Source: an uncultured bacterium (GTDB lineage Bacteria; Planctomycetota; Phycisphaerae; Phycisphaerales; SM1A02). Taken from it: a DNA stretch of 35,054 bases. The notes under the pieces are model-generated. The model saw nothing but the letters and a program-made list of their open reading frames with translations, had not been told where the DNA came from and did not search any database. The DNA lies in the NCBI GenBank assembly GCA_903891095.1, contig CAITDI010000038.1:1-35054 (forward strand), written 5' to 3'. Both the position numbers and the translations under genes were made by a program. This document shows positions 1-35,054 of this stretch, piece after piece (position 1 is the stretch's first letter; each line of letters begins with the position of its first letter).

Positions 1-539
1 CGGCCTTCGGGACCCATGCGCTGGTTGCCGGTCTGCGTGACCAACTGCGGCTTCGCGGCGATCGCCTTCTCGATGGCGACGACTTCGCTGAGCTGCTGGA
101 CGAGCGGCTTCTGGCCGTAGACGTGCTTGTTCGCGCGCAGCGCCCAGAGGTCGATCAGCGCGTGGTTGTGGTCAGGCGTGCACACGACGACGGCGTCGAA
201 CTTGTCGCCGTGCTTGTCGAACGCCTCGCGGAAATCGCGGCAGGTGAACGCCTGCGGGTGATCCTTGGCCACGTTCGCGAGCGCGTCGGAGTCGACGTCG
301 CAGAGGCCGGCGAACACGACGTCCGCGTGCTTGGTCAGCTGGTCACGATCGGCCGGGGCGATGCTGCCGCCGACGCCGACCTGCAGGATCTGCAGCTTGC
401 CCATCTTGCCGCGGAACACGGGGCGCGGCGCAGGCGCGGGCGTCGCAAGCGCGAAGGCGCGCGAAGCGAAGAGTGACGAAGCGGCGACACCGCCCGCGGT
501 GGCCGCGGCGGTCCGAATCATGTCTCGTCGAGTGAGCAT
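1..539 (-). CDS. Gfo/Idh/MocA family oxidoreductase, N-terminal part
   Basis: Only the first 179 codons are in the window; the gene runs off the left edge. The protein opens with a twin-arginine signal (MLTRRDMIRTAA, then an Ala-rich stretch ending SRAFA), so it is probably exported folded by Tat. A Rossmann-type NAD(P) site follows (LQVGVGGSIAPADR, then GLCDVD), and then VVVCTPDHNHALIDLWAL and the HVYGQKPL segment that carries the family's conserved Lys-Pro of the EKP-like motif. Members oxidise or isomerise sugars and related polyols; the substrate cannot be told. The start is the ATG that gives the Tat motif near residue 4, with AGGA about 11 nt upstream. Tat-exported members of this family are abundant in Planctomycetota (family knowledge). 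Confidence 0.88.
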   Translation of the reverse strand, partial: MLTRRDMIRTAAATAGGVAASSLFASRAFALATPAPAPRPVFRGKMGKLQILQVGVGGSIAPADRDQLTKHADVVFAGLCDVDSDALANVAKDHPQAFTCRDFREAFDKHGDKFDAVVVCTPDHNHALIDLWALRANKHVYGQKPLVQQLSEVVAIEKAIAAKPQLVTQTGNQRMGPEG

Positions 540-593
540 CGGCGCATCCTAGCGAAACACGCGCGGCTGCCAATGCGCGCGGCGCGAATCGCC

Positions 594-1568
594 TCACTCG
601 GCCGCGATCGGCGCTCGGGTGAACAGGCTCTTGCGCGCCTTCGCGAGCTGGATCAGCGCAACGCCGCCGAGCATGAGCGCCGCCGCATAGACGGTGCGCA
701 TCCCGATCGGCTCGCCGATGAGCAGCCAGCCGAGAAAGATCGCGACCAGCGGGTTGACGTACGCGTAGGTCGCCACGCGCGCCGCGGGCTGGTTGCGCAG
801 CAGCCAGATGTACGCGGTAAAGCCGCACAGCGAGCCGAAGACGACGAGATACGCCCACTCGAGCCAGGTCGCGAGATCGGGCGGGTTCGACGCGAGGAGC
901 GTCCATTCGTCGTGCGACAGGAGCTCCTTGGGCACGCTTGCGATCAGCAGCACCGCGCCGCCGGAGAGCATCTGCATCGCGGTCGCGACCATCGGCGAGT
1001 GCGCGCTGCCCGGACGCTTGGACCACACGCTGCCGAGCGCCCAGCCGAGCGTGGCGACGAGCATCACGACGACGCCGACCGTCGAGACCGCGGTCGTCTG
1101 CCCGATGTTGCCGAGCTTGAGCACGATCACGCCGGCGATGCCGAGCGCGATGCCGACCCAGACGACCGCCGACGGCTTGTGATGCGACTTGTGCATCATC
1201 GTGTCGAGGCCGACGAGCCAGAGCGGCGTGACCGCGGTCATGAGCGCGACGAGTCCCGAGTCGACGGTCTTGGTGGCGATCGCCACGCCGCCGTTCCCGA
1301 GCAGCATGAGGCACGCGCCTACGACCGCGGCGTTTGCCCACGATTTGACGCTGAAATCAGTGCGGCGCACCAGCCCCTGCGACCAGGCGATCGCGAGCAG
1401 CAGCAGTCCCGCGACGAGGAACCGCGAGCTCGCCATCACGAACGCGCCGTGCTGCGACACGAGCTTGATCGCAAGGTACGTCGAGCCCCAGATGAGGTAG
1501 ACGGCGCCGTACGCGCTTGCCGTGCGCAGCGCGCTCGGCGCGTGCGCGGTGGTTGCGGAGTCGGACAC
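594..1568 (-). CDS. EamA/DMT-superfamily transporter (YedA-like exporter)
   Basis: The 324-residue protein has ten predicted membrane segments in two EamA repeats. Recognisable pieces are YLIWGSTYLAIK in the first helix, LGNGGVAIATKTVDSGLVAL at the end of the first repeat and VNPLVAIFLGWLLIGEP in the second; these are typical of the drug/metabolite transporter superfamily. It is an inner-membrane exporter; the substrate is unknown, though relatives move amino acids, purines or drugs. It starts with GTG only 3 nt after the metH stop on the same strand, with AGGG about 9 nt upstream, so it is probably co-transcribed with metH. Export of methionine or a related metabolite is possible but rests on context alone. 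Confidence 0.88.
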   Translation of the reverse strand: MSDSATTAHAPSALRTASAYGAVYLIWGSTYLAIKLVSQHGAFVMASSRFLVAGLLLLAIAWSQGLVRRTDFSVKSWANAAVVGACLMLLGNGGVAIATKTVDSGLVALMTAVTPLWLVGLDTMMHKSHHKPSAVVWVGIALGIAGVIVLKLGNIGQTTAVSTVGVVVMLVATLGWALGSVWSKRPGSAHSPMVATAMQMLSGGAVLLIASVPKELLSHDEWTLLASNPPDLATWLEWAYLVVFGSLCGFTAYIWLLRNQPAARVATYAYVNPLVAIFLGWLLIGEPIGMRTVYAAALMLGGVALIQLAKARKSLFTRAPIAAE

Positions 1569-1571
1569 GCG

Positions 1572-5135
<3,564 letters not shown>

Positions 5136-5166
5136 GGCGCGGGAGGATACGGGGATCGCCGAGCAC

Positions 5167-5198
5167 CTTCAACCATTCATCCGGATGAATGGATGAAG
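5167..5198. promoter_or_regulatory. 32-nt palindrome upstream of metH, candidate operator
   Basis: Two 16-nt arms (5167-5182 and 5183-5198) are reverse complements with a single mismatch; the central 20 nt (5173-5192, core ATTCATCCGGATGAAT) are perfect. It sits 32-63 nt upstream of the metH start codon and between metH and the divergent peptidase gene, where an operator for a dimeric regulator would lie. Regulators of methionine metabolism such as the ArsR-family SahR bind palindromes in this position in Proteobacteria (family knowledge). Which protein binds here is not shown. With no loop and no T-run it does not look like a terminator. Confidence 0.55.
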
Positions 5199-5331
5199 CG
5201 TGCCCGAGAATCGCTTCAATTTGAATCTGATTCCCCGCAGCGCGGCGGGATGCATCGGCACCGACTCTACCATCGCGGCTCTCCGAGCCCCCACCATGAA
5301 CTTTCCGCAAGCCGACTGCCTGAGCCTCTTC

Positions 5332-6999
5332 ATGAGGCGTGCCTCGCGAGTACTTGCTCCTCTCGCTGCAAGCTTTCTCGCCGTCGCGTGCTCCTCCGCA
5401 CCCAAGCCCGTGGCTCCGTCCAACGCCGCGGCATCGCGCCCCGCAGTGCATCCGGCCGAGACGTTCGACCAGGCGTGGGCGATCGTGCGCGACCAGCACT
5501 TCGATCCGACGCTCCACGGCGTCGACTGGATCGCGGTGCGCAAAAAACTGCGGCCGAAGGCGGCGAGCGCGCGCAACGAAGCCGAGCTTCGCGCGGTGCT
5601 CAACGAGATGATCTCGCGGCTTGGCCAGAGCCATTTCGCGATCATTCCGGCGGAAGACGCCGACCGTTCGCCCGCCGTCGCGGCGTCCGAGGCTGATTCC
5701 GGCCCCACCGATGCGCTCGCGAAGAGCGGCGCGACGAAGGATCACACCAGTGACGACAACGGTCTTGACGGCGCGATCGCCGCAGACCAGAACAAGAACA
5801 AGCCGAACGCATCGCAGGCCGAAACCGCGTCGGGCCAGGGCATCGCAGGCCCGAGCATCGCAGGCCCGGGCATCGCCGGCATCGACATCGCCCTCGTCGA
5901 CGGCGAGCCCGTCGTGCTGCGCGTTGCGCCGGGACTTCCCGCGGCGCGCGCAGGCGTGCTCGTGGGCTGGAAGCTTGTCTCCGTCGACGGCGTGAAGGCC
6001 AACGACGCCCTCGACGCCATTCGCACGCAGCTCGCCGCGGAACGCGACACCGACTCGCCGCGCGCGCGGCAGCTCCGCGCGGCACTTGCATTCGCAAGCG
6101 GCGAGCTCATGCACGGCGAAGCGGGACAGACGCGCACCGTCGTGTTTGCCGACGCCAGCGGCGCCGAGCAGCAGGTGCGCCTCGCGTTCGAGGCCGCGCC
6201 GCTCGGCAGCACGAAGTTCGGCAATCTCCCGCCGTTTCCCATCGAGGTCGACACGCGCATCGTCGAAGTCCCGATCGAGATGGACAAGCCCGTCCGCGTC
6301 GGCGTGATCGCGTTCAACATCTGGATGACCGGCGCCTCCGACGCGATCGACGCAGCCGTCGACTCGATGCGGAGCTGCGACGGAATCGTCATCGATCTCC
6401 GCGGAAATCCCGGCGGAGTCGGCGCGATGTCGATGGGCGTCGCGGGTCACTTCCTGCGCGAAACCGCGAGCCTCGGCTCGATGATCGGCCGCGACAGCAC
6501 GCTGGAATTCCGCGCGACGCCGCGCAAGGTCTCGGCCGACGGCAAGCGCGTGCGGCCGTACGCGAGCAAGCCGCTGGCGATCCTCGTCGACGGCCGCAGC
6601 GCGAGCACCAGCGAGGTGTTCGCAGGCGGCCTGCAGGATCTCGGCCGCGCGCGCGTGTTTGGCGAGGCGACCGCAGGCATGGCGCTGCCCGCGCAGGCGA
6701 CCGAACTCGCGAACGGCGACGTGTTCCTCCACGCGGTCGCGGACTTCGTGACCTCCAAGGGCACGCGCCTCGAAGGCCGCGGCGTGATTCCCGACGAGCG
6801 CACCACGCAGACCCGCGAGGCTCTGCTGCGCGGCGACGATGCCGCATTCCTCGCGGCCGCCAAGTGGATCCGCGGGACCACGGTCACGGCGCGCGCGTCG
6901 AAGTCGATGCCGTCGTCCACCCCGACCATCCCCTCGGCCGAACCGACGATCACGCCGTCGTCGATGCCGAGCGCGCCGGTTCCGTCGCCAAACTACTGA
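5332..6999 (+). CDS. S41-family peptidase-like lipoprotein with PDZ domain
   Basis: The 555-residue protein starts with a lipoprotein-type signal (MRRASRVLAPLAASFLAVAC, Cys 20). A helical segment with the TFDQAWAIVRDQHFDP motif follows, common at the front of S41 peptidases. Next come a low-complexity linker with IAGPSIAGPGIAG repeats, a PDZ domain (RVAPGLPAARAGVLVG) and the peptidase core (IVIDLRGNPGGVGAMSMGV). The catalytic Ser is in GRSASTSEVF, about residue 425. The Lys that serves as general base in CtpA/Prc falls at a Met (about residue 450, in FGEATAGM), so it is either a tricorn-like S41 member or altered in activity. In-frame starts also exist at 5296 (ATG) and 5200 (GTG); 5332 was chosen because it gives a compact signal peptide. 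It heads a run of plus-strand envelope genes. Confidence 0.85.
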   Translation: MRRASRVLAPLAASFLAVACSSAPKPVAPSNAAASRPAVHPAETFDQAWAIVRDQHFDPTLHGVDWIAVRKKLRPKAASARNEAELRAVLNEMISRLGQSHFAIIPAEDADRSPAVAASEADSGPTDALAKSGATKDHTSDDNGLDGAIAADQNKNKPNASQAETASGQGIAGPSIAGPGIAGIDIALVDGEPVVLRVAPGLPAARAGVLVGWKLVSVDGVKANDALDAIRTQLAAERDTDSPRARQLRAALAFASGELMHGEAGQTRTVVFADASGAEQQVRLAFEAAPLGSTKFGNLPPFPIEVDTRIVEVPIEMDKPVRVGVIAFNIWMTGASDAIDAAVDSMRSCDGIVIDLRGNPGGVGAMSMGVAGHFLRETASLGSMIGRDSTLEFRATPRKVSADGKRVRPYASKPLAILVDGRSASTSEVFAGGLQDLGRARVFGEATAGMALPAQATELANGDVFLHAVADFVTSKGTRLEGRGVIPDERTTQTREALLRGDDAAFLAAAKWIRGTTVTARASKSMPSSTPTIPSAEPTITPSSMPSAPVPSPNY

Positions 7000-7135
7000 G
7001 CTGATTTCGATCACGCCGCGGAATACGGCACACGCCAGCCTCGTCGCGCGCCACCTCCGACACGCGCTTCAACTGAAACTCCGCAACGCCGACCCTCCGA
7101 TGACGCACTCCATGAACCTCCGCCCCGCCCGCTCG

Positions 7136-8107
7136 ATGTCCACCAAACTCTCGACACGGCTCGCCCTCTCGCTCGCGGCGATTTGCTGCACGACGCTCGG
7201 CGCGCATGCTCAAGAACCGCCCGCGAAGGCGCCGACCGCGGTGGCCCCTGCCGCCCTGCCCGACGCCAAGACCATCATCGAGCGCGGCGTCGCCGCCGCC
7301 GGCGGACGCGAAGCCTGGAGCAAGCACACCTCGATGGAGATGAAGGGCACGATGGAAATGCCCGCGCAGGGCATGAAGGGCCCGATGGTGTCGCGCATGG
7401 CCACGCCGAACAAGATGACGATGAGCATCGATTTCCCCGGCGTCGGCATGATCCGAACGGGATTCGACGGCACGGTCGGCTGGGCGATGGACAAGATCTC
7501 GGGACCGCGCCTCATGACGGGCCACGAGCTCGAGACCATGGTGCAGGACGCCGAGTTCATGCGCGAAGCCGACCCGATGCGCCGCTGGGACAAGTTCGAG
7601 ACCACGGGCGAAGGCAAGCTCGGCGGCTTCGACTGCTGGAAGATCGAGGCGAGCAAGAACGCGCCTGCTCCCAAGGAGAAGGACGCGGCCGCAGAGCCTG
7701 CGAAGGAACCCGCGACACCCTCCAAGGCCACGCTCTGGTACGAGAAGTCCACCGGCCTTCAGCGCGGCATGGACATGGTCGTCGACACGCAGCTCGGCAA
7801 GATTCCCGTCAAGACGGTGATCCTCGAGTACAAGGAGTTCGGCGGCCTGCAGCTGCCGACGCGCACCGAGGCGACGCAGATGGGCCAGAAGATCGTCACC
7901 ACGTACGAGACGATCACCTTCGACACGGTCGACGCAAAGACGTTCGAGCTCCCGACCGAAGTGAAGGCGCTGCTCGAGCCCGAACCTGCGGATGAGGACG
8001 CGCCAGCGAAGCCGGCGGAAGCGCCGAAGGCGCCCGCTGCACCGAAGGCTCCCGCTGCGCCAGCGGCCCCCGCTGCGCCGGCTGCTCCCGCAACGCCGAA
8101 GTCGTAA
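7136..8107 (+). CDS. LolA-like secreted protein, first of a pair
   Basis: A predicted periplasmic protein of 323 residues. It has a clean Sec signal peptide (MSTKLSTRLALSLAAICC, cleaved after GAHA). The body begins IIERGVAAAGGREAWSKH and runs as alternating beta-strand-like segments (MEMKGTMEMPAQGMKGPM, GMIRTGFDGTVGWAMD, YKEFGGLQLPTRTEATQMG), the pattern of outer-membrane lipoprotein-sorting (LolA/LolB-like) beta-sheet proteins. The tail is an Ala/Pro/Lys-rich low-complexity stretch (APAAPKAPAAPAAP). Upstream ATGs at 7100 and 7112 are in frame; 7136 was preferred because it gives the better signal peptide. The next gene encodes a shorter relative, suggesting tandem duplication. Role is unknown; binding or carrying a lipid-like ligand is inferred from the fold only. 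Confidence 0.8.
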   Translation: MSTKLSTRLALSLAAICCTTLGAHAQEPPAKAPTAVAPAALPDAKTIIERGVAAAGGREAWSKHTSMEMKGTMEMPAQGMKGPMVSRMATPNKMTMSIDFPGVGMIRTGFDGTVGWAMDKISGPRLMTGHELETMVQDAEFMREADPMRRWDKFETTGEGKLGGFDCWKIEASKNAPAPKEKDAAAEPAKEPATPSKATLWYEKSTGLQRGMDMVVDTQLGKIPVKTVILEYKEFGGLQLPTRTEATQMGQKIVTTYETITFDTVDAKTFELPTEVKALLEPEPADEDAPAKPAEAPKAPAAPKAPAAPAAPAAPAAPATPKS

Positions 8108-8167
8108 CGCGCGGTGGAACAGCCGCTGCGCAGCGCGCGTCCGTCGCGCCACCCGAAAGGCTTCACC

Positions 8168-9130
8168 ATGCGCACACGCCAACGAATCCTCACCGCCAGC
8201 CTGACCGCCGCCGTCGCCTTGAGCTCGGCGGCGTTTCTCTTCACGCACCCTGCTGTTTCGGCGACGCAGCCCGCTGTTTCGGCGGCGCCCGCGGGCGACA
8301 CGCCCGACGGCAGCGCGCTCGTTCGCACGGCGCTCGATCGCATCGGCGGCAAGGCGTGGCGCGAGATCAAGAGCTTCGAGTCGATCGCGGAGATCTCCGC
8401 CGCCATGGGCGACGCGCGCATCGAGTACCAGTTCATCGCGCCCAACGCGCATCGTCTGGTCCAGACGATGCCGGGCGGCCGCGGCGTGATGGAGCTCGGT
8501 TCCGTCGGCGGAACGGCGTGGATGGGCGAACCAGGTCAAGCGCGCGCGGTCGATCCGCGCATGGCGGAGGAACTCGCGGGCGGCGGCGACCTGCAGACGC
8601 TGGTGCACACCATCGACGCGCGCTTTGAGAAGTTCGAGACGCTCGCGAAGACCGTCGTCGACGGACGCGAAGCGTGGCGCGTCGCGATGTCGCCGAAGGC
8701 GGGCCCCGCGGTCGATCCGAGCACGGCGCAGAAATGGACGCTGATCCTCGACGCTTCCAACGGCACGATCCTCGGCGTCGACATTCCCGCGCCGCCGGGC
8801 GGCGCAGGTGGCGCGAACGAAGGCGGACAAGCGATTCGCTTCGCAGGCTGGAACGCGGTCGAGCTTCCGCACGACGCCAAGATTCCCGAACCCAAGATTC
8901 CCGAACCCAAGCTTCCCGAACCCAAGACTCCCGAACCCAAGCTTTCCGAAACAGAGATCGCCGACGCCAAGACTCCCAGCCTTGGGACGATCCTCGCCTT
9001 CCGCACCGCGACCGTCGAGGCCGGCGGCGCCAAGACCACGCTGACCTACAAGAAGGTCGCCGTGAACACGCTCGCCAAGGACGCGATCCGCGTGCCCGCG
9101 AAGATCGAGCCCGCGCCCGGCGCGCAGTGA
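8168..9130 (+). CDS. LolA-like secreted protein, second of a pair
   Basis: This 320-residue product shares its opening with the preceding gene: ALVRTALDRIGGKAWREIKS corresponds to the neighbour's IIERGVAAAGGREAWSKH. It has a Sec signal (RILTASLTAAVALSSAAFLF). The middle holds a PPGGAGGANEGG stretch. Near residues 238-262 there is a run of five-residue repeats (IPEPK, IPEPK, LPEPK, TPEPK, then LSETE), probably an extended spacer. The ATG at 8168 is preceded by AAAGG at good spacing and lies 60 nt after the previous stop, so the two genes are probably one transcript. The function is unknown; the pairing suggests both act on the same envelope substrate. Confidence 0.78.
   Translation: MRTRQRILTASLTAAVALSSAAFLFTHPAVSATQPAVSAAPAGDTPDGSALVRTALDRIGGKAWREIKSFESIAEISAAMGDARIEYQFIAPNAHRLVQTMPGGRGVMELGSVGGTAWMGEPGQARAVDPRMAEELAGGGDLQTLVHTIDARFEKFETLAKTVVDGREAWRVAMSPKAGPAVDPSTAQKWTLILDASNGTILGVDIPAPPGGAGGANEGGQAIRFAGWNAVELPHDAKIPEPKIPEPKLPEPKTPEPKLSETEIADAKTPSLGTILAFRTATVEAGGAKTTLTYKKVAVNTLAKDAIRVPAKIEPAPGAQ
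8881..8955 (+). repeat. 15-bp in-frame tandem repeat (PEPK units)
   Basis: Four near-identical 15-bp units (consensus GATTCCCGAACCCAA) fill 8881-8940; a degenerate fifth ends at 8955. The period is a multiple of three, so copy-number change would lengthen or shorten the protein by five residues without a frameshift. Confidence 0.9.
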
Positions 9131-9283
9131 GTGGAGTTGACCACCGCCAACGCGTGCGACCCGTGCATGCCGAGCGATGAGTTCGCAGCGCCCACGCGCA
9201 ACCAGTCGACGCGGTCATTGTCTTTTCGTGTATTTCGACAACCACCGCGATCGGCCCGCGCGGCGTGGCTACACTCGCGCCCC

Positions 9284-10309
9284 ATGTCTCTTGGAATGTC
9301 CTTCGGAACGTCATCCGCCAGTTCATCCGCGCCCGCCGCTCCGTCGCGCGCCCGTCCATCGGGCAACGCCGCCGTGCGCATCGACAACGTCATGAAGCGC
9401 TTCGGCAGCGTGCAGGCCGTCAAGGGCATCTCGCTCGAGATCCCCGAGCGCTCGCTCTGCGGTTTCCTCGGGCCAAACGGCGCGGGCAAGAGCACCACGA
9501 TCCGCATGATCATGTCGATCATCTCGCCCGACTCGGGCTCGGTCGAGGTGCTGGGCTCGAGCGCGCTCGCGATGAAGGACCGCATCGGCTACCTGCCCGA
9601 GGAACGCGGCCTCTACCGCAAGATGAAGGTCGGCGAATTCGTCGGCTACATGGCCAAGCTCAAGGGCGTGCATCCGACCGGCCTCGCGCGCCGCATCGAC
9701 GACTGGCTCGAGCGCCTCGCGCTGCCGGGCGTCTCCAAGCGCCGCTGCGAGGAACTCTCCAAGGGCCAGCAGCAGAAGATCCAGCTGCTCGCGTCGATCA
9801 TCCACGCGCCCGACCTGCTGATCCTCGACGAGCCGTTCAGCGGACTCGATCCGATCAACGGCCGCCTCGTGACCGACCTCATCCGCAGCGAGCAGGCGCG
9901 CGGCGCGACGATCATCTTCTCGACGCACCAGATGCATACGGCCGAAGCGCTGTGCGACAAGGTCGTCCTGATCAACAAGGGCGACAAGGTGCTCGACGCC
10001 ACGCTCGCCGAACTGCGCGCCAAGCACGATGACCGCGGTCTCGTGTGCGAGCCGCGCACCGATGCGCGCACCTTTGCCGACGCAGCCCTCGCGCGCGGCA
10101 TCGCGACCGCTGCGCGCGCCAACGACGGCGGATCCGTCGACCTCGACCTCGCGCCCGGCACCGACGCGGACGCCGCGATGCGCGCCGCGCTCGAGATCGC
10201 ACCGATGCGCTCGATGGCGCTCCGCCGCATGAATCTCGATGACGTATTCGTGGAGCTGGTCGGCAAGTCCGACGGCGAGCACAAGAAGGGAGCGCGGATC
10301 GATGCCTGA
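9284..10309 (+). CDS. ABC transporter ATP-binding protein (NatA-like)
   Basis: A 341-residue ATPase. It has Walker A GPNGAGKST (about residues 63-71), a Q-loop region around GYLPEERGLYRKMKV, the signature LSKGQQQKI, Walker B LLILDEPFSGLD and the switch His in FSTHQMH. The YLPEERGLY segment and the C-terminal DUF4162-like extension are typical of NatA-type exporters. An unusual Ser/Ala/Pro-rich stretch of about 28 residues precedes the ABC domain. The stop overlaps the start of the permease gene by 8 nt, so the two are translationally coupled and form one transporter. The substrate is unknown; relatives export sodium, drugs or lipids. Confidence 0.94.
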   Translation: MSLGMSFGTSSASSSAPAAPSRARPSGNAAVRIDNVMKRFGSVQAVKGISLEIPERSLCGFLGPNGAGKSTTIRMIMSIISPDSGSVEVLGSSALAMKDRIGYLPEERGLYRKMKVGEFVGYMAKLKGVHPTGLARRIDDWLERLALPGVSKRRCEELSKGQQQKIQLLASIIHAPDLLILDEPFSGLDPINGRLVTDLIRSEQARGATIIFSTHQMHTAEALCDKVVLINKGDKVLDATLAELRAKHDDRGLVCEPRTDARTFADAALARGIATAARANDGGSVDLDLAPGTDADAAMRAALEIAPMRSMALRRMNLDDVFVELVGKSDGEHKKGARIDA

Positions 10310-11669
10310 GCGCCCGCAGCAGTCGTACTTCGGAAAGATCTTCCTCATCGCCTGGCGCGAGTTCCGCCACACCGCGCTCACGAAGGGCTTCATCTTCGGC
10401 GCGGTGGCGATGCCGATCCTCATGTTCGGCGTGATCGGGCTCATGCCCGCGCTCCTGTCCAAGGAAGTGCCCGCGCTGGTCGGCACGATCGTGGTCGTGG
10501 ACCCGTCGGGCACGATCGTCCCGCGCGCGAAGGCGATCCTCGAGAAGCCGCCGACCGCAATGGAGGCGATGGAGGAGTTCGCGAGGAATCCCCCCGCCGA
10601 CACGGGCTCGCAGATCAACGCCGCCTCGGAGATGGCCGGCATCGGTTCGCAGAAGATCGAGGTCACCTGGCGCGGGGAGAAGGCTCCCGGCGCCGTCGAC
10701 GGCATCAAGTCCGAGCTCAAGGACGGCCGCATCCTCGCGGGCGCTTCGATCGGCGCCGAACTGCTCGATCCCTCCAAGGACGCGAAGGCGTTCGAGCTCT
10801 ACATCCCGAGCTCGCTCTCGCCCAAGCACGTCAAGCAGATCACGCGCGCGCTGCGCCAGGCCGTGGCCGACGAGCGCGTCGCGCGCAGCGGCGTCGACAA
10901 GGAACTGCTCTCGCGGCTCAACAATCCGCCGGACCCGACGACCACGCGCGTCTCGCCCAAGGGCACGGAAGCGCAGGAAAACACCGAGCTCCGCTTCATC
11001 GTGCCGGGCGCGTTCATGTTCCTCCTTTGGATCTGCGTGTTCACCAGCGCCAACTACCTGCTCACAACCACGATCGAGGAGAAGTCGAACAAGGTGATGG
11101 AGGTGCTTCTCGCGGCCGCGAGCCCGATGCAGCTCCTCGCGGGCAAGATCCTCGGCTACTCGATGGTCAGCGCGGTGATGCTCGTGATGTACGGCGGCCT
11201 CGGCCTCGCGGGACTTTCCGCGGTGGCGATGATGGACCTCGTGCCGCCGATGCACCTCGTGTACCTCGTGATCTTCTTCATCATGGCGTACTTCATGGTC
11301 AGCTCGATGATGGCGGCGGTCGGCAGCGCGGTCAGCGACCTGCGCGAGGCGCAGTCGCTGGTCGGGCCCGTGATGATGCTGCTCATCGTGCCGCTCATGC
11401 TGTGGATGCCGATCATTCAGAACCCCAACGGCCCGCTCGCGACCATCGCGGGATTCGTCCCGCCGGCGATTCCGTTCGTCATGATCCTGCGGCTCACCGC
11501 GGCGACCGAACCGATTCCGCTGTGGCAGACGGCGCTGTCGATCGTGTGGGGCTTCGCGTGCGCGTTCGGCATGCTGTGGCTCGCGGCGCGGATCTTCCGC
11601 GTGGGCGTGCTCATGCAGGGCAAGCCGCCGACTCCGCGCGAGCTCATCAAGTGGGCGTTCGTCAAGTAA
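10302..11669 (+). CDS. ABC transporter permease (NatB/ABC-2 type)
   Basis: The 455-residue protein has one N-terminal membrane helix (GFIFGAVAMPILMFGVIGLM). A long extracytoplasmic domain of roughly 200 residues follows, and then a cluster of five or six helices (from FIVPGAFMFLLWICVFTSANYL to the C-terminal WGFACAFGMLWLAARIF). The TTTIEEKSNKVMEVLLAAAS segment is diagnostic of the NatB/ABC-2 family, as is LAGKILGYSM after it. The ATG overlaps the ATPase stop, with AAGGGAG upstream. It forms the membrane half of an exporter with the preceding ATPase; the large periplasmic domain implies contact with a periplasmic substrate or partner, possibly the LolA-like proteins encoded upstream (inference). 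Confidence 0.93.
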   Translation: MPERPQQSYFGKIFLIAWREFRHTALTKGFIFGAVAMPILMFGVIGLMPALLSKEVPALVGTIVVVDPSGTIVPRAKAILEKPPTAMEAMEEFARNPPADTGSQINAASEMAGIGSQKIEVTWRGEKAPGAVDGIKSELKDGRILAGASIGAELLDPSKDAKAFELYIPSSLSPKHVKQITRALRQAVADERVARSGVDKELLSRLNNPPDPTTTRVSPKGTEAQENTELRFIVPGAFMFLLWICVFTSANYLLTTTIEEKSNKVMEVLLAAASPMQLLAGKILGYSMVSAVMLVMYGGLGLAGLSAVAMMDLVPPMHLVYLVIFFIMAYFMVSSMMAAVGSAVSDLREAQSLVGPVMMLLIVPLMLWMPIIQNPNGPLATIAGFVPPAIPFVMILRLTAATEPIPLWQTALSIVWGFACAFGMLWLAARIFRVGVLMQGKPPTPRELIKWAFVK

Positions 11670-11718
11670 GCCCGTTCGTCAACCAAGTCTTGCGCCAACC
11701 TGCGCGTAGACTGCGACC

Positions 11719-13134
11719 GTGAACGAACTCGCGGCATGGCTCCTTTCGATCGGCGCGTTCGCCGGCGTGGTCGTCTGCACCGTGATCGCCGCGAAATCGC
11801 TCGCGGGAGACGGCGCGCGCGGACGACGCCGCTGCCCAAAGTGCTGGCATGAACTCGGCCCCGCGACGCACGCGGGGCGCACGCTGCAATGCACGGAATG
11901 CGGCCACCACGCGGCGAGCGAGGGCGAGGTCACGCGCGCGCGACGCCAGCCGATTCGTGCGACGCTGGCGATCTCGGGCGCGGTGCTGATCATCGCGGCG
12001 ATGCGCGTGCGCCTGGTCGATCGCGGCGTGTGGAGCATGGCGCCGACCTCGGTGCTGCTTGCGGTCACGCCGCGTTTTTCCGACGGCGGCTACCGATCGA
12101 GCGGATGGGAGCTCGCGTGGCGCGTGCGCGCGGGCACCGCTTCCGACGCGCAGGTCCGTGACGCGCTCGACATCTTTGTCGCAGGCGACGACGACGCGCG
12201 CCCGCCGAGCGACGCATGGCGCGCGAAGTACCGCGACCTCGGCTCGGCGGTCATCGCCCGGCTTGGCGGAGGCGGCGCGGGGCCGGCCGATCCGGCGCTG
12301 CGAAAGCTGTTCGCGATTCCGCCCGCGATCAAGCTCGCGGTTGCGGCGGGCTCGACGCCCGCGCTCCTCGCGCTCGACGCCGACGTGTGGTGGCCGCCAT
12401 CGACCGACGCACAGCTCACGCTGACCTTTGCCGACGGCTCGACGCGCGCGGCGGAGTTCCATCCCGACGGGCGCTTCCCGAGCCTGATCGTCGAGCTCCC
12501 GCACGACGCGAAGGCGGGCGATCCCGTGACCTGCGCGTTGACCTACGTGCATGACGGCGCCGCCCCCGTCACGCTCGCTCCACAGAGCCTCACGCTCCCG
12601 ACGCTCGTCGTCGTGCCGCCACCGAAATGGGAGGCGCTCGACGACGACGCCATGCGGCACGACGTATCGCTCGTCTTTGCAGAAGGCCTCTCGGTCTGGT
12701 CGCAAGGCACGCCTCGCGGCGGCATGCGCTTCAACGCGACGGCCACGACAGGCGAGATCTTCAACGGCGTCGCCGTCGGGCTGCGCGTTGAACTGCTCGA
12801 GGAAGGTATCGTGCGCCGCACCAGCCGCATGTGGTGGCCAGGCGGCAGCGCGAGGGGCACTCCGATGTGGCTGACCTCGATCGAGGACGCAAGCGCGATG
12901 CAGCGCCTCTTCGACGAGAAGCCCGAAGGCGCGTGGCGCTGGAAGCTGCGCGTGACCGGCGACGAGCGACTCGCGCGCTACATCCTCAAGCCGCCGGGAC
13001 TACAAGGCGCCCCTGACGCGGATCCCCCGCTGCGCGGATGGTTTGCAGGCACCGTCGAGGTCCCCCTCGCGGTCGAACGCATGGCGGGACCGAGCCCGAC
13101 GCGTCGGTGGAAGGTCGCGCCGCGGGCCAACTGA
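11719..13134 (+). CDS. zinc-ribbon membrane protein, function unknown
   Basis: A 471-residue protein that starts with GTG. Helix one is LAAWLLSIGAFAGVVVCTVI. A cytoplasmic-looking zinc ribbon follows (CPKCWHELG and CTECGHH, about residues 37-60), then a second helix (IRATLAISGAVLIIAAM), then about 370 residues outside the membrane without a recognisable domain. The helix / CPKCW-CxECG ribbon / helix arrangement is common in Phycisphaerales proteins of unknown role, which supports the taxonomic call. It lies 49 nt after the ABC permease and may be co-transcribed. Nothing in the C-terminal region identifies an enzyme. Confidence 0.8.
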   Translation: MNELAAWLLSIGAFAGVVVCTVIAAKSLAGDGARGRRRCPKCWHELGPATHAGRTLQCTECGHHAASEGEVTRARRQPIRATLAISGAVLIIAAMRVRLVDRGVWSMAPTSVLLAVTPRFSDGGYRSSGWELAWRVRAGTASDAQVRDALDIFVAGDDDARPPSDAWRAKYRDLGSAVIARLGGGGAGPADPALRKLFAIPPAIKLAVAAGSTPALLALDADVWWPPSTDAQLTLTFADGSTRAAEFHPDGRFPSLIVELPHDAKAGDPVTCALTYVHDGAAPVTLAPQSLTLPTLVVVPPPKWEALDDDAMRHDVSLVFAEGLSVWSQGTPRGGMRFNATATTGEIFNGVAVGLRVELLEEGIVRRTSRMWWPGGSARGTPMWLTSIEDASAMQRLFDEKPEGAWRWKLRVTGDERLARYILKPPGLQGAPDADPPLRGWFAGTVEVPLAVERMAGPSPTRRWKVAPRAN

Positions 13135-13220
13135 CCACGGCCGCACGCCTAGTAGCGCCACGGCCGCACGCTAGTAGCGCCACGGCCGCACGCCAGTAGC
13201 GCCACGCCGCACGCCCAGTG
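13135..13220. repeat. 22-23-bp tandem repeat, about four copies
   Basis: Units start at 13135, 13158, 13180 and 13202 with consensus CCACGGCCGCACGCTAGTAG plus CG; the fourth is degenerate. The array begins right at the end of the preceding gene. The rest of the gap up to 13505 holds only a 7-bp inverted repeat (CGAACCC at 13303, GGGTTCG at 13321) and no convincing gene. Confidence 0.85.
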
Positions 13221-13505
13221 ACCCCTTCGGGAGAGAAAGCAGCTGCAAGCAGCCGGAAACGGGACGCCAATCTGGCGCCGCCGCCATCCAGGGACGAGCG
13301 CTCGAACCCTAGTGCAAGGTGGGTTCGGCGTCCATCGATCCCGACCTTCCACTCAGAGCGCGGAGCGCAAAGGAGGCCTGGTCTTCGTCGCGGTAGTCGC
13401 CGATCCCTAGGGTTCAAGCAAGGTTCGAGGCGATGTGCCTGGAAGCCCGCCCGAGGGGGTCACGGGGCGTGACGAATCGAGTGTACCCCCAAGATTTCGA
13501 GGTGA

Positions 13506-13534
13506 TTGACAACCTCCGCGGATTCCCGCATGAT
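13506..13534 (+). promoter_or_regulatory. candidate sigma-70-type promoter of the small lipoprotein gene
   Basis: A perfect -35 box TTGACA (13506-13511) is followed after 17 nt by CATGAT (13529-13534, four of six matches to TATAAT). It would place transcription start about 18 nt upstream of the lipoprotein ATG, with the ribosome-binding site between. Confidence 0.5.
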
Positions 13535-13558
13535 GCCCCGCTCAACAGAGGAAGATTC

Positions 13559-13876
13559 ATGCCCCGTATCACTCGCATCAACGCTCTCTCTTCGACCGCC
13601 GCCGTTCTCGCGATCGGCGCATCGATGTTCACCCTCGCTGGCTGCAAGTCCGATCCGGACCGCAAGTACAAGACCGACCTTGATTCGCTCTCGGTCGACC
13701 TCTCCCCCGAGCTCGTCAACACCTCGCAGACCAAGGACGAGTCCCGCATGGACTGGGCCGTGGACCGCGACCAGGACATGCGCAGCGCGTGGTCGGACAT
13801 GGGCCGCTTCTGGCTCACCGACAAGCCGAGCCGCCTGAGCCCGTATCCGATCATGCCGACCGGTGGAAATCCCTGA
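13559..13876 (+). CDS. small lipoprotein, function unknown
   Basis: A 105-residue protein. The signal (SSTAAVLAIGASMFTLAGC) ends in a good lipobox, LAGC, so the mature protein is lipidated at Cys 26. The rest is charged and soluble (KSDPDRKYKTDLDSLSVDLS, then MDWAVDRDQDMRSAWSDMGR) and ends in PYPIMPTGGNP. I do not recognise a family. The start is secure: GAGGAAG sits 4-10 nt upstream, one of the better ribosome-binding sites in the window, and a TTGACA promoter lies just before it. It stands alone between repeat-rich gaps and is probably expressed on its own. Confidence 0.82.
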   Translation: MPRITRINALSSTAAVLAIGASMFTLAGCKSDPDRKYKTDLDSLSVDLSPELVNTSQTKDESRMDWAVDRDQDMRSAWSDMGRFWLTDKPSRLSPYPIMPTGGNP

Positions 13877-13936
13877 TTTTCACCAGCGACTGTCGTTGAA
13901 GGCTGGGGCCTTCAACTTCTTCGCTGGTGGGGTGTG
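13877..13936. repeat. 60-bp structured repeat, copy 1
   Basis: Identical to 13975-14034. Outer 9-bp arms CACCAGCGA / TCGCTGGTG enclose an inner 8-bp hairpin TTGAAGGC-TGGG-GCCTTCAA. The copy begins with a T-run directly after the lipoprotein stop codon, so it could also end that transcript. Confidence 0.9.
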
Positions 13937-13974
13937 GGTCACGCAAACGAACTTTCGGGGGCCGCGCGTCGTCG

Positions 13975-14034
13975 TTTTCACCAGCGACTGTCGTTGAAGG
14001 CTGGGGCCTTCAACTTCTTCGCTGGTGGGGTGTG
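13975..14034. repeat. 60-bp structured repeat, copy 2
   Basis: A perfect direct copy of 13877-13936, 98 nt downstream, with the same nested two-stem fold. The 38 nt between the copies are unrelated to the repeat. Confidence 0.9.
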
Positions 14035-14087
14035 AGCCGTGCACGCAGACTTCTGACGCGGGGTGCGTCCGCTGTCGGCTTTGTGGC

Positions 14088-14132
14088 GAAAGATCCGCCT
14101 ACCCTCGGCGCTTCTGCCGATAGGCGTCTTTC
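14088..14132 (+). promoter_or_regulatory. long three-part hairpin just upstream of an MFS gene
   Basis: Three stacked stems form one hairpin: GAAAGA/TCTTTC, CGCCTA/TAGGCG and TCGGC/GCCGA, with bulges TC and CCC only on the 5' side and a six-nt loop. It ends 10 nt before the ATG at 14143, where a ribosome-binding site would be expected and none is seen. It could be a leader element, or a terminator for transcription coming from the left (T-rich TCTTTCCGATTCTT follows). Confidence 0.5.
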
Positions 14133-14142
14133 CGATTCTTCG

Positions 14143-15552
14143 ATGCGCGAGCTTGCCCCGCTTCTTCTTCCCGTACGGTTCGTTGGCGCGTTTGCCCGGA
14201 GCTTTCATCCGGCTGCGCTGCCTCCGCTGCTGCGGCGGACGTACGGGCGCGAGCTCGTCAGCTGGGCGTTTCTGCCGCTCATGCTCGGCGCGATCGAGGG
14301 CGGCACCATCGCCATCGTCGTCAAGAAGGCGTTCACGGACCAACCCGGCGTCGATCCGTTCTGGCTCGACCTCGCGACCGCGTGGGCGCTCGCGGCGCCA
14401 AACGTCGCGAACCTGACCAGCTTCATCTGGTCGGCGCTTGCGCGCGGCCGACCGAAGGTCCCGTTCATCTCGTGGATGCAGATCGCGTGCTGCGTGATGG
14501 TCACGGCGATCGCGTGCTTTCCGCGCAACGGCTGGGGCCTGATCGCCGTCTGCATCGCGCTCGGCCTGGCGCGCATGGCGTGGACCGGCGTGATCACCGT
14601 GCGCGCGGCGGTGTGGCGCAACAACTATCCCGGCGCGAACCGCGCCACCATCGCGGGCAAGCTCGCGACGGTGCAGAGCCTGTTCCTCGCGGCGGCGGGC
14701 TTCATGGTCGGCAAGGCGATGGACTGGTCGCCCGACAACTACCACCTGCTCTTCCCCGCGCTTGCGGTGTTTGGGTTCATCGGCAACCAGATCTACCGCA
14801 AGGTGCGGCTGCGCCGCGCGCGGCAGCTGCAGCGCGCCGAGCTCGACGGCCGCAAGAAAGACGCTGGATTCAGCCCGATGGCGATGGTCACGCTCCTGCG
14901 CGAGGACCGTCTCTACGCCAAGTTCATGTGGTGGATGAGCGTGTTCGGCTTCGGCAATCTCATGCTCGGCGCGCCGATGACCTTCGTCGTGACCGACGAG
15001 CTCAAGCTCGGCTACACCGCGGGAATCATGATCAACACGATCGTGCCGCTCCTGGTCATGCCCTTCGCCATCCCGGTGTGGGCGCGGCTGATGGACCGCA
15101 TGCACATCATCCATTTCCGCGCGATCCACGGATGGAGCTTCGTCACGGCCAGCGCCGCGGTGACGCTCGCGTCGTACATGCACTCCGAGGCGCTGATCTA
15201 CCTCGGCGCCCTGCTCCTCGGCATCGGCTACGCGGGCGGAACGCTGGCGTGGAACCTCGGGCACCAGGACTTCGCCAGCGCCGAGCGCGACGCCGAGTAC
15301 ATGGCGGTGCACGTGACGCTCAACGGGATCCGCGGCATCCTCGCGCCGCTCGCGGCGTGGGGCCTGCACCAGTGGCTCGCGCCGCGCGGGATGGCGCCGC
15401 TGGTCCTCGTGATCTGCACGATCATCAACGCGGTCGGCGTGCTTGGCTTCATGTCGATGCGCCACCTGTTCGCGCCGCGCTCGAAGTTCGACGGCGACGC
15501 GGTGGCCCAACCCGAGCCGACGCCCGAGCCGACGCCCGCGCGCGTCAGATAA
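14143..15552 (+). CDS. MFS transporter
   Basis: A 469-residue inner-membrane protein with about 10-12 predicted helices in two bundles. Visible segments include FLPLMLGAIEGGTIAIVV, MQIACCVMVTAIACF, NGWGLIAVCIALGLA, MSVFGFGNLMLGAPMTFVV, MINTIVPLLVMPFAIPVW and LIYLGALLLGIGYAGGTLAW. A charged loop (RKVRLRRARQLQRAELDGRK) joins the halves, as in the major facilitator superfamily. The tail is a short PEPTPEPTPA repeat. The substrate cannot be told. It resembles in layout the other MFS gene at 20930. The ATG lacks a Shine-Dalgarno and follows a strong hairpin; longer in-frame starts would run through the repeat region and were rejected. Confidence 0.82.
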   Translation: MRELAPLLLPVRFVGAFARSFHPAALPPLLRRTYGRELVSWAFLPLMLGAIEGGTIAIVVKKAFTDQPGVDPFWLDLATAWALAAPNVANLTSFIWSALARGRPKVPFISWMQIACCVMVTAIACFPRNGWGLIAVCIALGLARMAWTGVITVRAAVWRNNYPGANRATIAGKLATVQSLFLAAAGFMVGKAMDWSPDNYHLLFPALAVFGFIGNQIYRKVRLRRARQLQRAELDGRKKDAGFSPMAMVTLLREDRLYAKFMWWMSVFGFGNLMLGAPMTFVVTDELKLGYTAGIMINTIVPLLVMPFAIPVWARLMDRMHIIHFRAIHGWSFVTASAAVTLASYMHSEALIYLGALLLGIGYAGGTLAWNLGHQDFASAERDAEYMAVHVTLNGIRGILAPLAAWGLHQWLAPRGMAPLVLVICTIINAVGVLGFMSMRHLFAPRSKFDGDAVAQPEPTPEPTPARVR

Positions 15553-15643
15553 CAGCCGGCGCGCGCGACCGCTGATCTTTCCCCTGCGGCAGCACTCACG
15601 GGATCACGCAGCGCGTGGTATCGTCGGCGATTCCCCGCTTCCG

Positions 15644-15682
15644 AGCCGGGGGCCCCGGCTTCAAGTTCGGACTGCTGTCCGA
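15644..15682 (+). promoter_or_regulatory. two small hairpins in the rpsA leader
   Basis: AGCCGGG-GGC-CCCGGCT (15644-15660) is followed by TCGGAC-TGCT-GTCCGA (15667-15682), inside the 193-nt gap before rpsA. They may be leader structures, for example for S1 autoregulation, or the first may end the MFS transcript. No long T-run is present, so the function is open. Confidence 0.35.
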
Positions 15683-15745
15683 CCCGGATCAATTGCTCGG
15701 CGCGCTGCGGCTTGGTGCCGCGGCGTGGGAAACACTACACACACT

Positions 15746-17503
<1,758 letters not shown>

Positions 17504-17561
17504 GTCGAGACGAATGCGGTCGCCAGTTCCATCGATCTGAAGGCGACCGATCTGAAAACGA

Positions 17562-17601
17562 ATCCCGGCCGCGGCATTTCTGCCGCGGCCGGGATGTTTT
17601 T
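17562..17601. terminator. bidirectional terminator after rpsA
   Basis: A perfect 15-bp GC-rich stem (17562-17576 with 17581-17595, arm ATCCCGGCCGCGGCA) has a TTTC loop and is followed on the plus strand by GTTTTT. On the minus strand the hairpin is followed by CGTTTTC, so it can also end transcripts coming from the right, such as the possible small gene at 17633-17719. Confidence 0.9.
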
Positions 17602-17632
17602 CCCCTCAGAAGAACGCGATCTGCAAGGCGTC

Positions 17633-17719
17633 TCAGCAGAGCGCGATGAAGGCAAGCACGGCGAGAAGTACGATCTTGCGGCGGTTGTCGACGGGAGCAA
17701 GGATGTTCGAGATCAGCAT
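17633..17719 (-). CDS. possible 28-residue membrane microprotein
   Basis: An ATG-started frame too short for usual gene finding. It begins MLISNILAPVDNRRKI and ends in a hydrophobic helix (VLLAVLAFIALC, then TGA). The amphipathic N-terminus, a basic NRRK turn and one membrane-length helix are the layout of many bacterial microproteins. GGAA lies 8 nt upstream. It reads toward the rpsA terminator, which has a usable T-run on this strand, and lies divergent to the secreted-protein gene starting near 17781, whose chosen start leaves this frame clear. No family is recognised, and a frame this short could be chance. Confidence 0.45.
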   Translation of the reverse strand: MLISNILAPVDNRRKIVLLAVLAFIALC

Positions 17720-17780
17720 GGCGAATTCCGTTCTTCAGTTGTTTTCCCGTCGCGGTCACACCGCGTACTTCGCTGGAACT

Positions 17781-19649
17781 ATGGCAACGCCCATGCCAAC
17801 GGGTGTTTCACGGCGCTTTCGTCGTGGTTTGCTTCTACAGAGCTTCGTTCTATGCGGGCTGATGCATTGGAGTGCGACAGATTGTTGCAACGCCGCCACA
17901 CCGCCTGCTGCGGGTGTGGCATCGGCGCCCAGCCCCACCGCTGCCGCGGCGAACTCCGCGCCCGATGAGCTGACCGCGCTCGACGCGTTCATCGCGGCGC
18001 GGGCGTGGCTCGACGCCGACGCGCTGCCCGCGCTGGACGCACAGTCGGCACAGGTGGAACTGCGCGACACCGCCGGCGTCTGCGTCCTGCTGCGGCTCGA
18101 CGGGCGCGTGGTCGGCGTCGGCGACGATTCCCTCGGCGACCCGCTCATGCTCCGGCGCGCGGTGGGACGCGCGGTGACCAAGGCGCTCGGCGACGACACG
18201 ATCCGCGCCGTGCGCGCGACGATGGGCGACAAGGTCACGGGGCGGCTTTCGCTCGAGGTCGAGCTCGCGGGCGCGCTGGTGCCGCTTCTCGGGCGCACGA
18301 TCGCCGATGCGGCTGCGCGCGTGGTGCCAGGAACCGACGGCCTCGCGGTGCGCCGCGGCGATGCGGTGTTTCGCGCGTATCCGTCGCGGCTGCTCTCGGC
18401 CGACATCGCCGCGCGACCTGACGGAACGATCACGGCGCTGATGGTCGACGCGGGGCTGCCCGCGAAGGACCTCAACAAGTTCGAGGCCGCGGACCGCGTC
18501 TCGCTCGCGCGTTTCGCGACGATCCGGCTGCGGCAGGCGAAGACGGGCGCGGCTCCGTCGGTGATCACGCGCGCGGGACGGCCGATTGAATTCGCGGAGG
18601 TCACGCCCGCGTTCACGCGTTCGCTCGCGGCGCAGCTCAGCGCGCGACTCAGCGGGCAGGTCGTGCCGCGAAGCCTCGCGGGCACGCCCGGGCAGATGGC
18701 CGATGTCATCGGGCTCCTCGGCAAGCTCAACCCCACCGCCGACATCTACGAGCCGCCGTTTGCCGATGCGCGCGACAGCGCGTTTGCCGCGCTCGCGCTG
18801 GCCGAAGCGTCGCGCAGCGCTGCGATCCCCGATGCATTGCGCGACCTCGCGCGCACCAACGCGCTCGCGCTGCTGCGCTCGGTCGCCGCGATGCCCGACG
18901 CAACGCGCCCCGCTGACGCCGATGCACTCTCCGCGCTCGCGTTTGCCGCGAGCGGCTCCGACGACGCCGTGTTGCGCGCCAAGCTCACCGAGCGCGCGCG
19001 CGCCGCAGCCGCCAAGTTCGCCCAGGTCGAGAAGACCGACCCGCCGACGCCGGAAGCGCCCGCGCTCGCCGCAGCGGGCTTCGCTGCCATCGCGCCCGAT
19101 GAAGGCGCGACGACCGCGGACCGCATCGTCGGCGAACTCTTCACGGCCTACGCCGAGCGGCCGGGCTGGCTGGTCGAAGCGGCGATCCCGCTCGCGTATC
19201 TCTCGCGCGGCGGCAACCTGTCGCCCGATCGCGCGGCGCAGCTGCGCACGCTCTTCACCAAGCTCGCGCAGCAGCTCGCGGCCGAGCAGATCGGCGCCGA
19301 CCCGGTCGCGTCGGAGGGAATCCCCGCCGACGTCGAGGGCGGACTGCTCATGCCAGGCGTTCTCCGGCTGCGCCCCGACTGCGGGTGCCTGCGCTACGCC
19401 GCGGCCTTCGCGATCGCCTTCCCGCCTGCCGACGCGGCGACTCCCGAGGCGGTCCGCACGATGACGCGGCGGTTCGTGCGATTCCTCGCCCAGCATGTCG
19501 CGGACGAGCCGTGGGTCGACGGTTTCCGCGATCCCAAGGCACTTCGCGGACTTGTCCGCTGGTCGCTCGCGGGCGACGACTGTCCGCCGACGGCGACTTC
19601 GGCGGGACTGCTCCTCAGCACCGCAGCGGCAGCGGCTTCGGCCCAGTGA
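17781..19649 (+). CDS. secreted protein of unknown function, faint AMMECR1-like region
   Basis: A 622-residue protein with an N-terminal basic and hydrophobic export signal (RRFRRGLLLQSFVLCGLMHW). Residues about 80-200 (VCVLLRLDGRVVGVGDD, then VPGTDGLAVRRGDAVFRAYP) have the order of motifs seen in AMMECR1-domain proteins (a 'V.L...G...G' strand, a paired-strand middle, then 'G.DGL.V..G'), but key family residues are not clearly kept. The second half is helical and Ala-rich with repeats (FAALALAEASRSAAIPDALR, GWLVEAAIPLAYLSRGG) suggesting an alpha/alpha toroid or TPR-like fold. It contains one CGC motif (RPDCGCLRYA). ATGs at 17793, 17718, 17703 and 17646 are in frame; 17781 or 17793 gives the export signal directly. 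Function is unknown. Confidence 0.72.
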   Translation: MATPMPTGVSRRFRRGLLLQSFVLCGLMHWSATDCCNAATPPAAGVASAPSPTAAAANSAPDELTALDAFIAARAWLDADALPALDAQSAQVELRDTAGVCVLLRLDGRVVGVGDDSLGDPLMLRRAVGRAVTKALGDDTIRAVRATMGDKVTGRLSLEVELAGALVPLLGRTIADAAARVVPGTDGLAVRRGDAVFRAYPSRLLSADIAARPDGTITALMVDAGLPAKDLNKFEAADRVSLARFATIRLRQAKTGAAPSVITRAGRPIEFAEVTPAFTRSLAAQLSARLSGQVVPRSLAGTPGQMADVIGLLGKLNPTADIYEPPFADARDSAFAALALAEASRSAAIPDALRDLARTNALALLRSVAAMPDATRPADADALSALAFAASGSDDAVLRAKLTERARAAAAKFAQVEKTDPPTPEAPALAAAGFAAIAPDEGATTADRIVGELFTAYAERPGWLVEAAIPLAYLSRGGNLSPDRAAQLRTLFTKLAQQLAAEQIGADPVASEGIPADVEGGLLMPGVLRLRPDCGCLRYAAAFAIAFPPADAATPEAVRTMTRRFVRFLAQHVADEPWVDGFRDPKALRGLVRWSLAGDDCPPTATSAGLLLSTAAAAASAQ

Positions 19650-19758
19650 GCGGCGACGGCAATTGCGGGAAATCCCGATTGTTCCGCAAATCCAAAGGCA
19701 GACGCGCCGTATATTCGATGCTGTCTGGGTCCAGAACCCTCTTTCGGAGTTCACGCAC

Positions 19759-20808
19759 ATGAAGCCTGTCTCGCTCGCCATCCTGGCCGTCACCTCGACT
19801 TTCCTCATCGGATCGGTCGCCAACGCGCAAGGTCTCAGCGAACGCGTCCGCGCGGTCGCCGAGCAGAAGCAGGAAGCCGCCAAGGCCGACACGGGCCGCG
19901 GCAAGCTCCTCGGCGCGCTGCTCTACACCGACATGACGGTCAACTTCGACAAGACGCCCGCCAAGACCGCGTTCGAGTTCGTCGCTGCGCACCTCGGTGC
20001 GCCGATGGTCGCGCGCTACGCGGGCCAGGGCGGCTCCGAGGGCATCGACCCCGAGCTCGAGATCACGCTCAACATGGAGAACGCGCCCGCGATCACCGTG
20101 ATTGGTCGCCTGCTCGAGATGTGCGGCACCGATGCGCCGTGCACGTGGCAGCTGCGCGAAGGCTTCATCGAGGTGGGTACGAAGGAGCGCCTTGCGGTTC
20201 CGGCCGCGCGTGAGCTCCGCATGTATCCGATCCGCGATCTTCTGTTTGATCCGCCGACCTTTGACAACGCGCCCCAGTTCAACCTCGGCGCTGCGATGCA
20301 GCAGGGCCAAGGCGGTCAGAACGGCGGCGGCAGCGGCGGCTCTGGCGGCGGTGGCGGCGGCTTCGGTGGTGGTGGAGGCGGTGGCGGATTCGGCGGCGGC
20401 GGCGGCGGCATGGGCGGTGGTGGCTCAGGCGGCAGCGGCGGCGGCGGCGTGATCGGCAACCCCAAGGACGATCCCGAGCGCAAGAGCCTCGAAGAGCAGG
20501 CCGACCAGCTCATGACCATCATCCAGGAGCAGTGCGAACCCGAGGCGTGGAAGGACGCGGGCGGCGAATGGGCCACCATGCGCTACTACCAGGGCGTCCT
20601 CATCGTGCGCGCCCCGGACTTCATCCATCGCCAGATCGACGGCTATCCGTTCGCCCCCGTGCGTCCGCGCTCGTCGGGCTCGGGCGAGGCGCGCCGCTAC
20701 GTGACCTTCACCGACGAACTCTCGATCGTGCAGAACGTGGGCTTTACCAGCTCGACGGTGCAAGGCGCGACCGGCGCAAACGGCAACAGCTCGAACTCGA
20801 AGAAGTAA
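19759..20808 (+). CDS. secreted STN/secretin-like protein with glycine-rich insert
   Basis: A 349-residue protein with a Sec signal (LAILAVTSTFLIGSVANAQ). Residues about 50-150 read as a secretin/TonB short N-terminal-like domain: LYTDMTVNFDKTPAKTAFEF, then ITLNMENAPAITVIGRLLE and GFIEVGTKERL. The RMYPIRDLLFDPPTF segment resembles the 'Y.IRDLL' piece found after STN repeats in planctomycetal proteins. An insert of about 45 residues, nearly all Gly with Ser and Phe (20310-20455), separates it from a C-terminal region (SLEEQADQLMTIIQEQCEPE ... QGVLIVRAPDFIHRQID) that looks like a second such domain. No secretin pore domain follows, so it is not a secretin itself. The gene has its own terminator at 20856. 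TATATT at 19712 is a possible -10 box. Confidence 0.8.
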   Translation: MKPVSLAILAVTSTFLIGSVANAQGLSERVRAVAEQKQEAAKADTGRGKLLGALLYTDMTVNFDKTPAKTAFEFVAAHLGAPMVARYAGQGGSEGIDPELEITLNMENAPAITVIGRLLEMCGTDAPCTWQLREGFIEVGTKERLAVPAARELRMYPIRDLLFDPPTFDNAPQFNLGAAMQQGQGGQNGGGSGGSGGGGGGFGGGGGGGGFGGGGGGMGGGGSGGSGGGGVIGNPKDDPERKSLEEQADQLMTIIQEQCEPEAWKDAGGEWATMRYYQGVLIVRAPDFIHRQIDGYPFAPVRPRSSGSGEARRYVTFTDELSIVQNVGFTSSTVQGATGANGNSSNSKK

Positions 20809-20855
20809 TCGAAGAAGTAGCCGGCGCCGCGATCTTGCGGTCAAGCAACGAACAC

Positions 20856-20898
20856 GCGACCTGCCCACGACATTGATCGTGGGCAGGTCGCTTTCGTT
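20856..20898 (+). terminator. Rho-independent terminator of the STN-domain gene
   Basis: A perfect 15-bp stem (20856-20870 with 20877-20891, arm GCGACCTGCCCACGA) with a six-nt loop is followed by TTTCGTTC. It starts 48 nt after the stop codon and separates this gene from the MFS gene that follows. Confidence 0.85.
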
Positions 20899-20929
20899 CG
20901 GCGGCAGTCGCTACGCTCCGCGCGCACGG

Positions 20930-22261
20930 ATGCGCGGCTTTCGCAAAGACACTCCCCTGCGACACGATCTCCACGCCTGCACGGGCGACGGGATGACGTA
21001 CTCGTTCATGGTCGGCACGGGCGAGACATACATCGCGGTGTTCGCGCTGGCCCTCGGGTCGAGCGACAAGATGAGCGGGCTCGTGGCCGCGGTGCCGCCG
21101 CTCGTCGGCGCGACCGCGCAGCTGTTCGCGCCTGCGCTCGCCGCGCGCGTCAAGAGCCCGTCGCGCTGGATCCGCGGCTGTGCGACGCTGCAGGTGCTGA
21201 GCTTCCTCCCGATGATCGTGGGCGCGCTGATCGGCGCGCTGCCGATCTGGGTGCTCTTCGTGGTCGCGGGCGTGTACTGGACGAGCGCGCTCGGCGCGGG
21301 CGGCGTGTGGAACACATGGATCGGGCTCACGATGCCGTCGCGCATCCGGCCCCGGTACTTCGGCATCCGCAGCCGGTTGTGCCAGGCGTCGATCCTCGCG
21401 GGGCTCATCGTCGCTGCGGTGATCCTCAAGCCGACGCACGGAACCAAGTGGGAATTGTGGGGCTTTGCCGCGCTCTTCGCCATCGCCGCGACCGCGCGGG
21501 GAATGAGCATCCCGTACCTCAAGCGGCAGCGCGATCCCGACAGCTGGCCCGAGCACACGCCGGTCCCGCTCTGGCATTTCCTCGCGAACTTCTGGCACCG
21601 CACCGACGCGCGACTCGTCGCGCTGATGATCGCCATGCAGGTCGCGGTGCAGATGGGGCAGCCGTTCCTCAACCCGTATCTCATCAAGCAGCTCGATGTG
21701 TCGCCCGCGTGGTACGTGGCGCTCATCGCGACGAGCTTCGCGGCGAAGAGCCTGGCGCTGCCGTTCCTCGGCATGTACGCCAAACGCAACGGCGCGCGCA
21801 GCCTGCTCGCGCTCGGGGCGATCGGCACGGCCGCGATGATCGTGCCGTGGATCTTCGCCGACTGGATGCCCGAGATGTTCGCGATCCAGGCCGTGAGCGG
21901 CGTGGCGCAGGGCGCGTGGGAACTCGCGACGTTCCTGCTGTTCCTCGAGACGATTCCGTCGGAGGAGCGCACGAGCATCATGAGCGGGTTCTACTTTCTC
22001 AACTCGCTGGCGATGGCGGGCGGATCGCTCGTGGGCGCGTGGCTGCTCGGCAACCTGCCGACGCACGACTCGTACGCGCTGGTGTTCGGCGTGTCGACGG
22101 GCATGCGGATGGTCGCGCTGATGCTGCTGCCATTCGTGCACACCGAGGTGCTCAAGGCAATCCCGATCATCTCGTCGACGCTCGCGGTGCGGATCAACGC
22201 GGGATCGATCGAATCGCCGATCCCGGATTCGATCGCGAACCGGCCGCCTCAGTCGAAGTAA
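20930..22261 (+). CDS. MFS transporter
   Basis: A 443-residue integral membrane protein with about 11-12 helices: TYIAVFALALGSSDKMSGLV, VLSFLPMIVGALIGALPIW, SILAGLIVAAVILKP, FAALFAIAATARGM, LVALMIAMQVAVQMG, LLALGAIGTAAMIVPWIF and FYFLNSLAMAGGSLVGAWLL. The IWVLFVVAGVYWTSALGAGG and WNTWIGLTMPSRIRPRYFG segments, a helix followed by a conserved basic loop, fit the major facilitator superfamily. Substrate is unknown. The ATG at 20930 was chosen over a TTG at 20873, which lies inside the terminator hairpin of the preceding gene. It is followed after 26 nt by a glycosyltransferase gene and may share its transcript, which could hint at a polymer- or lipid-related role. Confidence 0.83.
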   Translation: MRGFRKDTPLRHDLHACTGDGMTYSFMVGTGETYIAVFALALGSSDKMSGLVAAVPPLVGATAQLFAPALAARVKSPSRWIRGCATLQVLSFLPMIVGALIGALPIWVLFVVAGVYWTSALGAGGVWNTWIGLTMPSRIRPRYFGIRSRLCQASILAGLIVAAVILKPTHGTKWELWGFAALFAIAATARGMSIPYLKRQRDPDSWPEHTPVPLWHFLANFWHRTDARLVALMIAMQVAVQMGQPFLNPYLIKQLDVSPAWYVALIATSFAAKSLALPFLGMYAKRNGARSLLALGAIGTAAMIVPWIFADWMPEMFAIQAVSGVAQGAWELATFLLFLETIPSEERTSIMSGFYFLNSLAMAGGSLVGAWLLGNLPTHDSYALVFGVSTGMRMVALMLLPFVHTEVLKAIPIISSTLAVRINAGSIESPIPDSIANRPPQSK

Positions 22262-22287
22262 GGCGACCGAAGAAGGCCAGCACACGC

Positions 22288-23976
22288 ATGACCGACGCGC
22301 GCCGACATCCCCTGCTGATCGCTGCGATCCTGGCGGGCGTCGCGTGCCTCGCGCTCGCGGCGGTGCCGACGGCGAGCTACGCGGGTGCGTTCGCGCATCC
22401 CGCGCGCATCGAGAAGCTCGGCGGCGCGATTCCCGAGGCGACGGTGCGCGGCGCGGAATTCTTCCGGTTCGCGCTCGCGGTCGCGGGCGTGCTGATCCCC
22501 GCGCTCGCGTGGCGGCTGGTGACGATGTGCGAGTTCTCCGCGCGCCCCGCGCGCCGCGCGATGCCCAACACGCGCGCGCAGTGGATGTGGCTGCTCGTCG
22601 TGTGCGCGGCAGGCGCGTTGCTGCGCGTGATCCTCGCGTCGCAGAGCCTGTGGTACGACGAGATCTCGGCGTTTCTCTCGTTCGCGATCGAGGGGCCGGG
22701 CGTGGCGTTCGGCTCGTACGCGGTGCCGACGAACCATGTGCCGATGACGCTCGCGGTCTGGCTTGCGTGGACGCTCACCGACTCGACCGCGGAACTCGTG
22801 CTGCGCGCGCCTGCGTTGATCGCGGGCATCGCGGCGATTCCCGTGGCGTATGCGCTTGCGGGCACGCTCTTCGGGCGGCGCGCCGCGATCGCAGGCGCCG
22901 CGGTGATGGCGGTCGCGCCGATCGCGGTGATCGAGAGCGCGGAGGCGCGCGGGTACTCGTTCGTCATCCTCGGCGCGATGGTCGCGGCGCTTGCGCTCGC
23001 ACGCGCGGAGCGGACGCGCGCGGCGGGCGACTACGCGCTGTTCGCCGTCGCGTGCGCGTTCGCGGCGTGGAGCCATCCGGTGGCGATACTCCTTCCGATA
23101 TCAGCGGGGATCGTCGGCCTCGTGCGCGACCGACGGCTCGCGGTCGCCTGCGTGCTTGCGGGCGTGATCGCGGCGGTGCTGCTTTCGCCGCTCGCGGGCG
23201 ATGTGCTCGCGACGCGCGCCGACTACGCGCACACGCGCGCGGGGCAGCCGACGGTGTTCTCGATCGAGGGATACGAAGGAGTGCTTGGGCTCGCGCTCTC
23301 GTGGAGCGGATCGCTGCGCGGAATGTGGTGGTTGCCGAACATCTGGCTGTGGCTGCTGTTTGCGGCGGGACTCACGCGAATCCTCCGTGTGAAGGCGGTG
23401 GTCGGCGACATCTCGCCTGCGCTGCTCGCGCGCGCGGGGCGCGTGATGCTGCCGTTTGCAGTGGCGTTTGCGCTCGCGTTCGTGCTCTCGATGGCGATGG
23501 GCACGTGGATCTACGCGCGGTTCCTGCTGTTCGCGCTGCCGATCGGCGTGGTGGTGATCGTGGTGGGAATGCGGTTGCCAAGCTCGCCTGCGGGGCTGCT
23601 GCTGGTCCTGCTGATTGGCGCGGCCCACGGACTTGCGGGGTACACGAGCAAGCAGCCGATTCGCGATGCCGTCGAGCTGGTGGCGCGCGCGCGCGCCGCG
23701 GATGACGCGGTCGCGACGATCGGCCTGCCGGACAACGCGGTGGGGTTCTACGCGCAGATGTATGGATTTGAGGCAAAGCCCACGGGGTTTCTTGGCGAGG
23801 GGCTTGGGCGCGTGATCGAGTCGGACCATCCGAAGTTCGTGATCGTGCTGTATCCCGAGCGGCTCGACCGACTGACGATGGCGACGCTCGACGATGCGTA
23901 CGACCGCACGCGAAGGCTCGAAGGCTGGGCAGACTGGGGCCACGGGGCCGTCGAGATCTGGCAGCGGACGAGGTAG
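22288..23976 (+). CDS. GT-C-fold glycosyltransferase-like membrane protein
   Basis: A 562-residue protein with about 11-13 membrane helices and two soluble parts. The first extracytoplasmic loop carries the acidic motif SLWYDEISAF just after a helix, as in GT39/ArnT-like enzymes that use polyprenyl-linked sugars. Further family-like pieces are VPTNHVPMTLAVWLAWTL, ESAEARGYSFVILGAMVAAL (the 'E.RGY' after helix four is characteristic) and YARFLLFALPIGVVVIVV. The C-terminal domain (PIRDAVELVARARAADDAVA ... MYGFEAKP) is predicted outside the membrane. It probably transfers a sugar from a lipid carrier to an envelope acceptor; donor and acceptor are unknown. The ATG has AAGAAGG upstream and lies 26 nt after the MFS gene. 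Confidence 0.84.
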   Translation: MTDARRHPLLIAAILAGVACLALAAVPTASYAGAFAHPARIEKLGGAIPEATVRGAEFFRFALAVAGVLIPALAWRLVTMCEFSARPARRAMPNTRAQWMWLLVVCAAGALLRVILASQSLWYDEISAFLSFAIEGPGVAFGSYAVPTNHVPMTLAVWLAWTLTDSTAELVLRAPALIAGIAAIPVAYALAGTLFGRRAAIAGAAVMAVAPIAVIESAEARGYSFVILGAMVAALALARAERTRAAGDYALFAVACAFAAWSHPVAILLPISAGIVGLVRDRRLAVACVLAGVIAAVLLSPLAGDVLATRADYAHTRAGQPTVFSIEGYEGVLGLALSWSGSLRGMWWLPNIWLWLLFAAGLTRILRVKAVVGDISPALLARAGRVMLPFAVAFALAFVLSMAMGTWIYARFLLFALPIGVVVIVVGMRLPSSPAGLLLVLLIGAAHGLAGYTSKQPIRDAVELVARARAADDAVATIGLPDNAVGFYAQMYGFEAKPTGFLGEGLGRVIESDHPKFVIVLYPERLDRLTMATLDDAYDRTRRLEGWADWGHGAVEIWQRTR

Positions 23977-24010
23977 TCGAGCGAGCGTAGGGACGGACGT
24001 CGAACGAGAC

Positions 24011-24145
24011 AACGGGTGGCCTCAGGCCGCCGAGTCGGGCGATGTGGTGGTGGGCTTGAGATCACCGGCGGAGCATGAGGGTGGGCGTATGGACTCGCGA
24101 GGGCCGAGTCGACTCGGCTTTCGAGTCTCCTCGCCCCCACCCTCG
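24011..24145. repeat. 135-bp direct repeat, unit 1, with long hairpin
   Basis: It shares most of its sequence with 24174-24307 at a period of 163 bp. Inside, arms GAGGGTGGG (24077-24085) and CCCACCCTC (24136-24144) enclose a pair GACTCG/CGAGTC and a perfect 16-bp palindrome GCCGAGTCGACTCGGC (24103-24118). The gap 23977-24497 contains no gene that I can support; these repeats fill it. Confidence 0.85.
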
Positions 24146-24173
24146 TCACGGACGACGAACGGACGAACGAACC

Positions 24174-24307
24174 AACGGGTGCCCTCAGGCCGCCGAGGCG
24201 AGCGACGTGGTGGTGGGCTTGACATCAGCGGCGAAGCCTGAGGGTGGGCGTACGGACTCGCGAGGGCCGAGTCGACTCGGCTTCCGAGTCACCTCACCCC
24301 CACCCTC
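24174..24307. repeat. 135-bp direct repeat, unit 2, with long hairpin
   Basis: The same architecture as unit 1: outer arms at 24240-24248 and 24299-24307 and the same 16-bp palindrome at 24266-24281. Several substitutions separate the two units, so the duplication is not recent. Confidence 0.85.
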
Positions 24308-24407
24308 GGTCTCGGCCATGACGGTGGGCGTGGAGTTCCACGGCCCTCGACTGGCCGGACCAAGGGCACCCCCGTTACGGACGACGGACGACGTGGAGTT
24401 TCTCACA

Positions 24408-24475
24408 CGAGTCGGCGAAGCCTAAAGGTGGGCGTGCGAACTCGCGAGAGCCGAGTCTCCTCACCCCCACCCCCG
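24408..24475. repeat. partial, decayed third copy of the 135-bp repeat
   Basis: It keeps the AGTCGGCGAAGCCT..GGTGGGCGT and ACTCGCGAGAGCCGAGTC pieces and the CCCCCACCC end, but has lost half of the central palindrome. Confidence 0.65.
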
Positions 24476-24497
24476 TCAACGTCATTTCAAACCGCCG

Positions 24498-24809
24498 TCA
24501 CCCGCCGAGCAGCTCGGTGATCTCGCGATCCGCGAACGGAAACCGCATGCGCGCCATCGCGGCGTCGAGGCGCTCGCGCAACGGAAAGTCACGCCGGTGC
24601 CGCGCGTAGAACAGCAGCACCGCGCGTCCCACATCGGCGGGCGTCCGCGCGCCATCGGGCGAGAACACGTTGTAATCAGCCCACGAAAGCCGCAGTTCGT
24701 GCAGCGTCGAGCCCTCGGCAGCGTCGATCGACGCGTGCCAGATCCACGATTGATCGGCCTCGCGCTCGGCGCCGAGGCGGATCGTGGGAAGTAGCTCGTC
24801 AGACGACAT
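24498..24809 (-). CDS. small protein of unknown function
   Basis: A 103-residue soluble protein, MSSDELLPTIRLGAERE onward, with a mixed alpha/beta look. It contains SWIWHASIDAAEGSTLHELR, LSWADYNVFSPDG and a helical C-terminus (AVLLFYARHRRDFPLRERLD). No signal, membrane segment or known motif is seen and I do not recognise the family. It is divergent from the ABC permease gene, with only 27 nt between the two start codons, so the promoters must overlap the coding ends or face each other. There is no Shine-Dalgarno. Codon use is like that of its neighbours, which supports a real gene. Confidence 0.7.
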   Translation of the reverse strand: MSSDELLPTIRLGAEREADQSWIWHASIDAAEGSTLHELRLSWADYNVFSPDGARTPADVGRAVLLFYARHRRDFPLRERLDAAMARMRFPFADREITELLGG

Positions 24810-24836
24810 CGACGGAGGATACCATCGCGATTTCGC

Positions 24837-26165
24837 ATGGGCTTCTTCCTCGAGATCTTCCGCCTCGGCCTCCGCAACCTGCGGCTTCACAAGCTGCGGT
24901 CGACGCTCACCAGCCTCGGCATCATCCTCGGCGTCGCCGCGGTGATCGTGGTCGTCGCGGTCGGCGAGGGCAACAAGATCAGCGCGCTGCGCGAGGTCTC
25001 GGCGCTCGGCGCGACCAACATCATCGTGCGCTCGTCCAAGCCTCCGGAGGCCGCGAACGCGGGCCAGGCGCGCACATTCTTCGTGGCGTACGGCCTCCTT
25101 CGGCAGGATCTCCGCCGCCTGCAGGGCGCGATGCCCGATGCGTCGTCGCTCGTGCCGCTCAAGGCGGTCGGCTCCGACGTGTCGTACGAGAACCAGCGCG
25201 TCACCAGCCAGGTCTTCGGCTCGACGCCCGATCTTCTCGATGTGGCGCGCCTCCGCCTCGAGCCGCGCGGCCGCTACATCAGCGACGAGGACCTCGTCGC
25301 GCGCGCGCCCGTGTGCGTGATCGGCAGCGAGATCGCCAAGCAGTTCTTCCGCCTGCGCGATCCGATCGGCGCGACGATCAAGGTCGACAACACGGTGTTC
25401 CGCGTGATCGGCGTGCTGGAGCCGATCGGCCTCGCGGGCGGACGCGGCTCCGCGCTCGTCGGCCGCGACCTCAACAAGGACATCCACATCCCGATTACCA
25501 CCGCCGAGACGCAGTTCGGCGACATGGTCATGCGCCGGCAGTCGGGCTCGTTCAGCGGCGAGCAGATCGAGCTTTCCGAGCTCTATGTCGTCGCGCCGAA
25601 CACCGATTCGGTCGTGCCGCTCGCCGAGCGCGTGCGCCGCGTGATCGACGCGGGCCACCCTGGCCTCACCGACGTGCAGATCGTCGTGCCGTGGGAACTC
25701 CTCGAGAACGCCAAGCGCCAGATGATGGTGTGGAACGTGATGCTCGTCGTGGTCGCGGCGATCTCGCTCCTCGTCGGCGGCATCGGCATCATGAACATCA
25801 TGCTCGCGAGCGTGACCGAACGCACGCGCGAGATCGGCATCCGCCGCGCGCTCGGCGCGACGCGCAAGCACATCGTGCTGCAGTTCCTCGTCGAGACGGG
25901 CGCCCTGTCGACGCTCGGCGGCGTGATCGGCATCCTGCTCGGCGTCGGCATCTCGCTCGGCCTGCATCCGCTGATCGAGGCGATCGTGCGCCTGCCGATG
26001 CTCGTGGGCGCGTTCGACGGCCGCCTCACGCTCGAGCCGCGGATCACGACGTGGTCGATCGTCGTGAGCTTCGTGGTCGCCGCGGGCGTCGGGCTGGTGT
26101 TCGGCATCTATCCGGCGATCATCGCGAGCCGGAAGGACCCGATCGAAGCGCTGCGCCACGATTGA
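24837..26165 (+). CDS. ABC transporter permease, MacB/FtsX type
   Basis: A 442-residue protein with the four-helix MacB layout. Helix one follows LGLRNLRLHKLRSTLTSLGI, the conserved cytoplasmic entry of this family (IILGVAAVIVVVAVGEG). A periplasmic MacB_PCD-type domain of about 230 residues follows (NIIVRSSKPPE to MMVWN). The C-terminal FtsX domain includes GGIGIMNIMLASVTERTREI and GIRRALGATRKHIVLQFLVE. It ends PAIIASRKDPIEALRHD, the usual terminal motif. Such permeases dimerise and work with a LolD/MacB-like ATPase as mechanotransmitters or lipoprotein/peptide exporters. No ATPase or adaptor gene is adjacent, so the partner must be encoded elsewhere. Confidence 0.93.
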   Translation: MGFFLEIFRLGLRNLRLHKLRSTLTSLGIILGVAAVIVVVAVGEGNKISALREVSALGATNIIVRSSKPPEAANAGQARTFFVAYGLLRQDLRRLQGAMPDASSLVPLKAVGSDVSYENQRVTSQVFGSTPDLLDVARLRLEPRGRYISDEDLVARAPVCVIGSEIAKQFFRLRDPIGATIKVDNTVFRVIGVLEPIGLAGGRGSALVGRDLNKDIHIPITTAETQFGDMVMRRQSGSFSGEQIELSELYVVAPNTDSVVPLAERVRRVIDAGHPGLTDVQIVVPWELLENAKRQMMVWNVMLVVVAAISLLVGGIGIMNIMLASVTERTREIGIRRALGATRKHIVLQFLVETGALSTLGGVIGILLGVGISLGLHPLIEAIVRLPMLVGAFDGRLTLEPRITTWSIVVSFVVAAGVGLVFGIYPAIIASRKDPIEALRHD

Positions 26166-26171
26166 ATCTGG

Positions 26172-26260
26172 GCGGGCGCAGCTGCGGCTGCTTTGTTGTC
26201 TTGAGCGGGCGCAGCTGCGGCTGCTTTCGTAGTTTGAGCGGTCGCAGCTGCGGCTGCTTC
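26172..26260. repeat. 33-nt tandem repeat, three copies, each with a small hairpin
   Basis: Units start at 26172, 26205 and 26238. Each contains CGCAGCTGCGGCTGCTT, which can fold as GCAGC-TGCG-GCTGC followed by T-rich sequence. They lie directly after the permease stop, between convergent genes. One frame would read GRSCGCF three times, but no start or signal supports translation. Confidence 0.88.
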
Positions 26261-26287
26261 CTCTGGTGCGCATGACGCTTGCGCGAT

Positions 26288-26797
26288 TCACGCACGCGCG
26301 GACCAGGCGATCAGCGCGAGGCCGAGCAGCTCGGTCCACCACTTCATCGGGAACGGGCCGGTGATCACCAGCTCGTCGAGTTCGTGCAGCGAGGTCGTGC
26401 GCACCGCGATGTAGCAGCCGAGCACGGCGACGCCGGCGAGCGCGGGCCAGACGCGGCGCAGGTTTCCGCGCAGCGCGCGAACCGTGAGCGCCGCGCCGAT
26501 CGCGACGATCGCAAGACACCCGAGCACCGCGGCGACCTGCACGGGCCGGCGATGCGCGTACCACCCCTGCTCCTTCGCGGTGTTGCGCGCGATCTCGGTG
26601 ACGAGCGTCTGCAGGTCGAGCTGCTTGTTGACGCAGAGAAGCGCGAGGCCGACCGCGAGCGCCGTCCAGAATCGCGCGACGGCCGGTGTCGTGTCGCGCT
26701 TGCTCGCGCGCCAGCACAGCCACGCGGTCGCGGCATACGCGATCGTGATCGACCATCCGAGCACCGTCGGATCGCCGATCTCGGGTCGCCAGTTCAA
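26288..26797 (-). CDS. small multi-helix membrane protein, function unknown
   Basis: About 169 residues with five hydrophobic helices: LGWSITIAYAATAWLCW, FWTALAVGLALLCV, VQVAAVLGCLAIVAIGAALT, VWPALAGVAVLGCYIAV and WWTELLGLALIAW. The NKQLDLQTLVTEIAR stretch after helix two recurs in uncharacterised bacterial membrane proteins (recollection, not checked). No ATG is available near the front. TTG at 26797 has GGTGGG upstream; TTG at 26812 overlaps the stop of the upstream histidine kinase gene (TTGA), so either way it is probably translated together with the kinase. A role next to the sensor, for example as its membrane partner, is possible but unproven. Confidence 0.72.
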   Translation of the reverse strand: MNWRPEIGDPTVLGWSITIAYAATAWLCWRASKRDTTPAVARFWTALAVGLALLCVNKQLDLQTLVTEIARNTAKEQGWYAHRRPVQVAAVLGCLAIVAIGAALTVRALRGNLRRVWPALAGVAVLGCYIAVRTTSLHELDELVITGPFPMKWWTELLGLALIAWSARA

Positions 26798-26808
26798 CGT
26801 CCCACCGT

Positions 26809-28404
26809 TCAACGCCCCTCCGGCGCCGGCGCACTCGCTGGCATCAACGCCTCGAGCTGCTTGCCCTTGAACTCCACCGGCACTTCCACCGAGAACGTCG
26901 CGCCGCGTCCCGGCACCGAGTGCAGCGCGACGCGCGCGCAAAGGCGATCGGCCAGCTCGCGGCAGATCGCGAGGCCGAGCCCCGTCCCCGAATGCGCGCG
27001 CGTGTGGCTCGCGTCGACCTGGCGGAACTTCTCGAAGATCGTGTCCTGCATGTCGAGCGGGATGCCCGGGCCTTCATCGGTGACATCGACGCGCACGCAG
27101 CCGACGCCGTCGTCGCGCGTCGTGCGCCGCGCAGCGATCGTCACGCGCGTGCCCTCGGGCGAGAACTTGATCGCGTTCGACACGAAGTTGAAGAGGATCT
27201 GCTGCAGCTTGCCGGGATCGCTCTCGATGCCGGGGAGCTCGTCCTCGATCGCGGTCACGACGGCGATGCGCTTCTGCAGCGACTGCGGGCGCATGATTCC
27301 CGCGAGGCCCTCGACGACGTCCTTGACGCTCGTCGGTCCGATCGTGACCTCGAGGCGGCCGGCCTCGATCTTGGCCATCTGCAGGAGCTCGTTGATCATC
27401 TCGAGCAGGTTGCGGCCGCTCTGCAGGATGTTGTTGATGTAGCGGACGCGCTTCGGATCGGCGTTCGGATCGTTGCGGGCGATCTCGTCGAGCAGCTCCG
27501 CGAAGCCGATGATCGAGTTGAGCGGCGTGCGCAGCTCGTGCGAGACATTCGCGAGGAACTCGCTCTTGAGGCGGTTCGCCTCGAAGAGTCCGACGTTCGC
27601 CTCGGCGAGCTCGCCGATCTTGAGGTCGAGGCTCTCGTTCACGCGGCGAAGCTGCGTCTGGCCTTCCTGCAGGCGGTCGAGCATGCCGTCGAATGCGCGG
27701 GAAAGACGCTCGAAATCGTCGCCGGTCGAAAGCCCCGCGCGCGCCGTCGTGCTGCCGAGCTCGATGCGCTCGGCGACCGCGGTCAGCGCGCGCACGGGAC
27801 TGAAGATCACGCGCTTGAGGATCAGGTGGAACACGAGCACCGCGAGCACGACGACGCCGAGGCCCGACGCCACGATGTACATGCGGTTCTGCAGGATCTG
27901 CGCCTCGGCGTGGCTGCTGGTGCGGTCGATCACGAGGATCGCGGCGAGCGCGTCGTCGGGACGCGTGCTCGCGATGCGCGGCTTCCAGTCGAGAAAGCGC
28001 TGCTCGCCGAGCTCGCGCCACTCGCGCTCGCGGATCGCGCGCGCGTAGCGGTAGCGCGTGCGCTCGTCGGCGGTGCGGCCTTCGAAGCGCTCGGTCGCCG
28101 CGGGATCGGCCTCGAACTTGGCAAAGCTCGCCTGCAGGAACTCGTCCTGCTCGCTCACCGTGTCGGTGAGGATGTCGCCGATCTCGAAGAAGCGGAACGG
28201 GATCGCGCCCTCGCCCTGCTTGCGGATCGGCAGGCCCTCGTGCAGGATCGCCTCCGAAAGCTGGCGCGAGACCTCGAGCTGGCCATCGGTGACCAGCGAG
28301 CCCGTGCGAACCCATGGGACGGCGAGTGCGGCGGTAAGCAGCGCAAGCACTGCCGCGCCGAAGAGGATCTGACACTTGTTGGCAAGTGAGATACCCTGCG
28401 CCAT
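26809..28404 (-). CDS. membrane-bound sensor histidine kinase
   Basis: A 531-residue protein. Helix one (ILFGAAVLALLTAALAVPWV) and helix two (YIVASGLGVVVLAVLVFHLI) flank a periplasmic sensor of about 165 residues. Its content (FEIGDILTDTVSEQ, then FEADPAATERFEGRTADERT) resembles DUF3365/Tll0287-like sensors. A HAMP linker (FSPVRALTAVAERIELGS), coiled coil, HisKA and HATPase domains follow. The phospho-acceptor is His 289 in SHELRTPLNSIIGF. N-box SNAIKFSPEGTRV, G1 DEGPGIP, F-box FEKFRQVD and G2 GTGLGLAIC are intact, so it should be active. No response regulator is adjacent, making it an orphan here. It is divergent from the zinc-knuckle gene, with 69 nt between their starts. Confidence 0.92.
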   Translation of the reverse strand: MAQGISLANKCQILFGAAVLALLTAALAVPWVRTGSLVTDGQLEVSRQLSEAILHEGLPIRKQGEGAIPFRFFEIGDILTDTVSEQDEFLQASFAKFEADPAATERFEGRTADERTRYRYARAIREREWRELGEQRFLDWKPRIASTRPDDALAAILVIDRTSSHAEAQILQNRMYIVASGLGVVVLAVLVFHLILKRVIFSPVRALTAVAERIELGSTTARAGLSTGDDFERLSRAFDGMLDRLQEGQTQLRRVNESLDLKIGELAEANVGLFEANRLKSEFLANVSHELRTPLNSIIGFAELLDEIARNDPNADPKRVRYINNILQSGRNLLEMINELLQMAKIEAGRLEVTIGPTSVKDVVEGLAGIMRPQSLQKRIAVVTAIEDELPGIESDPGKLQQILFNFVSNAIKFSPEGTRVTIAARRTTRDDGVGCVRVDVTDEGPGIPLDMQDTIFEKFRQVDASHTRAHSGTGLGLAICRELADRLCARVALHSVPGRGATFSVEVPVEFKGKQLEALMPASAPAPEGR

Positions 28405-28473
28405 GGGCGGCGATCTTACTCGACGCGCTGCAGCTGATTTTCTGTCCAACGCGAAGCGACCGAGGAGACGACC

Positions 28474-28824
28474 GTGTTCCGACCAGGCACCGACGAGACC
28501 AACGTGCAGTACGAGGATGTGCTGTGCAACTTCTGCCGCCGCGCGTGGGATCCCGACGATCCGTCGCGGCCGCTGATCGAGGGCCACCACGGAAATCACC
28601 TCTGCGGCGAATGCCTGTCGATCGCGTACATGGCGATCGTGCACGAGGGCAAGAACGACCGCGTCGCGGGCCAGCCGTGCACGATGTGCCTCGAGGAGCG
28701 CGACGACGAGGTGTGGAAGAGCCCCGAGTTCGCCGACGCCTGCGTCTGCCGCCGCTGCGTGAAGCAGGCGGCGACGGCGCTGGAGAAGGACAAGGACTAC
28801 ACGTGGAAGCGGCCGGTGGCCTGA
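28474..28824 (+). CDS. small protein with two CxxC zinc-knuckle pairs
   Basis: A 116-residue cytoplasmic protein that begins with GTG, with GAGGAG about 6-11 nt upstream. Two four-cysteine sites are visible: CNFC with CGEC (first half) and CTMC with CRRC (second half). This recalls the C4 zinc finger at the front of ClpX, where a CxxC pair is followed by a second CxxC in the 'LIEG...LCGEC' context (here RPLIEGHHGNHLCGEC). The second site may have arisen by internal duplication. It may bind proteins or nucleic acid; no catalytic domain is present. It is convergent with trmB, with only 3 nt between the stop codons. Confidence 0.82.
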   Translation: MFRPGTDETNVQYEDVLCNFCRRAWDPDDPSRPLIEGHHGNHLCGECLSIAYMAIVHEGKNDRVAGQPCTMCLEERDDEVWKSPEFADACVCRRCVKQAATALEKDKDYTWKRPVA

Positions 28825-28827
28825 GCG

Positions 28828-29511
28828 CTACCGCTTGAACAGCGTCATCGCGTGGAACGGCCGCCCCTCGCGGCGGAACTTGCGCTCGAAGTTCGTGCCG
28901 ACGAGTTCGCCTTCGCCTGCGCTCGCGGGGCGCGCGAAATCACGGCGCTCGAAGATGTCCGTCGCGCGGTCGACATGCTCGACGTCCCACGCCCAGAGCT
29001 CGTCGTGGTCGGTCACGATGCGCAGTTCGCCGCCTGGCGCGAGCACGCGGTGGAACTCGCGCAGCGTGTGGTCCTGCACGACGCGACGCTTGTGGTGGCG
29101 CTTCTTCGGCCACGGATCGCTGAAGTAGAGGTGGATCACCGCGGCGATCCCGTCGGGCACGCGCGTGCGGAGGAACTCGGTCGCGTCGCCGTGGAGCAGC
29201 TTGACGTTGCGCATCTCGGCGCGGCGGATGCGGTCGGCCGCGTACGCCCAGAACTCGCCCGCCCACTCGATGCCGAGGAAGTTCGTCTCAGACTCGAGCC
29301 CCGCCTGCTGGAGCAGGAACGTGCCCTTGCCCGAGCCGATCTCGATCTCGAAACGCCGCGCCGGATCGGCGAACCACGCGCGCGGATCGAACGCGAGCAA
29401 CGCGCGCGACTCGGCGACGCTCGGCGCATCGGGCAAACGCGGCAACGACGACATCTCGATGCCTGCGTCACCGGGAACGAGCTCGCGGCCGTGTCCGAGT
29501 CCGAAGCTCAC
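28828..29511 (-). CDS. trmB: tRNA (guanine-N7-)-methyltransferase
   Basis: Methylates G46 in the variable loop of tRNAs using AdoMet. The 227-residue protein has the class I methyltransferase core: motif I FEIEIGSGKGTFLLQ, acidic residue in FLGIEWAG, then LLHGDATEFL, and the family signature HLYFSDPWPKKRHHKRR followed by REFHRVLAPGGELRIVTDHD. The C-terminal GTNFERKFRREGRPFHAM contains the conserved TxFE segment that contacts the substrate. Length is usual for bacterial TrmB. It starts with GTG, overlapping the hydrolase stop (GTGA), so it is translated by coupling with that gene. An internal ATG at residue 20 (MSSLPRLPD) could be an alternative start. Confidence 0.97.
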   Translation of the reverse strand: MSFGLGHGRELVPGDAGIEMSSLPRLPDAPSVAESRALLAFDPRAWFADPARRFEIEIGSGKGTFLLQQAGLESETNFLGIEWAGEFWAYAADRIRRAEMRNVKLLHGDATEFLRTRVPDGIAAVIHLYFSDPWPKKRHHKRRVVQDHTLREFHRVLAPGGELRIVTDHDELWAWDVEHVDRATDIFERRDFARPASAGEGELVGTNFERKFRREGRPFHAMTLFKR

Positions 29512-31553
29512 TTGACGGCATCCTTCGCAACTGGCGCCGCGGGAGCCTCAGGCGCGAACGCCGGGCGCTCGGGCACCTGGTCGAGCGACCAGCCGGTCGG
29601 ACGCGAAGCCTCGGGAATCTGCGCGGCCGGCGCGTGCGCCGCAGTGTCCGCGACCCACGCGGCCATCTCGGCAAGCGCCTTCGGATCGAACGTGGTCTCG
29701 ATCACGCCGTACTCGTCGGGCGAGCCCGTGTTCGCAGGCTGAAAGAGGTGATTGAGGCCGTCGTAGCGACGGATCGTCACGGGGCAGCCCCACTTCTTGG
29801 CGAGGTCGGCGAGCATCGGCTGGTTGGCGTCGGCGACGACCTGCACGTCCTTGCCGCCGAACATCGCGAGCGTCGGCGTCTCGAGGCGCGCGTACACCGC
29901 GCGTCCGTCGAAGCGGATGAACTGCGTCATCCACGGATCGGTGAGCTGCACCATCGCGTTGTCGACGGTCTGCTTGATCACATCCTCGCTCAGGGCCTCG
30001 GTGCCGAGCGCAAGCTGCGCGCGGACCATCGCGTCGACCTTGGGACGAAGCTCCGCAGCAGGCACGCCATCGACCATCGCGCGCATCGTCGCGCGGTGCG
30101 CATCGATCGCAGGCTTGGCCTTGTCGGCGGGAACGCCACCCGCCTCGTAGAGACGCGCGGTCTGCCGCGTGAGCGTTGCGCCGCCCGGCTCGATCGGCGC
30201 TGCCAGCAGCACGCAGAATGCGAGCGGGCTCTCGGGCTTGTCGCCTGCGTTCTGCCACATCGCGACGATCGGCGCGATCATCGCGCCTTCGCTGTGGCCG
30301 ATGATGCCGACGCGCGTGCCGTCGATGCCGGCTTGCTTCTTGAGCCAGCTGCTGGCGGCGTCGGCGTCGCTCGCGAAATCGAGCGTGGTCGAGCCGTTGA
30401 ACGAGCCCGTCGACGCACCGATGCCGCGGTCATCGCAGCGGAGCACGGCGACGCCCTCGCGCAGCAGCGCGTCGGCGATGACGGCGAACGGGCGGTGTCC
30501 GAGCAGTTCCTCGTCGCGATTCTGCGCGCCCGAGCCGGTGACGAGCAGCACGGCGGGAACCTTGCCGTCGCGCGCGAGCTTCTGGCTCGCGGGCATCGAG
30601 AGCGTGCCCGCGAGCACGTGACCTGCGGGATGCGGCACGCGCACCTCGATCTGGCGATACGGCAGCGGCGGAATCGGATCCTGCGCGCGGCGCGCACCCG
30701 AGAGGTGCTCGCCCGGAGCGAGCACGAAGTGGATCGGCCCACTGAACGCGCCTTGCGCGAAGGTGCCGTCGAGGATCTTCGCGTCCGGGTCGTTCGTCAG
30801 GTCGGCATCGAGGGTGATGCTCGCAGGCGCGCCGACGGGCAGACCGAGCTTGAAGCCCTTCTCGGTGCGCGTGACATGGATCGCAAGCCCGCGAATGCCC
30901 TGCGATGCGATCTCGACCGCGCCGCACCAGCCGTGCGGACCTTCGGCGAGCGCGACCATCATGGGGATCTTCTGCCCGAGCGCGGTGAAATCGGCCTTGT
31001 AGACGCGCGCGTTCGGCTGCTCGGTCGCGAGGTCGGTGCGCTGAAGCCTGAGCAGCAGCGACGGCTGCACCGGCGAGCCGTTGGGCGCGAGGAACGCGAA
31101 GCCGCCGAGCACGCTCAGGCCGTCCGCCTGGAGACCGCCTTCGAAGCGCGCCTTGCGGCCCGCGGAATCGAGCGTGAATCCAAGCAGCTTTCCATCGGCC
31201 GCGACGTCGTCGGCGATCTTCGCAAACGCGCCTGCGCGCAGCGCGGTGATCTCGACCAGCGGCGCAGCGGCGCCCTTGCGGACGACGACGGCGACAGGCA
31301 TCGTGAAGGCGTTCGGATCCTTCTTGCCATCCTTGTCGGGCACACCGCCGATGTCGCCGAGCCACGCGCCGTACCACGCGTCGTCGAGCGGCGCGGTGGG
31401 CGCGGGGATGACGGTTCCGGGAGCCGGGGTGGCTGGCGCCGTGGTCCCGGGAGCCGCGGTGGCGGGAACCTGGGCGAACACTGCGTTCGACGCGGCAAGG
31501 GCGATGATCGCGCCGAACGCGCGCGCGGACCGATGAATGCTGATGCGCTGCAT
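29508..31553 (-). CDS. secreted alpha/beta hydrolase
   Basis: A 681-residue protein with a Sec signal (FGAIIALAASNAVFAQ). A Pro/Thr/Ala linker follows, then an N-terminal beta-rich domain of about 270 residues (DDAWYGAWLGDIGG onward) and an alpha/beta hydrolase domain. The hydrolase part shows VPAVLLVTGSGAQNRDEELL (oxyanion region), CDDRGIGASTGSFNG, nucleophile Ser 421 in GHSEGAMI, acid Asp 569 in FGGKDVQV and His 602 in GLNHLF, a complete triad. Layout matches secreted S9-like esterase/peptidase-type hydrolases with a DUF3887-like or lipocalin-like front; the substrate is unknown. The ATG has AGGAG about 10 nt upstream, and a GC-rich hairpin (31579-31598) lies in the leader. trmB follows, overlapping by 4 nt. 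Confidence 0.9.
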   Translation of the reverse strand: MQRISIHRSARAFGAIIALAASNAVFAQVPATAAPGTTAPATPAPGTVIPAPTAPLDDAWYGAWLGDIGGVPDKDGKKDPNAFTMPVAVVVRKGAAAPLVEITALRAGAFAKIADDVAADGKLLGFTLDSAGRKARFEGGLQADGLSVLGGFAFLAPNGSPVQPSLLLRLQRTDLATEQPNARVYKADFTALGQKIPMMVALAEGPHGWCGAVEIASQGIRGLAIHVTRTEKGFKLGLPVGAPASITLDADLTNDPDAKILDGTFAQGAFSGPIHFVLAPGEHLSGARRAQDPIPPLPYRQIEVRVPHPAGHVLAGTLSMPASQKLARDGKVPAVLLVTGSGAQNRDEELLGHRPFAVIADALLREGVAVLRCDDRGIGASTGSFNGSTTLDFASDADAASSWLKKQAGIDGTRVGIIGHSEGAMIAPIVAMWQNAGDKPESPLAFCVLLAAPIEPGGATLTRQTARLYEAGGVPADKAKPAIDAHRATMRAMVDGVPAAELRPKVDAMVRAQLALGTEALSEDVIKQTVDNAMVQLTDPWMTQFIRFDGRAVYARLETPTLAMFGGKDVQVVADANQPMLADLAKKWGCPVTIRRYDGLNHLFQPANTGSPDEYGVIETTFDPKALAEMAAWVADTAAHAPAAQIPEASRPTGWSLDQVPERPAFAPEAPAAPVAKDAVK

Positions 31554-31578
31554 GGAAAGTCGCTCCTGACGATTGCTG

Positions 31579-31598
31579 CGCGCGGTGCGGACCGCGCG
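31579..31598 (-). promoter_or_regulatory. small hairpin in the hydrolase leader
   Basis: An 8-bp perfect stem (CGCGCGGT / ACCGCGCG) with loop GCGG lies 26-45 nt upstream of the hydrolase ATG. It may affect mRNA stability or be incidental. The rest of the gap 31554-31806 shows nothing convincing. Confidence 0.3.
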
Positions 31599-31806
31599 GG
31601 ATGTCTGTCTTGCGTCGCTCGTTGTTCAGACCCGCTGGTCGCGCCACCGCTGCACGATTGGCGCGGATCGTACGCAAGGTGGCACATGCGTCACCAGCCG
31701 CATCGCGACACGACGCATGCGTTGGATTCGGTCCGTGCAGATTGTTCTGGGAGCCCCGACGGCTCGCGACGGCTGGCTCGAGACGCGCGCCTTGCGGCGA
31801 GACATC

Positions 31807-32238
31807 TCAGCTCTCAGCCTTCCCGCCTGTGGAACGCGGGGCGCGCGCCGGGGGGCGCTCGCCTTCGGGCCGGCGCCAATCAATGCGCTTGCCGTCGGCG
31901 TGGAGAAGCTCGAGGTCGTAGTACAGCCGCTGATCGGGCTCGAACAGGTGCACGACGATCTCGACGAAGTCCACAACGATCCAGGTCGAGCCTTCGTCGG
32001 CGTTGGTGCGGTACGGGTGCTGCCCGCGCTCCTTGCCGAGATCCTCGACCTCCTGCGCCGCCGACCGCATCTGCCGCTGGCTGGTGCCCGAGCCGATGAT
32101 CACGTAGTCGCAGACCTGGCTGCGGCCGCGGACATCGAGAAGGATCACTTCCGTGCACTTGGAGTCGGTGAGCGTGCGCGCCATTTCGATCGCGAACTCG
32201 CGCGTGTACTCGGGGTCTGAAGTGCTGCGGGAACGCAT
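31807..32238 (-). CDS. rsfS: ribosomal silencing factor
   Basis: A 143-residue member of the RsfS (Iojap) family. It binds ribosomal protein uL14 on the 50S subunit and blocks joining with 30S under starvation. Family motifs in order: FAIEMARTLTDSKCTEVILL, LDVRGRSQVCDYVIIGSGTS, QRQMRSAAQEVEDLG, STWIVVDFVEIVVHLFEPDQ and RLYYDLELL. The C-terminal 25 residues (RPEGERPPARAPRSTGGKAE) are an extra disordered tail. In many bacteria rsfS follows nadD; here it is downstream of rpsU, from which it is separated by a terminator, so it is probably transcribed separately. No clear Shine-Dalgarno is seen. Confidence 0.96.
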   Translation of the reverse strand: MRSRSTSDPEYTREFAIEMARTLTDSKCTEVILLDVRGRSQVCDYVIIGSGTSQRQMRSAAQEVEDLGKERGQHPYRTNADEGSTWIVVDFVEIVVHLFEPDQRLYYDLELLHADGKRIDWRRPEGERPPARAPRSTGGKAES

Positions 32239-32333
32239 CTGGTGGCTCTAGCTCGCGGAATGGGTGGAACGGAGAACGGCTGAAGAGAGGACAGAGAGGG
32301 AGATGACAGGGAAAGCAGAGGGCTGGCTGATGC

Positions 32334-32368
32334 AAAAGGGGCGATGCAACGCGTGCGCTGCCGCCCCT
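32334..32368 (-). terminator. probable Rho-independent terminator of rpsU
   Basis: Read on the minus strand, AGGGGCG (32368-32362) pairs with CGCCCCT (32343-32337), with further pairing inside (GCAGCGCA against TGCATC-side bases), and TTTT follows at 32337-32334. It lies 70 nt after the rpsU stop and before rsfS. Confidence 0.6.
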
Positions 32369-32437
32369 GCATTGCGAACTCAGGACAAGCCCGGGTTCGC
32401 GTGTATCAATTGGATGTCGGCTCGGGTCGAGCGCGGC

Positions 32438-32728
32438 TCACATGCCGCCGCCGCCACCCATGCCGCCGCCGCTGCGACCACCGCTGCGGCCACCCTTCTC
32501 GCCCTTCGGGCCGCGGCGCTGCGCGCTGCCACCCTGGCGATCGGAGCCCGGACGCACCGGACGCGGCTCGTGACGACGCGCATCACGGCGCTTGCGCTCC
32601 GAGGGCTTCTCGTAGTTCTGCTTGCGCTTGACGTCCTTGGTCAAGCCTTCCTTCTCGCAGAGCTTCTTAAAGCGACGGAGCATCTGCTCGACGGACTCGC
32701 CACTACGGGCCTTAATGCGGATCGACAT
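32438..32728 (-). CDS. rpsU: 30S ribosomal protein S21 (bS21) with glycine-rich tail
   Basis: The first 65 residues are bS21: MSIRIKARSGESVEQMLRRF, then KKLCEKEGLTKDVKRKQNYE, then KPSERKRRDARR. It sits near the 3' end of 16S rRNA on the 30S platform and takes part in initiation. At 96 residues it is longer than the usual 58-71. The extra tail is basic and then almost pure glycine (GPKGEKGGRSGGRSGGGMGG). The start is the ATG with AAGGA upstream, and a promoter-like pair lies 45-73 nt ahead. It is divergent from the NYN gene and monocistronic if the terminator at 32334 works. Confidence 0.96.
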   Translation of the reverse strand: MSIRIKARSGESVEQMLRRFKKLCEKEGLTKDVKRKQNYEKPSERKRRDARRHEPRPVRPGSDRQGGSAQRRGPKGEKGGRSGGRSGGGMGGGGGM

Positions 32729-32772
32729 CTGAATTCAGTTCCTTCGAAAGGGTTTGCACTGCTGAGTCGCCT

Positions 32773-32801
32773 ATTGGACACGAATCCCCCTCCTCGGTCA
32801 A
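32773..32801 (-). promoter_or_regulatory. candidate rpsU promoter
   Basis: On the minus strand TTGACC (32801-32796) is followed after 17 nt by TCCAAT (32778-32773). Five of six and four of six positions match the sigma-70 consensus. Transcription would start near 32766, giving a leader of about 38 nt with the AAGGA site. Confidence 0.45.
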
Positions 32802-32842
32802 GCGGTTCGCGTCGTTGGAGTCGGGTGTCTATCCTGCCCCGA

Positions 32843-33622
32843 ATGCCGCTCGTTATCGACACCTACAACGTGCTCCATGTCACGGGCGTTTTGCCCGGCG
32901 AGTTGGCCGTTGGCGAGCCAGAGGGGCTGGCGCGGCTGATCGCGGCGAGTCGGTTCGCTGCAGAAGCGGTCTGGCTGGTGTGCGACGGCGTTCCAAAGGG
33001 TGCGTCGCGCGTCGGCCGCATCGTGATCGAGGGCGCTGGGGTGCGGCGGAAGGCCGACGACCACATCGTGGAGATCGTGCAGCGCAACAGTGCGCCGCGG
33101 CGCGTGATGGTGGTGACGAGCGACCGCGAGCTGTCGCGGCGCGTGCGCTCGCGCGGCTGCGAGGTGGTGAAGAGCGAGGAGTTCCTCGCGATGCTCGCGG
33201 AGGACGCGCGGCGTGCGAAGCCACGGAAGAAGGCCGCGCCCGACCCGCGTCGCAGCGTGCCGCTGAATGAGCGCGAGGTCGCGGGATGGATGACGCTGTT
33301 TGGGATCACCGCGGAGCAATCGGCGATCGAGGCTGCGCCGAAGCCGGCCGCGCGCGTGGCGCCGGAAGTGCGGAAGTCCGTGCACAGCGCGTCCTCCGAC
33401 GCCGCGCTGGAGCAGTACCTTGAGGCGACGAAGGATCTCGACGATCCGCTGTCGATCTTGGATGGGCTCGACGGCACGAAGCTGATCGCGGCGCTCGGCA
33501 AGATCGACGACTCGGAACTCGACGCACTGATGAAGGCGCACGAGCCGCCAGTGCTGAAGGACGGCGCGCGCATCGGCGGCCGGAAGCGCGTGCGGAAAGC
33601 CCAGAAAGGCAACGAATCATGA
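32843..33622 (+). CDS. NYN-domain (YacP-like) RNA-binding/nuclease protein
   Basis: A 259-residue protein. Residues 1-110 form a NYN/PIN-like nuclease domain: VIDTYNVLHV with the first acidic residue, LIAASRFAAEAVWLVCDGVP, KADDHIVEIVQR, VVTSDRELSRRVRSRGCEVV and SEEFLAML, carrying the usual set of four acidic positions. The remainder is charged and probably helical (ALEQYLEATKDLDDPLSILD, then GKIDDSELDALMKAHEPPVL) and ends in a basic tail (GGRKRVRKAQKG) suitable for RNA contact. YacP/Rae1 relatives cleave mRNA on the ribosome; that activity here is inferred. The stop overlaps the pdxH start (ATGA), so the two genes are coupled. Confidence 0.88.
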   Translation: MPLVIDTYNVLHVTGVLPGELAVGEPEGLARLIAASRFAAEAVWLVCDGVPKGASRVGRIVIEGAGVRRKADDHIVEIVQRNSAPRRVMVVTSDRELSRRVRSRGCEVVKSEEFLAMLAEDARRAKPRKKAAPDPRRSVPLNEREVAGWMTLFGITAEQSAIEAAPKPAARVAPEVRKSVHSASSDAALEQYLEATKDLDDPLSILDGLDGTKLIAALGKIDDSELDALMKAHEPPVLKDGARIGGRKRVRKAQKGNES

Positions 33623-34245
33623 GCACTGGACACGGACCGACGCCTTCGATCGACTTCGACCATCCGCCCGCGGATCCCCTGCCGCTGTTCGAGCAGTGGT
33701 TCGCGGAGGCGCAGAAGCTGGCGACGCCGAACCCGAACGCGATGACGCTCGCGACGGTCGATGCCGACGGCGCGCCGAGCGCGCGCATCGTGCTGCTGCG
33801 CGAGATCTCGCGCGAGGGCGCGCGGTTTTTCACGAATCGGAACAGCCGCAAGGGCAAGGCGCTGGCGGCGAATGCGCGGGCGGCGCTGCTGTTTCACTGG
33901 GATCTGCTCGACCGGCAGGTGCGGATCGAGGGCAGGGTGACACTCGCGACGGACGCCGAGAGTGATGAGTACTTCGCGCATCGGCCGGTGGATAGCCGCG
34001 TGAACGCGTGGGCGAGCGACCAGAGCGAGCCGGTGGCGAGCCGCGCGGAGCTTGAGCGCCGTGCGGAGGAGATGACGCGGCGATTCGCGGGCGGCGATGT
34101 GCCGCGGCCGCCGCATTGGGGCGGCTATCGCGTGAGCCTCGATCGCGTGGAGTTCTGGCAGGGCGACAAGTACCGGCTGCATGATCGGGTTGTGTATGTG
34201 CGGGGTGGGGATGGTGGGTACCGCGTCCAGCGCCTCTGCCCCTGA
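33619..34245 (+). CDS. pdxH: pyridoxamine 5'-phosphate oxidase
   Basis: An FMN-dependent enzyme that oxidises pyridoxine or pyridoxamine 5'-phosphate to pyridoxal 5'-phosphate. The 208-residue protein has the full family pattern: NPNAMTLATVDADGAPSARI, VLLREISREGARFFTNRNS, RKGKALAANARAALLFHWD, LDRQVRIEGRV, then EYFAHRPVDSRVNAWASDQS, PRPPHWGGYRV, EFWQGDKYRLHDR and the terminal YRVQRLCP, which matches the usual 'W.RL.P' end. Length is normal. It overlaps the upstream NYN gene by 4 nt. A long hairpin (34256-34296) follows 10 nt after the stop and may terminate transcription. Confidence 0.97.
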   Translation: MSTGHGPTPSIDFDHPPADPLPLFEQWFAEAQKLATPNPNAMTLATVDADGAPSARIVLLREISREGARFFTNRNSRKGKALAANARAALLFHWDLLDRQVRIEGRVTLATDAESDEYFAHRPVDSRVNAWASDQSEPVASRAELERRAEEMTRRFAGGDVPRPPHWGGYRVSLDRVEFWQGDKYRLHDRVVYVRGGDGGYRVQRLCP

Positions 34246-34249
34246 AACC

Positions 34250-34296
34250 GTGCCTGGCACGTGCCATGAGGTGCCGAGCACCTCATGGCACGTGCC
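34250..34296. repeat. REP-like palindrome, complete unit left of the RAYT gene
   Basis: A perfect 19-bp inverted repeat (34256-34274 with 34278-34296) with a CGA loop; the arm begins GGCACGTGCCATGAGG and includes the self-palindrome GGCACGTGCC. It is preceded by GTGCCT at 34250. The unit lies between the pdxH stop and the RAYT stop, where its stem could terminate both converging transcripts. Confidence 0.92.
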
Positions 34297-34332
34297 GTGG
34301 ACTGGGTCACGGGCAATCGTTCCCAACCTCGA

Positions 34333-34941
34333 TCATCGATACCCCGCCGAGCTGCACTCCCCCGATGATGCGGCGATACACGCCCACTCCACGTCCTGGA
34401 GTTCCTCCTCATTCAGCTCCGTCCCAATCAACGCACGCCATCCGCGGGCATCCGCGAGCTCGCCGCGCAAATCGACGTTGATCAGCGGCCAACGTCGCCC
34501 CATGCCGCAGTGCGTACCCGCACTCGACCACTCCCAGTCCGTCGGTTTGCTGACAAGATCGGCCTCCACCGGATTGCGCTCGATGTAACGGAGCGCATTG
34601 ATGGTGTGTCGCGGCGACATCGCGGCGGCGAAGTATCTCCCCTCCCAATTGGTGCCCCGCGCCCCGCGCTTGCGATTGAGATGCTCCGAGTACTTGCGAT
34701 GCGTCCTCCCGAAGCAGTCCGCCAGCGACCGTGTGCTTGATGGCACCGCGACCACGTGAATGTGGTTGTTCATCAAGCAGAATCCACCGATGCGCGTGCC
34801 CGTGAGCCGACTAAAGCGGTGTAGCAGCGCGAGGTAATACCTTCGGTCGACATCGTTCTCGAAGAGTTCCTGCTTGTGGTTGCCACGGTGCGCGATGTGA
34901 TGTGGCACGTCCAGTTCGGCGTGTCGTCTCGGTCTCCCCAT
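34333..34941 (-). CDS. REP-associated tyrosine transposase (RAYT, Y1 HUH family)
   Basis: A 202-residue single-strand DNA transposase-like protein. The HUH motif is HIH at residues 60-62 (FCLMNNHIHVVAVP), after the conserved front HHIAHRGNHKQELFEND and LALLHRFSRLTG. The catalytic Tyr is residue 119 in RYIERNPVEADLV, followed by the DWEWSSAG box typical of RAYTs (usually 'Y.WSS...'). WEGRYFAAAM matches the 'W..RF' block. The start is the ATG with a perfect AAGGAGG site 5 nt upstream; a longer frame to 35034 exists but lacks this site. Copies of a 26-nt palindrome-forming repeat flank the gene in the same orientation. RAYTs are single-copy domesticated relatives of IS200/IS605 that spread REP elements (family knowledge). 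Confidence 0.94.
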   Translation of the reverse strand: MGRPRRHAELDVPHHIAHRGNHKQELFENDVDRRYYLALLHRFSRLTGTRIGGFCLMNNHIHVVAVPSSTRSLADCFGRTHRKYSEHLNRKRGARGTNWEGRYFAAAMSPRHTINALRYIERNPVEADLVSKPTDWEWSSAGTHCGMGRRWPLINVDLRGELADARGWRALIGTELNEEELQDVEWACIAASSGECSSAGYR

Positions 34942-35023
34942 ACTGACCTCCTTGTTGGCGACGAAGGTAGCGAGGCATTCGCGCGGGCCTGGAATTGCCA
35001 CAGTTTTTCGGAAGATTGGCGCG

Positions 35024-35054
35024 GTGCCTGGCACGTGCCATGAGGTGCCCGGCA
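35024..35054. repeat. REP-like palindrome, right unit, cut by the window end
   Basis: Positions 35024-35049 repeat 34250-34275 exactly in the same orientation. The next bases (loop CCG, then GCA) match the start of the second arm, so the hairpin most likely continues past the window. Confidence 0.85.

Follow-up and report, generated by a model that had tools for sequence, protein, structure and literature searches.

What fills the gap between two facing genes in this planctomycete contig, and how did it come to lie there? The window, by which we mean the whole stretch of 35,054 nucleotides analysed here, corresponds to contig C38 of a draft genome that comprises 131 contigs and 3.6 Mb. At 24011-24475 a reading made from the letters alone (the sequence-only reading) had noticed intergenic hairpin-forming repeats with a 163-bp period and had offered three candidates for them: a family of non-coding RNAs, an array of protein-binding sites or a degenerating mobile repeat. 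The mobile repeat is the candidate that the evidence supports, as copies are dispersed, their ends are precise and at two loci the corresponding gap of congeners is much shorter; "degenerating" describes many copies well, and does not hold for the complete ones, which persist. The repeats may also act as non-coding RNA or as protein-binding sites. We regard it as probable that this is a family of non-autonomous, REPIN/BIME-like mobile palindromic elements, which probably work as REPINs and BIMEs do.

The repeat unit

The features of the locus on which the argument draws are the following.

23977-24497, no strand: block between two facing stop codons, nearly all of it missing from the gap of 13 congeners (521 bp here, -28 to 92 bp there)
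24014-24145, + strand: copy 1, with H1 arm (24014-24085) and centre (24078-24143), without right arm
24177-24371, + strand: copy 2, complete 195-bp element, with H1 (24177-24248), centre (24241-24306) and inverted H2 (24299-24371); clover fold with z of -4.29 (DNA parameters) and -4.82 (RNA parameters)
24413-24478, + strand: third copy, a decayed fragment (repeat families D2 and D3; 24413-24457 match at 89%)
22288-23976, + strand: left neighbour gene, 3' end towards the repeats, within open reading frame 21307-23976; Pfam PMT_2; orthologue in 13 congeners
24498-24824, - strand: right neighbour, a small gene, 3' end towards the repeats; 77-91% identity in 13 congeners; without Pfam or NCBIfam match; missed by the gene caller
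24837-26165, + strand: MacB/FtsX-like permease gene, used as the marker for retrieving orthologous loci

Much of the anatomy given by the sequence-only reading is found again. The GAGGGTGGG/CCCACCCTC stem (24077-24085 pairing with 24136-24144 in copy 1), the GACTCG/CGAGTC stem and the 16-bp palindrome GCCGAGTCGACTCGGC (24103-24118 in copy 1) are all present; there are two units and a decayed third, which lacks the central palindrome; and the gap appears free of genes, the caller placing none within the repeats. The repeats are thus real, and what has to be given up is 163 bp as their natural unit. Stretches 24001-24145 and 24164-24308 share 90% identity and lie 163 bp apart, a period that reflects a local duplication taking in flanking DNA (repeat family D4). 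The natural unit is 195 bp long and consists of two homologous, inverted hairpin arms (72-74 bp) flanking a central palindrome: the H1 arm, of 72 bp, begins with GGGTGCCCT, and the inverted H2 arm, of 72-74 bp, terminates in AGGGCACCC, so that GGGTGCCCT and AGGGCACCC are the ends of the element. Eleven complete copies could be aligned; they are 194-196 bp long, a length that stays constant even though they are mutually only 75-94% identical, and length variants occur on contigs C130 (170 bp) and C19 (221 bp). The window holds a single complete copy.

Folding points to the same unit. The complete copy forms a three-armed clover closed by a 9-bp outer stem, and none of 200 shuffles folded as well with either parameter set. 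For the 163-bp frames the advantage over shuffles is slight (z of -1.78 and -1.26) and the complete copies elsewhere measure 194-196 bp, and for these reasons the 163-bp unit was rejected; a local tandem period can evidently mask the true repeat unit. A coding repeat was likewise rejected, since called genes overlap none of the 30 clusters of copies described below. No Rfam 15 family reached its gathering score in the window, and no tRNA or known RNA was found there.

Copies and their insertion sites

A genome-wide search found other copies, and so the objection foreseen by the sequence-only reading, that there might be none, does not arise. Searching this genome with the hairpin and centre gave 67 matches; the arms, searched as a covariance model, gave 60, which were merged into 30 clusters after one 36-bp hit on contig C61 had been excluded. 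This copy number of about 30 clusters lies below the REP norm of more than 100 per genome given in an extract of PMC2817692. The element has terminal inverted repeats, many copies are truncated, and in the alignment every column other than those of the GGGTG reaches at most 0.36 bits, from which it follows that the ends are exact at unrelated loci.

The neighbourhoods of orthologous genes in congeners suggest how the block arose. In 13 congeners the facing stop codons at the window locus are separated by -28, -9, 0, 0, 3, 4, 6, 7, 12, 23, 23, 23 and 92 bp (in two other congeners the marker gene is represented by a distant paralogue alone, and they stand outside this comparison), and since the distance is 521 bp here the block has been inserted. 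The gap between the tolC-like gene and sua on C28 tells a similar story, with 392 bp here against 6-112 bp in 14 congeners. The gap on C65 between trpS and a gene that we take to be apaG measures 312 bp here; it is at most 81 bp in seven of the 14 congeners scored and 313-972 bp in the other seven. Six congeners retain both hutU and sua, with about 103 to 744 bp between them. Insertion thus appears to agree with the gaps at the window and tolC-like/sua loci, and the picture is mixed at the other two. We infer movement from the dispersed copies of this genome and from the gaps of its congeners. Short tandem repeats of about 24-30 bp occupy the same convergent gaps in two of the congeners, G004 (locus L055) and G007 (L124), and the window itself has further tandem arrays at or near gene ends (13135-13215 and 26172-26259; 22 bp in 3.7 copies and 33 bp in 2.7 copies).

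We propose that the element spread as one precise 195-bp unit into intergenic gaps. Its copies have decayed by truncation and by local tandem duplication, which produced the 163-bp period. Local duplication and truncation could also be taken as the whole explanation, the repeats having spread by recombination and duplication of intergenic DNA and never having been mobile. Duplications that include flanks do occur, both in the window and on C43, where two copies share identical 20-bp flanks, and many copies are truncated; against this, the same exact boundaries recur at unrelated loci, the length is constant despite divergence and the congeners' gaps are small at two loci, which together leave a non-mobile origin hardly credible.

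Long terminal inverted repeats, exact ends, a small constant size and the want of coding capacity would equally suit a classical MITE, that is, a deletion derivative of a DDE transposon that retains its ends and is moved by the transposase of its parent. Target-site duplications of 2 bp or more are present at one of 13 elements where shuffling leads one to expect 1.02, though very old duplications might have decayed beyond this count. In none of the 30 clusters (five of them at contig ends, and with their neighbour genes identified in part) did the caller place a gene among the arms. The five genes between the two clusters on C49 encode a sigma factor, a radical-SAM protein and three proteins without a Pfam match, and neither these nor the genes beside the pairs on C28 and C65 are transposases as far as they are identified. 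Moreover, a DDE enzyme has no need of internal hairpins with compensatory changes. A MITE is in our judgement very unlikely.

Folding, pairing and covariation

The arms share one pattern, seen in 49 of them: GGGTG, a 9-bp stem, a bulge, a 5-bp stem and a loop of about 30 nt. The bulge, on the 3' side, consists of one or two bases, A or AA (GA in window copy 1), and across the 49 arms the bulged A is conserved and compensatory changes occur. Among 47 distinct arms, 97.4% of the cells of the 9-bp stem are paired, and its covariation score is 0.284, against 0.122 for shuffles and at most 0.062 for slid alignments; double-sided changes include C-G/T-A, A-T/G-C, G-C/T-A and T-A/G-C. The second stem occurs as CGGCC/GGCCG, CGCCG/CGGCG and CGGCG/CGCCG and is not fully paired in two of the 49 arms. 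Much of the covariation signal in the arms represents the separation of H1 from H2, and within the 11 complete elements alone covariation did not exceed that of shuffles.

The sequence-only reading had held that substitutions between its first two units often leave the stems paired. Between those units the idea fails: of four differences in the central stem, one pairs, two break pairing and one falls on a position already unpaired (counted by eye). The covariance that it expected is not to be had from units 1 and 2, nor from the 11 complete elements by themselves, and it does appear in the end hairpins, on which that reading was silent, when arms from the whole genome are compared. Pairing in the central stem amounts to 77% in the 11 complete elements.

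Wherever the 9-bp stem has a wobble cell, 16 in all, the pair is G.T when read on the strand beginning with GGGTG, and by eye none of the 11 unpaired cells is A.C. In H1 the GGGTG-first strand is the top one and in H2 the bottom one; an RNA copied from the whole element would hence have A.C mismatches in one of its arms. The compensatory changes of the end hairpins would fit single-stranded DNA and RNA equally.

The centre has its own regularity. It is 66 bp long in all 14 intact copies, a set that leaves aside duplicates in reverse orientation and four rows with degenerate or spurious hits, and the base adjoining its GGGTGGG/CCCACCC stem never pairs, because it is C on both sides in six copies and G on both sides in eight. 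In the window these mismatches lie at 24086/24135 and 24249/24298. Two close relatives, C28:31843 and C28:33121, differ at both mismatch positions simultaneously, and either inversion of the palindrome or selection for the mismatch could explain the switch between C/C and G/G.

Transposase genes

There is a candidate type of enzyme in the genome. Two genes encode Y1_Tnp proteins, one in the window (34333-35034, - strand), 10 kb from the repeats, and one at C117:6565-6897; both proteins score above the Pfam cut-off for Y1_Tnp, and with the NCBIfam model of REP-associated transposases they reach 54.8 and 51.6 bits, short of its cut-off of 80. Y1 genes lie at equal distance from the MacB-like gene in G004 and G007 as well. 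Both genes of this genome are flanked by GGCACGTGCC palindromes (34256-34296 and 35024-35054 in the window), which are unlike the arms of the element and have 101 matches genome-wide; many of these are at contig ends, so that this palindrome probably breaks the assembly. A Y1, RAYT-like system with multi-copy palindromes of its own thus exists in this genome, which we count in favour of a mobile element. The window transposase was considered as the owner of the 195-bp element and ruled out, because its flanking palindromes differ from the element's arms. GGTGCC occurs near the outer ends in both families, a link that is suggestive only.

A search for inverted repeats and GGGTGCC at 28 Y1-gene loci of the genus, 26 of them in congeners, returned GGCAC-type or other palindromes and none like the arms. 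No RAYT gene flanked by element arms was found in the 131-contig draft, from which a copy may be missing. Our proposal for the mechanism is that the element would move as single-stranded DNA in the clover fold and that its GGGTG ends would be cut in trans by a Y1/HUH transposase. As against a DDE or some other enzyme, we put this forward as plausible and with some reserve.

Position relative to genes

The copies are far from evenly placed among genes. With genes called by a codon model trained on this genome, 25 clusters have both neighbours visible, and 20 of them lie between convergent genes, five between tandem genes and none between divergent ones; at the five clusters on contig ends the visible neighbour turns its 3' end towards the element in four. 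A count made before the caller was retrained, on 27 clusters, had given 18 convergent, four tandem and five at ends. The background, about 0.43 Mb made up of the window and 20 further stretches, has 307 neighbour pairs, of which 40 are convergent, and the binomial probability of 20 in 25 is 5e-14. The window's own cluster owes its score as tandem solely to the small gene at 24498-24824, conserved in 13 congeners, which the caller overlooks.

The Y1-linked palindrome serves as a built-in comparison, being a second palindromic family in the same genome. Its 37 clusters in the stretches fetched comprise six convergent, eight tandem and two divergent sites, 20 with one neighbour and one that overlaps a gene call, and two of the six convergent sites flank a transposase gene that the caller missed. 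The convergent bias of the 195-bp element (20 of 25) is far above that of this family (six of 16 internal sites; Fisher p 0.009). Sides facing a gene's 3' end outnumber other sides by 49 to 6 for the element and by 32 to 17 for the Y1-linked palindrome, and since the latter also favours 3' ends, tolerance alone explains part of the bias. Convergent gaps may be the least harmful sites for insertion, or a preferred target. Here the insertion sites, the small gaps of the congeners, the constant 195-bp unit and the positional rule can be read together in one genome, which offers a test of whether gene ends merely tolerate REP-like elements or whether the elements are directed to such sites or retained there.

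The bias also invites the reading that the element is a structured 3'-end element under selection, in which each of two convergent transcripts ends in the hairpin of the nearer arm, stabilising the mRNA or blocking antisense read-through. Besides the excess over the RAYT-linked palindromes, the G.T wobbles argue for it, the GGGTG strand that carries all of them being the sense in which the facing gene transcribes the nearer arm. Yet the repeats contain no intrinsic terminator of hairpin and T-run (one site was found in 23800-24700, outside the repeats, where 0.5 are expected), some sites keep an apparent terminator hairpin next to the element (judged by eye), the congeners' small gaps show that the genes manage without it, and the RAYT-linked family too is found at gene 3' ends. 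We consider this reading rather unlikely. The element may all the same act at gene 3' ends, and such a role would be compatible with the mobile element that we prefer, because copies may first have transposed and later been kept for it. We also entertain, as distinctly unlikely, a transposing two-sided 3'-end module, aimed at or kept at convergent junctions, which would supply one 3' hairpin to each gene and of which the central mismatch, always G/G or C/C in the 14 intact copies, would be a working part.

Relation to known palindromic elements

Published systems are described here from extracts of the cited papers. REPINs are inverted doublets of REP sequences whose length is conserved, which show compensatory changes and which form tandem clusters together with their flanks (PMC3116915). 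The 195-bp element resembles REPINs and BIMEs in its inverted hairpin-forming repeats with a spacer, its dispersed and intergenic copies of constant length, its compensatory changes, its tandem clusters including flanks and its clover-type fold (PMC3116915). It differs from them in its arms, which are 72-74 bp long and have loops of some 30 nt, where REP palindromes measure 20-40 bp; in its outer GGGTG in place of a GTAG, GT[AG]G or CGTC tag (PMC3733652, PMC6006769); and in its about 30 clusters, with no RAYT gene found between element arms. Because tag, size and RAYT linkage fail, we do not claim membership of the REPINs or BIMEs.

Other parallels are partial as well. Some RAYT-like genes bear long terminal inverted repeats (PMC3733652), and TIRtrons, the TIR families of RAYT-like (TIRYT) genes, share with the element long terminal inverted repeats in moderately abundant families (PMC3733652); the element's arms, however, flank no Y1 gene, and both Y1 genes carry the other palindrome. 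With MITEs the element shares a short, non-coding body, long inverted ends and precise boundaries, and differs in having no target-site duplication and no autonomous partner that could be found. The class 3 enzymes are associated with atypical structures (PMC6006769). GTAG- and CGTC-tagged REPs lie mainly in unidirectional and convergent gaps, and G.T pairs in REPs have been read as a hint of RNA roles (both PMC3733652), while REPs between convergent genes have been tied to supercoiling and to safe insertion (PMC1525189). No description of the 195-bp family was found in extracts of the open-licence literature, PMC12306157 included. The element is of a known kind, the non-autonomous palindromic mobile repeat, in a new and elaborate form: its arms are large and bulged, its palindromic spacer keeps a fixed mismatch, its target sites are not duplicated and its preference for convergent gaps is striking.

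Distribution in other genomes

The arm covariance model gave no match in 40 other genomes, 15 of them congeners, with 120 candidates scored per genome under strict filters, and an 82-bp probe gave none in 60 other genomes. A decayed relic, which the arm model missed, is nevertheless present in the congener G008 (C107:757-845; L159 757-845) and retains the central palindrome together with a portion of H2. It was first met as a 52-bp match in a shallow scan, with two candidates scored per genome, and of the eight other short matches in that scan the three stretches inspected look like chance. With the whole-element profile the relic reaches an E-value of 3e-11 in 0.95 Mb of sequence from outside this genome, where it is the sole relative by element and arm profiles. 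A family confined to this species is ruled out by it. Its gap was read as divergent by a caller trained on another species, which runs counter to the convergent rule. Against a mobile element stand this relic outside the species, the trpS/apaG and hutU/sua loci, which are not clean, the covariation among the 11 complete elements, which stays within that of shuffles, and the fact that no enzyme is tied to the element; the relic itself leaves our estimate of mobility unchanged.

Congeners have dispersed palindromic repeats of their own, other in sequence and about 95 and 140 bp long, with GGGTGCCC beside a hairpin (G009, L121 2594-2813; G005, L132 2142-2355, L245 and L247). They prompted the idea that GGGTG is a hairpin tag throughout the genus, to which tag scans lent no support; the element's own loci, the positive control, failed in these scans too because the loops of the arms exceed the length limit that was set, and the scans are not a fair negative. 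Finally, locus L043 (CAIKNO010000004.1), filed under an uncultured Sandaracinus metagenome-assembled genome, matches contig C66 of the present genome at 99.9% identity over 1410 bp and was for that reason probably binned under the wrong name.
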